A stretch of DNA of 64,000 nucleotides from an uncultured Pelagibacteraceae bacterium (GTDB taxonomy: Bacteria; Pseudomonadota; Alphaproteobacteria; Pelagibacterales; Pelagibacteraceae), in the NCBI GenBank assembly GCA_902588975.1, contig CACIRJ010000004.1:1-64000 (forward strand), in the 5' to 3' direction. The first letter of the stretch is position 1. Each line of letters starts with the position of its first letter. The notes under the pieces are model-generated. The model was not told the DNA's origin and searched no databases. It saw only the letters and a program-made list of their open reading frames with translations. This document shows positions 1 through 64,000 of this stretch, in pieces. A program made the translations under genes and the position numbers.

Positions 1-86
1 TCATCAAAAAAATTAACTTTTTCCGCGTTAACATTAAAAACTAAAGTAAAAAGTAAAATTATTGCTAAGGTAATTTTTTTTATCAT
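1..86 (-). CDS. Exported protein, N-terminal fragment (runs off the left edge)
   Basis: Reading leftward from an ATG at 86-84, the frame stays open to the window edge. It starts MIKKITLAIILLFTLVFNVNA, followed by EKVNFFD. This is a standard signal peptide: a lysine-rich start, a hydrophobic core and a likely cleavage after VNA. The start codon overlaps the guaB stop as ATGA, so translation is probably coupled to guaB and the gene is the next member of that operon. Only 28 codons are visible, so no family can be named. The signal-peptide reading is direct; the operon reading is inferred from the overlap. Confidence 0.65.
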   Translation of the reverse strand, partial: MIKKITLAIILLFTLVFNVNAEKVNFFD

Positions 87-1147
87 CTTTTTATTTCGTC
101 TATGTTATGTACCATACTTTCATAAAAACCTGCTTTAGTAATTTTGACAAATTTTGGTTTTTTTCTGAGATCTTTAATTCTTTTTGCACCTAAGTATCCC
201 ATTGATGATTTTAAACCCCCTACTAGTTGGTAGATTATTTTTTCAACTGTGCCTTTGTATTTAACAAAACCTTCAACACCTTCTGCTACATATTTTGAAG
301 TATCTTTTTGTTTTGATTGAAAATATCTATCTGCTGATCCTTTATTCATTGCTCCAATAGATCCCATGCCTCTAAAACTTTTAAATAATTTACCACCTCT
401 TTTAATAATTCTTCCTGGAGCCTGATCTGTTCCTGCAAATAATGATCCAATCATTACCGCATCTGCTCCTGCTGCAAGTGCTTTTGCAATATCCCCAGAA
501 AATTTGATACCTCCATCAGCTATTAATGTTGTTTTACTTTTGCCCATACCTTTTTTTACATCTAAAATTGCACTTAACTGTGGAACTCCTATCCCCGCAA
601 CTAATCTTGTAGTGCATATAGATCCTGGTCCAATTCCAACTTTTATAATATCTACTCCTTGCTTAATCAGAAATTTAGCTGCTTCTGCTGTAGCAATATT
701 ACCTGCACATAAAGCTGTTTTGGTTGGTTTAATTTTTTTAATTTTTTTTATTATTTCAGCTACTTTTTTTGTGTGGCCATGAGCTGTATCAACAACAATT
801 AAATCGATATTTTCTTTTAAAATCTTTTGAGCTCTTATGTGTTCGTTTAAACTTGCACCAACAGCTGCACCAACTAACATTTTTTTTGCTTTTACTTTTC
901 TTATTTCTTTTATCTGATCATTTATTGATAAATTTCTATGTATAACACCTATTCCACCCTTTTTACCGATTGAAATAGCCATGTTAGACTCTGTTACAGT
1001 ATCCATTGCTGAAGTTAGAAGGGGTATAGAAATATTTAAGTATTTTGATAATTTAACTTCTGTCTTTACTTCTGAAGGTAAAATTTCAGAATAATTTGGT
1101 GCTAAGGTTACATCATCGAAAGTGAGCGCTTCTTTGATAGGATCCAT
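83..1147 (-). CDS. guaB: IMP dehydrogenase lacking the CBS (Bateman) domains
   Basis: Oxidises IMP to XMP with NAD+, the committed step of guanine nucleotide synthesis in the cytoplasm. The 354-residue protein is a single TIM barrel. The active-site loop GPGSICTT has its catalytic cysteine near residue 178, a DGGI phosphate-binding motif lies near 211, and the Arg-Tyr pair in the ADRYF segment (about 274-275) starts the mobile flap. The wording around the cysteine (CTTRLVAGIGVPQ) fits IMPDH rather than GMP reductase. Usual GuaB proteins have about 485 residues with two CBS domains inserted in the barrel. Here the sequence passes directly from EIRKVKAKK to MLVGAAVG near residue 88, so the regulatory module is absent. 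It lies downstream of rlmE in the same direction and overlaps the next gene. Confidence 0.93.
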   Translation of the reverse strand: MDPIKEALTFDDVTLAPNYSEILPSEVKTEVKLSKYLNISIPLLTSAMDTVTESNMAISIGKKGGIGVIHRNLSINDQIKEIRKVKAKKMLVGAAVGASLNEHIRAQKILKENIDLIVVDTAHGHTKKVAEIIKKIKKIKPTKTALCAGNIATAEAAKFLIKQGVDIIKVGIGPGSICTTRLVAGIGVPQLSAILDVKKGMGKSKTTLIADGGIKFSGDIAKALAAGADAVMIGSLFAGTDQAPGRIIKRGGKLFKSFRGMGSIGAMNKGSADRYFQSKQKDTSKYVAEGVEGFVKYKGTVEKIIYQLVGGLKSSMGYLGAKRIKDLRKKPKFVKITKAGFYESMVHNIDEIKR

Positions 1148-1184
1148 GTCCTTATATAAACGATTCTTAAAAAAATGAAAGTAT

Positions 1185-1796
1185 CTATCTTAAATTTTTG
1201 CAGATTAAGAAACTTTCTTTAGAGTCTTTTCTACTTGCTGGGGGCTTATAAACATTAAATTTTACAAAATTTTTTTTTGAAAATGCAATTATCTCATTAA
1301 ATGAAGTTCCCATAAATAATTTTGAGACAAAATAGCCATTTGGCTTCATCATTTTTGTAGCGAAATCCAAAGCTTCTAAAACTAATTCTCCAGTTACCAT
1401 AGAGTCTAGGTTTTTGTTTCCCGTAGTATTGACTGCCATATCTGAAATAATTAGGTCAATTTTTCCATCAAAATAATTATTAATTTTATTTTGTTGCTCA
1501 GTATCCGTAAAATCTCCTTTTAAAATTTTTACATTCTTTATTTCTTCTATTTCTTTTAAATCTATTGCTAAATGTTTATTACATTTTAAATTACTTGCTA
1601 TATATTGAGACCAACTTCCAGGAGCAGCTCCAAGATCTATTACTGATATATTATTTTTTAAAAATTTAAATTTTTCGTTAATTTCCTTTAATTTATAAAC
1701 GGCTCTTGATCTATATCCTTCAACTTTTGATTGTCTAACATAAATATCTCTTCTCTGCTTATTAATCCAATTTTTTGAGATTTTATTTTTTTTCAA
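1185..1796 (-). CDS. rlmE: 23S rRNA 2'-O-methyltransferase (RlmE/FtsJ)
   Basis: Methylates the 2'-hydroxyl of U2552 of 23S rRNA, using S-adenosylmethionine, late in 50S assembly. The 203 residues match the usual RlmE length. Visible landmarks are the early basic segment with YRSRAVYKL, the SAM-binding motif DLGAAPGSW near residue 56, the acidic IISDMA motif, and a late KLFMG segment carrying the catalytic lysine region. The start is TTG, because no ATG lies near the conserved N-terminus. It overlaps the stop of the upstream glycosyltransferase as TTGA, a sign of translational coupling. The gene belongs to the psd-to-guaB operon. Confidence 0.92.
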   Translation of the reverse strand: MKKNKISKNWINKQRRDIYVRQSKVEGYRSRAVYKLKEINEKFKFLKNNISVIDLGAAPGSWSQYIASNLKCNKHLAIDLKEIEEIKNVKILKGDFTDTEQQNKINNYFDGKIDLIISDMAVNTTGNKNLDSMVTGELVLEALDFATKMMKPNGYFVSKLFMGTSFNEIIAFSKKNFVKFNVYKPPASRKDSKESFLICKNLR

Positions 1797-2707
1797 TTAG
1801 TTTTGAACCTTAAAGATTTTGAGATTTTATTATTATCCAAAGTATTTAATTCTATCTCTAGATTTTTCTCGTTTCTCATATCTTTATCATTTACTTTAAT
1901 ACCACTAGCTAAATGTATAATTCCAATTTTATGATTTGGTAAAAAAGGTTCCACGAAAATTTTATTCTTTTCATCAAACTTTGGAAGTAAGTTGCTAGCT
2001 AACCAGTTGCAATTATGAGGAAGAAATTCAACATCTACATTATCGATATATACGCATATATTTATTGCTAGTTGCTCTGAACCAAATATTTGTCCATGAC
2101 TAAGAGTAGTTTTTAAATTTTTTTGCCAAACATTCCAGCAGCTAGAGTCTTTTTCTAATGAGAAAACACCAATGTTGATATGCGGAGCAAATGCTAACTT
2201 TCTTGCTTTATTAATATCAATTTTAGATTTAATAGCATGTTTAAAATTTTGAGATTTTATAATGGCTAATTTTCCAAACAACCAATTAACGTTACTTAAT
2301 ATTCTATATCCAGGTGTCATTGTCTGGGTAATGCCTAGTTTACCATTATCACAAGCCTTAAAATATAAGTCTATTGAGCTCCAATCTTGAACCCAAGCAT
2401 CACAATCAATCCACAGGTATTTTTTATAGTTTGGAAAATATTTTGGAAGAAACGCTCTTGATACCTGACTTTTTAGCCATTCTTTACCTTTAACTTTAGA
2501 TTGTGGAACCTCAATATCCCATTCAGCTTTTTTGATCTCGTCTACTTTATCTTTTAGAAGAGCGGTTTGCTCCTCTGTTAAACCCGCATCAAGTATACAA
2601 ATAGCAACCTTTTCACTGTAATTGAATTGTTTAATAGAGTCTATTAATTCATTTAGCAATTCAAAGTAATTAGAATCTGCTAGAGAAATAATTACATTCT
2701 CTTTCAT
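1793..2707 (-). CDS. Putative glycosyltransferase (GT-A fold, DxD type)
   Basis: A 304-residue protein with a Rossmann-like N-terminus (VIISLADSNYFELL), followed by a YLWIDCDAW segment. The latter is the DxD-type metal and nucleotide-sugar site of GT-A glycosyltransferases of the GT8-like kind. Later conserved-looking segments include NIGVFSL and SEQLAINI. There is no signal peptide or membrane segment, so it should be cytoplasmic or peripheral. It starts one base inside the pssA stop (TAATG) and ends overlapping the rlmE start, so it is translated together with phospholipid and rRNA-modification genes. The acceptor is unknown. The link to lipid metabolism is only an inference from its place behind psd and pssA. 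Confidence 0.6.
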   Translation of the reverse strand: MKENVIISLADSNYFELLNELIDSIKQFNYSEKVAICILDAGLTEEQTALLKDKVDEIKKAEWDIEVPQSKVKGKEWLKSQVSRAFLPKYFPNYKKYLWIDCDAWVQDWSSIDLYFKACDNGKLGITQTMTPGYRILSNVNWLFGKLAIIKSQNFKHAIKSKIDINKARKLAFAPHINIGVFSLEKDSSCWNVWQKNLKTTLSHGQIFGSEQLAINICVYIDNVDVEFLPHNCNWLASNLLPKFDEKNKIFVEPFLPNHKIGIIHLASGIKVNDKDMRNEKNLEIELNTLDNNKISKSLRFKTN

Positions 2708-3504
2708 TACAAAATATCTTCGTGATGATCAACGCCATCATCTTTTTCTTTATTTTGTTTTTTTAAAAATAAGTAATGAATTGAACTTGCTGGAATCATT
2801 AATAAATAAATAATTCCTGAAATTATAATTGTATTAAAGGTATATATTAGCAACAAACCAAAATATAAAATTATTCCAAATAAAAGAAATATTGAAGTAC
2901 TTCTTGGGACAACAATTCTTTTAAAAGAATATGTAGGAATTTTACTTATCAAAAGCACAGAAATAACAATGAATAAAGATGGAACAATAATATTTTTATT
3001 AATAGTTATAAACTGAACTTCGCTAAAACTATAAATTAATGGCATTAATACCAATACTCCACCTGCTGGTGATGGAATACCCTCAAAAAAATTATCCCTC
3101 CATGAAGGTTCCCCGCCTGTTGAAACATTAAATCTTGCAAGTCTCAAAGCAACACAAACCACATATATTAAAGATATTAACCAACCAAATCTGCCGATAT
3201 TATCTAGCGCCCAGAAATACATTATGAATGCTGGCGCAACTCCAAAACTAATTACATCCGTTAATGAGTCTAATTCTTTTCCAACTTTTGATGTGGCTTT
3301 AATTAATCTGGCAATTCTTCCATCTAAACCATCTATAATTGCAGCAATTAAAACTGCAATAACTGATAATTCAAATCTTCCATCAAATGCAAACTTAATT
3401 GAAGTCAAACCAATACACACTCCAACCAAAGTCATAATATTTGGCAAAATAACTCTTGAATTTTTATTTGATACTAATCTTATATTCTTTTTTGGATTTT
3501 CCAT
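2707..3504 (-). CDS. pssA: CDP-diacylglycerol--serine O-phosphatidyltransferase
   Basis: Integral membrane enzyme that joins L-serine to CDP-diacylglycerol to give phosphatidylserine. The full CDP-alcohol phosphatidyltransferase signature is present: D61-G-x2-A-R, eight residues, G75, then D79 and D83. It is followed by several hydrophobic helices. At 265 residues it has normal length for the Bacillus/alphaproteobacterial-type PssA. It abuts psd exactly (the psd stop lies next to the pssA start), so the two-step route to phosphatidylethanolamine is encoded as a unit. Confidence 0.95.
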   Translation of the reverse strand: MENPKKNIRLVSNKNSRVILPNIMTLVGVCIGLTSIKFAFDGRFELSVIAVLIAAIIDGLDGRIARLIKATSKVGKELDSLTDVISFGVAPAFIMYFWALDNIGRFGWLISLIYVVCVALRLARFNVSTGGEPSWRDNFFEGIPSPAGGVLVLMPLIYSFSEVQFITINKNIIVPSLFIVISVLLISKIPTYSFKRIVVPRSTSIFLLFGIILYFGLLLIYTFNTIIISGIIYLLMIPASSIHYLFLKKQNKEKDDGVDHHEDIL

Positions 3505-4152
3505 TTATCTTTTGGCTATCAATGTTTCTCCAGCAACTGCTCTTTGATTAACTTTTACGAGTGGTTCATAGTTTTCAAAATATAAATCTGCTCTACTTCC
3601 AAATCTAATCATTCCTATTCTAGATCCTTGATCAACATTTTCTTCAACTGAGGTATCTGTTACTATTCTCCGTGCAACCAGTCCTGCTATTTGAACTACA
3701 ATTATATCTTCTCCGTGAGAATTTTTAATTTTATAATAATTTCTTTCGTTATCCTCGCTTGCTTTATCAAGAGATGCATTAATAAATTTTCCAGGTTTGT
3801 ATAAAATTTCTTCAATTTTTCCTGAACATGGAGATCTATTCACATGACAGTCAAATACATTCATAAATATACTTACTTTCTTAAATTTTTTATTTTCAAG
3901 TCCCAATTCTTTTGGTCCGTTTGTATCTAAAACTTGTAAAACCAATCCGTCAGCAGGACTTGTTAAATAGTTCTCGTCATTTATTGGAATTCTCTCTGGA
4001 TCTCTAAAAAAATAATAACACCAAATACTCAAGACCAAACCTATGAAACCTAAAAAACCATGAATGAAATATAGAATGATCGTTACTACTACGAAAATTA
4101 CTATAAATTTATAGCCTTCGTTATGAATCTTTGGAAAAATTTTGTCTATCAT
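3505..4152 (-). CDS. psd: Phosphatidylserine decarboxylase proenzyme
   Basis: Converts phosphatidylserine to phosphatidylethanolamine at the inner membrane. At 215 residues it is the short (Psd-B/archaeal-like) form. An N-terminal hydrophobic segment (about 17-47) is followed by the decarboxylase domain with SPADG near 65-69 and CHVNRSP near 102-108. The self-cleavage site is RFGSRADL, where Gly185-Ser186 would be cut and the serine turned into the pyruvoyl cofactor. It is the first gene of the leftward operon and diverges from icd across about 75 bp. Confidence 0.94.
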   Translation of the reverse strand: MIDKIFPKIHNEGYKFIVIFVVVTIILYFIHGFLGFIGLVLSIWCYYFFRDPERIPINDENYLTSPADGLVLQVLDTNGPKELGLENKKFKKVSIFMNVFDCHVNRSPCSGKIEEILYKPGKFINASLDKASEDNERNYYKIKNSHGEDIIVVQIAGLVARRIVTDTSVEENVDQGSRIGMIRFGSRADLYFENYEPLVKVNQRAVAGETLIAKR

Positions 4153-4162
4153 AATCGTTCAA

Positions 4163-4192
4163 TTGATAATTCTGGATTAATATGTATATAAA
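4163..4192 (+). promoter_or_regulatory. Candidate promoter of icd
   Basis: TTGATA (4163-4168) and TATAAA (4187-4192) are separated by 18 bases, a sigma-70-like pair. Transcription would begin near 4198. That lies past the in-frame ATG at 4182 and before the ATG at 4227, which supports the downstream start for icd. AT-rich background makes such matches easy, so confidence is moderate. Confidence 0.4.
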
Positions 4193-4226
4193 AAGTATAA
4201 ATTCAATTATTAAGATACATCAAAAA

Positions 4227-5441
4227 ATGAGCAAAATTAAGGTAAAAAATCCCATTGTCGAGCTAGACGGCGATGAAATGACAAGAGTAATTTGGGAATT
4301 CATCAAAAACAAATTAATTCTACCTTATTTGGATTTAGGCATTGAGTATTACGATCTAGGAATGAAAAGCAGGGATGATACGGATGACAAAATTACAATC
4401 GACTGTGCTAATGCAATTAAAAAGAATGGAGTAGGTATCAAATGCGCAACTATTACTCCTGACGAAGCGAGAGTTGAAGAATTTAAATTAAAGAAAATGT
4501 GGAGATCTCCGAATGGAACAATAAGAAATATTATTGGAGGAACAGTATTTAGAGAACCAATAATTTGTAAAAATATTCCTAAACTTGTCCCATCTTGGAC
4601 TGATCCATTAATTATTGGAAGGCATGCTTTCGGTGATCAATATAGAGCTACAGATTTTTTAGTTCCAGGAAAAGGTAAATTAGAAGTTAAGTGGACATCG
4701 GAAGATGGAAGTGATGAAAAAAAGTATGAAGTATTTGACTTTCCAGGACCTGGTATTGCTCTTTCAATGTATAATTTAGATAAATCAATTGAGGACTTTG
4801 CAAGATCATGTTTCAATTACGGTCTAATTAAAAAATGGCCTGTATATTTATCAACTAAGAATACCATACTAAAAAAATATGACGGTAGATTTAAAGATAT
4901 ATTTCAAAATGTCTTTGAAAAAGATTTTAAATCAGAATTTGAAAAAAATAACATAACTTATGAACATAGGTTAATCGATGATATGGTTGCTTGTGCTATG
5001 AAGTGGCACGGTAAATATATATGGGCTTGTAAAAACTACGATGGCGATGTTCAATCAGATACTGTTGCTCAAGGTTATGGTTCATTAGGTTTAATGACTA
5101 GTGTTTTATTGGCACCTGATGGCAGAACAATGGAAGCAGAAGCGGCTCATGGAACTGTAACTCGACATTTTAGAATGCATCAGCAAGGTAAAGAAACATC
5201 AACTAATCCAATTGCATCTATATTTGCTTGGACAAGGGGTTTGGCACACAGAGGAAAGTTAGATAGCAATGATGAATTAATTAAATTTGCCAAAACTCTT
5301 GAAGAAGTATGTGTTGATTCAGTTGAATCAGGTTCAATGACTAAAGATTTGGCTATACTAATTGGTCCTTCAACAAAATATTTAACAACTAACCAGTTTT
5401 TAGATGTAATTGATGGAAGTTTAAAACAAAAATTAAATTAA
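4227..5441 (+). CDS. icd: NADP-dependent isocitrate dehydrogenase
   Basis: TCA-cycle enzyme that decarboxylates isocitrate to 2-oxoglutarate and makes NADPH. The protein (404 residues from this start) is of the eukaryotic-like, homodimeric NADP-IDH type. It begins [20 protein letters not shown] and contains the substrate-binding segment with SPNGTIRN (about residues 94-101) and a late AAHGTVTRH segment used for NADP binding. An upstream in-frame ATG at 4182 would add 15 residues, but it lies within a promoter-like sequence and outside the family N-terminus. The gene runs divergently from psd, and its 3' end overlaps alaS by 9 bases in convergent orientation. Confidence 0.95.
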
Positions 5442-8099
5442 GGTTTTTAATTTTTCTAAAGCTTCATCGATTTTATTTGAATCTTGACCTCCAGCTTGTG
5501 CAAAGTCTTTACGACCTCCACCGCCTTTTCCACCTATAATTTCAGATCCTAGTTTTGCAAATTTAACTGCATCGTATTTATTTGTTAAATTTTCTGTTAC
5601 ACCTACAGCAAGACCAACTTTCTCATCCTTATTTGCAAATACTACTACTATTCCTTCACCCAACTCTTTTTTACCTGCATCAACGAGTTTTCTTAGGTCT
5701 TTTGGAGATAAATCTTGAACTTTTTGTAATCTAACTTGAGTACCATTTATATTTTCATCTTTAATTATGTTTTTTGTTTTATCAGCTAAAACTGATTGAA
5801 CATTTAATTGTTCTAGTTGTTTATTAAGGTCTTTAATTAATCCTTTGGTATCTTTATTTTCTAGATTTGGTTTTCCACCTAATTTAATAATTTGAGCAGA
5901 CACCTCTTTAATACTGTCTTCATCTTTTTGAGCAGAAAGGTTTGACATTTTTTCCTTATTTTTTAAGAATATTTCAAGTTGTTTATCCCTTAAAGCTTCG
6001 ACCCTTCTCACTCCAGCAGCTATTGCGGATTGGCTAACAGTTTTAAATTTTCCAATATCTCCTGTATTTTTTACATGTGTTCCACCACATAATTCTGTTG
6101 AAAAATAAGAGTTATTTTCTGCTCCCATAGAAACTACTCTTACCTCTTCTCCATATTTTTCACCAAAAAAAGCTAAAGCACCTTTTTCAATTGCAGCTTT
6201 TGGTGTCATAATTCTTGTAGTTACATCAGTTTTGTTTTGTACGTATTCATTAACTAATTTATCGATAATTGTTAATTCATCCTCTGTAATTGGTTTCATA
6301 TGACTAAAATCAAATCTCAGTCTATCAGGCGCAACTAAAGATCCTTTTTGCATAACGTGTTTTCCCAATGTTCTTCTCAAAGACTCATGTAATAAATGAG
6401 TTGCAGAATGATATGCCTTAAGATTGTTACGTCTTTCAATATCTATTTTCATTTCTACAACGTCTTTGATCTTAATCTCACCAGATTTTAGAGTTCCGTG
6501 GTGTATAAACAAATCTCCAAGTTTTTTTTGAGTATCTGTAACCTCAAATACTGAATTACCAGATACTATTGTTCCTTGATCTCCAACTTGTCCACCAGAC
6601 TCTCCATAAAAAGGGGTTTGATTAGTAATAATTATCCCTTCCTCACCATTTGAAATATTTTGTGCTTCTATATTATTTTTAATTATAGATAACACAACTC
6701 CTTCTGATTGGTTAAACTCGTAACCAAGAAACTCTGTAGGTCCTATTTTATCTTTTATACCAAACCAGATTTCTTCTTCAGAGGCATCTCCAGAACCTTT
6801 CCAATTTTGTTTTGCAAGTTCTTTACTCTTTTTCATTAATTCATCAAATTTATTTTGATCAACGGTCAAAGATTTATTTTTTAAAATATCTTCTGTTAAG
6901 TCTAACGGGAAACCATAAGTATCATATAATTTAAACGCTACTTCACCTGGTAAAACTTTTTTTATTTTTGAAATTTCATCATTCAAAATTTTAATTCCTC
7001 TATCAAGTAATACTAAAAATTTTTCTTCTTCCATTTTTAATGTTTCTTTAATCAAAGTCTCTGATCTTTCTAATTCAGGATAATTTCCTTTCATTTCATC
7101 TTTCAATGTATCAAAAATTTTATTGAAGACTGGTTCTTTAGAACCTAGTAAATGAGAGTGTCTCATTCCTCTTCTCATTATTCTTCTAAGAACATATCCT
7201 CTTCCTTCATTTGAAGGTAATACTCCTTCTGCAAGAAGAAATGAGCTAGCTCTTAGATGATCTGCAATTACTCTAAAGCTTGATAAATTATTTTCATCTT
7301 GTTTTACTTTTGTAAATTCAGAAATCGAATTAATTAATTTTTTAAAATGATCTGTTTCGTAATTATCATGTGTGTCCTGAAGTAATGCTGCAATTCTCTC
7401 TAAACCCATTCCAGTATCTACAGAAGGTTTTGGAAGATTAATTCTTTTATCTTTTGAAACTTGCTCAAATTGCATGAAGACTAAATTCCATATCTCAATA
7501 TATCTATCACCATCCTCATCTTTGGTTCCGGGTAAACCACCTTTTAAATGATCTCCATGATCATAAAATATCTCTGAACAAGGTCCGCAAGGGCCCGTTT
7601 CGCCCATTGACCAAAAATTATCAGCAGTTGCTATTCTAATAATTCTATCGTCGCTAAAACCCGCTATTTTTTTCCAAAAATTAAAGGCTTCATCATCTTC
7701 ATGATATACTGTCACATAAAGTCTTTTTTTATCTATTCCAAAATCTTTTGTTATTAAGTTCCAAGCATAATGAATTGCTAGTTCTTTAAAATAATCACCA
7801 AAGGAAAAGTTACCTAACATCTCAAAAAATGTATGGTGTCTTGGTGTGTAACCAACATTCTCTAAATCATTATGCTTTCCACCTGCTCTTACACATTTTT
7901 GTGAAGTTGTCGCTCTTACATAATCTCTTTTTTCTAGTCCTGTGAAAACATTCTTAAACTGGACCATTCCGGAGTTGGCAAACATTAGTGTAGGATCATT
8001 ATTAGGAACTAAATTACTAGATTCTACAATCTTATGATTATTCTTTTCAAAATACTTTAAAAAAGTATTTCTTATCTCATTAAGTGTTTTTTCAGCCAT
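5433..8099 (-). CDS. alaS: Alanyl-tRNA synthetase
   Basis: Charges tRNA-Ala with alanine and edits mischarged Ser/Gly. The 888 residues match the family. In order there is a class II catalytic core (N-terminal half, with the [10 protein letters not shown] and GRGYVLRR segments), then the editing domain with HxxxH (HSATHLLH) and the CGGTHV zinc/editing motif, and finally the C-terminal DHHA1-type domain ending in a GGKGGGG-rich segment. The gene is convergent with icd and overlaps it by 9 bases. It follows the 17-kDa-antigen-like gene by 34 bases. Confidence 0.97.
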
Positions 8100-8133
8100 A
8101 TTTTATTTATATAGCTTTTTTATTTTAAGTAAA

Positions 8134-8565
8134 TTAGTGATTAATTTTTATGTTGCTTTGAGTTTCATTCGCACTCGTTGTTTCAATCCACACCCATTCA
8201 CCATCATGATCTCTACAGGCTGTATTGTCATACATATTATATTCAGCTCTTCTAATTAAAACCTCAAGATAGGTTCTACAAAAATATCCTTCTAAATTAA
8301 TAAAAGTAGTTTTTGGAATTATGTATCCTTTGTAAGATCCGCTTTTCCACAAATGTTTCTTTCCATCTGGATTGGTTTCTAGTGCAAGCATCAAATTCTC
8401 TGTTGCTATCTTAATTTTAGAATTTGTCATTCCACTATATAATCTCTCTTCCAAACCTTCATGTTTGGCTAAAGACTGTCCATTGAAAATTATAAATAAA
8501 ATTAATACAAAAAGCCCCAATTTAAATTGGGGCTTTTCAAATTTGTTTATGTGTTTTTTAAGCAT
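8134..8565 (-). CDS. 17-kDa surface-antigen-like exported protein
   Basis: A small exported protein. After MLKKHINKFEK comes a hydrophobic stretch ending NGQSLA, a plausible signal peptidase I site with no lipobox cysteine. The mature part has the pattern of the rickettsial 17-kDa surface antigen C-terminal domain: an ALE..PDG segment, a Gly..IIP segment, a YFCRTY segment and a final TACRDHDGEW. The usual function of this domain is an outer-envelope protein of unknown mechanism. The chosen ATG at 8565 overlaps the upstream gene stop by 8 bases; an ATG at 8595 would overlap more. A 28-bp palindrome lies inside the signal-peptide codons. Confidence 0.65.
   Translation of the reverse strand: MLKKHINKFEKPQFKLGLFVLILFIIFNGQSLAKHEGLEERLYSGMTNSKIKIATENLMLALETNPDGKKHLWKSGSYKGYIIPKTTFINLEGYFCRTYLEVLIRRAEYNMYDNTACRDHDGEWVWIETTSANETQSNIKINH
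8510..8537 (-). terminator. Perfect 28-bp palindrome, intrinsic terminator inside a coding start
   Basis: Two 14-base arms, AAAAGCCCCAATTT and its exact complement, abut with no spacer. RNA from either strand would fold into a GC-tipped hairpin ending in a U-run. On the minus strand the hairpin is followed by further Ts, so it looks like the terminator of the coiled-coil protein gene that ends at 8558. It sits within codons for EKPQFKLGLF of the next gene. Confidence 0.7.
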
Positions 8566-9901
8566 CAATATCTGCTTCATTAACAACACCATCATTATTT
8601 ATATCAAGATTTACTGTTTCCCAGCCACTATCAACACCAACGCCTGGTTTAACGTTTTCAATAGTTCTTGCTAATTCTGTTTCTGTATTAGCTATATCAG
8701 TATTAGCATTATTGATATCTGTCTCCAAGTTAGCAATATCTTTCGTAGAATTTAATATCTCACTCTCTAAAGTTTCCACTTCGGTTTGAAATATATTTTG
8801 CTCACCCTGGGTTATTGTAATTTGAGCTTCAGTTTCAGCAACACTAGCATTAATAGTATCAATTTGAATTTGAATGGTTGCAACTTCTTCCTCAGTTAAA
8901 TCTGTATTATCTAATTGATTATTTAAATCATTAACTTGATTATTTAAATCATTTAGCTGATTAGTCAAAGTTCTTACTTTTGTTTCAAGAGTAGAAATTG
9001 TAGTTAACTTAGCTTCAATAGCTTGAGTATCATCTGTAATTTGATTGTTCAAAGTTTCAATTAACTGGTTTTTTGCAATTATTTGATTGCTCAAATTAAT
9101 TATTTGATTTTGTAAATCAAAAATACCAGTTTCATACGGATTACCAAAATTAGCTTGTAAAGCTCCAACATATGCTGGAAGGTCTTGTGCCTTGGCAATA
9201 GCTACATATGTTTTTACTCTTTGGCCATGATTTACAAAGTCTTTAGAATAAACACTATCACTTACCCAGCCACTTTTAACTAATGATAAACTCTCTTTTT
9301 TAATTAATTGTTTAGAAACTTTATTGATTCCCTCAAAAAATTTATCATCAGCTTTTGAAATTCTATAAGCTAGTTTATCCTCTGCTTTTTTTATTTCTTT
9401 ATCTGGATATTTTTTCTTGATTATTTTCTTAGCTGCTTTTTGATATTTGTTTTGAGCTTTTGCAATTGATTTTGCATATTTTATAAAGGCTTTATCAAGC
9501 TTCTTATCAATTTTTTTTGTAAACTTAGTTGATTTCTTTTCAGCTTTCTCTATTTCATTTTCAGCCTTTTTTGCATCTTTCTCAGCTTTTTTAGATGCTT
9601 TCTCTGCTGCTTTTTCAGCTTCTTTAGATGCTTTCTCTGCTGCTTTCTCAGCTTCTTTAGATGCTTTCTCTGCTGCTTTCTCAGCTTCTTTAGATGCTTT
9701 CTTGGATTCTTTAGATTCTTTACTGTTTCCCTTATCTTTGCCTTTATCTTTATCCTTTTTAGCGTAAGCTACAGAATCAAATTCAGTAATATTTGTAAAC
9801 TTTGCAACCAATGTACTGTTAACCAATGAAAATGAAAAAACTGTAGCAATCACTAATTTTAAAGACTTATTTAATAGTCTTTTGTATTGTTTATTTTTCA
9901 T
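8558..9901 (-). CDS. Secreted repeat/coiled-coil protein with C-terminal EF-hand-like motif, probable ECF sigma target
   Basis: No family recognised. The 447 residues start with a basic N-terminus and a hydrophobic stretch, with possible cleavage after SVAYA (residue 47). A Lys/Asp/Glu-rich low-complexity part follows, with three near-identical 11-residue units (core EAEKAAEKASK, about 70-104) plus a degenerate one. Next come a Lys-rich helical segment and a central globular-looking part (GWVSDSVY, VNHGQRVKTYVAIA). A long Gln/Asn/Thr-rich coiled coil spans about 260-425. The C-terminus DINNDGVVNEADIDA fits a calcium-binding loop of the dockerin/EF-hand kind. The Shine-Dalgarno AAGGAG lies just before the ATG. 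It faces the ECF sigma gene and has a promoter matching the one before that gene, so sigma control is likely. Role: perhaps envelope or surface structure, unproven. Confidence 0.75.
   Translation of the reverse strand: MKNKQYKRLLNKSLKLVIATVFSFSLVNSTLVAKFTNITEFDSVAYAKKDKDKGKDKGNSKESKESKKASKEAEKAAEKASKEAEKAAEKASKEAEKAAEKASKKAEKDAKKAENEIEKAEKKSTKFTKKIDKKLDKAFIKYAKSIAKAQNKYQKAAKKIIKKKYPDKEIKKAEDKLAYRISKADDKFFEGINKVSKQLIKKESLSLVKSGWVSDSVYSKDFVNHGQRVKTYVAIAKAQDLPAYVGALQANFGNPYETGIFDLQNQIINLSNQIIAKNQLIETLNNQITDDTQAIEAKLTTISTLETKVRTLTNQLNDLNNQVNDLNNQLDNTDLTEEEVATIQIQIDTINASVAETEAQITITQGEQNIFQTEVETLESEILNSTKDIANLETDINNANTDIANTETELARTIENVKPGVGVDSGWETVNLDINNDGVVNEADIDA
9590..9700 (-). repeat. Tandem 33-bp coding repeat
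   Basis: Three 33-base units lie end to end (9590-9622, 9623-9655, 9656-9688) and are followed by the first part of a fourth. Units differ by about one base (a T/C difference in the first). They are in frame and encode an 11-residue Glu/Ala/Lys repeat of the coiled-coil protein. The near identity suggests recent duplication by slippage or unequal recombination, so copy number probably varies between strains. Confidence 0.85.
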
Positions 9902-9925
9902 GTTTTTTCTCCTTTTGGTTAACTA

Positions 9926-9950
9926 GACGTATCAAATTAACATTTATTCG
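9926..9950 (-). promoter_or_regulatory. ECF-type promoter of the coiled-coil protein gene
   Basis: Read on the minus strand, CGAAT (9950-9946) is followed by exactly 16 bases and then CGTC (9929-9926). The CGTC core is a frequent -10 element of ECF sigma factors. The start site would fall near 9919, leaving a leader of about 18 bases that contains AAGGAG before the ATG at 9901. The same arrangement occurs in mirror image toward the sigma gene. Confidence 0.6.
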
Positions 9951-9960
9951 ATCGAATAAA
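9943..9960. promoter_or_regulatory. 18-bp palindrome carrying two back-to-back -35 elements
   Basis: TTTATTCGATCGAATAAA is a perfect dyad. Each arm contains one CGAAT, and each CGAAT is the upstream element of one of the two divergent promoter matches. It could serve only as paired -35 boxes, or also bind a regulator. Confidence 0.6.
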
Positions 9961-9977
9961 TCACTTTTTTATTCGTC
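9953..9977 (+). promoter_or_regulatory. ECF-type autoregulatory promoter of the sigma gene
   Basis: CGAAT (9953-9957), exactly 16 bases, then CGTC (9974-9977). This is identical in elements and spacing to the minus-strand copy. The predicted start lies near 9984, about 30 bases before the sigma ATG at 10015. Positive autoregulation through such a promoter is common for ECF sigma / anti-sigma pairs. Confidence 0.6.
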
Positions 9978-10014
9978 TTATATTATATGAAGTCTGATGT
10001 AATATGTTAGTCGA

Positions 10015-10530
10015 ATGAATGAAAAAAATAGGAAAGAATTAATGATATTAATGCCTAAATTAAGAAGATATTGCTATTCCCTTACAAATAATAAGGATTT
10101 AGGGGATGATTTATTACATGATGCAATTGTAAAAATTCTGTCAAAATTCCATTTATTAAAAATTGAAAATTTTAACGCTTATATATACAGGCTGATATCT
10201 AATACTTGGAAAGATAATCTTAGAAAAAAGTATACAAGAAATGAAATATCAATTTCAACTGAAGGTATTGAAAAGAATCCTGCATTAACTATCAATGAAA
10301 ATGATAACCTTGATTATATATCTGCAAAAGATGATGTTTTTGAAAAAGTTATAAATTTATCTGAAAAATTAAAAGAAACCTTAATGCTAGTAACTGTGCA
10401 AAAAAAAAGTTACAAAGAAGCATCAGAAATTTTACAGGTTCCTATCGGAACAATCATGAGCAGAATACATGAGGCAAGAAGAATTTTAAATGAAGTAAAT
10501 AACGAATCCATCAAAAAGAAAAAATTATGA
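10015..10530 (+). CDS. ECF-family RNA polymerase sigma factor
   Basis: A 171-residue sigma-70 family protein with only regions 2 and 4. Region 2 spans about residues 8-65, with LRRYCYSLTNN, DDLLHDAIVKI and the core/promoter-binding AYIYRLISNTWKDNLRKK. Region 4 spans about 115-165, with the helix-turn-helix SYKEASEILQVPIGTIMSRIHEARR written here as overlapping pieces SYKEASEILQVP and GTIMSRIHEA. The length and domain content are typical of ECF factors. The gene overlaps the anti-sigma start by 4 bases (ATGA). A mirrored promoter pair lies just upstream, shared with the coiled-coil gene. Signal and subgroup cannot be determined from sequence alone. Confidence 0.9.
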   Translation: MNEKNRKELMILMPKLRRYCYSLTNNKDLGDDLLHDAIVKILSKFHLLKIENFNAYIYRLISNTWKDNLRKKYTRNEISISTEGIEKNPALTINENDNLDYISAKDDVFEKVINLSEKLKETLMLVTVQKKSYKEASEILQVPIGTIMSRIHEARRILNEVNNESIKKKKL

Positions 10531-11135
10531 ATATTGACGATATTAAATTACAATTATATGTCGATGGAGAATTAGACACTAAAGATAATATTGAGGTTGA
10601 AAAATTTATACAAGATAATCCTTCTGCAAAAAAAAAAGTTGATGAATATAGACAGATTAATAATTTATTATTTGAAAAATACAAATCTATAGAGCAGGAA
10701 AATATTCCTCAAAGAACTATAGACCTTTTGATCAAAGAAAAAAAATCTATTTTTCAAAAATTTTTTAATTATGAAATTAAATTAGTATATGCTCTGGCAA
10801 CAGCTTGTGCAGTGTTAATTGTTTTTGCAGTTTCAAACTTTAATTTCAATAATCAAAATTTAAAAAATCTAAATGCTCAAAGTAAAACATCTATTCTTAC
10901 TGAATTGAATAATATCATTGGAGAAGAAAATATATCCACTCTAACCGCTAATATTAATCAGTTAAATATAAAATATAAAACTAAGAGAGAATTTACAAAT
11001 AAAGCAAATGAAAACTGTAAAGAAATACAATTTTTTGACTTTAAATTAAAGGATATAAATGTTGATGAAGCAATATTTTGTGAAGACAAATTAATTAAGC
11101 TTAAATTTTATAAAGGAGATTTAAAGCCTATTTAA
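10527..11135 (+). CDS. Membrane-anchored anti-sigma factor
   Basis: The 202-residue protein starts with a cytoplasmic segment like anti-sigma domains: LQLYVDGELDTKDNIEVEKF, then a helical DNPSAKKKVDEYRQIN. It lacks the HxxxCxxC residues of zinc-containing anti-sigma factors. One transmembrane helix follows (LVYALATACAVLIVFAVS, about 88-105). The C-terminal domain of about 95 residues is probably periplasmic and would be the signal-sensing part; it has two cysteines that could form a disulfide. It is translationally coupled to the sigma gene. Its role as the inhibitor is inferred from position and the N-terminal pattern. Confidence 0.8.
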   Translation: MNIDDIKLQLYVDGELDTKDNIEVEKFIQDNPSAKKKVDEYRQINNLLFEKYKSIEQENIPQRTIDLLIKEKKSIFQKFFNYEIKLVYALATACAVLIVFAVSNFNFNNQNLKNLNAQSKTSILTELNNIIGEENISTLTANINQLNIKYKTKREFTNKANENCKEIQFFDFKLKDINVDEAIFCEDKLIKLKFYKGDLKPI

Positions 11136-11144
11136 AAGTAGGGA

Positions 11145-11172
11145 AAAAAGGCGCCCTTTCGAGCGCCTTTTT
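11145..11172. terminator. Bidirectional intrinsic terminator between the anti-sigma gene and recA
   Basis: AAAAAGGCGC and GCGCCTTTTT pair over an 8-base loop. The A-run on one side and T-run on the other allow it to end both the rightward sigma operon and leftward recA transcription. It lies between the two convergent stops. Confidence 0.9.
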
Positions 11173-11191
11173 AATAACTAAAAGTTATCTG

Positions 11192-12316
11192 CTAATTTTT
11201 TTTAGTAGGAATTTCTTCTTCTTTTTTTTGAGCCTCTACTTTTTCCTCGCTTAGTGGATTTCCCTCAATTTTCTTTGAGATCACACCAGCCTTTTCTCTG
11301 ATTGCCATTTCAATTTCAGCAGCGGCTTTAGGATTTTGTTCAAGGTAAAGTTTCGCATTTTCTCTACCTTGACCAATTTTTTCACCTTTATAAGCGTACC
11401 ACGCTCCAGATTTCTCAACGATATCTGCTTTGGCACCTAGGTCTATTAGTTCCCCTACTTTACTAATTCCTTTTCCATACATTAAGTCAAACTCAACAAC
11501 TTTAAATGGTGGAGCAACTTTATTTTTCACAACTTTAACTCTTGTTGTATTACCAACGATATTATCTTTATCTTTGATTGCTCCAATTCTTCTAATATCC
11601 ATTCTAACTGATGAGTAGAATTTTAAAGAATTTCCACCTGATGTTGTTTCTGGGCTTCCAAACATAACACCAATTTTCATTCTAATTTGGTTAATGAAAA
11701 TAACCATTGTATTAGTTCGTGAAATTGAGCCTGTTAATTTTCTCAATGCTTGAGACATCAATCTAGCTTGCAAACCAACATGAGTATCCCCCATATCGCC
11801 TTCAATTTCAGCTCTTGGCGTTAATGCAGCTACAGAGTCCACAACAAGAACTGACATTGAGCCAGATTTAATTAATGTATCAGTAATTTCTAAAGCTTGT
11901 TCACCTGTGTCTGGTTGAGAAATTAGCAACTCTTCAGTATTTACACCTAATTTCTTTGCATACACTGGATCTAAAGCGTGTTCTGCATCAACGAAACCAC
12001 AAATTCCGCCTGCCTTTTGAGCTTCTGCAACCACTTGTAATGCTAAAGTAGTTTTTCCTGAAGACTCTGGTCCATAAATTTCAATAATTCTTCCTTTTGG
12101 TAATCCACCAATCCCCAAAGCAAGATCTAAGCTTAAAGATCCAGTTGAGATAGACTCAACATCCATAGCTTTTTGCTCACCAAGCTTCATTACTGAGCCT
12201 TTTCCAAAGCTATCTGTAATTTGGCTGATTGCTGCGTCCAATGCTTTATTTTTCTCTTTGTTTTCCAATTCTTTATCTTTTGCGGTTTTCACCACTTTTA
12301 GGTTATTTTTAGTCAT
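11192..12316 (-). CDS. recA: Recombinase RecA
   Basis: Forms ATP-dependent filaments on single-stranded DNA for homologous recombination and for triggering cleavage of UmuD/LexA-type proteins. The 374 residues carry Walker [10 protein letters not shown] (about 82-90), LVVDSVAAL Walker B, the [11 protein letters not shown] segment leading into the L2 loop, and a charged C-terminal tail. The N-terminal extension before ALDAAISQI is slightly long. It follows tolC with a 107-bp gap that holds a dyad (AAATGT-AC-ACATTT) resembling a sequence before umuD. A shared terminator closes it downstream. Confidence 0.98.
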
Positions 12317-12359
12317 TTTTTGCCTCTTTTTTTGCTTTTTTTAACACTCGAATCATGAA

Positions 12360-12378
12360 TTTAAATGTACACATTTTG
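12360..12378 (-). promoter_or_regulatory. Candidate damage-response operator upstream of recA
   Basis: On the plus strand TTTAAATGTACACATTTTG contains the dyad AAATGT-N2-ACATTT. It matches 15 of 19 positions with 15447-15465 before umuD. It overlaps a GTAC-N7-GTTC sequence, one base off the alphaproteobacterial LexA box GTTC-N7-GTTC. Evidence is only positional similarity. Confidence 0.3.
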
Positions 12379-12423
12379 TTCTCATTGGCAATATATTTCT
12401 CAAAATAGGTTAAAATCGTTAAA

Positions 12424-13716
12424 TTACTTAAGTTTTAGGTATTCGCTATTCAATAAGCCAATGGCTTTTAGAACATTATATTGGGCGATAAGATTATTTC
12501 TCTCAGATTCTGCTAGAGAAATTTTTGCAGCCAATAACAAAGAGTTTGATTGAATAACATCTAGCGTTGTTCTTGAACCTCTCTCATACTCTGCAGCTAT
12601 TCCTTCGTTGGCAATTTTTGCTGCTCTAACTTGAGATCTTACAGAATTTAAAAAACTTTTAGACGCTTCAAGATTTGACCATGCACTTCCAACATTTTTT
12701 TCAGTTGTTTTTACTGCATCCTCAAATAATAAAATTTTTCTAGTTTTTAGATTTGTATTCTTGTTTATTTTTGCACGTTTACTCCCACCTGAATAAAATG
12801 GCCAGCTAATTGTCGCTTTAAGTGTATCCTTTTCTCTTTGATCATAAGTTGAACTAAAATCCTCAGCATATGATCTTTCTAAAGATAGAGATGCGGTTGG
12901 TTTTAAATCACTCTCGGCGATAGCAATATCCATTTCGGACTGATTTAATTCTATTTTAGCGATCATTATATCTGGATTATTTTCTCTTGCTAAATTAATT
13001 GCTGAACTAAGTTCACTTGGAATACTTACAATTGCTCTGTTTGTCTTTTTTAATTCATTTGTATTTAAAAGTTTTCCAATAATATTTTCGTAATTTAATT
13101 TATTAATCATTAATTCGCTTCTTGCTTGAGTTAGTTGAGCGCTTGCTCCTGCAAGAGAAGATTCAGTTTGTGATAAATCCGCAGTTTTTATTTGTCCTCT
13201 ATCTAATCTAACTTTATCATTTTCAAGTTGTTTAATAAGTAAGTTTAAATTTTGTCTATTAATCGCAACTTTTTCTCTTGATAAAATTACAGATGTAAAA
13301 GCTTCTATAGCACTGTAAAGAACATCCTGTTCTTTTTTAAATAATTTTGCTTTTGAAAGTTCTAAACCTATTAAATTCTTTTCATAGTTAAGGTCTCTTC
13401 CAAAATCCAATAAGGTTTGCTCTAATTTTATGGATGTGGTGAATGGATCAGAATCACTAATAGTTGCATCACCTCCGCTTTGATTTGTTAGTTTATTTGT
13501 TTCCTCAAGGCTCTTGGACCCACTTAAACTCAAGGAAGGCATATAATCGGCTTTAGATATATTTAGATCTTCTTCTGATGCTTTTATATTTTCTCTCTCA
13601 GCATTTAACTGTTTATTGTTATTGTAAGTTTCATTTAATGCTTCATATAATGTGACAGCAAGCGATTGAGCTGTTAACCAAAAAAAACTAAAAATTATTA
13701 TTATTATTTTTTTCAT
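12424..13716 (-). CDS. tolC: TolC-family outer-membrane efflux protein
   Basis: Outer-membrane channel of type I secretion or multidrug efflux. The 430 residues start with a clear signal peptide ending AQSLA. Then come two similar halves rich in long alpha-helices (for example TYNNNKQLNAEREN, and the second-half INLARENNPDIMIAKIELN), separated by beta-strand segments, as in the TolC duplication. The final part QYNVLKAIGLLN is typical of the family. It starts one base inside the stop of the glycerate-kinase-like gene. No membrane-fusion protein or ABC exporter gene is next to it. Confidence 0.9.
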   Translation of the reverse strand: MKKIIIIIFSFFWLTAQSLAVTLYEALNETYNNNKQLNAERENIKASEEDLNISKADYMPSLSLSGSKSLEETNKLTNQSGGDATISDSDPFTTSIKLEQTLLDFGRDLNYEKNLIGLELSKAKLFKKEQDVLYSAIEAFTSVILSREKVAINRQNLNLLIKQLENDKVRLDRGQIKTADLSQTESSLAGASAQLTQARSELMINKLNYENIIGKLLNTNELKKTNRAIVSIPSELSSAINLARENNPDIMIAKIELNQSEMDIAIAESDLKPTASLSLERSYAEDFSSTYDQREKDTLKATISWPFYSGGSKRAKINKNTNLKTRKILLFEDAVKTTEKNVGSAWSNLEASKSFLNSVRSQVRAAKIANEGIAAEYERGSRTTLDVIQSNSLLLAAKISLAESERNNLIAQYNVLKAIGLLNSEYLKLK

Positions 13717-14642
13717 TAGTTGTACTTTACAGAATTAATTTGATGATTAGAATTTAATTTAATGACTATAGATGCGTATTTTGGCGCATATTTAAACATA
13801 TTCTGTGTAATTCTCTGGTAAGTTTGCATAAAGTTTAAAACTTCCTTTTTTGTCATAATTTTTTGTTTTGTTTTTTTATTCTTATTTTTTAATTTAAGTT
13901 TTTTTTCCTGAATAACTCTCCACTTTTGTAATAAACTAAAATTTTCTGCCCTTAAAAATAATAAACAATCGAGCTTACTATAAAGTTTTTTATATCCTTT
14001 TTTTAACTGGTCATTAACGTGTTTTCTCCAGATTAATTTATTATCATCATTTTTTTCCATCGTATTAACACTTTTTTTTAATGTTTTTAATCTTTCAGGT
14101 CTTGCTCCAACACACCAACCTTCAAAAATGATTACATCTGGTCTGCTATTTACTTTGTACCAATTTTTTTTTGTAAATCTGTCATCAATTGCCTTATCGA
14201 ACTTGGGTAACATAATTGATCTAAATTTTCTAGAGTTTGCTTTTTTAATAAAGCTAGACATATAATTTATATCATGGGTTCCTGGCACACCTCTTGTTAA
14301 TAATAATGGATGAACTTTCTTTGATAACTTTATTCTATCGTTCTTTGTTTTATAAATATCGTCAATTGATATTTTGAAAACTTTTAACTTAAAATATTTT
14401 TTTAAAATTATCATTAAGATAGAGCTTATAGTAGTTTTTCCAGTTCCTTGTCCTCCTGTTAAACCAACTATATAAGGTTTCTTTATATTTGTTTTTTTTG
14501 CAATCCAAAAACTCATTGGAACAAGATAATCTTTTAACATCTTGTCTTTGTTTTTAAATTTATCTGAATATGTTTCTTGTGTTTTTATAAACTTGTAGTA
14601 ATCTTTTTTTACTTTATTTAAACAATCCTCAACTAGATTCAT
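13716..14642 (-). CDS. P-loop kinase, D-glycerate 3-kinase-like
   Basis: Soluble 308-residue P-loop protein. The Walker A is GLTGGQGTGKTT (about 61-72), followed by KISIDDIYKT and HPLLLTRGVPGTHD. This set is seen in plant-type glycerate 3-kinases (GLYK) and related YggC/Tda10 proteins. A later FEGWCVGARP segment also fits that family. If correct, it phosphorylates D-glycerate to 3-phosphoglycerate and feeds C2/C3 acids into glycolysis, but substrate assignment from motif alone is uncertain because uridine- and pantothenate-kinase-like proteins share the fold. It lies in an operon cupin - GFA - this gene - tolC, with gaps of a few bases. Confidence 0.65.
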   Translation of the reverse strand: MNLVEDCLNKVKKDYYKFIKTQETYSDKFKNKDKMLKDYLVPMSFWIAKKTNIKKPYIVGLTGGQGTGKTTISSILMIILKKYFKLKVFKISIDDIYKTKNDRIKLSKKVHPLLLTRGVPGTHDINYMSSFIKKANSRKFRSIMLPKFDKAIDDRFTKKNWYKVNSRPDVIIFEGWCVGARPERLKTLKKSVNTMEKNDDNKLIWRKHVNDQLKKGYKKLYSKLDCLLFLRAENFSLLQKWRVIQEKKLKLKNKNKKTKQKIMTKKEVLNFMQTYQRITQNMFKYAPKYASIVIKLNSNHQINSVKYN

Positions 14643-14648
14643 TTAATT

Positions 14649-15014
14649 TTATTTTTGGTCAAGTGGATGGTTTAAACCATCAAAGAAAACAACATCTTTT
14701 AAATCGTCGACTTTAACTTCATCTACACAACCTAAATTAAATCCAGTCATGGCAGGTGCACTTCTTGGGTTATGATGTGTGTAAATTCCACATTCAATAC
14801 AAAAGTAATGATTAGCAACTTTTGTATGGTACTGATAAAGCTTTAATTTATCTTCTCCCTTAGTGACTTTAAAATCTTCATTTTTTACCATTCCCATTGT
14901 TGCATTTTTTCTTTTACATATAGAACAGTTACATCTCACAATTTTTGGTAATTCATTAATTGGAACATTAATTTCTGCTTCTACACATCCACAATGACAT
15001 GTTAGTTTTGGCAT
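14649..15014 (-). CDS. GFA/CENP-V family zinc protein
   Basis: A 121-residue protein with the cysteine spacing of glutathione-dependent formaldehyde-activating (GFA) proteins: CHCGCVE at the N-terminus, CNCSICKRKNA near residue 28, and FCIECGIYTHH near 72. These bind two zinc ions in the family. Many members have no proven formaldehyde role, so this is a family call only. It begins three bases after the cupin stop and is followed after six bases by the kinase. Confidence 0.8.
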   Translation of the reverse strand: MPKLTCHCGCVEAEINVPINELPKIVRCNCSICKRKNATMGMVKNEDFKVTKGEDKLKLYQYHTKVANHYFCIECGIYTHHNPRSAPAMTGFNLGCVDEVKVDDLKDVVFFDGLNHPLDQK

Positions 15015-15017
15015 TAA

Positions 15018-15368
15018 TTATTCTCCCCATTTTCCATGAAACTCATAAACAACTGCTGGCTTATCACCAACTACCCAGCCGTCATGACCTGGGTCAATTG
15101 AATATGCATCGCCTGCTTTATATGTTAATTCTGTTCCATCATCATGTTTGGCGCAAACTGCTCCTGAAACTATTACTCCAAGATGTTTTGCTTTACAGCT
15201 ATCAGTGCCTACAGTTGGTTTAATATCTTGTGACCATTTCCATCCTGGCTGCAAAACTAATCTCATTACTCTTTGATCTCCCACTTTTACGATATCCATT
15301 TTAGCATTGTTGAAACTGGTATTGCTTTCATCTGGATTATCAAAACTTTTAACTTCAATTGAACTCAT
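15018..15368 (-). CDS. Small cupin-domain protein
   Basis: A single cupin barrel of 116 residues. The segments LQPGWKWSQDIKP, HLGVIVSGAVCAKHDDG and YSIDPGHDGWVVGD follow the two-motif layout of cupin_2 proteins. The motif histidines are only partly kept, so metal binding and catalysis are uncertain. A good Shine-Dalgarno (AAAAGGAG) precedes the ATG. It is the first gene of the leftward run cupin, GFA, kinase, tolC and faces umuD. Confidence 0.7.
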   Translation of the reverse strand: MSSIEVKSFDNPDESNTSFNNAKMDIVKVGDQRVMRLVLQPGWKWSQDIKPTVGTDSCKAKHLGVIVSGAVCAKHDDGTELTYKAGDAYSIDPGHDGWVVGDKPAVVYEFHGKWGE

Positions 15369-15446
15369 ACTCTTCTCCTTTTATAATTAAATTTAGATCA
15401 TAGACTACTAATGGTTTAAGTTATCCACAATAGCACAAAATATGGT

Positions 15447-15465
15447 TTTGGATGTTCACGTTTTG
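15447..15465. promoter_or_regulatory. Candidate operator upstream of umuD
   Basis: TTTGGATGTTCACGTTTTG matches the site before recA at 15 of 19 positions. It is followed at 15461-15482 by a tandem copy of TTTTGATTCAC. These sit about 75-110 bases before the umuD ATG. Both genes are normally induced by DNA damage, which makes a common regulator plausible but unproven. Confidence 0.3.
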
Positions 15466-15557
15466 ATTCACTTTTGATTCACTTACAGACTCAAAATACA
15501 ACCTAATTGACACTATTGTATAACTCATGTACTAATAAGAACAAAACAAGAACACTT

Positions 15558-15953
15558 ATGAAGCTAACAATACCTTATTATTTACATAAAGCAGGAGCTG
15601 GTTTTCCTTCCCCTGCAACTGACTACATAGAAGAAGATATAGATTTAAACGTACATCTAATCAAAAATGTTCCAGCAACTTTCATCATAAGAGTTCAAGG
15701 AAAATCAATGGTGGATGTTGGAATAAATGATGGTGATTTATTAGTTGTAGACAAAAGCTTAACTCCAAAAAATTTTTCAACTGTCATAGCAAATGTTCAT
15801 GATGAGCTCGTTGTTAAAACTTTAGTTAAAGAAAAAGATAAACAATTTTTAACATCAGGTTCTAAAGAATTTTCTGATCGAATTTTAATAAATGAAGAAC
15901 AAGATATTTTTATTTGGGGAGTAGTCACCTATGTCATACATTCAGTACACTAA
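15558..15953 (+). CDS. umuD: UmuD-type self-cleaving DNA polymerase V subunit
   Basis: Subunit of the translesion polymerase Pol V; after RecA-stimulated self-cleavage UmuD' joins UmuC. From this ATG the protein has 131 residues, close to the usual 139. It carries the cleavage region AGAGFPSPATDY (Ala-Gly in place of Cys-Gly), the nucleophile serine in GKSMVD and the general-base lysine in VVKTLVK. An ATG at 15507 would add 17 residues with no family match. The gene overlaps umuC by 23 bases and is the first gene of the pair. Confidence 0.92.
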   Translation: MKLTIPYYLHKAGAGFPSPATDYIEEDIDLNVHLIKNVPATFIIRVQGKSMVDVGINDGDLLVVDKSLTPKNFSTVIANVHDELVVKTLVKEKDKQFLTSGSKEFSDRILINEEQDIFIWGVVTYVIHSVH

Positions 15954-17208
15954 AAAATTAGCACTGGTTGACTGTAATTCTTTCTATGTTTCTTGTGAAA
16001 GACTATTTAATCCAAAAATAAGGAAAAAACCTGTTGTAGTTTTATCTAATAATGATGGCTGTATAGTTTCAAGATCCACTGAAGCAAAAGCCTTAGGAAT
16101 TAAAATGGGTGAACCTTACTTTAAAGCAAAGGATATTATTATCAAAAATGATGTACAAGTATTCTCATCAAATTATTCTTTGTATGGAGATTTATCTAGA
16201 AGAGTAATGAGAACTTTAAAAAGATTTAATTCCGATATCGAGGTTTATTCAATTGATGAAGCATTTATGGATTTATCAAATTTTTCTGACAATGAAGTAG
16301 AGCAAGTTGGAAGAGAAATTAGAGAAACAGTTTTAAAATGGACTGGTATTCCAACAAGTATAGGAATAGCTAAAACTAAAACTTTAAGCAAAGTTGCAAA
16401 TCATATAGCTAAGAAAAAACAATCAGGTGTTACAAGTTTAATTGGAATAGAAAATCTCGATCCTATTCTTGAAAAAATTGATATTAACGATGTTTGGGGT
16501 GTTGGAAGACAGATGACAAAGTTTTATCAAAAAAATGGAATTTATAATGCTAAACAATTAAAAAATAAATCAAACACCTGGATTAAAAAATCCTCAAATG
16601 TTCTAAGCTCAAGAACAGCAATGGAACTTAGAGGTGTACCTTGTATTGATTTAGAAAAAACAGCATCAAAAAGAAAAAGCTGTGTAGTATCAAGGTCATT
16701 TGGAAAAAGAATAGAAAAATTTCAAGAACTTGAAGAAGCTGTTGCTAGTTATTGTTTAAATGCATCAGAAAAGATAAGATCTGAAAACCTTGTTGCAAAA
16801 GCTGTTATGGTATTTGTTAGAACCAGTCCTTTTCAAAAACAATTTGGCTTTTATTCAAACTCCAGAACTGTTGATTTTCCTATAGCAACTAACAATAGTA
16901 TAGAGATCGTAAAAAATGCCTTATCTGTATTAAAAGTAATCTTTAGGAAGGGACATCGTTATCAAAAAGCAGGAGTGATGCTAACTGGATTAACAGATGC
17001 TGAAAATAATGAAAACTTATTCTCATCAGCAAAAGACGAGAGAATTAATAGATTGATGAGATCAATTGATAATACAAACTATAGATATGGAAGATCGACA
17101 TTAAGTCTTGCAAGTGCTGGTGTTAGAAAATCATGGAGCATGAAAAGGGATTACAACTCAAAGATAGATACAGCTGACTTTTATTGTTTACCAACGATTA
17201 GAGCTTAA
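15931..17208 (+). CDS. umuC: DNA polymerase V catalytic subunit UmuC
   Basis: Y-family translesion DNA polymerase. The 425 residues match UmuC. The N-terminal LVDCNSFYVSCER holds the first catalytic aspartate, and YSIDEAFMD holds the Asp-Glu pair near residue 107. A KTKTLSKVANH segment and the helix-hairpin-helix WGVGRQM follow. The C-terminal part matches the little-finger and UmuC-specific regions, ending near FYCLPT. It abuts a convergent gene with no space between stops. Its presence shows a mutagenic damage-tolerance pathway in a streamlined genome. Confidence 0.95.
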   Translation: MSYIQYTKKLALVDCNSFYVSCERLFNPKIRKKPVVVLSNNDGCIVSRSTEAKALGIKMGEPYFKAKDIIIKNDVQVFSSNYSLYGDLSRRVMRTLKRFNSDIEVYSIDEAFMDLSNFSDNEVEQVGREIRETVLKWTGIPTSIGIAKTKTLSKVANHIAKKKQSGVTSLIGIENLDPILEKIDINDVWGVGRQMTKFYQKNGIYNAKQLKNKSNTWIKKSSNVLSSRTAMELRGVPCIDLEKTASKRKSCVVSRSFGKRIEKFQELEEAVASYCLNASEKIRSENLVAKAVMVFVRTSPFQKQFGFYSNSRTVDFPIATNNSIEIVKNALSVLKVIFRKGHRYQKAGVMLTGLTDAENNENLFSSAKDERINRLMRSIDNTNYRYGRSTLSLASAGVRKSWSMKRDYNSKIDTADFYCLPTIRA

Positions 17209-18213
17209 CTAAAAAGGTCTAGGATTTTTAGGATAACCTAAGTTTCTACAAGAAGATGATTGTGGAGATGTTGAGCATAAAACAACAGCTCTGGCACCTA
17301 TAACTTGGGATTTATCATTTAATTGACTTAAAATTTCAGAACAACCACTCCATAAGTCATCACATTTATCAGCTTTTCCAACATTAGAGTATTTAATTTT
17401 TAAGTCTGGTATCTGCAAACCTTCATTAGTTGCCTGATGCATATGATGCCTGTATGGTCCAAATTTAAATCTTACACTTGAAGCTCCAGCTAGCGTATCT
17501 CCAAAATAACTAGATCTTAATTTGCCATCTATCCATAAGTGCATGAAGCCTTTTTCAGCCCACTTAATATTTAGTAAAACGTTAACCCATTTTCCTTTTA
17601 AAGGAGAAAAGTTGGGATCTAAATTCACAACATAGTGTTCAGGATATAAATATTCAGATCCAGTCTCATTTGTATGGGAAGCATAATTTGGTGAGTTAAA
17701 GTTCCAAGTAAATCTATTATTTACAATAGCAAAAGATCCATCATGAGACTTCTCACCTTTTCCATAAAGTTTTTTAAAATCAAATAAAGATATAGTGTGT
17801 TTATCAGTTCTAATATCACCCGGTATAAAATAAGCTACTCTATACCATTTAGTTTTATTTTTTTTAGTAGTTTCTTTATATGGTTCCATTATTTGAAATC
17901 TTTGAGCATGACCAAGAATATCAAATCTTTTCCAATCTTTTTCATGTCCTTCATAAGAATATTTTAAATCAAATTCTATTCCTTTTTCAGTAACACCTAA
18001 ACGATCTTCAAACTTTTCAAAAAATTTATAAATATTTGGATTTTCAATATTTCTTGTATTGAATACCATTTTATTATCTGATTGTGCTTTAAGAACGTAA
18101 TAAGCAAAATCTTTCTTTTCTTTTTTTTTCATATTTATATGCCATTTTTCTGCATATAAAATTGAAGGGAATGCAAACAATAGTACAAATATGTATGCTA
18201 AAATTTTTTTCAC
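17209..18213 (-). CDS. Secreted concanavalin-like (polysaccharide-lyase-type) protein
   Basis: Signal peptide (MKKILAYIFVLLFAFPSILYA) followed by about 310 residues with the appearance of a jelly-roll lyase/lectin fold. Segments WYRVAYFIPGDI, SFAIVNNRFTWNF, GKWVNVLLNIKW and HLWIDGKLRSS resemble the heparin-lyase-like polysaccharide lyase family (PF14099-type). The C-terminus has six cysteines and a short tail. Predicted location is periplasm or outside. It begins one base inside the GT2 stop, so it is co-expressed with glycan synthesis genes. It may cut or bind the polymer they make rather than degrade food polysaccharide; this is inference. Confidence 0.65.
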   Translation of the reverse strand: MKKILAYIFVLLFAFPSILYAEKWHINMKKKEKKDFAYYVLKAQSDNKMVFNTRNIENPNIYKFFEKFEDRLGVTEKGIEFDLKYSYEGHEKDWKRFDILGHAQRFQIMEPYKETTKKNKTKWYRVAYFIPGDIRTDKHTISLFDFKKLYGKGEKSHDGSFAIVNNRFTWNFNSPNYASHTNETGSEYLYPEHYVVNLDPNFSPLKGKWVNVLLNIKWAEKGFMHLWIDGKLRSSYFGDTLAGASSVRFKFGPYRHHMHQATNEGLQIPDLKIKYSNVGKADKCDDLWSGCSEILSQLNDKSQVIGARAVVLCSTSPQSSSCRNLGYPKNPRPF

Positions 18214-19082
18214 TATTTAATTTTATCAATATTTTGAATATTTGTTAATGCATTATTTAACTCTTCTAAATTTTCTCTTCTTCCAATCATTACAACTGAT
18301 AATCCAAAAGCTATAATTAGACCTAATGGAATAGCTGTAACAACACTTATGTAATCAGCCATTAAAATTAAATAAATAGCATAAAATAAAATTGATCGAA
18401 TAATAACTGTAGATTTAAAAACAGCTATGATTGCTAAAGAATGCTTAATTAAATTTTTAAAACTCATTTTAGAAGGGCCAAAATATCTTGTTCCTCTTAT
18501 AGATGGAGAGGAAGATCTGTCTTTTTCTAATTTTGCCAATGCTCCAGAAAAGCTGCACCAAGTAGATTTATCGTTTATTAATTTCTCAACAGTTGACTTT
18601 GGAAGACATGTATAATTTCCAAATTTTATCGAATGACCAGTAAATACATAAGTTATTATTTTATGGAAATGATAACAAGTTTTAAAAATAATATTTTCAG
18701 ATCTTTTTACTCTTTCTCCTACAATTGGCTTTCCTTCGTCATATTTTATGTATTCTAGAAAACTTTTGATTTCTTCTGGCCTATCTTCACCATCAGAATC
18801 CATTGGAATTACATAATCAAATTCTTTATTTTGAAATATATGTTTAAGTCCTGTTGCAATACATCTTCCATGTCCTTGATTGTTTTTAATATTTAAAATT
18901 TCAATCGATAATAAATTTTCTGTATTGGAGATAGAAGCTGGTTTTTCCTCAGTTGATGCATCATTAACTATAAGAAGAGAAAATTCAGCATCTAAGTCTT
19001 TTACAATTGTATTTATTTCTTCAATTAATTTTGAAGCTGATTTCCAGTCATTATAAACTGGTGTTAAAATAGTAATTTTCAT
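18213..19082 (-). CDS. Family 2 glycosyltransferase with C-terminal membrane helices
   Basis: 289 residues. The N-terminal GT-A domain has ITILTPVYNDW, LLIVNDAST and the metal-binding MDSDGEDRPEEI. Two hydrophobic helices at the C-terminus (about 225-265) place it at the inner membrane, as in polyprenyl-phosphate sugar transferases (dolichyl-phosphate mannose synthase / GtrB / ArnC type). It would load a sugar onto undecaprenyl phosphate, which the GT39-type protein upstream in the operon could use as donor. The sugar cannot be told. A 34-residue membrane peptide lies directly upstream. Confidence 0.82.
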   Translation of the reverse strand: MKITILTPVYNDWKSASKLIEEINTIVKDLDAEFSLLIVNDASTEEKPASISNTENLLSIEILNIKNNQGHGRCIATGLKHIFQNKEFDYVIPMDSDGEDRPEEIKSFLEYIKYDEGKPIVGERVKRSENIIFKTCYHFHKIITYVFTGHSIKFGNYTCLPKSTVEKLINDKSTWCSFSGALAKLEKDRSSSPSIRGTRYFGPSKMSFKNLIKHSLAIIAVFKSTVIIRSILFYAIYLILMADYISVVTAIPLGLIIAFGLSVVMIGRRENLEELNNALTNIQNIDKIK

Positions 19083-19086
19083 TTAT

Positions 19087-19191
19087 TTAACTTGCAAGCA
19101 ACCTCAGCAAAGAGGCTACAATTCCATGTCCAGACAACTCTATTATTACAACAATAAAGACGATGAAAAGTATGTTTTTATTGAATTTCAT
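19087..19191 (-). CDS. 34-residue membrane micro-protein
   Basis: An open frame from ATG at 19191 to TAA at 19087 encodes MKFNKNILFIVFIVVIIEL followed by SGHGIVASLLRLLAS. It has a lysine/asparagine-rich start and one hydrophobic helix. It begins two bases after the stop of the GT39-type gene and ends four bases before the GT2 start, filling the gap exactly. This position suggests that it is translated by coupling. No Shine-Dalgarno is visible. Function unknown; it may be a small subunit of the membrane glycosyltransferase pair. A chance ORF is possible because of its size. Confidence 0.5.
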   Translation of the reverse strand: MKFNKNILFIVFIVVIIELSGHGIVASLLRLLAS

Positions 19192-19193
19192 AT

Positions 19194-20513
19194 CTACGAT
19201 CCAACGCAAATCTTATCAATACACATATATTTATCAAATGAATTCAATTTTTGCTTAGTAACAAATCCTTTCCAAATAGGCCTTGAATTAATGTGATATG
19301 ATAAATTTCCAGCTGTCCATTCATCACCAAGGACATATTTAATAGGTTCATCATGTTGTTCATGCCATGCCATTTGAACTTTAATAGCTATATCTCTTCC
19401 AGGATAATCAGTCCTCTTATCAGTCTGAGATATTGAGACATAACCGTACAAAATTGGAGATAATAAAAATAAAAATATAAATCCTATTAAAAAAGAATTT
19501 AGTTTCTTAATGTTCATTTGAGTTTTTAAAAGGTAAATAAATAAAGTTCCAAAGAATAAGTAAAAAGGTGTCATCCACATGGTTCTAATCTTTGATCCAG
19601 TTATTAACGCAGTCATAAATACTAATATTATAGGGACTAAATTAATAAATATTAAAAATAAAAGTTTCTCATCTTTTAAATTTATTTTTTTGGGTATTTT
19701 TTTCACTAGTAACCAAACTAAAATTAAAAATGGTATTAAAATACCAATTTGTTTCAATGTGAATATCAATGGATATTTAAGATGATTTATTATTTGTCCT
19801 TCATCCAAACCTGCACGAGCAAAACCATACTTGATAGTAATAAAATCGTTGTTGAATAACCAAATTATATGTGGAATTAAAATTACAAAAAATACTTCTA
19901 AAGAAACTAAATATTTAAAATCAAATTTTTTTGATTTTTTAAAAAATATTAAATATGCAAACAATAAATCTATTGAGACTAATAAATATATAAAAAGATA
20001 TTTTGATAAAATACCAAATGCTGCTACAGCTCCTAACAAGATACAATCATAAAGCTCAATTTTTTTACTAATATATATTTTCCAAGTATAATAAACCGTC
20101 AAACACCAAAAAGGTAATTGACAAACATTTACATTAAATTCTGGAGTTGTGAAATTATAGAAGTATATCCCTTCAATAAGAAAAACTGATAACAAACTCA
20201 AAGTGCCATCATTAAGAATTTCCTGTGATAATTTAAAAATAATGAAAAAAGACACAACTACAAAAATTTGACTTAAAAAATAATAAACCCAATCTTGTGG
20301 TCCAAATATTTGAAAAAAAACTTCTGGAAAAAATGCACTTAGCGGTGGATGTTTAGTAAATCCCCAATCTAAATTACTACCCCAAGCCAAAGCTTCAATT
20401 GTATCTAAAGGTAAATTTGAGTTTGTAATAGTTGGAACAACTGTCCATAGAATTAAGTGAGTCGTTACAAAAATATAAAAAATATTATTTATATTTCTTT
20501 TATTTAAAGCCAT
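19194..20513 (-). CDS. GT39/ArnT-like membrane glycosyltransferase
   Basis: About 439 residues with roughly ten hydrophobic helices. The first periplasmic loop has LPLDTIEALAWG and the following GFTKHPPLSAFF, the acidic and HPPL signature of PMT/ArnT-type (GT39/GT83) enzymes. These take a sugar from a polyprenyl-phosphate carrier and transfer it to lipid A, protein or glycan on the outer face of the inner membrane. The start at 20513 (MALNKRNINN) is preferred. The upstream ATG at 20549 lies within the dksA -35 box. It is the first gene of the leftward glycan operon with the micro-protein, GT2 and lyase-fold gene. Confidence 0.8.
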   Translation of the reverse strand: MALNKRNINNIFYIFVTTHLILWTVVPTITNSNLPLDTIEALAWGSNLDWGFTKHPPLSAFFPEVFFQIFGPQDWVYYFLSQIFVVVSFFIIFKLSQEILNDGTLSLLSVFLIEGIYFYNFTTPEFNVNVCQLPFWCLTVYYTWKIYISKKIELYDCILLGAVAAFGILSKYLFIYLLVSIDLLFAYLIFFKKSKKFDFKYLVSLEVFFVILIPHIIWLFNNDFITIKYGFARAGLDEGQIINHLKYPLIFTLKQIGILIPFLILVWLLVKKIPKKINLKDEKLLFLIFINLVPIILVFMTALITGSKIRTMWMTPFYLFFGTLFIYLLKTQMNIKKLNSFLIGFIFLFLLSPILYGYVSISQTDKRTDYPGRDIAIKVQMAWHEQHDEPIKYVLGDEWTAGNLSYHINSRPIWKGFVTKQKLNSFDKYMCIDKICVGS

Positions 20514-20542
20514 TTTTATCAATCTATATGAATAAACCGTTC

Positions 20543-20570
20543 TTGACACTCATTTATTCATGAATATATT
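20543..20570 (+). promoter_or_regulatory. Sigma-70 promoter of dksA
   Basis: TTGACA (20543-20548) and TATATT (20565-20570) are separated by 16 bases. The expected start is near 20577, about 16 bases before the dksA ATG. The -35 box is a perfect consensus. Confidence 0.65.
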
Positions 20571-20592
20571 CTCCAACTCAAAATAGCTAGCT

Positions 20593-21009
20593 ATGGTAAG
20601 AATTTCAAAAACTTATACTCCAAAAGAAAAAGAAAAATACATGTGTGCTAAGCATTTAGCGTATTTTAAGATGAAATTAATGGAATGGAAAAAAGATTTA
20701 AAGAGATCTAACAACGAAGCAATTTTTCAAGCGTCTATGGATGATAATAGTGCATCTGCAGATATAGTTGATCAAGCAAGTTCATATACAGAAAAAAATG
20801 TTGAAATGAGAGCAATTAATAGACAAATCAAATTAATTTCAAAAATTGACGGTGCATTGAAAAAAATTCAAGATGGAACATACGGTTTTTGTGAGGAAAC
20901 TGGTGAGCCCATTGGTTTAAAAAGATTAATGGCAAGACCAGTTGCAACCCTCTGTATAGCAGCTCAAGAGAAGCACGAAAAAGACGAAAAGGTTTACGCA
21001 GACGATTAG
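20593..21009 (+). CDS. dksA: RNA polymerase-binding regulator DksA
   Basis: Binds the RNA polymerase secondary channel and, with ppGpp, adjusts rRNA and amino-acid gene transcription. The 138 residues have a long N-terminal coiled coil with the tip motif DIVDQA (DxxDxA). The globular end reads YGFCEETGEPIGLKRLMARP followed by ATLCIAAQ. In the canonical zinc finger each of these two segments has CxxC; here each keeps only the first cysteine, so zinc is probably not bound in the usual way, as in other alphaproteobacterial DksA. The helical tail ends in acidic residues. It is single and has its own promoter. Confidence 0.93.
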   Translation: MVRISKTYTPKEKEKYMCAKHLAYFKMKLMEWKKDLKRSNNEAIFQASMDDNSASADIVDQASSYTEKNVEMRAINRQIKLISKIDGALKKIQDGTYGFCEETGEPIGLKRLMARPVATLCIAAQEKHEKDEKVYADD

Positions 21010-21016
21010 AAAATTT

Positions 21017-21433
21017 TTAATGAGATTTAAAACCACTTTCTGTTGTTTCATTTATTACCCATTCAGTAGAAAACAGGCCCTGCTTTACACTAATTAGATA
21101 AAAGTAATTTTTTCCATCTCCAATTCCTGAAATTGAGTCGCTACCCATGCCAATCCCACCTATGCCAGCACCAGTTACTTTAATTTTATATTTTCCACTA
21201 ACTGTATGAACAACATTTTCTTTTACTCCGAGTTTAGCAATTTCTACTCCATTCACATTGACTTTAGCTAACACGGCGCTTGCCACAAATCCACTTTCTC
21301 TAAGAAAATACAAATTTGTTTCTCCTGAACTACTTGATGATATGGCTGGTTTCATTTTAGATCCAGTACCAGAACATTGGTACAGACCTAAAATAAGTGT
21401 TATAATAAAAAATAATTTAAATTTATTTTTCAA
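21017..21433 (-). CDS. Lipoprotein, DUF2846-like
   Basis: A 138-residue lipoprotein. The signal sequence ends with the lipobox LYQC, giving a mature N-terminal cysteine near residue 20. After a Ser-rich linker the domain reads NLYFLRESG, VNGVEIAKLGVKEN and HTVSGKYKIKVTGAG. This resembles DUF2846-type beta domains (vDG..i..l..g.y..). Function unknown. It follows the small beta-barrel gene by 13 bases in the same direction, so the two may be co-transcribed envelope proteins. It is convergent with dksA. Confidence 0.6.
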   Translation of the reverse strand: MKNKFKLFFIITLILGLYQCSGTGSKMKPAISSSSSGETNLYFLRESGFVASAVLAKVNVNGVEIAKLGVKENVVHTVSGKYKIKVTGAGIGGIGMGSDSISGIGDGKNYFYLISVKQGLFSTEWVINETTESGFKSH

Positions 21434-21446
21434 AATATTTAAAAAA

Positions 21447-22034
21447 TTAGAACATTACACCATAATATAACATGGTCATATCAGAGTCTCCATCACCACC
21501 TACATCGGAATAATAAGTCAAGCCTACTCTGCTTCCATCTAATTCAAATCCCCCACCAACTAAATAACCAGTTCCAGAGATTGTTTCAGATACTGTATAC
21601 TTTGTTCCACCAATTGTTATAGATCCAACACCATTTAATTCAGATCTATGCATTCCTACTTTAAAAAAAATATCGTCTGATTTAAATACTGCTGCAGCAT
21701 CAACACCTCTAGCATCATATCCCTCTGTAGCTGAGGCTCCAGAAATAGTATAAGTTGCGTCAAGACTGCCTGTTAAAAAAAAACCAAATTCTACACTCAT
21801 TTCTGAAGAAAGCGGCATGTCTGCAAATAATCTACCGACCCACGTAGCTTCATCATATGAATATGTTACAGTTGACCCAGAAGCATTTGCTAATGCTTGA
21901 GCAGTATCCTCGGCTCTCATATCTGCATAGACAAGTCCACCTTCAATTCCCATTCGAAGCTCTTCTGATATTGAATTCTTGATTCCAGTGATTGAAATAA
22001 CTAAAACCAATAAGATAAGTTTAATTTTTTTCAT
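21447..22034 (-). CDS. Small outer-membrane beta-barrel protein
   Basis: 195 residues with a signal peptide (cleavage likely after NSISE or slightly earlier), then alternating polar/hydrophobic strands rich in Gly, Ser and Tyr. The last residues MTMLYYGVMF end in phenylalanine, the usual signal for BAM-mediated insertion. The strand pattern (MGIEGGLVYADM, VGRLFADMPL, VEFGFFLTGSL, GYLVGGGFEL, VGLTYYSDVG) fits an eight-stranded OmpA/OmpW-like barrel. No peptidoglycan-binding domain follows. Exact function unknown. Confidence 0.7.
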   Translation of the reverse strand: MKKIKLILLVLVISITGIKNSISEELRMGIEGGLVYADMRAEDTAQALANASGSTVTYSYDEATWVGRLFADMPLSSEMSVEFGFFLTGSLDATYTISGASATEGYDARGVDAAAVFKSDDIFFKVGMHRSELNGVGSITIGGTKYTVSETISGTGYLVGGGFELDGSRVGLTYYSDVGGDGDSDMTMLYYGVMF

Positions 22035-22124
22035 AAATACTCCTGTTTAAATTATATTGATAATAACAATCTATTTAGAGATTAAAAACTTTTTTTTTAA
22101 AAAAAAATCCTTTAATTTCAGTAA

Positions 22125-22751
22125 TTAATACGGCAGATCTATCTCTGCACCTTTATTTAAAGCTTTAAACCCTTTTACTACAGCTGGACGTTCGGCAATT
22201 TCAATAAACCACCTAGATAGATTTTCAAAATTATTTAACCCAATATCGTGTCTTTTATGTCTTGCAATCCAAGACCATGTAGCAATATCAGCAATAGAGT
22301 ACTTATCATTTGCTAAAAACTTACTTTGAGCCAATCTAGCTTCAAGATCTTCGTAAATTTTTCTGGTGATTTTAAAGTATCTTTCCTCACCCCACTCACT
22401 TTTTCCTTGATGATAATAATGAAACTGATGATGTTGTCCTATCATTGGGCCAACAATAGCCATTTGAGCCATCAACCACTGATTTATCTCTAACCTATCT
22501 GCTTCCGGATAGAGTTTTTTACTTTTCTCGCCCAAGTACATAAGTATAACTCCAGACTCGAATACAGTCTTATCATTCTCATGATCTATAATTACAGGAA
22601 TTTTATTAAAGGGACTTATTTTTTTAAATTCTGGTTTAAATTGATCTCCACTCAAATTAACTTTTGTAAGTTTGTATTTAAAATCAATTTCCTCGAGCAT
22701 TATACTTATTTTCCAACCATTAGGAGTATCGGCAGTAAAGAGTTCTATCAT
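22125..22751 (-). CDS. Glutathione S-transferase family protein
   Basis: The 208 residues have a thioredoxin-fold N-terminal half (MIELFTADTPNGWKISIMLEE, with the NKIPVI segment and the following ESGVILMYLGEK that bind glutathione) and an all-helical C-terminal half with SIADIATWSWIARH. This order is typical of bacterial GSTs related to YfcG/YghU disulfide-bond reductases. The start overlaps the reductase stop by four bases (ATGA). It is the last gene of the ferredoxin-reductase-GST run and suggests a redox or peroxide-related role. Confidence 0.88.
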   Translation of the reverse strand: MIELFTADTPNGWKISIMLEEIDFKYKLTKVNLSGDQFKPEFKKISPFNKIPVIIDHENDKTVFESGVILMYLGEKSKKLYPEADRLEINQWLMAQMAIVGPMIGQHHQFHYYHQGKSEWGEERYFKITRKIYEDLEARLAQSKFLANDKYSIADIATWSWIARHKRHDIGLNNFENLSRWFIEIAERPAVVKGFKALNKGAEIDLPY

Positions 22752-23764
22752 TCTTTTACACCCAATCTATCTTTGATAGTGCTGGATGCAGTTGTAAATT
22801 CAAATCTATATTTTTCATCAGGTCTTGCATGTTTAAAGCAGCCTCTTGCAGCTAAAGCTCCCTCATGAAAACCTGAAAGTATTAACTTTAATTTGCCTGG
22901 ATAAGTACAGATATCCCCAATTGCAAATATTCCCTTTTTATTTGTCTCGAAATTTTCTGTATTTACTGGAATTGTTTTTTTATCTAAATTTAATCCCCAT
23001 TCTGCAATTGGTCCTAATTGCATTATTAATCCAAAAAAACCTAAAACATAATCAGCTTTAATAACTTTGTTTTCGCCTGACTCACTTTTTATTTCTACGC
23101 TTTCTAATGAACCATTTCCATGGACATCTTTAATTGAATATTTGGTAATTAGATTGATAGTTTTATTATCACTTAATTCTTTTATTTTTTTAACACTGGC
23201 TGGCAGCCCTCTAAACTCATCTCTTCTATGAACAAGAGTTACTTTGGATAAATTAGATAATTCTATAGCCCAATCAAGTGCACTATCTCCACCTCCAAAA
23301 ATAACTACTGATTTATCTTTAAAGATAGTTTTATCTTTTATTGAATATAAAACTGATTTTCCGTGATACTTTTCAGTACTTTTGGTTGGAAATTTTCTAG
23401 GTTCAAAAGATCCTACGCCTCCTGCAATAACAACGTTTGGTGTTTCAAATTCCTTACCATTTAATGTTTTAACGATCCATTTATCGTTTTCACTCTTTAA
23501 TTCTTGAACTCTATCACTTAAATGAAAATTAAAATTAAAAGGTTTAATTTGTTCAATTAAATTATTTGTGAGTTCTTCTCCAGTACACTCTGGGACTGCG
23601 GGAATATCATAAATTGGTTTATCAGGATAAAGCTCGATACACTGTCCACCAATTTTATCTAAGTTGTCAACTATCTCACATTTCAATCCAATGATACCTA
23701 ATTGATGAGCACAAAATAAACCTGTTGGTCCTGCGCCAATGATGACTACGTCTGTTTTTATCAT
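22748..23764 (-). CDS. Ferredoxin--NADP+ reductase, thioredoxin-reductase-like
   Basis: FAD enzyme of 338 residues. The FAD-binding motif IIGAGPTGLFCA is at the N-terminus and the NADP-binding motif VIFGGGDSALDWA near residue 155. GGQCIELYPDKPIYDIPA and a late AIGDICTYPGKLKLI segment are hallmarks of the YumC/TrxR-like ferredoxin reductases. The CxxC pair of true thioredoxin reductase is missing, which supports the FNR call. It overlaps the ferredoxin stop by one base, so the electron partner is probably that ferredoxin. Direction of electron flow is not known. Confidence 0.9.
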   Translation of the reverse strand: MIKTDVVIIGAGPTGLFCAHQLGIIGLKCEIVDNLDKIGGQCIELYPDKPIYDIPAVPECTGEELTNNLIEQIKPFNFNFHLSDRVQELKSENDKWIVKTLNGKEFETPNVVIAGGVGSFEPRKFPTKSTEKYHGKSVLYSIKDKTIFKDKSVVIFGGGDSALDWAIELSNLSKVTLVHRRDEFRGLPASVKKIKELSDNKTINLITKYSIKDVHGNGSLESVEIKSESGENKVIKADYVLGFFGLIMQLGPIAEWGLNLDKKTIPVNTENFETNKKGIFAIGDICTYPGKLKLILSGFHEGALAARGCFKHARPDEKYRFEFTTASSTIKDRLGVKE

Positions 23765-24087
23765 TAAACTTGTTTCTCCGGCATATGAACAATTAAACCA
23801 TCTAGGTCATCTGTGACAATTAACTGACAACTTAATCTGCTATTAGATTTTGGTTCAAAGGCCTGGTCTAGCATATCATCTTCTCCCATTTCTTTTTCAG
23901 GCAGTTTTTTTAACCATTCATCATCATTAATATAAACATGACAGGTTGCACATGACATTCCACCACCGCAATCAGCATCTATACCAGGTATGTTGCTTCT
24001 AACAGCTCCTTCCATAACAGTCATTCCATTAGGTACTTCTACTTCATGTGCATTTCCATTAAATTCTATATATTTAATTTTTGCCAT
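23764..24087 (-). CDS. [2Fe-2S] ferredoxin, adrenodoxin type
   Basis: 107 residues. The cluster ligands are seen in DADCGGGMSCATCHVYI (three cysteines near 41, 47 and 50) and CQLIV (fourth, near 87). The family carries electrons between an FAD reductase and cytochrome P450, hydroxylase or Fe-S assembly enzymes. The neighbour FNR is the likely donor. It is the first gene of an operon separated from proteorhodopsin by an intrinsic terminator and a candidate promoter. Confidence 0.93.
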   Translation of the reverse strand: MAKIKYIEFNGNAHEVEVPNGMTVMEGAVRSNIPGIDADCGGGMSCATCHVYINDDEWLKKLPEKEMGEDDMLDQAFEPKSNSRLSCQLIVTDDLDGLIVHMPEKQV

Positions 24088-24102
24088 ATTTAATAAATAA
24101 TT

Positions 24103-24131
24103 CTTATAAACTAATTTGCGACTGCGGCAAA
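24103..24131 (-). promoter_or_regulatory. Candidate promoter of the ferredoxin-FNR-GST operon
   Basis: On the minus strand TTTGCC (24131-24126) and TATAAG (24108-24103) are 17 bases apart. The ferredoxin ATG lies 16 bases beyond the -10 box. The -35 box is weak, which suggests dependence on an activator or a modest level. Confidence 0.45.
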
Positions 24132-24133
24132 TT
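24113..24133. promoter_or_regulatory. Inverted repeat AATTTGC-N7-GCAAATT in the ferredoxin promoter
   Basis: Perfect 7-base arms around GACTGCG. It covers the -35 box and most of the spacer, where a repressor would block polymerase. It could be an operator for a redox, iron or light-response regulator; the regulator is not identifiable here. Confidence 0.45.
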
Positions 24134-24164
24134 TTTGAAGTTTAGCATTTTCTTTTTTTAGACC

Positions 24165-24207
24165 AAAAAAAAAGGCAGGTATGTTTTAGCATACCCGCCT
24201 CTTTTTA
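24165..24207 (-). terminator. Intrinsic terminator of proteorhodopsin
   Basis: On the minus strand GGCGGGTATG pairs with CATACCTGCC (one G-U pair) over a six-base loop, followed by a T-run. It lies 15 bases after the proteorhodopsin stop and separates that transcript from ferredoxin. Confidence 0.88.
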
Positions 24208-24221
24208 ATATTAAAAGCTAA

Positions 24222-24992
24222 TTATCTAGCTCGTGCTCCACCTTGTGAAACTGCTGCTGACCAGATTACTAGACCAAAAGCAATTTTGTTGATGAAGTCT
24301 GCTAAGTTGTAAATCACGTTCAATGAGTTAGCGTCTACTCCACCTACTAGGTAACCAAAAATGTAACCTAATGGGTAAATAGCCCAACCAATTGTTACGA
24401 TCATTCTCATAGCACCCCATGCAGTTGCTAATGGCTTGTTTCCAGTTTTTGCTGCAATTTTTCCAGCTTCACCAGAGAATACTTCATATAAGATGTAGAT
24501 CCATCCAGCCATACCGACTATGAAACCAAGCATAGCATTGATGTAACCTGCTTCTCCTAAGTATCCACCAATTAACATCACAAGCGAACCAATTAATAAT
24601 CTCCAGAAGATTGCTCCTGGGATTTTCTTAACTGCTGCTAGAATTAAGTAAAACTCGATCATCTGTAATGGTACAGTGATTAACCAATCAATATATCTAT
24701 ATACTGTTGGAGAATCTCCAGTCATTACCCATACATCTCTCATGTACATGTAGTGAATGAATGCAACACCAGTTACAAGACCAGCTACTGTTACTGAAGT
24801 TTTCCAGCCTGCTGCAACAGTATTTCTTTCCATGAAGAAGAATACTGTAGCTGCTGCCATACCCATTGCGATTACCCAAAAGGAAATCCCAACAAAATCG
24901 TCAGAAGCTAACATAGCAGTTGCTGCGTTTGCTGCACCAGTAAGACCAAATAAAGCCACTGCTGCTAATGCAAACATTTTAAGTTTTTTCAT
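24222..24992 (-). CDS. Proteorhodopsin, blue-tuned proton pump
   Basis: Light-driven outward proton pump in the inner membrane. 256 residues: signal peptide (cleavage near AANAA) and seven helices. His80 (AFIHYMY), the proton acceptor Asp102 and donor Glu113 lie in IDWLITVPLQMIEF, and the retinal-binding Lys236 is in FINKIAFG. Position 110, which equals residue 105 of the reference protein, is Gln, the residue linked to blue absorption. The codon choice (many TCT/GCT/GTT with few rare codons) looks like a highly expressed gene. The Shine-Dalgarno GAGGGAG lies nine bases before the ATG. It ends in a strong terminator. Retinal synthesis genes are not in this window. Confidence 0.97.
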   Translation of the reverse strand: MKKLKMFALAAVALFGLTGAANAATAMLASDDFVGISFWVIAMGMAAATVFFFMERNTVAAGWKTSVTVAGLVTGVAFIHYMYMRDVWVMTGDSPTVYRYIDWLITVPLQMIEFYLILAAVKKIPGAIFWRLLIGSLVMLIGGYLGEAGYINAMLGFIVGMAGWIYILYEVFSGEAGKIAAKTGNKPLATAWGAMRMIVTIGWAIYPLGYIFGYLVGGVDANSLNVIYNLADFINKIAFGLVIWSAAVSQGGARAR

Positions 24993-25019
24993 AAAAAACT
25001 CCCTCTCGTTAGTTTTTTT

Positions 25020-25037
25020 TAGTTTAAATTTAAACTA
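25020..25037. promoter_or_regulatory. 18-bp palindrome in the proteorhodopsin leader
   Basis: TAGTTTAAATTTAAACTA is a perfect dyad about 27 bases upstream of the start codon, followed on the mRNA by an A-run and the Shine-Dalgarno. It may be a regulator site or an RNA hairpin that stabilises the message. The rest of the 214-bp gap to the divergent synthetase shows no gene and no unambiguous promoter. Confidence 0.4.
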
Positions 25038-25206
25038 CGGACAAACCACAAAGGTTTCTCCAAAGTTAGGGGCTTAATATCAAATTAAATTAGTTTGTTG
25101 AAGACTTTTTGCCGCGTTATAAGTGTTGATTTTATTGACTTTTTAAAATTAAATACAACCTGTTGCATAAATTCAGTAGAAAAATGACACCAAATAGCAA
25201 ATCAGA

Positions 25207-27102
25207 ATGATTAGAAATTACAAAGAAATTTACGACGAATCTCTAAAAAATCCTGAGGAATTTTGGCAGAAAGTTTCTGAAGATGTGTTTTGGTTTAAAA
25301 AACCAACTAAGATTTTAAAAAAAGATAACCCTCCTTTCTATAAATGGTTTGAAGATGGTGTAACAAATACATGCTACAACGCCTTAGACCTTCACATTGA
25401 TCAAGGAAGGGGTGAAAAAACAGCTTTAATCTATGACAGTCCTATAACAAAAAGTAAAGCAAAGTTCACTTTCAAAGAATTAAAGGAAAAAGTTTCAAAA
25501 TTTGCAGGCGCTTTAGATAAGCAAGGAGTTAAAAAAGGAGATCGTGTAATAATTTATATGCCAATGATACCAGAAGCAGTAGTTGCGATGCTTGCATGCG
25601 GGAGAATTGGAGCAATTCACTCTGTTGTATTCGGCGGTTTTGCTTCAAATGAATTAGCTAGTAGGATTGATGATAGCAAAGCTAAAATTTTAATCACAGC
25701 ATCATGTGGATTTGAGCCTGGAAGAACAGTTGAGTATAGACCACTTGTAGACGGAGCTTTAAAATTAGCAAAACACCAAGTTGAAAAGGTAATACTATTT
25801 CAGAGAAAAGATCACGAGGTAAAATTAAATAAACCATTAGAAATAAGCTGGGATGAAGCACTATCTGGAGCTAAAGATAAAGATTGTGTTGAGATGGGTG
25901 CTAATGATTATGCTTATATCCTTTATACTTCAGGGACCACAGGTATTCCTAAAGGAATTGTTAGAGATATTGGTGGTCACATTGTTGCTCTTAAATGGAC
26001 AATGAAAAATATTTATAACATTGATCAAGACGATGTATGGTGGTCAGCAAGTGATATTGGTTGGATAGTTGGACATTCCTATATTGTCTACGCTCCATTA
26101 TTCAAAGGTTGTGCAACTCTCTTATTTGAGGGCAAACCTGTGGGTACTCCTGATGCTGGAGTATTTTGGAGAATAATATCAGAATATAAAATTAAATCTT
26201 TATTTACAGCCCCAACAGCATTTAGAGCAATAAAAAAAGAAGATCCGGATGGTAAGTTTTTTTCTAAATATGATTTAAGTTCATTTGAGTCATTATTTTT
26301 AGCGGGTGAAAGAGCAGACCCCGATACGATTAAATGGGCTGAGAATTTACTTAAAGTTCCTGTAATTGACCATTGGTGGCAAACTGAAACTAGTTGGGCG
26401 ATAAGTTCAAACTGTACTGGAATTGAAATGCAAGAAACAAAATATGGATCCGCATGCAAAGCAGTTCCAGGTTATGATGTAAAAATAATTAAACCAGATC
26501 AAACAATAGCAAAACCAAATGAGATGGGAGATATTGTTGTTAAACTTCCATTGCCGCCAGGTACGTTCCCAACTTTGTGGAATGCAGACGAAAGATATAA
26601 AGAAAATTATATGTCAAATTATAATGGATATTATCAAACTTATGATGCAGGTCATATTGATGATGATGGATATATTTGGATTATGTCTAGAACAGATGAC
26701 ATAATAAATGTTGCAGGTCATAGACTTTCAACTGGTGCAATAGAAGAGGTTTTATCAGAACATCAATCTGTTGCTGAATGTGCAGTGATTGGAATAAAAG
26801 ATCAGCTGAAAGGACAATTACCAATTGGTTTAATTGCTCTAAAAGCAGGAGTTACTAAGGATAATGAGACTATTTCAAAAGAGTGTGTGCAAATGGTTAG
26901 AGATAAAGTTGGACCTGTTGCAGCTTTTAAAATAGCAATTGTTGTTAAAAGATTACCAAAAACTAGATCTGGAAAAGTTCTAAGAGGAACAATTAGAAAG
27001 ATTGCTGATAAAGAAGAATATAAAATGCCTGCAACAATTGATGATCCTGCTATCCTTGATGAGATAAAAGAAGACTTAATAAATAGTAATATTTTAAAAT
27101 AA
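25207..27102 (+). CDS. prpE: Propionyl-CoA (acetyl-CoA-like) synthetase
   Basis: ATP-dependent acyl-CoA ligase of the ANL superfamily, 631 residues. The AMP-binding core contains YTSGTTGIPKGIVRD near residue 240, where the IVRD continuation is typical of PrpE. WWQTETSW is near 393 and the hinge Asp lies in GYYQTYDAGHIDDDG. The C-terminal PKTRSGKVLRG holds the catalytic lysine near 590. It would turn propionate (or acetate) into the CoA ester. It runs divergently from proteorhodopsin and is followed directly by the SMR transporter, whose ATG overlaps its stop by one base. Confidence 0.88.
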   Translation: MIRNYKEIYDESLKNPEEFWQKVSEDVFWFKKPTKILKKDNPPFYKWFEDGVTNTCYNALDLHIDQGRGEKTALIYDSPITKSKAKFTFKELKEKVSKFAGALDKQGVKKGDRVIIYMPMIPEAVVAMLACGRIGAIHSVVFGGFASNELASRIDDSKAKILITASCGFEPGRTVEYRPLVDGALKLAKHQVEKVILFQRKDHEVKLNKPLEISWDEALSGAKDKDCVEMGANDYAYILYTSGTTGIPKGIVRDIGGHIVALKWTMKNIYNIDQDDVWWSASDIGWIVGHSYIVYAPLFKGCATLLFEGKPVGTPDAGVFWRIISEYKIKSLFTAPTAFRAIKKEDPDGKFFSKYDLSSFESLFLAGERADPDTIKWAENLLKVPVIDHWWQTETSWAISSNCTGIEMQETKYGSACKAVPGYDVKIIKPDQTIAKPNEMGDIVVKLPLPPGTFPTLWNADERYKENYMSNYNGYYQTYDAGHIDDDGYIWIMSRTDDIINVAGHRLSTGAIEEVLSEHQSVAECAVIGIKDQLKGQLPIGLIALKAGVTKDNETISKECVQMVRDKVGPVAAFKIAIVVKRLPKTRSGKVLRGTIRKIADKEEYKMPATIDDPAILDEIKEDLINSNILK

Positions 27103-27434
27103 TGCTTAAGACATATCTTTTTTTAGTAGGGGCAATTATTTGTGAAGTATGTGGAACAATGCTTCTTCCTGTTACTCAAAACTTTACAAAAGTAACACCA
27201 ACCGTGTTTTTAGCAGTATTTTATTTATCTGCTTTTTATTTACTTACGTTTGTTGTTGATAAATTACCAATTGCAATTGTTTATGGAACATGGAGTGGAC
27301 TTGGTATTTTTACTATAGCAATATTGGGCTATATATTTTTTAAACAATCTTTAAGTTGGCAAGCTATATTGGGGATGTTTCTTATTGTAGTTGGAGTGAC
27401 ACTTGTAAATATGTATTCAAGTAAAACTATATAA
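27102..27434 (+). CDS. Small multidrug resistance (SMR) family transporter
   Basis: 110 residues with four transmembrane helices. The conserved membrane glutamate is in AIICEVCGTMLL (residue 14), and helix 3 has IVYGTWSGLGIF, both SMR hallmarks (EmrE/SugE/QacE). It acts as a dual-topology dimer exchanging cations for protons. Substrate may be a toxic cation, a guanidinium compound or an osmolyte. It starts on the last base of the synthetase stop and leaves a single base before the convergent dihydroorotase stop. Confidence 0.9.
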   Translation: MLKTYLFLVGAIICEVCGTMLLPVTQNFTKVTPTVFLAVFYLSAFYLLTFVVDKLPIAIVYGTWSGLGIFTIAILGYIFFKQSLSWQAILGMFLIVVGVTLVNMYSSKTI

Positions 27435-27435
27435 C

Positions 27436-28746
27436 TTAATCAAATAATATTGGTTTACCAGAAGGATCTCCTAAAATTTTATCTTCTTTCATTTTAATAT
27501 CACCATTAATAATTGTATAAACTGGTGATCCTTTAAATTTGTAACCATCAAATGGACTCCATCCACATTTGCTATGAATATTTTCGTTTTTGATTTCAAT
27601 TGTTCGATTCATATTTATTATTGTAAAGTCAGCATCATAATCTTTTTTGATAAATCCCTTATTTTTAATACCAAATACAGAAACTGGATTTTCACAAAGA
27701 AGTTTAATTAGCTGATCTAATGTAAGTTTTTTGTCATTCACATGATTTAGCATAACGGGTAATAATGTTTGGACGCCAGGCATACCAGATGGTGACTGTG
27801 GATATTCTTTTAATTTATTTTCTTTTAAATGCGGTGCATGATCTGAACCAATTGTATCATTATAGTTATTTCGAATAGCGTACCACAATCTATCATAATG
27901 AGACTTGTCTCTCAAAGGAGGGTTCATCTGTGCAAATGTCCCAAGTTTGTCGTAACAATCTGGTGCATATATTGTTAAATGTTGTGGAGTAATTTCAAAA
28001 GTTATATTGCCTTTATTTTGTGATAAAAAATCTACCTCTTGTTTTGTTGTAACATGCAATATATGTGCTTTTTTATTAAGTCTTTTTGCAATCCTAACAA
28101 TCCGTCTCGTAGATGACATTGCACATTCTTCATTTCTCCATACGGGATGAGTATGAACATTACCTTTTTCGATTAATTTTTTTCTTAAATTAATTATTTC
28201 TTCATCTTCAGAATGAACCGCAACTATTTTTGAAGTATTTTGAAAGACTTTTTCAATATCTTCTTCTTTATCAACTAAAAGGTTTCCAGTTGACGATCCT
28301 GCAAAAAGTTTTACTCCACAACAACCATCTAAACCTTTAAGTTTAGCTAAATCAGACGAATTATCTGGAGTAGCTCCAAAATAAAAAGCATAATTTGAAT
28401 ACATCCTATTTTTAGCAAGACTTAACTTGTTATTGAATTCTTGCATATTTGCTGTGGGTGGGTTTGTATTTGGCATCTCAAAAACACTTGTAATACCTCC
28501 AGCAATAGCTGCTTTACTACCAGTATGTAAGTCCTCTGCATTAGTTGATCCAGGCTCACGGAAATGAACTTGAGTATCCATGCAACCGGGTAGAACTAGT
28601 AAATTGCTTGAATCAATAGTTTCTTTGCTTTGTTCGTCACTTAAATCACCAATATTTGTGATTTTTCCATTTTGAATACCAATGTTAGTTTTATTGAGTT
28701 TTCCATCAATATAACACTCACCATTCTTTATTATAAGATCTAACAT
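27436..28746 (-). CDS. pyrC: Dihydroorotase, class I
   Basis: Zinc-dependent ring closure of carbamoyl aspartate in pyrimidine synthesis. 436 residues. The first metal motif reads MDTQVHFREPG, so the first of the two usual histidines (HxH) is Gln. The other ligands are visible: AVHSEDEE (about 176), HILHVTT (about 226) and IGSDHAPH (about 300). FEMPNTNP and GMPGVQTLLP are typical of DHOase rather than allantoinase. The Gln version is, as I recall, common in alphaproteobacterial homologues, so activity is likely. It is divergent from ygfZ. Confidence 0.88.
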   Translation of the reverse strand: MLDLIIKNGECYIDGKLNKTNIGIQNGKITNIGDLSDEQSKETIDSSNLLVLPGCMDTQVHFREPGSTNAEDLHTGSKAAIAGGITSVFEMPNTNPPTANMQEFNNKLSLAKNRMYSNYAFYFGATPDNSSDLAKLKGLDGCCGVKLFAGSSTGNLLVDKEEDIEKVFQNTSKIVAVHSEDEEIINLRKKLIEKGNVHTHPVWRNEECAMSSTRRIVRIAKRLNKKAHILHVTTKQEVDFLSQNKGNITFEITPQHLTIYAPDCYDKLGTFAQMNPPLRDKSHYDRLWYAIRNNYNDTIGSDHAPHLKENKLKEYPQSPSGMPGVQTLLPVMLNHVNDKKLTLDQLIKLLCENPVSVFGIKNKGFIKKDYDADFTIINMNRTIEIKNENIHSKCGWSPFDGYKFKGSPVYTIINGDIKMKEDKILGDPSGKPILFD

Positions 28747-28789
28747 TTTATGAAATCGTTACTATATTATTCTTAAGTATCTATCAATA

Positions 28790-29683
28790 ATGAAAAAAAA
28801 TAATGTTTATATCTTAGAGGACAGAGGACTTTTATATGTCTCAGGTGAAGACTGTAAAGAGTTCCTTCAAAATATAGTTACAAATAATATCAACAATGTA
28901 GATGAAAAAAATTCATGTTATTCAGCTTTACTTACTCCACAGGGAAAATATTTGTATGACTTCAATATATTAAAACATAAGTCTGGATATTTTTTAGATT
29001 GTGAGAAAAAAAATATAGATAATTTATTTAAACAATTAAATTTATATAAACTTAGATCAAAGGTAGAAATTTTAAATCTAAGTAATGAATTTGTAATTGC
29101 AGTTATTAGTAAAGAAAAATTTTTAGATATGGAAAATTCAAGTTCTATTGCTGGATGTACAATTAAATTTAGAGAGGATAGTATTTTTTTAGATCCTAGA
29201 GACATAAAACTTGGAGCAAGAATAGTAACCAATTTAGAAAAATTATATTTATCATTAAAAAAACTTGGGCTCCAAAGTGCGGATAAAAATGAATATTACA
29301 AATTAAGTCATGAAATTGGTATTCCACAAAATAATACAGAAAGACTTCAAAATAAACTTTTTGGTATCGAGTGTAACTTTGATGAATTAAATGCGATAGA
29401 TTTTAAAAAAGGTTGTTACGTAGGCCAAGAAAACACTGCAAGAATTAAGTTAAAAGATAAATTGAGTAAACGTCTTCTTCCAATTGAGGTAATAGAAGGC
29501 AATTTAGAAAATGAAATTATATCAGATGATAAAGATGAAATAGGAAAAGTATTAATAAATGATAATTATCCTTTTGCTATTATCAAAGTTAAGAACGAAA
29601 AATTTGATTTTGGCAAAATTTTTAATTGTGGTTCTGCTAAAGTTAAAATTAAGAAACCTGACTGGCTACAAATTACTCGATAA
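28790..29683 (+). CDS. ygfZ: YgfZ/CAF17 folate-binding Fe-S maturation protein
   Basis: Soluble 297-residue protein of the GcvT-like fold. The signature KGCYVGQENTAR near residue 206 is the YgfZ motif with its essential cysteine. The N-terminal half (LLYVSGEDCKEFLQNIVTNN) also matches. YgfZ helps repair or assemble [4Fe-4S] enzymes with tetrahydrofolate. It overlaps the convergent MazG-like gene by 11 bases. Confidence 0.9.
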   Translation: MKKNNVYILEDRGLLYVSGEDCKEFLQNIVTNNINNVDEKNSCYSALLTPQGKYLYDFNILKHKSGYFLDCEKKNIDNLFKQLNLYKLRSKVEILNLSNEFVIAVISKEKFLDMENSSSIAGCTIKFREDSIFLDPRDIKLGARIVTNLEKLYLSLKKLGLQSADKNEYYKLSHEIGIPQNNTERLQNKLFGIECNFDELNAIDFKKGCYVGQENTARIKLKDKLSKRLLPIEVIEGNLENEIISDDKDEIGKVLINDNYPFAIIKVKNEKFDFGKIFNCGSAKVKIKKPDWLQITR

Positions 29684-30044
29684 ATTTAGACAAATCAGGT
29701 TTAAAATAGTTTGGACCTTTCATAACTTTACCCTGATCATTATAAATAGGTTTGCCATCATTTCCTAGCTTGCTCATATTTGAATTTTGAACCTCTTCAA
29801 AACAAGCATCTAAATTAATACCAAAAGCATGCCCAGCACCATACGTAACATATAATATATCAGTCAAAGCATCTGCAACCTCCAAAAGATCATTATTGTC
29901 TAAAGCCTTTTTAAATTCATCCAATTCTTCTTTAATCAAATTGTACCTGAGTATATTAATTTTTTCAGAACTGAAAGATGGCTTTGATTTAACTTCTTGC
30001 CCAAAAGTCTTCATAAAATTTTTTACTTTTTGAAAATTTGTCAT
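29673..30044 (-). CDS. MazG-like nucleoside triphosphate pyrophosphohydrolase
   Basis: All-alpha NTP pyrophosphatase fold, 123 residues. The metal-binding EELDEFKKAL and EVADALTDILYV segments follow the ExxE...ExxD pattern. The tail KLGNDGKPIYNDQGKVMKGP matches small MazG-like proteins of bacteria and phages that hydrolyse non-canonical or damaged (d)NTPs. It may keep the nucleotide pool clean. It is single, convergent with ygfZ and divergent from fumC. Confidence 0.85.
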   Translation of the reverse strand: MTNFQKVKNFMKTFGQEVKSKPSFSSEKINILRYNLIKEELDEFKKALDNNDLLEVADALTDILYVTYGAGHAFGINLDACFEEVQNSNMSKLGNDGKPIYNDQGKVMKGPNYFKPDLSKFIE

Positions 30045-30105
30045 TTTACTCCTGTAAGATTAATAAAAACTAGTATATAAATTATTCGGTTAATTTTTCA
30101 AACAA

Positions 30106-31494
30106 ATGAAAACAAGAAAAGAATTTGACAGCATAGGTGGTATAAAAGTACCAAATGATAAATATTGGGGTGCATCAACTGAAAGATCAAAAAAATTTTT
30201 TAATATCGGTAAAATATTTGTTCCAGAATCAATTATAAAATCTATTGCAATTATTAAGCGAAGTGCTGCTATAGTTCATCAAAAAGATGGATTAATTTCA
30301 TCCAAAATTTCAAGAGCAATAATTAAAGCTTCAAATGAAGTTATAGGTGGTAAAATGAACCAAAATTTTCCTCTTAAGGTTTGGCAAACAGGCTCTGGTA
30401 CACAAACAAATATGAATGTTAATGAAGTAATTGCAAATCGAGCCATAGAAATCATGAAGGGTAAAAAGGGATCAAAGAAACCCGTTCACCCAAATGATCA
30501 TGTTAATAAATCACAATCAACTAATGATGTTTTTCCAACTGCAATGCATATTTCAATTGCAACTGAAACGATTAATAAACTATTACCAAGTTTAAAATTA
30601 TTAGAGTATTCATTGGCAAAAAAGAGCAAAGAATTTAAAAAGATAGTAAAAATTGGTAGAACACACTTGCAAGATGCTACTCCACTTTCACTAGGTCAAG
30701 AATTTTCTGGATATCGCGAACAAGTAAAAAAAAGTATACAAAGAATAAAGTATTGTCTGAATGATATTTATTTTTTGGCTCAGGGTGGGACCGCTGTTGG
30801 AACAGGAATAAATTCTAGTAGAAATTTTGATAAAAAGATAATCAAAGAAATAAAAAAATTTTGTAGAGTAAATTTTAAACCTGCTCCAAATAAATTTTCT
30901 GAATTAGCGGCTCATGACGCAATAGTAAATTTTTCTGGATCCTTGAATTCATGTGCAGTTGCTTTAATGAAGATTTCAAATGATATAAGATTTTTAGGAT
31001 CGGGACCTAGAGCGGGCTATGGAGAACTTTTGCTTCCAGAAAATGAACCTGGGTCTTCTATTATGCCTGGAAAGGTTAATCCAACGCAATGTGAGGCGGT
31101 CACAATGGTTTGCGCCAAAGTTATTGGAAACCATACTGGTATTACTGTTGCAGGTAGTCATGGACATTTTGAATTAAATGTCTTCAAACCTTTAATATCT
31201 TATAACATCTTACAATCTATTGACATTTTAGGAGATAGCGTAAAAAACTTTAGTCTCTACTGTGTTAAAGGAATAAAAGCCAATAAAAAAAAAATTAAAG
31301 AACACTTGGATAACTCATTGATGCTTGTAACAGCCTTAGCTCCCAAAATTGGTTACGATAACGCAGCAAAAATTGCAAAAAGTGCACTGAAAAATAATAC
31401 AAAACTTAAAGATGAAGCTATTAAATCAGGTTTAATTAAAGAGAAGGATTATGATTTACTAGTTAATCCATTAAAAATGATCAGCCCAAGCTAA
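30106..31494 (+). CDS. fumC: Fumarate hydratase class II
   Basis: Hydrates fumarate to malate in the TCA cycle, with no Fe-S cluster. 462 residues, normal length. GSGTQTNMNVNEV is near residue 97, a HPNDHVNKSQSTND segment follows, the TxLQDATPLSLGQEF segment carries the catalytic His region, and the signature GSSIMPGKVNPTQCE is near 318. It fits with icd as part of a complete TCA cycle. Its 3' end overlaps the convergent AsmA-like gene by four bases. Confidence 0.97.
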   Translation: MKTRKEFDSIGGIKVPNDKYWGASTERSKKFFNIGKIFVPESIIKSIAIIKRSAAIVHQKDGLISSKISRAIIKASNEVIGGKMNQNFPLKVWQTGSGTQTNMNVNEVIANRAIEIMKGKKGSKKPVHPNDHVNKSQSTNDVFPTAMHISIATETINKLLPSLKLLEYSLAKKSKEFKKIVKIGRTHLQDATPLSLGQEFSGYREQVKKSIQRIKYCLNDIYFLAQGGTAVGTGINSSRNFDKKIIKEIKKFCRVNFKPAPNKFSELAAHDAIVNFSGSLNSCAVALMKISNDIRFLGSGPRAGYGELLLPENEPGSSIMPGKVNPTQCEAVTMVCAKVIGNHTGITVAGSHGHFELNVFKPLISYNILQSIDILGDSVKNFSLYCVKGIKANKKKIKEHLDNSLMLVTALAPKIGYDNAAKIAKSALKNNTKLKDEAIKSGLIKEKDYDLLVNPLKMISPS

Positions 31495-32864
31495 TTAATA
31501 ATTTTTCTTATATGTGATCTCAAGTTTTGAATATTTTTAACTTCAAAAAATTGATCTTGTAATTCTTTTTTTTCAAGATTATTTACTCTAATATTAGAAA
31601 TTGAAAAATTGGTATCGCCTATATTTTTTTCTGCATCAAAGTATAAATTTTTAATTTTTTTTACTACTTTTGAACTTACTTGAAAAACTTTAGCAAATTC
31701 AATATGATTTTCAATATACAGATGATTTTTTGAAAAAAATTTAATATCTCCTTGATCACTTATGTATTTAATTTCTGTGTTCATTTTACCAATTTTATCT
31801 AAATTAAAATATGCTTTTTGAGATTTTATTTTTTTTTCGTTAATTACAAAATCTATCTCACCACTTTTTATTAACTTGTTATTTAGATCTTTAAATTTTA
31901 TTTTAAAAATACCATTTAAATTACCTATGTATTTTTCATCATATAAGAATAAATTTAATAAAATATTATCAATTATTTTTTCTACTTTTTTATTTTTAAC
32001 AGTAAGTTCACCATTTAAATAAAATGGATTAAGATTAATATCACTATATATATTAAAATTAGTTTTATCTAATGTTGGAGATTTAATATTAATTGTATTA
32101 TTATCAAAAATTATATCATATTTTAATTTGTCTTGAATATATTCTATTTCTGTTTGATTAATAAATTGTTTTGAATTTCTATATTTAAATGTGTTTTTAA
32201 TTAATATATTTGGATTAGATATATCTATGTTGTGAGTACTAACATTTGGGGTGTTGTAACTTCTTTTCCAATCAGATTTAAATTTTAATCCAAAAATCTC
32301 TCCATCTATGATAAAGTTTTTAATTTTAGCTTTATTATTTATTTTATAATTAATTTTTTTAATTGGGGAAATTATAATTACATCTTCATTTTTATTTTTA
32401 ATGAATATTTTACAATTATTAAATATAATTGGGTTATTAATACTTTCGTATAAATGTTTCCTTATTTCTATTAAGTCAGATAATTGAAATTCTAAATTTG
32501 AATTTGAGATTTCGATAGAGATAAAATTATTAAATGATCTCAAAAATATATCTCTGAGGGAAATGAATATCTTCAAATTAGGTACGTTTATTAAAATTTT
32601 GCTCTCTTTTTCTTTCGGATTTAACAAATTAAGTGAGGCATTTTCTATCAATAAGTGAGGCTTTGGAAATGGCTTATATGAAACATTTCCTGAAGAATTT
32701 AAATATAATTTAAAATTTTTGTAAAAATTTTTTTCTATTATTGCAACTTTACTTTTATAATTAAATAAAACTGGTAAAGATAAAATTGTTAATGAGGAAA
32801 AAATTATAAAAATAGCTATTAAGATTAAAGAGAAAGTTATTTTATTTTGCTTTATTTTATTCAT
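31491..32864 (-). CDS. AsmA-like envelope protein
   Basis: 457 residues. An N-terminal membrane anchor (ITFSLILIAIFIIFSSLTILSL) is followed by a long beta-strand-rich periplasmic domain. The early segment VSYKPFPKPHLLIENASLNL matches the AsmA family start, in which such proteins bridge the periplasm and help lipid transport to the outer membrane. It is shorter than E. coli AsmA (617). The sequence is very Lys/Asn/Ile-rich, so the family call depends on the N-terminus. It is divergent from uvrD with only 31 bases between the starts. Confidence 0.65.
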   Translation of the reverse strand: MNKIKQNKITFSLILIAIFIIFSSLTILSLPVLFNYKSKVAIIEKNFYKNFKLYLNSSGNVSYKPFPKPHLLIENASLNLLNPKEKESKILINVPNLKIFISLRDIFLRSFNNFISIEISNSNLEFQLSDLIEIRKHLYESINNPIIFNNCKIFIKNKNEDVIIISPIKKINYKINNKAKIKNFIIDGEIFGLKFKSDWKRSYNTPNVSTHNIDISNPNILIKNTFKYRNSKQFINQTEIEYIQDKLKYDIIFDNNTINIKSPTLDKTNFNIYSDINLNPFYLNGELTVKNKKVEKIIDNILLNLFLYDEKYIGNLNGIFKIKFKDLNNKLIKSGEIDFVINEKKIKSQKAYFNLDKIGKMNTEIKYISDQGDIKFFSKNHLYIENHIEFAKVFQVSSKVVKKIKNLYFDAEKNIGDTNFSISNIRVNNLEKKELQDQFFEVKNIQNLRSHIRKIIN

Positions 32865-32895
32865 TAAAATAAAAAGTTTTATACAATAAAAAACA

Positions 32896-34916
32896 ATGTT
32901 AAATAATGATTATTTGTTAAATTTAAACGAAAAGCAACAAGAAGCAGTGCTGCATTTGAAAGGTCCACTGCTTATCGTTGCGGGGGCTGGATCAGGTAAA
33001 ACAAAGGTTCTTACTTCTAGAATTGCCCATATAATTAGAAGTCATAAGGCATTTTCAAATCAAATACTCGCAGTAACTTTTACTAATAAGGCTGCAAAAG
33101 AAATGCAGATTAGAGTATCAAAGCTTTTAAGAAAAGAAGCAACAGGATTACCATGGCTTGGAACATTTCACTCTGTAAGCGCAAAAATTTTAAGAAAACA
33201 CGCTGATGCGGTTGGTTTAAAATCTAATTTTACCATCATAGATCAAGATGACCAAGTAAGGTTGATAAAGAATATTTGTAAAGCTGAAAATATAGATGTA
33301 AAAAAAATATCACCTAAATATATATTAGCAATCATTGATAAATGGAAAAATAAAGGTTTTTACCCTGATGAGGTAATTTTAAAAAAAAGGGAAACTTTAG
33401 AAAAAAACTTTTTAAATATTTATAAAATTTACCAACAGAAACTCATTGATTTAAATTCTGCTGATTTCAGTGATTTAATTTTACACACACTAAAAATTTT
33501 TATAAATTATCAAGATATACTTTCGATTTATTCTAGAAAATTTAAATATATTTTAGTTGATGAATATCAAGATACCAATTTTATACAAAGTGAATGGCTT
33601 AAATATTTGTCTTCAACAAACAAAAATTTATGTTGTGTTGGAGATGATGATCAATCAATTTACAGTTGGAGAGGTGCTGAAATTAAAAATTTTTTGGAGT
33701 TCGATAAAACATACAAAAATACAAAAATAATTAGATTAGAAAAAAATTATAGATCAACTCAGAATATTTTAAACGTAGCATCAAAATTAATAGAAAATAA
33801 TCAAAATAGAGTTGGAAAGACTTTATATACAAATCAAGAAGATGGAGAGCTCATTACTTTAGACTGTTTTAGGAATGTTAAAGATGAAGCTATTGAAATA
33901 AGCTCTACGATAGAAAATTATAAAAAAAAAAATTCATTAAATGAAATGGCTATTCTAGTAAGAGCCATATTTCAAACAAGAGAATTCGAGGAGAGATTTT
34001 TAAAAGTTGGAATTCCTTACAGGATAATTGGTGGTATCAAATTCTATGAGAGGGCAGAAATAAAAGATTGTGTAGCTTATTTGAGATGCATACATCAGCC
34101 AATGGACGATTTATCTTTTGAAAGGATAATTAATGTTCCAAAAAGATCTGTCGGAGATACGACTATGAAGAACATAACAGATTTTGCAAAAAAAAATTCT
34201 TGTTCACTAGAAATAGCATCAAAAAAATTAATCGAGCTTAATGAAATCAAACCAAAAACTAAGGTCGGTTTGAGCTCACTTTTAAACTTATTGGAAAGAT
34301 GGAGACATGAATTAAAGAAAAAAATTAATCACAATAAGCTTTTGCAGATAGTTTTAGATGAGTCAGGATATAGTGAAATGTTAAAAAATAAAAAAGATTT
34401 AGAAAATGAAAATAGACTAGAGAATATTAAAGAATTGTTAAGCGCTATGAAAGAATTTGATAATTTGGAGTCTTTTTTAGAGCATGTAGCTCTAGCGACT
34501 TCTCTAGATCAAGATTGGGAAAGTGAAAAGGTTAATTTAATGACTTTACATGCTTCTAAAGGTTTGGAATTTAATATTGTTTACCTACCAGGTTGGGAAG
34601 AGGGTTTGTTTCCTCATCAAAAAAGCATAGAGGAAAAGGGAGAAAGTGGTCTAGAAGAAGAAAGAAGACTGGCATACGTTGGTATAACTAGAGCCAAAAA
34701 GATTGCAAAAATATCCTTCTCTATGAATAGATTTTATCAAGGAGACTGGATGGATAGTATAGCATCAAGATTTGTTGATGAGCTTCCAGATGAGTTTATT
34801 AAAAAAAATAATAGTTTTATTGAAGAAGAGGAAAGTGATTTTGAATTCAATCAAGATATAGATTTTGACACTGAGATCAGAAGTCCTGGTTGGCTAAGAT
34901 ATCAAAAAAAATTAAA

Positions 34917-34920
<4 letters not shown>
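32896..34920 (+). CDS. uvrD: UvrD/PcrA/Rep-type DNA helicase
   Basis: Superfamily 1A 3'-5' helicase used in nucleotide excision and mismatch repair. 674 residues, near the size of PcrA/Rep. Helicase motif I is VAGAGSGKTKVLT (about 29-41), Ia is TFTNKAAKEM, II is LVDEYQDTN, III is VGDDDQSIYSWRG, IV is RLEKNYRST, V is LMTLHASKGLEF and VI is EERRLAYVGITRAKK. No Tudor-like UvrD tail is seen. UvrD, PcrA and Rep cannot be separated with certainty by sequence alone. The stop is shared with the next gene as GTGA. Confidence 0.92.
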
Positions 34921-39445
<4,525 letters not shown>

Positions 39446-39483
39446 CTAATACTTTTATCAGATAAATTTAAAAACTCTAACTT

Positions 39484-40404
39484 TTAAGCTATTGATTTAA
39501 GGTTTTGGTAATTAGCAAATACCTGTGGTAATTGTTTTCCTTTGATCTCAATCAAAGAATAATTACTTTGATCTTTAAATACTTCTTTTAATAATTCATT
39601 TGTTAGGTGATGACCACCTTGTGAACATTTTAATGAACCAATTATCTTATAACCAGATAGAAATAAATCTCCCATACAATCTAGTATCTTATGGTTAACA
39701 AATTCTAATTTATTTCTAAGTCCACCTTTGTTTAATATCTCATTATCTTTAACTACAATTGCATTATCTAAACTTCCACCTTTTCCTAAATTTAATTTTT
39801 TAAGTTTTTCAATATCTTCGTACAAACAAAAAGTTCTAGAATTAAATACAACTTTTAAATCATCTTCAAAAATATTTATTTTATTTTTTTGATTTTTAAT
39901 TACCTTATTTTCATATTTAATTTCAAATTCGATATCACTAGTAATGTTTGATTTATTGAGAGATATAAATTTATTATTATAGTTTAATTTTATCTCTTTG
40001 TTTATTTTAATTATTTTTATTGGCTGATCACTTAATTTTACTCCTACTTTGATGAAACTCTCATAAAATATTTTTGCTGAACCATCCATAATTGGCACTT
40101 CTTGAGAATCTAATTCAACAATTGCATTATCAATACCTATACCATAAAAAGCTCCCATGAGATGTTCGATAGTAGAGACTTTGACCCCATAATTATTTGA
40201 AACAGTTGTACACAAGGTTGTATCAACTACATTATTATATAACGGGTAAATTGTATTATTTTCTAATACGTCCAATCTTTTAAAAACTATTCCAGTATTT
40301 GGGGAAGCTGGTAACACGCTCATGTTTACTTTTTGACCAGTGTGTATTCCTTTTCCCGAGAAAGATACCTTTTTAGAAATTGTTTTTTGAGTAAGTATGG
40401 ACAT
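39484..40404 (-). CDS. lpxC: UDP-3-O-acyl-N-acetylglucosamine deacetylase LpxC
   Basis: Zinc enzyme for the committed step of lipid A synthesis, showing that the cell makes lipopolysaccharide. 306 residues. Zinc ligands are His81 in STIEHLMGA and the His/Asp of HKILDCMGD near 238-242. The catalytic His is in GGHHLTNELL near 265. Two similar domains follow the normal pattern. It stands 62 bases after ftsA, where ftsZ would be expected between the two in the usual order. Confidence 0.96.
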   Translation of the reverse strand: MSILTQKTISKKVSFSGKGIHTGQKVNMSVLPASPNTGIVFKRLDVLENNTIYPLYNNVVDTTLCTTVSNNYGVKVSTIEHLMGAFYGIGIDNAIVELDSQEVPIMDGSAKIFYESFIKVGVKLSDQPIKIIKINKEIKLNYNNKFISLNKSNITSDIEFEIKYENKVIKNQKNKINIFEDDLKVVFNSRTFCLYEDIEKLKKLNLGKGGSLDNAIVVKDNEILNKGGLRNKLEFVNHKILDCMGDLFLSGYKIIGSLKCSQGGHHLTNELLKEVFKDQSNYSLIEIKGKQLPQVFANYQNLKSIA

Positions 40405-40466
40405 AATTCAACTATAATAAATTTTGACTTCGTTAAGTACTCAACAAATATTTCAAGAAAATACAC

Positions 40467-41621
40467 TTATTTATCAAAAAAATTAAAGAACTTTTCAAAT
40501 AAACCTTGTCTTTTAACGATTTTTTTTTGATTTTGATAATCCTGTAAATAATAATTTAAGCCTGTATTGCAAATCTCTGTGTCCTTTTCAGCAAAAAAAT
40601 TTATAGACTTTAATTTATATTTATCTTTGAGATAAAATGAATTGTTATCAAATAATATAGATCCATCGCCTATAAGAAAAAGATCCAATTCTTCAGTAGA
40701 GAAATTTTTAAATTCAGGTTTAGTTAGTGATAAATCTATAATCTCTTGTACCCTGTATAAAATAACTTTTTTTAATAAATCAATTGATATATCTTTTTTT
40801 AATATCTCTTTAATTATTACATTTTTATTTTTATTGCTGCTGTAAGAAAATTCTGTATTAGATTTATTGAAAGATTTTTTTACTTTTTCTGCATCTTCTA
40901 AACTTATTTTAAAAATATTTGAAATATCTTTTGTAATATGAAATCCACCAATTGAAATTGATTGAATAAATTTCAATAAGTTATTTTCAAAATAAATAAG
41001 TGAGGATCTTTTTAATCCAATTTCTAAAAATAAAATTTTTCTAGTATTAAGTTTTTTTAAATAAAATAGAGATTTCGTATAACTGGTACAATATATTTTT
41101 GAGATGTTTAAATTGTAAGTATAAAATTTATTTTTAACAGCATTCAATATTTCTTTTGGATAGCAAATTAACTTAAATTCGATTTTAATATTTTTTGAAA
41201 CTTTCTTTTCATTATCTAAAGTTTCAAAGAACTTCCCATCAATTGTACATCCATTCAATATGGTATGTATAATTTCATAATTAAAGTAAAAATTATTAAT
41301 TAATTGGCTTAATTCTAAATTTAAAATATTATAAATTTCTCTTGCTATAATTTTTTCTTCTATATTTTTATTTAAACAGATATCAATAGTGAATATTTTA
41401 TTGGTATCTAAAAGCAAAATCACATCATCAATATGACTAGAGATTTTTTTTTCTGCATTTTTAATAACTTTTTTTAAATCTGGAGTATCCAATTTTACAT
41501 CTTCAATATATTTGAAAATTGCAGTTTCAGAATATACAATACTTAAATCTGAATTAAATATAACTATTCTATTTTTTGATGATCCGAGATCTATAACATT
41601 ATAAAAATTTAATTTACTCAT
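40467..41621 (-). CDS. ftsA: Cell division protein FtsA
   Basis: Actin-like protein that tethers FtsZ to the membrane. 384 residues, a little short. The N-terminal VIDLGSSKNRIVIF is the phosphate-1 loop, LFLEIGLKRSSLIYF the phosphate-2 region and ELDLFLIGDGSIL the adenosine segment. The C-terminal amphipathic end IVKRQGLFEKFFNFF fits the membrane-targeting helix. The sequence is divergent from well-studied FtsA but the position after ftsQ (8-base overlap) supports the call. ftsZ does not follow it. Confidence 0.85.
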   Translation of the reverse strand: MSKLNFYNVIDLGSSKNRIVIFNSDLSIVYSETAIFKYIEDVKLDTPDLKKVIKNAEKKISSHIDDVILLLDTNKIFTIDICLNKNIEEKIIAREIYNILNLELSQLINNFYFNYEIIHTILNGCTIDGKFFETLDNEKKVSKNIKIEFKLICYPKEILNAVKNKFYTYNLNISKIYCTSYTKSLFYLKKLNTRKILFLEIGLKRSSLIYFENNLLKFIQSISIGGFHITKDISNIFKISLEDAEKVKKSFNKSNTEFSYSSNKNKNVIIKEILKKDISIDLLKKVILYRVQEIIDLSLTKPEFKNFSTEELDLFLIGDGSILFDNNSFYLKDKYKLKSINFFAEKDTEICNTGLNYYLQDYQNQKKIVKRQGLFEKFFNFFDK

Positions 41622-42303
41622 TTATTGTTACTATTCTATTTTCGATTCTAAAATCTAATACTGTGCCTGTCTTGATATTGTTTTTATTTTTAAATTCTAT
41701 AAATAATTTTATAGCTTTCTCTATATTTTTATTTGGTAATTTTAATAAAATATTATTGTTAAAATATAGATCCCATCTTTTATTCTTATGATAATAATAT
41801 TTAGGTATTTGAATATAGTTAATATTATATTTATTTAGAATTGATATCAAATCTAAATAATCGGTAATTTTGAAATTTCCAAAAATAAGTGGAAGAGAAT
41901 TATCAATTTCAATCTCTTTTGTTAAAATAAATTGACCATTCTTTCCAATGTAATATTTTTTTTGATCAATAAAAGCTATACCAATAAAATCAGTTTTATT
42001 TGCCTCAATTAAAATTGTTGATGGATAATTTTTTTTTACACTAATGTTTTGTAGAAAGTTTAATTCACTTAAATTATTTAAAATTACATTTTTTTTTATT
42101 AAGAAAACATTTTTATCAATTAAATAATTTACTTTATGATATATTTTTTTTTCAATTAATGGGATATCAACATTAATTTCTAATTTATTTATTTCGAAAT
42201 ATTCCCTAATATTATTTGCTATGTTATTATTTGTAATAGTAGATATAAATAATAGAGTAAATATATAAAAATATATTTTTTTTTTATTTATTAATTGATG
42301 CAT
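41614..42303 (-). CDS. ftsQ: Cell division protein FtsQ
   Basis: Bitopic divisome protein that links FtsB/FtsL to the rest of the complex. 229 residues. One N-terminal transmembrane helix (IYFYIFTLLFISTITN) is followed by a POTRA domain (LEINVDIPLIEKKIYHKV; LNFLQNISVKKNYPSTILIEA) and the FtsQ domain ending TGTVLDFRIENRIVTI. It overlaps ddl by 20 bases upstream and ftsA by 8 bases downstream. Sequence conservation of FtsQ is low, so the call leans on domain layout and position. Confidence 0.85.
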   Translation of the reverse strand: MHQLINKKKIYFYIFTLLFISTITNNNIANNIREYFEINKLEINVDIPLIEKKIYHKVNYLIDKNVFLIKKNVILNNLSELNFLQNISVKKNYPSTILIEANKTDFIGIAFIDQKKYYIGKNGQFILTKEIEIDNSLPLIFGNFKITDYLDLISILNKYNINYIQIPKYYYHKNKRWDLYFNNNILLKLPNKNIEKAIKLFIEFKNKNNIKTGTVLDFRIENRIVTINE

Positions 42304-43204
42304 CTTTCAAAATTTTTTTTATCAAATTTTTGAAAGTAATGTTATTAAATTTTGCTATTTCTGGTACCAAAGATAACGAAGTCATTCCAGGTTGTGTATT
42401 TGTCTCTAGTAAATAAAACTTATCTTCAAAAAATCTAAAGTCTGATCGTGTTACTCCTCTACATTTCAATAATCGATGGGCTTTTTGAGCTATTTTTGTC
42501 ACTTCATTATATTGCCTTTTGGAAATATTGATCGGAATTAAATGCTCTGTTTTGGCTCCAGGATTATATTTAGCCTGATAATCATAGAATTTTCTTTTTG
42601 GTTTTAATTCAATTGCTCCTAATATTTTTCCAGATAAAATCGCAACTTGTATTTCTCGTCCAGGTATATATTTCTCAAAAAGAATTTCTCCATACTCTTG
42701 GAGTCTCTTTATATTTTTATAAACATTTTTTTTGTTACAGATGAACACATTTACACTTGAGCCTTCATTTAATGGTTTGATGACAAGAGGGAATCCGAGC
42801 TTTCTTTTTAAAATTTCAATAATTTTTTTTTTTTTATGTGAGTTTTTAAAAGAATATTTTAAAAATTTTGGCGTAAGAATTTTATTTTTTATAAATATTT
42901 TTTTTGATAACTCTTTGTCGATTGCTAAAGATGAGGATAATACTCCTGAGTGGGTATATTTAACTTTCTCTGATTCTAAAATTGCTTGAATGTAACCATC
43001 TTCTCCATATCTTCCATGCAACAAATTTAATACTACATTTGGTTTAAACTTTCTTAATATATTAATAAATTGCCCATCAGGATTTACAACTTTAAGTATA
43101 TATTTTTTTTATTTATTTAACTCGCAGAAAACACTTTTTGCAGTTTGTATACTAATTTCTTTTTCTTTTGAATAACCACCCGCTAAAATTAGAATTTTTT
43201 TCAC
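42284..43204 (-). pseudogene. ddl: D-alanine--D-alanine ligase with an in-frame stop codon
   Basis: The ATP-grasp enzyme that makes D-Ala-D-Ala for peptidoglycan. A GTG at 43204-43202, overlapping the murB stop by one base (TAGTG), opens a frame KKILILAGGYSKEKEIS, the normal Ddl N-terminus, up to ...FCELNK. Then TAA occurs at 43111-43109. The same frame continues with KKYILKVVNPDG and joins the long open frame (LLHGRYGEDGYIQ; VIKPLNEGSSVNV; SDFRFFEDKFYLLETNTQPGMT) to the stop at 42284. Total 306 codons, the normal length, with one nonsense codon at position 32. A single A-to-T change in an AAA codon within an A-rich run would explain it. It may be a real mutation, a sequencing or assembly error, or read-through. 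An internal ATG at 43024 lacks the N-terminal domain. Confidence 0.85.
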
Positions 43205-44112
43205 TATTCTATAATTTTAATTTCCAAATTAATATTAATACCAGTTTTGTCTTTAACATTTTTTTTTACAAAATTAATTAGAGAATTCATTTCATCAAAG
43301 GATGCATTATTTTTATTAACAAAAAAATTTGAATGTTTTTTTGAAATACAAGCATCTCCAAAATTAATGTTTTCAGGAACTGACTCTTTTATAAGTTCCC
43401 AAGCTTTTTTTGTTGTTTGCTCAATTGGATTTTTAAAAGTACTTCCTCCAGTCTTAATTTTTGAAGGTTGAGAATTATTTTTTTTTATAGCTAATTCTTG
43501 CATCAAATTTTTTATTTTATTTTTGTTTGATAGATTACCTTTAAAAGTAGCACTTAAAAAAATTAGATTTTCATTTAATTCAATATTTCTGTATTTAAAT
43601 ATAATTTTGTTGGATGGTATAACTTTAATATTTCCATTTAAATCAATGCATTGTAACGAGATTAATTTGTCTTTAAATTCTGTTCCAAAACAACCTGAAT
43701 TCATTTGAAGACCGCCTCCAACTGAGCCAGGGATGCAGTACATAAATTCAAAACCGCTTATTCCATTCTCTTGAGCATATTCTGAAAGTTTTTTTTGTGA
43801 ACATGCCGATCCTGCAATTATTGTATCCGAATTTAATTTTGATAATGTACTAAAATTATTACTAAGTTTAATAATTACACCTTCATAAATATCATCTTTA
43901 AATAATACATTTGAACCCATTCCTAATATAAATATTTTTCCTCTATTATTATACAATCTTAGGAATTCCTTTAGTTCTAAAAGATTTTTTGGTTTAAAAA
44001 AAATTTTTGATTTTCCGCCTATATTAAACCAATTAAATTTTTTAATATCGATATTAAAAAATAAATCTGCATTAAATTTATTTTTAAAATCTTGAATATC
44101 TTTTAATTCCAT
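43204..44112 (-). CDS. murB: UDP-N-acetylenolpyruvoylglucosamine reductase
   Basis: FAD/NADPH enzyme that completes UDP-MurNAc. 302 residues. The FAD-binding part has NIGGKSKIFFKP and LGMGSNVLF. The GFEFMYCIPGSVGGGLQMNSGCFG segment, given here as pieces GFEFMYCIPGSVGGG and MNSGCFG, is the core motif. GGSTFKNP has the catalytic serine (type II MurB), and KKHSNFFVNKNNAS is near the end. It ends on the base where ddl begins. Confidence 0.96.
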   Translation of the reverse strand: MELKDIQDFKNKFNADLFFNIDIKKFNWFNIGGKSKIFFKPKNLLELKEFLRLYNNRGKIFILGMGSNVLFKDDIYEGVIIKLSNNFSTLSKLNSDTIIAGSACSQKKLSEYAQENGISGFEFMYCIPGSVGGGLQMNSGCFGTEFKDKLISLQCIDLNGNIKVIPSNKIIFKYRNIELNENLIFLSATFKGNLSNKNKIKNLMQELAIKKNNSQPSKIKTGGSTFKNPIEQTTKKAWELIKESVPENINFGDACISKKHSNFFVNKNNASFDEMNSLINFVKKNVKDKTGININLEIKIIE

Positions 44113-44113
44113 A

Positions 44114-45496
44114 TCAATTAAGATTTCTTATCCAATTTGTTATAGACCCCGCACCCATTGCAATAAAAATTTTATTTCCAAAGGCAATATTTTTAGTAAT
44201 TTTTTTTAAATCTATTTCATTTTTAAGCATTATCAAATTAACCTTAGAGTTTTTTGCAATTAATTTTGCAAATGAAGTATATGAAAATCCTAATTTTATA
44301 GTTTCGCTAGCTTTATAAATTGGACAAAGTAGAACTGTGTTTGCATTTTTAAAACATTTAGAAAATTCAATTTTTAAATTTTTTACTCTTGAAATTCTGT
44401 GTGGTTGAAAAATACAAACTATTTCTTCTTTATCATATACTTTACTGACACCATCTAATACCGATGAAATTTCAGTTGGATGATGGGCGTAGTCGTCAAA
44501 AAACGGCACTTTATTAATTTCAAACAAGAAATTAAATCTTCTCTGGACTCCATTAAAGTTTTTAAGGCCTAATTTAATTATTTTATCTGATACACCAATC
44601 GAAAAGGCTACCGCCAATGCAGATGTTGCATTTTTTATATTATGTAAACCTAATAAAGGTATTGTAATATTTTTTATAATTTTTGTTTTGCCCGGTATTT
44701 TTATTTTAATATTAAATTTTGAAAAATTTTTATTCTGAATTATATTGAAAATATGAAAATTTGATTTCTTATTTAAACCAAATGTATAGTAATTGTTATT
44801 TTTAATTTTTGGTAAAATATTTTTTACATTTTTGTCGTCTAAAGACAAAAATGCCTTTCCAAAAGAAGGAGTTTTATCAATAAATTCTATGAATTTATTT
44901 TTTAAATTTTTCATAGTTCTGTAATAATCCAAATGTTCATTATCAATGTTGGTTATTATTGAATAATTAAAAGGTATTTGAAGAAAACTTCCATCCGACT
45001 CATCTGACTCAACTAAACTCCAGTCGCTTTTTCCTAATTTTGCCGAACTTCCTATTGAATTTAAAACTCCTCCATTTATTATTGTAGGATCTAATTTTGC
45101 ATAATTCAAAATATTTGACAAAATTGATGTTGTTGTTGTTTTGCCGTGTGATCCTGTCACAACAATATTTTTCATTAAAGAAACTATATGACCTAATAAT
45201 TCTCCTCTTTTATAAATTGGCAAGTTTAATTTTTTAGCATGCCTATATTCTGGATTTGATTTTTTTATAGCTGATGAAACTACTAATACAGTACAATTTT
45301 TTATGTTTTGCTTATTATGATTTAAATAAATCGGAATTTTTCTTTTTCTAAGTAAATTAAGATTTTTATTATCTGATTTGTCACTTCCTTGTATTTTAAA
45401 GCCTAAACTATCCATTATTAATGCTAAGCCACTCATACCAATTCCACCAATCCCAACAAAATGAATTAGTTCAGTTTTTCCGATATTAATTTTCAT
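44114..45496 (-). CDS. murC: UDP-N-acetylmuramate--L-alanine ligase
   Basis: Adds L-Ala to UDP-MurNAc. 460 residues. The N-terminal FVGIGGIGMSGLA binds UDP-sugar, VTGSHGKTTTTS is the ATP P-loop near residue 112, and NIDNEHLDYY and FDDYAHHPTEI are Mur ligase signatures, the last specific to MurC. The start overlaps the end of murG by 11 bases. All four Mur ligases are present in this cluster. Confidence 0.97.
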   Translation of the reverse strand: MKINIGKTELIHFVGIGGIGMSGLALIMDSLGFKIQGSDKSDNKNLNLLRKRKIPIYLNHNKQNIKNCTVLVVSSAIKKSNPEYRHAKKLNLPIYKRGELLGHIVSLMKNIVVTGSHGKTTTTSILSNILNYAKLDPTIINGGVLNSIGSSAKLGKSDWSLVESDESDGSFLQIPFNYSIITNIDNEHLDYYRTMKNLKNKFIEFIDKTPSFGKAFLSLDDKNVKNILPKIKNNNYYTFGLNKKSNFHIFNIIQNKNFSKFNIKIKIPGKTKIIKNITIPLLGLHNIKNATSALAVAFSIGVSDKIIKLGLKNFNGVQRRFNFLFEINKVPFFDDYAHHPTEISSVLDGVSKVYDKEEIVCIFQPHRISRVKNLKIEFSKCFKNANTVLLCPIYKASETIKLGFSYTSFAKLIAKNSKVNLIMLKNEIDLKKITKNIAFGNKIFIAMGAGSITNWIRNLN

Positions 45497-46562
45497 CTAT
45501 AATTTCTATAATCTTATTATTTATATTATTCCAAGTATTTTTTTTAGTAATTTCCTCAAGAATTTTAAATTTATCGTTGTAATTTTGATAATCGTTAAAT
45601 ATTTCAAATATCATTTTCGAAGATTTTTTAAATTCAAATTCCTTTTGATTTATTAACCAGCAACAATTTTTTTTATAGTAAAATTCTGAATTATAGAATT
45701 GGTGATTATCTCTTGCAGACGGGAGAGGTATTGAAATAAACGGTATATTTAAGAATGAAAGTTCACTTAATGTGCTAGCACCTCCTCTAGTAATTGCTAG
45801 ATCAATGCCATTGTAGAGTTCATGACTGTCATTGGTAAATTCAATGAATTTATACTTTACATTTGATTTGTCATATTTATTTTTTATTGAAGATAAATTA
45901 CTCTTATTTGATATTTGCTGTATAACTTCGAAATTTTTTTTTTTTGAAATTTCAATAATTAATTCAGTAATATTTTCGTCAAAAAACGATGAACCTTGAC
46001 TACCTCCGATGATAAGAATTTTTTTAATTTCTTTTTTTAAATTAACCATATTTTTTTCTAAATTGTATATCTCTTTTTTTAAAATAGGTTTGACCATAAC
46101 TTTTTTAGAATTATATTTAATTGGGAAGTTTCTTAAATTTTTATCGTAGCAAAATATTTTTGTTGAAAATTTCAAAGCAAAACGGTTAGATCTACCTAAA
46201 ACACTATTGGGTTCAAATAAGAAAACTTTTTTTTTTAATAAAAATGCAGCTACGCAAAATGGAAATGTCATGTACCCACCAGTGCTGATTACAATATTTA
46301 TATTATTATTTTTTAAAAAACTAATAGATTGAAAAATGTTTAGAAAATATTTAAAAATATTTATTGGGAGTAAATAAGGTTTTAAAAATAAATTTGGTAC
46401 ATCTATTAATTCATATTTAAATTTTTTGGTATTTATATATTTGCTTCCTCTCAAATCAGATACCATTTTTACATAAAATTTATTTTTCAAATGTTCAAAA
46501 AAAGAGGTGGATGGCACAACGTGGCCACCAGAACCACCTGTTACTATAAGTATATTTTTCAT
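45486..46562 (-). CDS. murG: UDP-GlcNAc transferase MurG (lipid II synthase)
   Basis: Adds GlcNAc to lipid I on the cytoplasmic membrane face. 358 residues, GT28. The N-terminal IVTGGSGGHVVPS is the conserved glycine loop, VISTGGYMTFPF the acceptor-side motif, and IIGGSQGSSFFDE and ITRGGASTLSEL the UDP-GlcNAc-binding motifs. It follows ftsW by one base. Confidence 0.96.
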   Translation of the reverse strand: MKNILIVTGGSGGHVVPSTSFFEHLKNKFYVKMVSDLRGSKYINTKKFKYELIDVPNLFLKPYLLPINIFKYFLNIFQSISFLKNNNINIVISTGGYMTFPFCVAAFLLKKKVFLFEPNSVLGRSNRFALKFSTKIFCYDKNLRNFPIKYNSKKVMVKPILKKEIYNLEKNMVNLKKEIKKILIIGGSQGSSFFDENITELIIEISKKKNFEVIQQISNKSNLSSIKNKYDKSNVKYKFIEFTNDSHELYNGIDLAITRGGASTLSELSFLNIPFISIPLPSARDNHQFYNSEFYYKKNCCWLINQKEFEFKKSSKMIFEIFNDYQNYNDKFKILEEITKKNTWNNINNKIIEIIDEN

Positions 46563-46563
46563 G

Positions 46564-47673
46564 CTAATTTAATTTTCTCTTCGTCAAATTTAATATTATT
46601 CCAGTTAAAATTGATGTTCCAACTATTGAAGAACCACCATAACTAATAAACGGCATAGTCATGCCTGTGGTAGGAAGCATTCTTATATTTACACCAATAT
46701 GAATAAAAGTTTGTAATAGTATTATTGAAATACTTCCAACTAATATAAGTTTAAAATTATTATTTTTTGTAAAATTTATTTTTTTTAAAACTCTATAAGA
46801 TAAGACTAAATAAAGTAATATTATACCTATTAAGATAATTACTCCAAATTCTTCTGCAATTACAGAAATTATATAATCTGTATGTGCTTCTGGTATTCTT
46901 GAATTTAAAGTTCCTTCACCTATTCCTTTTCCAAAAAAACTTCCGCTTGATATTGCATCGCTTGCTTTATCGGCCTGGTAATTATTACCACTAGAATTAT
47001 CTAAAAATGACATTAATCTTATTTTTATGTATTCAAACTTTGGCACCAAAAAGACTAAAAATAGAGTAAATGAACTCACAGCTAATAATGAGATTGCAAA
47101 AAGTAATAAATTTATTCCTGAAACAAAAATAATAGCAAGCCAAACAGATATTATTAATAATGTTTGTCCTAAGTCTGGTTGAGATAAGAGTAAAATTATA
47201 ATTGGCACTAAAATGACTGAACTCAAGAGATATTTTATATAAAGGTTTTTTTTTTCTAATGAAATTATTAGTGAAATAACAATAACAAAAAAAGGTTTTA
47301 AAGTTTCAATAGGTTGAAACCTAGGTAATGAGCCAATATCTAACCATCTCTTTGACCCTTTGACCTCCACTCCTATTAAGGGTACTAAGAATAAACTTAT
47401 AAATGTGATAACAAATAATACGACTGACAACCTAATTAAAATTTTTTGATCTAGTAGAGATAAAAATAAAATTAAAAATATTCCTATTAAAACAAAAATT
47501 AAATGTTTTAAAAAAAAATAGTAAGAATTTGTATTTAATTTATCTGATGCGATTATTGAAGTTGAAACTAAAGAAAAGAACAATCCTAGTGAAAATAATA
47601 GACTTATTATCAAAAAAATTGTTTTATCGATGTTTTTCCACCAATCATAAAATGTATCAAAATATTTATTCAT
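46564..47673 (-). CDS. ftsW: Septal peptidoglycan polymerase FtsW (SEDS)
   Basis: Multi-pass inner-membrane glycosyltransferase that polymerises lipid II at the septum with FtsI. 369 residues, about ten helices. Hallmarks: GSKRWLDIGSLPRFQPIE with the family-typical RFQPIE, QPDLGQT, GEGTLNSRIPEAHTDYIIS including the catalytic-region PEAHTDYI, and GMTMPFISYGGSS near the end. It overlaps murD by four bases. Confidence 0.96.
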   Translation of the reverse strand: MNKYFDTFYDWWKNIDKTIFLIISLLFSLGLFFSLVSTSIIASDKLNTNSYYFFLKHLIFVLIGIFLILFLSLLDQKILIRLSVVLFVITFISLFLVPLIGVEVKGSKRWLDIGSLPRFQPIETLKPFFVIVISLIISLEKKNLYIKYLLSSVILVPIIILLLSQPDLGQTLLIISVWLAIIFVSGINLLLFAISLLAVSSFTLFLVFLVPKFEYIKIRLMSFLDNSSGNNYQADKASDAISSGSFFGKGIGEGTLNSRIPEAHTDYIISVIAEEFGVIILIGIILLYLVLSYRVLKKINFTKNNNFKLILVGSISIILLQTFIHIGVNIRMLPTTGMTMPFISYGGSSIVGTSILTGIILNLTKRKLN

Positions 47674-48959
47674 TCAATTGGTAAATATCTTTTAATTAAC
47701 ATATTGAATTGTCTACCTCTTTCTTCAAAATTTTTGTATTGATCAAATGATGCAGCCGATGGGCTAAATAAAACTGTAACTTTTGTTTTTATATCCTTAA
47801 GGTTTGGAATTAATTTAAGAGTATTTCTCAGATCTTTTGATAGATTCACTTTAATTTTATTTTTAAATAGTTTTAGGAAAACTTGTCTATCTTTACCATA
47901 AATATATGCTTCTAAATTTTTAAAATACTTTTTATTTAAATTAAATTTGTCCCCCTTTTTAAATAATCCTCCCAAGATCCATATAATTTTTTCATTAGAT
48001 TCTAAAAATGGAACACTAGAAGATAATGTTGTTGACTTAGAGTCGTTTATTATTTTTAAATATTTTGATTGATGGATCACTTCCTGTCTAAATTTCAAAG
48101 GTTTAAATTTATTAATAGTTTTTATTACAGTTTTTAAATTAAGTTTCATATGTTTTGATAGCTCAAATAAAAAATTTAAATTTTGAAAATTTGTTGAATT
48201 TTTGAAATTATCATTACTTAATTTATTTTTTAAATATGCATACTTATTTTTACTTAAATATATTATTTTGGATTTTATATTTTTAGTTCTTAATAAGTCT
48301 TTCAATAAATTAGTGTTTGTTATTATTGCTACATCATTTTCGTTTTGTCTTATTACACATTTTAATTTTGATAATACATAATTTTTCATTGTATTATGCC
48401 TTTCTAAATGATCTGGGGAAATATTAATAATTATAGAAAATTTTGATTTGAAATATTTACTATAAGCCAGCTGATAAGAAGAAGCCTCAATAACAAAGAT
48501 AGTATTTTTGGTAACTCTTTTTTCCTCTAAAATAGGATTTCCAATATTTCCAGTTAGCCTAGTATCATAATGGTGTTTCTTTAAAATATCATAAAGCAAC
48601 TTACTTGTAGTTGACTTTCCGTTCGTGCCAGTAATCGTAATTGTTAAAACTTCAGGGTTAAATTTATAAAAAATATCAAAATCAGTAATAACTTTTTTTT
48701 GGTTCTTTTTTAGAAAATTTGATAACTGGCATCTATTTATATTAATACCGGGACTTATAACTATATAATCAAAATTATTATTTAATAATTTTGATTTAGA
48801 AATAAAAAATTTTTTATATTTATTTTTTATTTTTTTTTTATCATCATCGAAAATAAAACACCTATTTTTCTTTTTTAAATATTTTAATGATGAAATTCCA
48901 GATTTTCCAAAACCATAAATTAAAAAATTTTTACTTAAAGTTTCATTTTTTAATCTCAT
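47670..48959 (-). CDS. murD: UDP-N-acetylmuramoyl-L-alanine--D-glutamate ligase
   Basis: Adds D-Glu to the peptide stem. 429 residues. The N-terminal FLIYGFGKSGISSL is the UDP-binding loop, ITGTNGKSTTSKL the P-loop near residue 112, INISPDHLERH the metal site, and INDSKSTTLSS and FSPSAASFDQYKNFEERG are MurD-specific. Joined to mraY by a one-base overlap upstream. Confidence 0.96.
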   Translation of the reverse strand: MRLKNETLSKNFLIYGFGKSGISSLKYLKKKNRCFIFDDDKKKIKNKYKKFFISKSKLLNNNFDYIVISPGININRCQLSNFLKKNQKKVITDFDIFYKFNPEVLTITITGTNGKSTTSKLLYDILKKHHYDTRLTGNIGNPILEEKRVTKNTIFVIEASSYQLAYSKYFKSKFSIIINISPDHLERHNTMKNYVLSKLKCVIRQNENDVAIITNTNLLKDLLRTKNIKSKIIYLSKNKYAYLKNKLSNDNFKNSTNFQNLNFLFELSKHMKLNLKTVIKTINKFKPLKFRQEVIHQSKYLKIINDSKSTTLSSSVPFLESNEKIIWILGGLFKKGDKFNLNKKYFKNLEAYIYGKDRQVFLKLFKNKIKVNLSKDLRNTLKLIPNLKDIKTKVTVLFSPSAASFDQYKNFEERGRQFNMLIKRYLPIE

Positions 48960-50044
48960 TATCTAAGTTTCAGAGTTGCTAATCCAATCATCGCTAGAAT
49001 AATAGAAATTATCCAAAATCTAATTACAACCGTTGACTCTGGCCATCCTTTTTTTTCAAAATGATGGTGTATTGGAGCCATTTTAAATATTCTTTTACCT
49101 GTTAATTTATAGGAAATGACTTGAACTATTACAGAAACAGCTTCTAAAACAAACAATCCGCCTGTTATTGCTAACACAATTTCATGCTTAGTTATTATAC
49201 CAACCGCTCCCAGTGAACCACCTAATGATAAAGATCCAGTGTCTCCCATAAAAATTTTTGCCGGAGGTGCATTAAACCATAAAAAACCTAAACAAGCCCC
49301 AATTATTGATCCACAAAAAATTGAAGCTTCTCCTACACCCTCTATATACGTGATCTGAAGATAATCAGAAAAAATTATGTTACCAGAGACATAACTAATA
49401 AATGCAAAACAAGCAGCAACTAGCATAACAGGAACTGTTGCTAATCCGTCTAAACCATCTGTTAAATTTACTGCATTTGAAGCTCCAACTAATACGAACA
49501 TATAAAAAGGTATAAAAAACCAGCCAAGATTGATTACTAAGTTTTTGAAAAAAGGAAAATATAGATTGTTTATTTGATCAGAATTACTTGTGATATAAAG
49601 TATAAATATACCAATCAAAGCTAAAATAATTTGTAGAGAGAACTTTAGTTTAGAAGAAATTCCATTCGAACTTTTTAACTTTATTTTTTTATAATCGTCA
49701 TAAGCTCCCAATAATCCAAAAGAAGCTGCAATAAATATTAGAAACCAATTGTAAGGATTTGATAAATCACCCCATAGCAATACTCCTGAAAAAACACCTA
49801 GTAATATTATTAGTCCTCCCATTGTAGGTGTTCCAATTTTTCTAATTATATGATCGCTAGGTCCATCTTCTCTGATTGGATTATGAATCTGTTTTGAAGA
49901 AAAAAAATTAATTAATGGGTTTCCAACTAAAAAAACAACAACCATAGCTGTAAACATAGAAAGACCAGTTCTTACTGTTAAATATTTAAAAACATTCAAA
50001 AAACTAAATTGATCTACTAGAATTGAAAAAAGTTCAAACAACAT
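48959..50044 (-). CDS. mraY: Phospho-MurNAc-pentapeptide transferase MraY
   Basis: Makes lipid I by moving phospho-MurNAc-pentapeptide to undecaprenyl phosphate. Inner membrane, 361 residues, ten helices. The cytoplasmic loops have GTPTMGGLIIL, GAYDDYKKIKLKSSNG with the DDYKK aspartates, NLTDGLDGLA, FMGDTGSLSLGG and APIHHHFEKKGWPE, all MraY signatures. It overlaps both neighbours by one base. Confidence 0.98.
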   Translation of the reverse strand: MLFELFSILVDQFSFLNVFKYLTVRTGLSMFTAMVVVFLVGNPLINFFSSKQIHNPIREDGPSDHIIRKIGTPTMGGLIILLGVFSGVLLWGDLSNPYNWFLIFIAASFGLLGAYDDYKKIKLKSSNGISSKLKFSLQIILALIGIFILYITSNSDQINNLYFPFFKNLVINLGWFFIPFYMFVLVGASNAVNLTDGLDGLATVPVMLVAACFAFISYVSGNIIFSDYLQITYIEGVGEASIFCGSIIGACLGFLWFNAPPAKIFMGDTGSLSLGGSLGAVGIITKHEIVLAITGGLFVLEAVSVIVQVISYKLTGKRIFKMAPIHHHFEKKGWPESTVVIRFWIISIILAMIGLATLKLR

Positions 50045-52872
50045 TAAGATTTTGATCCAATTTGTTTGGTTATTTTATTTAGTCCTGTTGAATTTGAGCC
50101 TTTTATCATTAAAAAATCACCATTATTTAAATCATTTTTTATTATATTAAGAATTTCACTAGTTGATTTAAGTATTTTTCCTCTTTTTTGTGTTCTAATT
50201 TTGTTAAATGTTTCTGTGATATAATTCCCATAAACAAACAACTTTTTGAACTTTGCCTTATTGATATCTTTAGCAGCTTCAATATGAAGTTTTTTTGAAA
50301 ATTTTCCTAATTCTAACATGTCACCTAGTAGCATAAATTTTTTATTTGGATTTACTTTTAAATTATCAAATTTCTTAATTGAAAAATTCAGAGATAATGG
50401 ATTTGAGTTATAACTTTCATCTATTATATTAACTTTTTTAGAGCCGACAGTGAATTTTTTTATATTTCCTCTACCACTTGGTATTTTATAATTAGAAAAA
50501 AAGTTACTTTTTATTTTATCAATGATATTTAAACTTTTACAAACTGCTATGGAAGCCAATATGTTATCCAAATAAGGTAATAAGTTATTATTAATTTTAA
50601 AATTAAAAGTTTTAGAAGCTACATCAATATAAACGATATGAGATTTCGTAGATTTTTTTATTTTAGATAATCTAACATTAGAATTTTTGTGTTTACCAAA
50701 AGAAATGATATTTAAATTATTTTTGTTTGCTAAATTTGAAAAAAAATCAAAAAATTTATCATCTTTATTTAATATAATTGTACCATTTTTTCTTATGTTA
50801 AAAATAATCTCTGATTTGGCTTTAGCTATATCCACTAAAGATTTAAAATTTTTGGCGTGCGCATAACTAATATTTGTAATAACTCCAACGTCTGGTTTAA
50901 TTATTTTTGATAAATAGTCTATTTCTCCCTTTTTATCCATTCCAATTTCAAATATTCCGTAAGTTGTATCCTTCTTTAAATTTATTAATGAAATTGGTAA
51001 ACCGAATTTATTATTGAATGAATTTTTTGAAAATGTTGTGGAATAATTTTTTTGAAGACATTGTCCTAACAATTCTTTCAGCGAAGTTTTGCCTGAAGAT
51101 CCTGTAATTGCAACTTGAGATGCATTAGATGAAATTCTTATCTTTTGTGAAAATTTAATTAATAATTCTAGAGTACTTTTAATATTAATCTTTTTTTTAC
51201 TATCATTTTTGTTATTTTGAAGTATTGCTAATTTTGCTCCATTTTTTAGAGCTTCATCTGCAAAATCATTTCCATTAAAAGATTTCCCCTTAATTCCAAG
51301 GAAAATTTTATCTTTATTTTGTTCTTTCGAATTAATGCTAATTTTTAATTTTTTTATTCTATCTAATTTTTTGTTATTTATAATTTCTTTAAGTATATTT
51401 AATTTCCAATCATTTGATAAAATTTTATTTTTTAAAATTATTGATTTTTTTATATTATCTTTGTCAGAAAATTTATTTTTCTTAATATATTCTTGAGTGT
51501 TTTCATGTCCCTTTCCTGCAATAATTAAAACCTCATCAGACTTACTATTTAAAATTGCTTTTTTTATAGCTAATTTTCTTGATGGTATTTCAATCATTTT
51601 AGATGGTAAAATTGACTTCTTAATACTTGCTCTGATATTTTCTGGATTTTCACTTCTAGGATTATCGTCTGTAAGATAAATATAATTACATAGTTTGTTA
51701 GCAATTTTGCCCATTATTGGTCTTTTTTCTTTATCTCTTTCACCGCCACATCCAAATACAATATTAATTTTTCTTAAACCAAATTGTTCTTTAATATTTT
51801 CTATACTTGTTTTAAGAGCCTCTGGAGTATGAGCATAATCTAAAATAAAAATTGAATTATCTTTGGTTGTTCCGATTATCTCGAGCCTTCCTTTTGCGGG
51901 TTTAATATACTTAAGTTTTTTAACAATATCATCAATTTTTAGATTACTTTTAATTGCTGCTGCAATAGCCATCATCAAATTCTTAATTTGTATTTTTCCA
52001 ATTAGGCTTGTTTTAAATTGGTATTCCTTATTTTGAAAAGTAAACTTTATATGTTGGTAGTTATTTAAAATTTTAATTGAATTAATTTTTAAATGACTAT
52101 CTAATGTACCAATGTTTAATAAATTTAATTTTTTTCTTTTGGCTATTTTTTTAAAGATTTGTGAATATTTTAAATCATTATCAAATATCAAATTTCCATT
52201 TTTATTTGTCAACTCATTAAATAAAATTAATTTTGAATTAAAATAATTTTTATAATTTTTGTGATAATCTAAATGATCTCTGCTTAAATTAGTGAATATA
52301 GATGTGCTAAATTTAATACCATGTAATCTTTTTTGATGAAGACCATGACTTGATGCTTCTAAAATTACATTTTCAATTTTTTTTTTCCTTAAATTTGCAA
52401 GTATTTTATTAATTGTAATAGCATCAACAGTTGTATTATTAAGTTTTAAGTTAACACCATTCGATTTGACGCCTAAAGTTCCAATTGAGGCCACTCTTTT
52501 TTTATTAAGTTTTAATATCTGGTAATAAAAATTGACTATAGATGATTTTCCGTTTGTACCAGTTACAGCAATTATATTATTTGGTTTTTTATTATAATAT
52601 TTATTTGCAAAACTTGATAGAGCTAATCTAGGATCGCTTACTTTTAAATATAATACGCCCTTATTGATCCCAGTTTTAAATTTATTTGATACAATTATTC
52701 GAGCACCTCTTTTAATTGCATCATTTATAAAATTATTTCCATTAAATTTACTACCCTGTATTGCAAAAAATATATAATTTTTTTTTATTTTTTTTGAATT
52801 AAATTCAAATCCATTAAAACTTTTATTATTAAAATCTTTTTTAAGATTTTTAAAAAAACTTTTTAATATCAT
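50044..52872 (-). CDS. murE-murF: MurE-MurF fusion: two Mur ligases in one polypeptide
   Basis: A single 942-residue frame holds two full Mur ligases. Residues 1 to about 482 are MurE: P-loop VTGTNGKSS near 103-111, NLSRDHLDYH near 195-204, and TDDNPRSENPE at 401-411, where DNPR is the meso-diaminopimelate recognition motif. Residues from about 490 to 942 are MurF: IFLGIKGKSFNGNDF, P-loop ITGSSGKTS near 589-597, TNISYAHA, and DESYNSNPLS. Thus diaminopimelate and D-Ala-D-Ala would be added by one protein. No stop or frame change separates the halves. It starts 11 bases after ftsI. The D-Ala-D-Ala substrate should come from Ddl, whose gene is interrupted here. Confidence 0.94.
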   Translation of the reverse strand: MILKSFFKNLKKDFNNKSFNGFEFNSKKIKKNYIFFAIQGSKFNGNNFINDAIKRGARIIVSNKFKTGINKGVLYLKVSDPRLALSSFANKYYNKKPNNIIAVTGTNGKSSIVNFYYQILKLNKKRVASIGTLGVKSNGVNLKLNNTTVDAITINKILANLRKKKIENVILEASSHGLHQKRLHGIKFSTSIFTNLSRDHLDYHKNYKNYFNSKLILFNELTNKNGNLIFDNDLKYSQIFKKIAKRKKLNLLNIGTLDSHLKINSIKILNNYQHIKFTFQNKEYQFKTSLIGKIQIKNLMMAIAAAIKSNLKIDDIVKKLKYIKPAKGRLEIIGTTKDNSIFILDYAHTPEALKTSIENIKEQFGLRKINIVFGCGGERDKEKRPIMGKIANKLCNYIYLTDDNPRSENPENIRASIKKSILPSKMIEIPSRKLAIKKAILNSKSDEVLIIAGKGHENTQEYIKKNKFSDKDNIKKSIILKNKILSNDWKLNILKEIINNKKLDRIKKLKISINSKEQNKDKIFLGIKGKSFNGNDFADEALKNGAKLAILQNNKNDSKKKINIKSTLELLIKFSQKIRISSNASQVAITGSSGKTSLKELLGQCLQKNYSTTFSKNSFNNKFGLPISLINLKKDTTYGIFEIGMDKKGEIDYLSKIIKPDVGVITNISYAHAKNFKSLVDIAKAKSEIIFNIRKNGTIILNKDDKFFDFFSNLANKNNLNIISFGKHKNSNVRLSKIKKSTKSHIVYIDVASKTFNFKINNNLLPYLDNILASIAVCKSLNIIDKIKSNFFSNYKIPSGRGNIKKFTVGSKKVNIIDESYNSNPLSLNFSIKKFDNLKVNPNKKFMLLGDMLELGKFSKKLHIEAAKDINKAKFKKLFVYGNYITETFNKIRTQKRGKILKSTSEILNIIKNDLNNGDFLMIKGSNSTGLNKITKQIGSKS

Positions 52873-52883
52873 TGTGATATTTC

Positions 52884-54518
52884 CTAATATTTTATGGCTA
52901 AAATAGGCCCGATTTTTTCAATTATATTTTTGGCAACCTCAACAGAAGTCCAGCCAGCAGTATTAAAAGGTGTACCTATTATCTTCCTTTTTTTACCATC
53001 ATTATATTCATAAATATAAGTTTCACTCAATTTTGGTTCATCTAACAAAACAATTAAAACATATTTTGGAGAAGATATTGGAAAAATTGAAGCAAAAGTA
53101 TTTATTTTTTTTTTAGAATATTTACCCTTTATAGATTTTTGAGCTGTTCCTGTTTTTCCAGCAATTTCATAACCAGCAATATTTGCTAAATTAGCTGTGC
53201 CCTGTTCAGATGTTACAATTTTTCTCAATATTTCATTAATTTTATTCGAATTTTCTTGTGTAATTATTTGCTCACCTCTTTTTAAATTTTTCTCTTTTTT
53301 AATTAAAGTTGGTTTTATTTTATATCCACCATTTGCAATTATTGCATAGGCTTTTGCAAGTTGAAGTGGTGTGGTTGTTATACCATGACCATATGCTGAT
53401 GTAGCTAATTTACATTTTCCCCATTTAAACGGAATTGGATTTCCAACTTCATCAATATCAAATTGTATTTTATTTAATAAATCTAAATTTTCTAGAAAAT
53501 CTTTAAAATTTTCTAAACCGACTTTCTGAGCAATTTTGATTGAACCAATATTTCCAGATCTAATCAATATTTCTTCTGCAGTAAGACTAGATGGAATATC
53601 CATATCATATTCAGAGATTGTCCTTCCCGCACATTTTATTTTTTTTGGTAGATTTTTAAAAAGGGTATCTTCTTGGATAACATTTTGTTGAAGTCCAGCA
53701 GCCAGTGTAAATGTTTTAAAAACTGATCCAAGTTCATAAACACCTTTTGTGGATCTGTTTATAAATTTTTTATCGGAAATATCTTGTCTTTTATTTAAAT
53801 CAAAATCTGGTATAGAAACCATCGATATAATCTCACCGCTGTTAACGTTCATTAAAATAGCTGTACTTCCATAACTATTAAAAATTTCTTGAAATTTTAA
53901 CAATTCCTCTCTTATCAAATATTGTATTTCAGTATCTAAAGAAAGTTTTAATGGCTTGTTTGAAGTTGTTAATTCATAGTCAAAAGATTTTTCTATACCA
54001 GACACACCATTATTATCTGTATCAATCTGTCCCAATATATGACTGAAAAGATTACCGTTTGGATAAACACGAGCAATGTTTTCTTCCTCTTTAAACGATT
54101 TTTCTCCCAGTAATTTTATTTTTTCTAGTTTTGCTGGAGATATTTTCTTTTTGACATAAAAAAACTTTTTTCCGTTGATTTCCTTTTCAAAATTCTTGTC
54201 AGGAAATATTAATTTTAAAGAAATTAATAATTTTTCTTTGTTAATTAGTTGATTTGGATTTATGCCCAAATTAGTCACACGCACTGTTTTAGCAATAATA
54301 TTTCCATTTCTATCCATGATAGACGCTCTATATTTTTCTTTTTCTTTTAAAGTTTGAGTTTGGTTTGTTTTTTTAAATCCTAGATAGATAGTTTTAGACG
54401 TAAAAATTATTGTAATTATAAAAAAGATGAAGAAAATAAATGATATACGTTCAAAAGATATTTTTAAATTTGATCTATTTGCTTCAAATTTGAAATTTTC
54501 GTCAATAATATTATTCAT
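52884..54518 (-). CDS. ftsI: Septal peptidoglycan transpeptidase FtsI (PBP3)
   Basis: Class B penicillin-binding protein that cross-links septal peptidoglycan with FtsW. 544 residues. One N-terminal membrane helix (about 24-45), a dimerisation/pedestal part (RASIMDRNGNIIA), then the transpeptidase domain: SxxK with Ser265 and Lys268 in GSVFK, SGN in RSGNIGSIK, and KTGT in AGKTGTAQK. It overlaps ftsL by eight bases. Confidence 0.96.
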   Translation of the reverse strand: MNNIIDENFKFEANRSNLKISFERISFIFFIFFIITIIFTSKTIYLGFKKTNQTQTLKEKEKYRASIMDRNGNIIAKTVRVTNLGINPNQLINKEKLLISLKLIFPDKNFEKEINGKKFFYVKKKISPAKLEKIKLLGEKSFKEEENIARVYPNGNLFSHILGQIDTDNNGVSGIEKSFDYELTTSNKPLKLSLDTEIQYLIREELLKFQEIFNSYGSTAILMNVNSGEIISMVSIPDFDLNKRQDISDKKFINRSTKGVYELGSVFKTFTLAAGLQQNVIQEDTLFKNLPKKIKCAGRTISEYDMDIPSSLTAEEILIRSGNIGSIKIAQKVGLENFKDFLENLDLLNKIQFDIDEVGNPIPFKWGKCKLATSAYGHGITTTPLQLAKAYAIIANGGYKIKPTLIKKEKNLKRGEQIITQENSNKINEILRKIVTSEQGTANLANIAGYEIAGKTGTAQKSIKGKYSKKKINTFASIFPISSPKYVLIVLLDEPKLSETYIYEYNDGKKRKIIGTPFNTAGWTSVEVAKNIIEKIGPILAIKY

Positions 54519-54786
54519 TATTAAATTTAAAAATTTTTAAATCTGTAATTTTTTTTTTTTTTAATTCTTTATCAAAATATATTTTGGAATATTCCATCAA
54601 TTTATTTGGTGATGTAAGATAGTTGTAATCAAATAAAACTAACTCATAAATATCATTGAGAGCTCTGATATCTTCTTGAGTTTCAAAAATTTGTTTATCA
54701 AGTTTTTTTGTCGAATTTTTTGTAAAAGCAGTTGAAATTATGAGAATAATAATTGGGATAAATAAAAAAATTTTTTTATGCATCAA
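54511..54786 (-). CDS. ftsL: Cell division protein FtsL
   Basis: Small bitopic divisome protein, 91 residues. One membrane helix (IFLFIPIIILIISTAF), then a short coiled coil (KKLDKQIFETQEDIRALNDIY). Sequence conservation of FtsL is low; the call rests on this layout and on the position between rsmH (11-base overlap) and ftsI (8-base overlap). Confidence 0.82.
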   Translation of the reverse strand: MMHKKIFLFIPIIILIISTAFTKNSTKKLDKQIFETQEDIRALNDIYELVLFDYNYLTSPNKLMEYSKIYFDKELKKKKITDLKIFKFNNE

Positions 54787-55768
54787 AGTTCAAATTTTCT
54801 ATATCTTTTAAGTATTTAAAATTACTAACAAATTTTTTAAAGTTACATCCATTCTCTAATTTGTATGCAAATCTAAGTTTTGCGGATCTTGAGGGAGGAT
54901 TAATATTAATCTCACCGGATGATGGAACTATTGGTTTTTTTTGGGTTAAATTAAAATATTTTTTAGTTGAAATACTTTTTGGTAAATATCTAGAAGAATT
55001 TTTTACTTCTGAGTATTCTTTAAAAAAAAACTTTACTATTTTATCCTCGATAGAATGAAAAGTAACAACTGCTATTACTCCACCAATTGGCAAAATATTA
55101 TAGGCTTTTATTAAACCATATATCAGCTCTGTTATCTCTTTATTAACAAAAATTCTAAGTGCTTGAAAAACTTTAGTGGATTTATTTTTTCCACTTTTCT
55201 TTTTTTTTACTCCTTCAATTATTTCTACTAAATTTTCAGTTTTAATTTTTTTATTTTCTCTTAATTGCGTTATTTTTTTTGAAATTGGTTTTGCATATTT
55301 TTCATCACCAAAATACTTAAAAATTTTATAGAGACTTTGTTGGCTCATTTGTGAAATTACATCATCACAAGAAAAATCATTTAATCCCATTCTCATGTCT
55401 AGTTTGCCTTTACTATTAAAAGATATGCCTCTATTTAGGTCAGAAATCTGATTTAATGAATATCCAAGATCAAAAATAATTGCTTTAATATTATCTTCCT
55501 TTATTTGGTCAATATCTGAAAATTTTTTGTTATAAAATTTAAATCTTTTTTTATACTTTGTGAGGAATTGATTAGCTATACTATTGACAGAATTATCTCT
55601 ATCTAGTGCTACTATTTTATTTAAGTTATTCTCTAATATTTTTTTTGAATAACCACCTGCACCAAATGTGCAATCGATAAATGTGCCACCATAAAGAGGG
55701 GAAATAATACTAACTAATTCGTTTAGTAATACTGGAAAATGTTTTTCCAGATTTATGGTGGCATTCAT
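54776..55768 (-). CDS. rsmH: 16S rRNA m4C1402 methyltransferase RsmH
   Basis: N4-methylates C1402 in the ribosomal P site. 330 residues. HFPVLLNELV at the start, FIDCTFGAGGYSKKIL as the SAM motif, ALDRD, FDLGYSLNQI and RAFRIFVNKEI-like ALRIFVNKEI are seen in order, ending with PSRSAKLRFA. It is usually right behind mraZ; here ftsZ is placed between the two, with an 18-base gap to rsmH. Confidence 0.96.
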   Translation of the reverse strand: MNATINLEKHFPVLLNELVSIISPLYGGTFIDCTFGAGGYSKKILENNLNKIVALDRDNSVNSIANQFLTKYKKRFKFYNKKFSDIDQIKEDNIKAIIFDLGYSLNQISDLNRGISFNSKGKLDMRMGLNDFSCDDVISQMSQQSLYKIFKYFGDEKYAKPISKKITQLRENKKIKTENLVEIIEGVKKKKSGKNKSTKVFQALRIFVNKEITELIYGLIKAYNILPIGGVIAVVTFHSIEDKIVKFFFKEYSEVKNSSRYLPKSISTKKYFNLTQKKPIVPSSGEININPPSRSAKLRFAYKLENGCNFKKFVSNFKYLKDIENLNFDA

Positions 55769-55786
55769 TTATTTTTTTGAAGACCA

Positions 55787-57232
55787 TTAATTCTTTTGTC
55801 TTCTCAAAAATGCTGGAATTTCTAAATCTTCTTCTTCGTCAGAGTTTATCTCTTGTGGTGAAGTTGATAACTCCTCGTTAGCATCTGAATTAAATAGCTC
55901 TGGAGTATCATCATCACTCAACTCAAAATTCTCCAAACCGTTATTTTCAGATACTTGCTCATCTATATTGTTTTCAAATTCAGAGTTTATTGAGCTAGCT
56001 ACAGGTGCTTCATTTTGCTCTAAATCTTCACCATTAATATTGCTTGATGACTCATTTGCATAATTAGTATCTATACTTGTAGAACTAAATTCTTCATTTT
56101 TCTCTTCTTCCTCTATCTTAAGAGCATTAGCTCCATTAGTAATAATTGAATTATTATTTGTAAATTGGAAAGATTGAGTTGATGCAGAATTTGAAAACTC
56201 AGAATAACCTGGATTTCTATTTTGAATTCTATGTACCATGTTAATTACTGACTTAGGCTCAGGTTGTTGTCCATCTAATGCAGTAGCAACGATTGAAACT
56301 CTCATTAATCCATCTAAACTATCATCTGTTATAGCTCCTATAATTAATTCTGCCTCTGGATCGACTTCGGCTCTTACTTTATTCACAGCTTCATCTACTT
56401 CAAATAATTTTAAATCTTTACCTCCAGTTATATTAACTAAAAGTCCTTTTGCCCCTTTTAGAGAATAATCGTCAATCAATGGATTATTAATTGCTGACTC
56501 AGCAGCTTTGACAGCTCTTCCTTCTCCTTCAGCTTGACCTGTGCCCATCATAGCTTTGCCCATCGAACTCATAACAGTTTCAACATCAGCAAAATCAAGA
56601 TTTATAAGCCCTGGTCTAACCATTAAATCAGTTATACTTTGAACACCATGAAGCAAAACATCATTTGATAAAGCAAAAGATTCTTCAAAAGTTGTTTGTT
56701 CACTTGCAATCTTGAATAAATTTTGATTTGGAACAACTATAATAGTATCAACATGTTTTCGAAGTTCTTCTAAGCCTTGTTGAGCTTTTCTCATTCTTGA
56801 GGGGCCCTCATATAAGAAAGGAAGGGTTATAACCCCGACTGTTAAGATATTAAGTTCTTTTGCAGCTCTAGCAATTACATGAGCAGATCCAGTTCCAGTC
56901 CCACCACCCATTCCGGCTGTAATGAAAACCATATTTGAACCTTGCAAAATATTAACGATTTCATTCAAAGACTCATCCGCAGCAGCTTGCCCGATATCTA
57001 GTTTCGCACCTGCACCTAATCCTTTAGTTAAATTTAATCCCATCTGTATTTTAGTTTGAGCTTTGCTTAACCTTAAATCTTGTGCATCTGTATTTACTGC
57101 AATAAACTCTACACCTTGTAAGCCAGCATCAATCATACCATTAATCGCATTTCCTCCAGCTCCTCCAACTCCTAATACTAGAATTCTAGGTTTCAGCTCT
57201 TTTATGTCTGGTGTTTTAAAGTTTATTGTCAT
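55787..57232 (-). CDS. ftsZ: Cell division GTPase FtsZ
   Basis: Tubulin-like GTPase that forms the Z-ring. 481 residues. The N-terminal [14 protein letters not shown] and the tubulin signature GGGTGTGS (about 109-116) bind GTP. The T7 loop region with [12 protein letters not shown] follows. A long acidic Asn/Ser/Glu-rich linker (about 345-465) leads to the conserved C-terminal peptide [10 protein letters not shown], which binds FtsA and ZipA-like partners. The gene lies 12 bases after mraZ and before rsmH, not after ftsA. It is therefore under the mraZ promoter at the head of the operon. Confidence 0.98.
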
Positions 57233-57244
57233 ATTTCTCCCCTT

Positions 57245-57700
57245 TTAGTTATTAAATTGCTTTTCCCATTTAAGACTTGCTCGATTAATATTAGATTTTT
57301 TTCTAGCGTTTGCCCTAAATTTTTCAAAATATGTTGGTTCCCAAATTTGAAATGTTTTGCCTTGACCAACAAATAACATGCTATTTTTAATTCTTGCATG
57401 TTTTAATAATTTTGGATTTATTTGAACTCTACCCTCGCTATCAAATTGTAAATTTATACTCTCTGATAATATAGATGTTGCAAAATAATCTTTCTTTTCT
57501 TCAAATGGATTTAATGTGTCTATTGCATTAGATAATTTTTCAATTCGGTCTTGTGGCCATGCCTCAATACATAGATTATTAAATGATGGGTAACAAATTA
57601 TTCCATTATAACCTATGTTTGATAAATATGATCTATAGGATGAAGGCACTGAAACCCTTCCCTTTTTGTCCAATTTGTTTTCGTAAGTTGATAAAAACAT
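57245..57700 (-). CDS. mraZ: Transcriptional regulator MraZ
   Basis: AbrB-like DNA-binding protein that represses the dcw operon. 151 residues with two similar half-domains: FLSTYENKLDKKGRVSVPSSYR and the second-half SINLQFDSEGRVQINPKLL; each has the DxxGR motif. The promoter just upstream contains three TGGG repeats at 10-base spacing, as in described MraZ operators, so autoregulation is likely. First gene of the cluster. Confidence 0.95.
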   Translation of the reverse strand: MFLSTYENKLDKKGRVSVPSSYRSYLSNIGYNGIICYPSFNNLCIEAWPQDRIEKLSNAIDTLNPFEEKKDYFATSILSESINLQFDSEGRVQINPKLLKHARIKNSMLFVGQGKTFQIWEPTYFEKFRANARKKSNINRASLKWEKQFNN

Positions 57701-57720
57701 AAACCATATTATCCTAAATT

Positions 57721-57744
57721 TGGGTTTTTATGGGATATTATGGG
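57721..57744. promoter_or_regulatory. MraZ operator: three TGGG repeats with 10-bp period
   Basis: TGGG occurs at 57721, 57731 and 57741 on the plus strand. The E. coli MraZ operator is described as TGGGN repeats spaced by five bases, giving the same period. The repeats cover the -10 box and the likely start site, suited to repression. Confidence 0.75.
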
Positions 57745-57763
57745 TTTTATTGTCTAGCGTCAA
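57735..57763 (-). promoter_or_regulatory. Promoter of the mraZ-ftsZ-dcw operon
   Basis: On the minus strand TTGACG (57763-57758) and TAATAT (57740-57735) are 17 bases apart. Transcription would begin near 57728, giving a leader of about 28 bases before the mraZ ATG at 57700. Confidence 0.7.
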
Positions 57764-57826
57764 TAGTTAATATTATAGTAATCTTTACTTAAGATTTTGT
57801 AATTTTTGGGAATTATTAATTGAATT

Positions 57827-58185
57827 GCCAGATAAACTATAAGCCGGGTTCTGTCATTTAAACTTATCATTTATCTAGGCTTTAAATCACTTTAAAGCTC
57901 AAGCAACTAACCCAGATGACTAGCCAAAGACTGCTTTTAGTTATTTCTAACAATGTCATCTCTACTCAGTCTTGCTCCCAGTGGGGTTTTCCATGCGCTA
58001 GTTGTTACCAACTTAGCCGGTGTGCTCTTACCACACCTTTTCACCCTTGCCTTGATAAGGCGGTTTATTTTCTGTGGCACTATCCCTAGGGTTTCCCCTG
58101 CCAGCCATTAACTGGCACTGTGTCTTTGTAGAGCCCGGACTTTCCTCTTTAAAAAATTAAAGCGATAAGTCATTTATCTGGCAGG
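57827..58185 (-). ncRNA. rnpB: RNase P RNA, bacterial type A-like
   Basis: Catalytic RNA that matures tRNA 5' ends. On the minus strand the 5' region has GAGGAAAGTCCGGGCT, the universal P4-side motif. The middle has a GGGAAACCC-like stretch with TAGGGATAGTGCCACAGAAA, GGTGAAAAGGTGTGGTAAGAG and CACCGGC. The 3' part has ACAGAACCCGGCTTA. The ends GCCAGATAAA and TTTATCTGGC pair to close the molecule. Exact ends are uncertain by several bases. It lies between the amidase gene and mraZ. Confidence 0.93.
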
Positions 58186-58231
58186 TAAGAAATATTCTTT
58201 TTTCCTTAAAATTCAACTATTTTTAATTCAA

Positions 58232-58951
58232 TTAAATCAAGGATTTTAGAATCGCGTATGATTCTTGATCGACTGTACTACTAATAATTTGTGGTCTAAA
58301 TCTTCTTTGAAAATTTTTATATATCTTAATCTTCTCGTATGATTTATTTGTTGATTTATAACCAAACTTAAACAGTAATTTATAAAATTTTTTGCTGTCA
58401 TTTAATTTAATCTTCCTTAATTTTTTGCAATGTTGCTCACTTAAATTATGCCACAAGCATATTTTATTTTTATAAAGTATTTTCCAAGGGAATTTTTCTC
58501 CAGGATCTTTTTTTCTTAAAGGAGCGATATCTGAATGCCCTAAAATATTTTCCTTTTTTATTTTATATTTTTTTTTTAATTTTTTTGATAAACTGATAAT
58601 TGATTTAATTTGACTTGGACTAAAATCTTTATATCCATATTCATGTCCCGGATTAGATATCTCTATACCTATTGAATTTGAATTTAGGAACTTATCTTTT
58701 TTCCATGACGAAATTCCAGCATGCCAAGCAATGTATAAATCAGGAACAATTTTAATTATTTTGCCATTTCTCTTGATAAAATAATGACAGCTTACTTCAG
58801 TATTATTATTTGTAAGCCTTTTTATAGCTCCTTTCTCAGATTTCATTCCTGTATAATGAAAAATTAGGTACTTTAATTTTGAAAAACTTCTTTTTTTTAA
58901 ATTAAAATTTGGGGAGTAATTTATCGACATTTTTTCAACATTTTTCTGCAT
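58232..58951 (-). CDS. N-acetylmuramoyl-L-alanine amidase (AmpD/AmiD-like)
   Basis: Zinc amidase of the amidase_2 family, 239 residues. YLIFHYTGM has the first zinc His, EVSCHYFIKRNGKI follows, WHAGISSWK the second region, SIGIEISNPGHEYG the Glu, and LGHSDIAPLRKKDPG the last zinc site. It cuts peptides from (anhydro)muramic acid, in recycling if cytoplasmic (no signal peptide is evident). It is transcribed toward rnpB. Confidence 0.9.
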   Translation of the reverse strand: MQKNVEKMSINYSPNFNLKKRSFSKLKYLIFHYTGMKSEKGAIKRLTNNNTEVSCHYFIKRNGKIIKIVPDLYIAWHAGISSWKKDKFLNSNSIGIEISNPGHEYGYKDFSPSQIKSIISLSKKLKKKYKIKKENILGHSDIAPLRKKDPGEKFPWKILYKNKICLWHNLSEQHCKKLRKIKLNDSKKFYKLLFKFGYKSTNKSYEKIKIYKNFQRRFRPQIISSTVDQESYAILKSLI

Positions 58952-59003
58952 AAATTAAAACAATTTATCTTTATATTAATATCAATTATACTATAAATGT
59001 TTT

Positions 59004-59804
59004 ATGAACAAATTCCTTTCAGTTTTCTTAATTCTGGTAATTTCATCTATAAGTAATCCAGCATACTCCGGGGATGATGGAAAAATCAAGTTAAATGGAA
59101 AAAAAGATAATGGGTATGTAGAAGTTAAAGATTGTTTTGAAAAAGCTAATAGAGGAATTTTTGCATTCAACCAAATATTAGACAAAGTGATTTTTAAACC
59201 ACTAGCAAAAGGGTACAGAGTGTTTCCTCAACCTATTAGATCAGGAACAAGCAATGCATTAAGCAATCTTGGTAATGTTGTAACTATACCTAACAATGTA
59301 CTTCAAGGACAATTTAAAGATGCGGGATTAAATTCTGCCAGATTTGTTATAAACTCAACTCTTGGAATTGCAGGAATATTTGATGTTGCTTCATATTACG
59401 GTATAAAAAAACGCGATAAAGAAGACTATGGACAAACATTGGGTGTTTGGGGTGCGGGACCTGGTTGTTATTTTGTTTTGCCAGTTTTGGGCCCAACTAC
59501 TGTAAGAGACTCAATCGGATCAGTTGTTAATATTATTGGTGGAGATGCATGGTATAATGTTACTGTAGCTAATGACACTCAATATTTTTCTGAAGCAGAT
59601 TATTATGCATCAAGATTATTAAGTGGAGTTGATTTTAGAGCAAAAAATTTAGAGTCATTTGAAAGTCTTGAAAATAGTTCCGTTGATCTGTATGCATCAG
59701 TAAGAAGTCTTTATTTACAAGACAGATATAGAAAAGTTAGAAATATAGATAAAACTACCGATACACTAAGCGACGACGACTGGGAAGAACTAGATACTCA
59801 ATAA
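59004..59804 (+). CDS. mlaA: Phospholipid transport protein MlaA (VacJ)
   Basis: Outer-membrane component that keeps outer-leaflet lipid asymmetry with the Mla pathway. 266 residues. Signal peptide ends NPAYS with no lipobox cysteine, so this is not a classical lipoprotein. Family segments: ANRGIFAFNQILDKVIFKPLAK, SNLGNVVTIPNNVLQGQ, FVINSTLGIAGIFDVAS and YGQTLGVWGAGPGCYFVLP, given here in pieces of 20 or fewer. ANRGIFAFNQ and GPGCYFVLPVLGP are diagnostic. It is followed by mlaC after 10 bases. Confidence 0.93.
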   Translation: MNKFLSVFLILVISSISNPAYSGDDGKIKLNGKKDNGYVEVKDCFEKANRGIFAFNQILDKVIFKPLAKGYRVFPQPIRSGTSNALSNLGNVVTIPNNVLQGQFKDAGLNSARFVINSTLGIAGIFDVASYYGIKKRDKEDYGQTLGVWGAGPGCYFVLPVLGPTTVRDSIGSVVNIIGGDAWYNVTVANDTQYFSEADYYASRLLSGVDFRAKNLESFESLENSSVDLYASVRSLYLQDRYRKVRNIDKTTDTLSDDDWEELDTQ

Positions 59805-59814
59805 TTTTCATCAG

Positions 59815-60405
59815 ATGAAAATCCTTAAATATTTAATTATTTTTTTATTTTTTACGAATTTCTCTAATGTGTCTTTTTCAAAAGATCCAAGCACTTTAAT
59901 CAACGAAATAGTTGATGAAGCAGCATCTGTATTATCTAGTGAAGATCCTGTCGAGTCAAAAATAATTAAATTAAATGCTATTGCAGAAAGAAGTGTAGAT
60001 ATAAATGGAATAGGTATGTACACTTTAGGAAAATATAGAAAATCTATTAATGAAGAGCAAAAAGCTAAATATCAAAAATTATTTAGAAGTTATTTTTTAA
60101 AAAGTTTTTCAAGCAGATTGGTTGATTATACAAATCCAAGAATTAATGTAGTGTCGCAGAAAATAATTAATGATAAATATACAATTGTTAATAGTGTATT
60201 AGAGGCAACGTCAAAGAGACCTCAGGTAAAAATAGATTGGAGAATTTATACAAAAAATCCTGATAGACCTTTAATAAGGGATCTAATTGTAGAGGGATTA
60301 AGTTTAGCAAGAACACAAAAAGAAGAATTTAATTCTATAATCCAAAATAATGATGGCGATATAAATGCATTGTTCAAAACGCTTGAGGAATTTTTAATTA
60401 AATAA
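59815..60405 (+). CDS. mlaC: Periplasmic phospholipid carrier MlaC
   Basis: Periplasmic lipid-binding shuttle between MlaA and the MlaFEDB transporter. 196 residues with a signal peptide (cleavage near VSFS). The family features DINGIGMYTLGKYRKSINEEQ and FRSYFLKSFSSRL, and the later KIDWRIYTKN and IRDLIVEGLSLA, agree with MlaC/Ttg2D. Genes for the inner-membrane ABC part are not in this window. Its stop abuts the convergent CIA30 gene. Confidence 0.93.
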   Translation: MKILKYLIIFLFFTNFSNVSFSKDPSTLINEIVDEAASVLSSEDPVESKIIKLNAIAERSVDINGIGMYTLGKYRKSINEEQKAKYQKLFRSYFLKSFSSRLVDYTNPRINVVSQKIINDKYTIVNSVLEATSKRPQVKIDWRIYTKNPDRPLIRDLIVEGLSLARTQKEEFNSIIQNNDGDINALFKTLEEFLIK

Positions 60406-60990
60406 TTAGTAAAATCCAATTTCACTTAAGCAAATATCTGATTTAAAATCATCAAAACCCGCAACTAACCCAACTGATTTTATATTCTGTCCCAATATAC
60501 TTTTTGGTTGATAGAAATTAGATTTTTTAAATTGTTCAAATGGAGCACGAATTTCAATCCAATTTTTTGTAGTGGTAAAAGTATAGCTATAATATTGCCA
60601 TGGAGCTAATGTTAAACCAGTTCTTAAATGAAGGTTATATTTTTTTTCATTGCCATAAACTTTTACATATACTCCATCATAGTCTTTACTATTAATTTCA
60701 GGACTTAATTTTGTCCTCATTTGTATAAATCCACCATTATTTTTGGTGGATACATCTCCTGTCATTCTATAGCACGATACTCCATCAACTTTCTCAACTA
60801 TAAATTTTCCTGTTGATACACCTCCCATAACTTGATCTGTAATAAAATTCCACTTTTGGGATTGATTTGTTATTTTGGGGTTTTTTAATTTATCTAAAAT
60901 CATATCATCAGAAAAAGTCTTGTTTTGACATATTAATAATAAAATTAAAAATATTATTTTTTTCAAAACAGAGCTACTTTTTTTTTGCAA
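60406..60990 (-). CDS. Exported CIA30-family protein
   Basis: 194 residues with an N-terminal hydrophobic signal (KIIFLILLLICQNKTFS). The following domain matches the CIA30 family (galactose-binding-like fold): WNFITDQVMGGVSTGKF, TGDVSTKNNGGFIQMRTKL, LRTGLTLAPWQYYSYTF and SVGLVAGFDDFKSDICLSEI. Eukaryotic CIA30/NDUFAF1 aids complex I assembly, but bacterial members are mostly uncharacterised and this one looks exported. It overlaps the upstream membrane protein gene by 17 bases. Confidence 0.82.
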   Translation of the reverse strand: MQKKSSSVLKKIIFLILLLICQNKTFSDDMILDKLKNPKITNQSQKWNFITDQVMGGVSTGKFIVEKVDGVSCYRMTGDVSTKNNGGFIQMRTKLSPEINSKDYDGVYVKVYGNEKKYNLHLRTGLTLAPWQYYSYTFTTTKNWIEIRAPFEQFKKSNFYQPKSILGQNIKSVGLVAGFDDFKSDICLSEIGFY

Positions 60991-61429
60991 GTTGTTGAAG
61001 AAGATAAATTTCTTTTTCTGTAAGATTATTTTTTTCCTCTTTAATTTGGTCCTCTAAACTAAACAAAGTAATTAACGAAAAAAAAGACACTAAACCAGTT
61101 AATAAAATAAAATAAATTGAGCTCAAATTAACAATTACAAGTATTATAAAAACACTTGTCCATCCAATAAATATTCCTCTTAAAATTGTACGATGACTTT
61201 TTAGATCAGGTATTTTTATAAACTGTATAAATAAAAGTATTAAAAGAAGCATTATTCCTGAGATAGATACACGCAACAATACCAATGTATCTAATCCACC
61301 TCCATATAACTCTCGATGAATTAGATATGCAACAACACCTTTATAAGCAAAGTAAAGAAGGATAGTAAAAGAGACAAATATTGATACAAAGTATGATATT
61401 TTAGGTTTAATTTTTATTTTAAACTTCAT
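60974..61429 (-). CDS. Membrane protein of unknown function, four helices
   Basis: Not recognised. 151 residues, with a lysine-rich N-terminus and four hydrophobic segments: ISYFVSIFVSFTILLYFAY, VLLRVSISGIMLLLILLFI, GIFIGWTSVFIILVIVN and FILLTGLVSFFSLITLF. A charged C-terminal tail (EDQIKEEKNNLTEKEIYLLQ) follows and might be a coiled coil facing the cytoplasm. It is co-transcribed with the CIA30 gene, and the pair may function together in the envelope. Upstream lies tRNA-Met at 76 bases. Confidence 0.7.
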   Translation of the reverse strand: MKFKIKIKPKISYFVSIFVSFTILLYFAYKGVVAYLIHRELYGGGLDTLVLLRVSISGIMLLLILLFIQFIKIPDLKSHRTILRGIFIGWTSVFIILVIVNLSSIYFILLTGLVSFFSLITLFSLEDQIKEEKNNLTEKEIYLLQQLAKKK

Positions 61430-61505
61430 TTTATTTACAATGATAATACAGTTTTTAATTAAATGTTAAAAAACTATAATTTATAAACATTGATTTTACT
61501 TGATT

Positions 61506-61582
61506 TGGTGGGCCCGCCAGGACTCGAACCTGGGACCAATACATTATGAGTGTACTGCTCTAACCAACTGAGCTACAGGCCC
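61506..61582 (-). tRNA. tRNA with CAT anticodon (Met, possibly Ile2)
   Basis: 77 bases including an encoded CCA. Acceptor GGGCCTG/CGGGCCC, D-arm GCTC...GAGC with loop AGTTGGTTA, anticodon loop CTCATAA, and T-arm CCAGG-TTCGAGT-CCTGG are all canonical. CAT may be elongator Met, or Ile2 if the C is modified by TilS; the TTGGTC variable region recalls Ile2. It is 60 bases downstream of tRNA-Val and likely on the same transcript. Confidence 0.9.
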
Positions 61583-61642
61583 AAAATTGAATACTTAATT
61601 ATACCATTTTTTTTATGTTATCAATTAAAGATAATTTTGTAA

Positions 61643-61717
61643 TGGTGGGCCGTGTTGGTTACGCTCCAACTACCCCTGCAATGTCAATGCAGTACTCTAC
61701 TATTGAGCTAACGGCCC
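61643..61717 (-). tRNA. tRNA-Val (GAC) with non-canonical D- and T-loops
   Basis: 75 bases including CCA. The acceptor stem GGGCCGT/ACGGCCC, anticodon stem CTGCA/TGCAG with loop TTGACAT and T-stem GTTGG/CCAAC all pair perfectly. The T-loop is AGCGTAA instead of a TTCRANY form, and the D-loop AATAGTA has no GG pair. The two parts that normally dock to form the elbow are therefore both altered. The first base is the G of the rpoD TAG stop, so the tRNA must be cut out of the rpoD message. Confidence 0.85.
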
Positions 61718-63540
61718 TAACTTTCTAGAAAACTTTTTAATTGTTTGGATCTACTTGGATGTTTTAGTTTTCTAAGAGCTTTTGCCTCTATTTGTCTAAT
61801 TCTTTCTCTTGTTACTGAAAACTGCAGCCCAACTTCCTCTAATGTATGATCGGTATTCATACCAACTCCAAACCTCATTCTTAGAACTCTTTCTTCTCTT
61901 GGAGTTAGAGTAGATAATATTTTAGTAGTTGCCTCACTTAAATTAGATTTAATTGCTTGTTCAAGTGGAGCCAATGCTTTTGTATCTTCAATAAAATCAC
62001 CTAAACTACTATCTTCCTCATCCCCAACTGGCTTCTCTAGAGACACTGGCTCTTTTGAAATTTTTAGAACTTTTCTAACCTTTTCTAAAGGCATACGTAA
62101 TTTATTAGCTAACTCTTCTGGTGTTGCTTCTCTGCCAAATTCACTGAGTATTAATCTTTGAGTTCTAACAATTTTGTTTATAGTTTCAATCATATGAACT
62201 GGAATTCTAATTGTTCTTGCTTGATCTGCTATAGATCTAGTTATTGCTTGCCTTATCCACCAAGTAGCATAAGTTGAAAACTTGTAACCTCTTCTGTACT
62301 CAAATTTATCGACAGCTTTCATCAATCCGATATTTCCTTCTTGTATTAAATCTAAAAACTGAAGACCTCTATTAGTATATTTTTTTGCTATTGAAATTAC
62401 TAATCTTAGATTAGCTTCAACCATCTCTTTTTTTGCAATCCTAGACTCTTTTTCGCCTTTTTGCACGCGACTTACAAGCTTCTTGTATTCTGTGACCGAA
62501 ATTCCAAGTTTATTACTTATTTCTACTAATCTGTCTCTGATATTTTTAAATTCATTTTTATTTTTTTGAAAAAATTTTTTCCAAACATCGTTTGTATCTA
62601 AAAATTCTTTTAAATTTGGGTTAATCTCATTACCAATATAAAATTTTATAAATTCATCTCTAGATATTTTTGACTCGATAGCAAGTCTAAGAAGATTACC
62701 TTCAAGCGAAATAATTTTTTTATTTTCAGAATAATGTTTCTGAACTAATTCCTCTAATACCGATGGAGATAATTGTAGAGATTTAATATTCTCAAGTATG
62801 TCGTCTACAATTTTTTTATAGTTCTTTTCTTTTGAAGATGAAAATTTTTTCGAATTTAATACACACTCAAGTTTCTCTTTTTGATATTTGATAAGTTTAT
62901 TATATTCTTTTGTTAATGTGTGCACGGTTTCAAGAACTTTTGGTTTAATTTCTGTCTCCATTGCAGCCAAAGTTGGATTAAACTCATCATCAGAACTGTT
63001 AGTTTCTTCAGAAGATTGTTCATCATCAGTTTTTTTTTGTTTCGAACCATTATTATTCTCTTCATCATCCATGTAATTAGTATCAATATCAATTATTTCT
63101 CTAACTAGTATTTCATCATTTTGAAGTTTAGTATCCCATTCAAAAAATTGTTGCGCAGTTATAGGACTTTGGGAAAGTGCATTAAGCATTACATCTTTTC
63201 CAGCTTCTATTCTTTTTGCTATAGCTATTTCACCTTCTCTAGATAACAGCTCAACTCCGCCCATCTCTCTAAGATACATTCTTATGGGATCATCACTTTT
63301 TTCTAAAGTTTTTCCTTCCTCTTTTGAAGAAGCATCTTTTTTTCTTAATATCTTATAATCGGATTTTTTTTCAACGAGTATTATATTCTCGTCAAGAATA
63401 TGCATGAATGCTTGTGCTAGGTTATCACTAGATAAATTTCTTTTCCCTAGTGATTTATTTAATTCCTCATGAGTAATAAATCCTCTGTGGATTCCTCGAC
63501 CCATTAATCTTGCAAATGATTTTGTAATAATTCGTTCCAC
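61717..63540 (-). CDS. rpoD: Primary RNA polymerase sigma factor RpoD
   Basis: Housekeeping sigma-70. 607 residues. Region 1.1 is at the N-terminus ([13 protein letters not shown]), then [21 protein letters not shown] of region 1.2 given as [12 protein letters not shown], an acidic non-conserved insert (about 155-190), region 2 ([27 protein letters not shown] in pieces; [16 protein letters not shown] for -10 recognition), region 3 ([10 protein letters not shown]) and region 4 ([33 protein letters not shown]). The start is GTG at 63540. It follows dnaG by 66 bases, the classic macromolecular synthesis order. Its stop overlaps tRNA-Val by one base. Confidence 0.97.
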
Positions 63541-63606
63541 AGTTTAAAAGTTTGAAGGTCTTATATAATGTCTAATACAAAAAAATCTATGTGATTTTTT
63601 TAAAAT

Positions 63607-64000
63607 TTAGTTGATTTTTTGTTGTTTTTTCAACTCTTTTATCTCATTAAATGTGCTTTCGCTCATATCTTTTAAAAACTTCGATTCTAATTCAGATATT
63701 CTTTGTTCTAATTCATAATTTTTAAGATCTTGTATAATCTCAGTCAGAATTTCTAAAATTTTTTCATCATCATTTAAGTTCTTTGAAATAATATGTTTAA
63801 TTGAAGCATAATTCATAACTCTGTTAACTAGAATTTTATCTACATTTAATTTTTGTAAGTCGAGGTTTAATAAATTTTCCGATTGGTTTAAAATTTCAGC
63901 GAATAATTGTTTATTTTCATCACTATATAATTTGACGTTATCTATTATATGAATATTTTCATGAATTAATTTTGGTTTAGCGAGTAATATATATAAAAAT
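63607..64000 (-). CDS. dnaG: DNA primase DnaG, C-terminal part (runs off the right edge)
   Basis: The open frame continues from the stop at 63607 through the right edge with no start needed inside. It reads ...ILLAKPKLIHENIHIIDNV, then LYSDENKQLFAEILN, and ends with ELESKFLKDMSESTFNEIKELKKQQK. This pattern (a run of helices after LLA.P.L) matches the DnaB-interacting C-terminal domain of primase, which is poorly conserved. The place directly before rpoD supports the call. An apparent start at 63816 is an internal methionine. Confidence 0.75.
   Translation of the reverse strand, partial: FLYILLAKPKLIHENIHIIDNVKLYSDENKQLFAEILNQSENLLNLDLQKLNVDKILVNRVMNYASIKHIISKNLNDDEKILEILTEIIQDLKNYELEQRISELESKFLKDMSESTFNEIKELKKQQKIN

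Follow-up and report, generated by a model that had tools for sequence, protein, structure and literature searches.

Probable back-to-back promoters of an ECF26-like sigma factor between its gene and a divergent coiled-coil protein gene in a Pelagibacteraceae accessory cassette

Between the gene for an ECF sigma factor and a divergently oriented gene for a coiled-coil protein, an uncultured Pelagibacteraceae bacterium carries the motif CGAAT-N16-CGTC on both strands in mirror image. The question raised by this locus is what reads the 52-bp element, and with what consequence for the two genes. The window, i.e. the whole stretch of 64,000 nucleotides that was analysed, belongs to contig C4 of a 990,656-base, 29-contig assembly estimated to be 77% complete. 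We consider it highly probable that the element consists of back-to-back promoters for the adjoining ECF sigma factor. The features of the locus are:

8134–8595, minus strand: 153-aa ORF with a signal-peptide-like segment, a member of the same accessory insertion
8508–8539, minus strand: terminator-like hairpin 3' of the coiled-coil gene
8558–9901, minus strand: divergent coiled-coil protein, 447 aa (ORF translation and structure model)
9909–9912, minus strand: GGAG resembling a Shine-Dalgarno sequence before the coiled-coil gene, conserved across four genomes
9926–9929, minus strand: predicted -10 CGTC of the coiled-coil-gene promoter (pattern and four-genome alignment)
9946–9950, minus strand: predicted -35 CGAAT, extended CGAATAAA, of the coiled-coil-gene promoter (pattern and four-genome alignment)
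9942–9961, no strand: perfect 20-bp palindrome ATTTATTCGATCGAATAAAT, formed by the abutting -35 regions
9944–9959: inner 16 bp of the palindrome, TTATTCGATCGAATAA, invariant in four genomes
9953–9957, plus strand: predicted -35 CGAAT, extended CGAATAAA, of the sigma-gene promoter (pattern and four-genome alignment)
9974–9977, plus strand: predicted -10 CGTC of the sigma-gene promoter (pattern and four-genome alignment)
10015–10530, plus strand: ECF sigma factor, 171 aa, with Sigma70_r2 and Sigma70_r4_2 (family models)
10527–11135, plus strand: putative membrane anti-sigma factor, 202 aa (start overlapping the sigma stop, ATGA; hydrophobic segment; N-terminal likeness)

Pattern search placed CGAAT-N16-CGTC at 9953–9977 (+) and 9926–9950 (-), which confirms the original prediction of the motif on both strands at 9926–9977 with the same N16 on each side. 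The two CGAAT elements stand head to head, 2 bp apart (9951–9952). They had been described as two promoters sharing one palindrome of 18 bp; the palindrome actually measures 20 bp, and while both -35 regions do form it, they abut and have no bases in common. By itself a perfect 20-bp palindrome is unremarkable in this 28% GC window, where 0.35 are expected and 13 palindromes of at least 16 bp, this one among them, are found. A first-order model predicts 0.029 occurrences of the motif in a window and 0.45 in a genome, and a search of all 990,656 bp revealed a third exact copy (C3:86575), antisense inside an unrelated gene. A scan of the window with (C/G/T)GAATA-N14..16-CGT(C/T) returned the mirror pair and one site inside another ORF. 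The relaxed mirror geometry RACG-N16-ATTC-N4-GAAT-N16-CGTY was present in two genomes among the 297 of the family, each of which has the sigma gene, and its reversed control in none of the family genomes listed; at the level of the class it occurred in 2 of 240 genomes, the window's and one other (L093, at G740:C75:18589-18640).

The sigma factor scored above the cut-offs of Sigma70_r2, Sigma70_r4_2 and the NCBIfam sigma70-ECF model, and its profile was matched by solved ECF sigmas. It lies outside its nearest curated family, PRK12511 (86 bits versus a cut-off of 185), and the named relatives of its gene are in the uncultured Pelagibacteraceae records AG-390-I17, AG-920-I09 and AG-447-C08, in agreement with the original assignment to SAR11. 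It shows 32% over 164 aa to the RpoE6 region on pSymA of Sinorhizobium meliloti, where rpoE6 and ecfR6 were assigned by their position next to the SMa0142 promoter, the record having no gene table. The ORF at 10527–11135 contains a single hydrophobic segment around residues 82–108 and a weak, below cut-off resemblance to Pfam zf-HC2, and its N-terminus resembles the EcfR6 region (24% over 70 aa, E-value 5e-4 in a 16-kb search); its product is probably an anti-sigma factor.

The 447-residue product of the divergent gene possesses a signal-peptide-like N-terminus, a repetitive Ala/Lys/Glu stretch and two long predicted helices (260–330 and 337–417), and is presumably secreted. Its structure model (mean pLDDT 60.6, pTM 0.41), used for the statement on long helices only, has confident long helices at about residues 261–410. 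Pfam and NCBIfam provided no usable function for this protein, the coiled-coil background lying below the cut-offs, and no protease family matched. A single EF-hand/dockerin-like loop, DINNDGVVNEAD, is encoded near its C-terminus (8570–8605, -) and is invariant in three aligned genomes; calcium binding by this loop is possible. In none of the four genomes that carry the sigma gene does a GGAG lie within 20 nt of the start of this gene. Scanning of 8450–11250 for sigma-70-like sites gave 18, versus 16.0 in shuffles. None lies on the plus strand of the intergenic gap, whose lone site (10/12; 10010–9982, -) points to the coiled-coil gene. Its -10 box is kept in AG-390-I17 and changed in two of the four genomes aligned, and the site could provide some basal transcription of the coiled-coil gene.

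The four genes at 8134–11135 constitute an accessory insertion between alaS and recA. The latter was found in 29 of 41 genomes of the genus, and in 24 of 28 (the window's own left out) alaS is directly beside it; of the remaining four neighbourhoods, three run into a contig end, and in one (L059) no alaS was seen. No match to any of the cassette genes was found in these 28 neighbourhoods, the three cut ones included. Three genomes (G304, G306 and G172) whose RecA is identical to that of the window lack the cassette at the recA site, and it thus comes and goes among close relatives. At the right edge, sequence common with the empty site starts at about 11140, ahead of the recA terminator. The 153-aa ORF adjoins the coiled-coil gene in four carriers, as judged by eye from ORF lists, and its first codons traverse the terminator-like hairpin of that gene. 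Its C-terminal pattern (FCR.Y, ACR..DG.W) is reminiscent of the 17-kDa class of small bacterial surface antigens, a likeness for which Pfam and NCBIfam gave no supporting match.

Orthologues of the sigma factor with at least 80% identity are present in three further genomes (G192, G464 and G501). The family search matched 3 of 297 genomes at an E-value of 0.001, namely the window's, G192 and one with a distant ECF, and the genus search matched 6 of 399, the window's included and three being distant ECFs. No new carriers appeared among 110 genomes drawn around G192, and no relatives of the sigma factor were found in viral contigs. The coiled-coil gene accompanies the sigma gene in all four carriers; in the family, with six first-look candidates scored per genome and among the matches listed, it was found in 2 of 247 genomes, both of them sigma carriers. 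Comparison of related strains had been put forward as a check that might refute the prediction, and it did not do so: in the four carriers the gene pair is kept, both promoters and their N16 are identical, and the spacers diverge. Specifically, in the alignment of the gap all 24 element and palindrome positions (the 18 bases of the four elements and the 16 bases of TTATTCGATCGAATAA, overlaps counted once) are invariant, versus 49 of 89 positions elsewhere (Fisher p = 5e-6, with columns treated as independent), and 12 of 28 in the spacers. Because two of the four sequences differ little, the conservation has a limited depth of about three lineages.

A SAR11 search for CGAAT-N15..17-CGTC before genes had also been suggested. 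In the four carrier genomes it returned 15 matches: eight are the mirror pairs, one precedes a second coiled-coil gene, and the other six either fall within genes or abut a start codon so closely that a leader would not fit. With the reversed control pattern the four genomes gave 33 matches, so that there is no genome-wide enrichment; the bare motif is not rare, and the evidence therefore lies in placement and conservation rather than in frequency. The ninth copy (G464, L041:638-662) follows the terminator of one coiled-coil gene and precedes the next, 23 nt before the ATG of the latter; the corresponding distance for the coiled-coil gene of the window is 24 nt. It reads TCGAATA-N15-CGTC, with T-rich terminator sequence in place of the other arm of the palindrome. 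It is no independent test of the CGAAT and CGTC bases, since both were required by the search pattern. The assignment of the coiled-coil gene as a target of the sigma factor, made in the original prediction, is strengthened by a second such gene with a motif copy of its own. G464 has at least two coiled-coil genes in tandem (L041 1–2077, which is G464:C12, and the start of L042, which is G464:C14), and both contigs end within a coiled-coil gene.

What kind of sigma factor would recognise such a sequence is suggested by the ECF26 group, for which a consensus of GGAATA (-35) and GT (-10) has been given (PMC6180224). Eight 5'-mapped ECF26 promoters of S. meliloti in Table 1 of that paper, chosen as the rows under RpoE1, RpoE3, RpoE4 or RpoE6 that show GGAAT or CGAAT, all fit (G/C)GAAT-N16/17-(C/T)GT(C/T), and the proposal that CGAAT-N16-CGTC is the recognition sequence of the sigma factor agrees with them. 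One, the SMc01022 promoter, carries CGAATAAA...CGTCTAAT, with C as its first base (PMC6180224). Rows common to RpoE2, with elements of the GGAAC type, were left out of the comparison. Seven further rows of the table fall outside the strict form; two of these fit a looser one (SMc02156, with A first, and SMa0139, with T first and CGAC), and rpoE6, rpoE3, SMc04046, SMb20556 and an sRNA fit neither, several of the non-fitting rows being called RpoD- or RpoH-like by the authors (PMC6180224). If the last printed base of each row is taken as the transcript start, transcription begins 8–10 nt downstream of the -10 for seven promoters and 12 nt downstream for the eighth (PMC6180224). By analogy, transcription would begin at about 9985–9987 (+) for the sigma gene and about 9916–9918 (-) for the coiled-coil gene, approximately 70 bp apart; the starts near 9919 and 9984 that had been put forward differ from these by 1–3 nt.

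The arrangement was also sought beyond the SAR11 group. A four-sequence sigma profile matched in 101 of 240 class genomes at an E-value of 1e-6, the window's included, and the best 19 loci besides the window's were examined for upstream promoters. The pattern (C/G/T)GAATA-N14..16-CGT(C/T) occurs within 350 bp upstream of the sigma match at nine of these, against 0.07 expected, and is absent from the sigma strand at the other ten. Back-to-back pairs exist at four (L078, L081, L086 and L087), against 0.0000 expected; both expectations come from base shuffles, which are blind to dinucleotide content. An earlier, looser pattern over 470 bp had given nine forward matches among the 19 loci, with 1.36 expected. 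In the four pairs the -35s are 8, 8, 21 and 24 bp apart, compared with 2 bp in the window. At these loci, and at a fifth without a pair (L074), the divergent frame reads by eye as secreted, with a repetitive N-terminus and then a subtilisin-like part; the divergent gene in an Aminobacter MSH1 plasmid record is annotated as an S8 peptidase. Five plasmid homologues were inspected from 500 bp upstream to 50 bp into the sigma gene. GGAATA...CGTT is found on the divergent strand in two (L095 and L097) and GGAATT...CGTT, on the sigma strand only and 273 bp upstream, in a third (L094); L096 and L098 have no such promoter. The sigma start of L097, which has no gene table there, was guessed, and L098 was measured from its upstream small gene.

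Several other explanations of the element have to be weighed. That short motifs have met by accident in a 28% GC genome gains something from the frequency of palindromes of this length and from the loose motif, which genome-wide is at or below its control frequency. It is already contradicted by the four-carrier alignment. Further arguments against it are that the spacing is the same on each side, that a second coiled-coil gene has a copy, that 295 of 297 family genomes lack the mirror geometry, and that the motif agrees with mapped ECF26 promoters; chance can practically be dismissed. The palindrome might otherwise be the operator of a separate dimeric regulator lying between ordinary promoters, with CGTC incidental, and it does have the classical layout of an operator, being a perfect 20-bp palindrome placed centrally between two divergent genes, its inner 16 bp invariant. 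Yet CGTC at its fixed N16 varies no more than the palindrome does, mapped ECF26 promoters have a -35 similar to the half-site, and four homologous loci have two such -35s 8–24 bp apart. Since TCGAATA-N15-CGTC precedes the second coiled-coil gene of G464 without the other arm, the palindrome is most simply two abutting -35s; on the strength of this one-armed copy the operator, a very improbable reading, was rejected.

An explanation that deserves somewhat more credit, while still unlikely, holds that the promoter of the coiled-coil gene and its copies work, and that the rightward promoter is weak or silent, the sigma gene being transcribed mainly from a housekeeping promoter. The difference between the leaders, with GGAG in front of the coiled-coil gene and none within 20 nt of the sigma start, would suit this, as would the mapped rpoE6 start of S. 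meliloti, which has no ECF26 motif even though RpoE6 drives the divergent gene (PMC6180224). Against it, the four carriers show no variation in the rightward CGAAT-N16-CGTC, the gap contains no sigma-70-like site on the plus strand, and the motif is upstream of the sigma gene in 9 of 19 homologues.

Back-to-back promoters thus remain the preferred explanation, and the best reading of the locus is an autoregulated, ECF26-like sigma/anti-sigma pair that drives itself and a divergent secreted protein from an accessory cassette. Each promoter would be made up of CGAATAAA (-35), 16 bp between CGAAT and CGTC, and CGTC (-10), and this sigma factor presumably uses both. Release of the sigma factor by the membrane anti-sigma factor, encoded in the sigma operon, would allow the holoenzyme to transcribe rightward into the sigma and anti-sigma genes, as positive feedback, and leftward into the gene for the secreted coiled-coil protein, as the main output. 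With a start near 9986, the opposite -35 would lie at about -40 to -36, beside the bases held by sigma region 4 and beneath the upstream side of the polymerase. Holoenzyme footprints are such that two polymerases should not fit together, and the geometry makes their mutual exclusion at the 52-bp element, as originally proposed, likely. That a single site of 52 bp would compete for the cellular pool of sigma factor, as opposed to occupancy, is unlikely. For five bidirectional promoters of Escherichia coli, whose geometry is different, basal activity is described as too low for competition, which appears once one direction is substantially activated (PMC12825309); since both directions here need one sigma factor, competition should matter only at high induction.

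The fused -35/-35 palindrome may act as a built-in brake on autoactivation, a tentative idea that we regard as rather doubtful. As one sigma factor drives both directions, the two would be strong together, and exclusion would set in only then; autoactivation would be untouched at low level and capped at high induction. Sigma factor and target would then be produced at a constant ratio, which the target's Shine-Dalgarno sequence would shift in favour of the target. If this were true, few self-limiting stress circuits would be smaller, and this one would operate in cells that are among the most streamlined free-living ones.

SAR11 cells carry few regulators. A search of the open-licence literature found no paper on an ECF regulon in SAR11 or Pelagibacter and, by titles and the starts of abstracts, none on this locus or on abutting -35s of an ECF sigma factor. 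The locus supplies a defined promoter sequence together with a sigma/anti-sigma pair and a target, testable in E. coli or in vitro without culture of the organism. A second, distantly related ECF sigma/anti-sigma type in SAR11 is accompanied by one-strand arrays of small genes (32–95 aa), each behind its own TGAATA-N15-CGT(T/C) and often right after a terminator-like T-run. There are five copies at L015 3294–4373 (G281), four at L017 5579–8866 (G614) and six at L018 6352–10189 (G411), against 0.01–0.02 expected per array locus, and none at L016, whose contig has just 632 bp upstream of the sigma gene. By eye, many array proteins are signal-peptide-like, and the neighbours of this type look like trypsin-like proteases, MORN-repeat and caspase-like proteins. 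With these arrays, the promoter code may give access to a group of envelope or secretion responses of SAR11.

Among known systems, the bidirectional promoters of E. coli are similar in that the symmetry of the DNA permits polymerase to bind either way; they differ in having -10 bases in common and starts mostly 18, 10 or 23 bp apart (PMC12825309), whereas here the symmetry is in the -35 region, the sigma factor is an ECF and the starts would be about 70 bp apart. The anti-sigma factor of EcfG (ECF15) is NepR. No NepR or PhyR model scored above its cut-off among the four ORFs searched, the sigma factor weakly matching the PhyR sigma-like domain model just below the cut-off, and the sigma factor's neighbour has a membrane segment. 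EcfG is likewise an ECF sigma factor with a GAA-type -35 and a CGTT -10; its promoters have AAC in the -35 and CGTT in the -10 (PMC8103513), compared with CGAAT rather than GGAAC, and with CGTC, in the eight mirror-pair copies.

The closest resemblance is to the ECF26 systems of S. meliloti (RpoE6/EcfR6/SMa0142 and the RpoE1 and RpoE4 promoters), with which the locus has in common a two-domain sigma factor, a downstream membrane anti-sigma factor of similar N-terminus, a -35 of (G/C)GAATA and a -10 of mostly CGT(C/T) separated by N16–17, and an adjoining gene among the main targets, the regulons being mostly small (PMC6180224, PMC3511301). The ECF26 promoter is present as CGAATAAA-N13-CGTC on both strands, with C rather than the consensus G as first base in all eight mirror-pair copies, and the downstream ORF has both the N-terminal likeness to EcfR6 and the one membrane segment. 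In place of a divergent serine protease or an upstream lipoprotein there is a coiled-coil protein, for which the search for protease domains gave none, and the abutting -35s make a palindrome. Such neighbours are described as widespread in ECF26 and not obligatory, the contexts of rpoE3 and rpoE4 being different, and RpoE6 raises the divergent serine protease gene SMa0142 with a log change of 4.7 (PMC6180224). Judged by its promoter layout and its likeness to RpoE6 and EcfR6, the locus would work like an ECF26 locus and very probably belongs to that group. The four class loci with pairs (L078, L081, L086 and L087) likewise have mirror promoters between the sigma gene and a divergent, secreted-looking frame with a repetitive N-terminal part, and differ in having GGAAT throughout and CGTT in seven of eight promoters. 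Since such pairs recur in the class, the present arrangement appears to be a tight variant of a recurring ECF26-like design, in which a coiled-coil protein takes the position of the protease.
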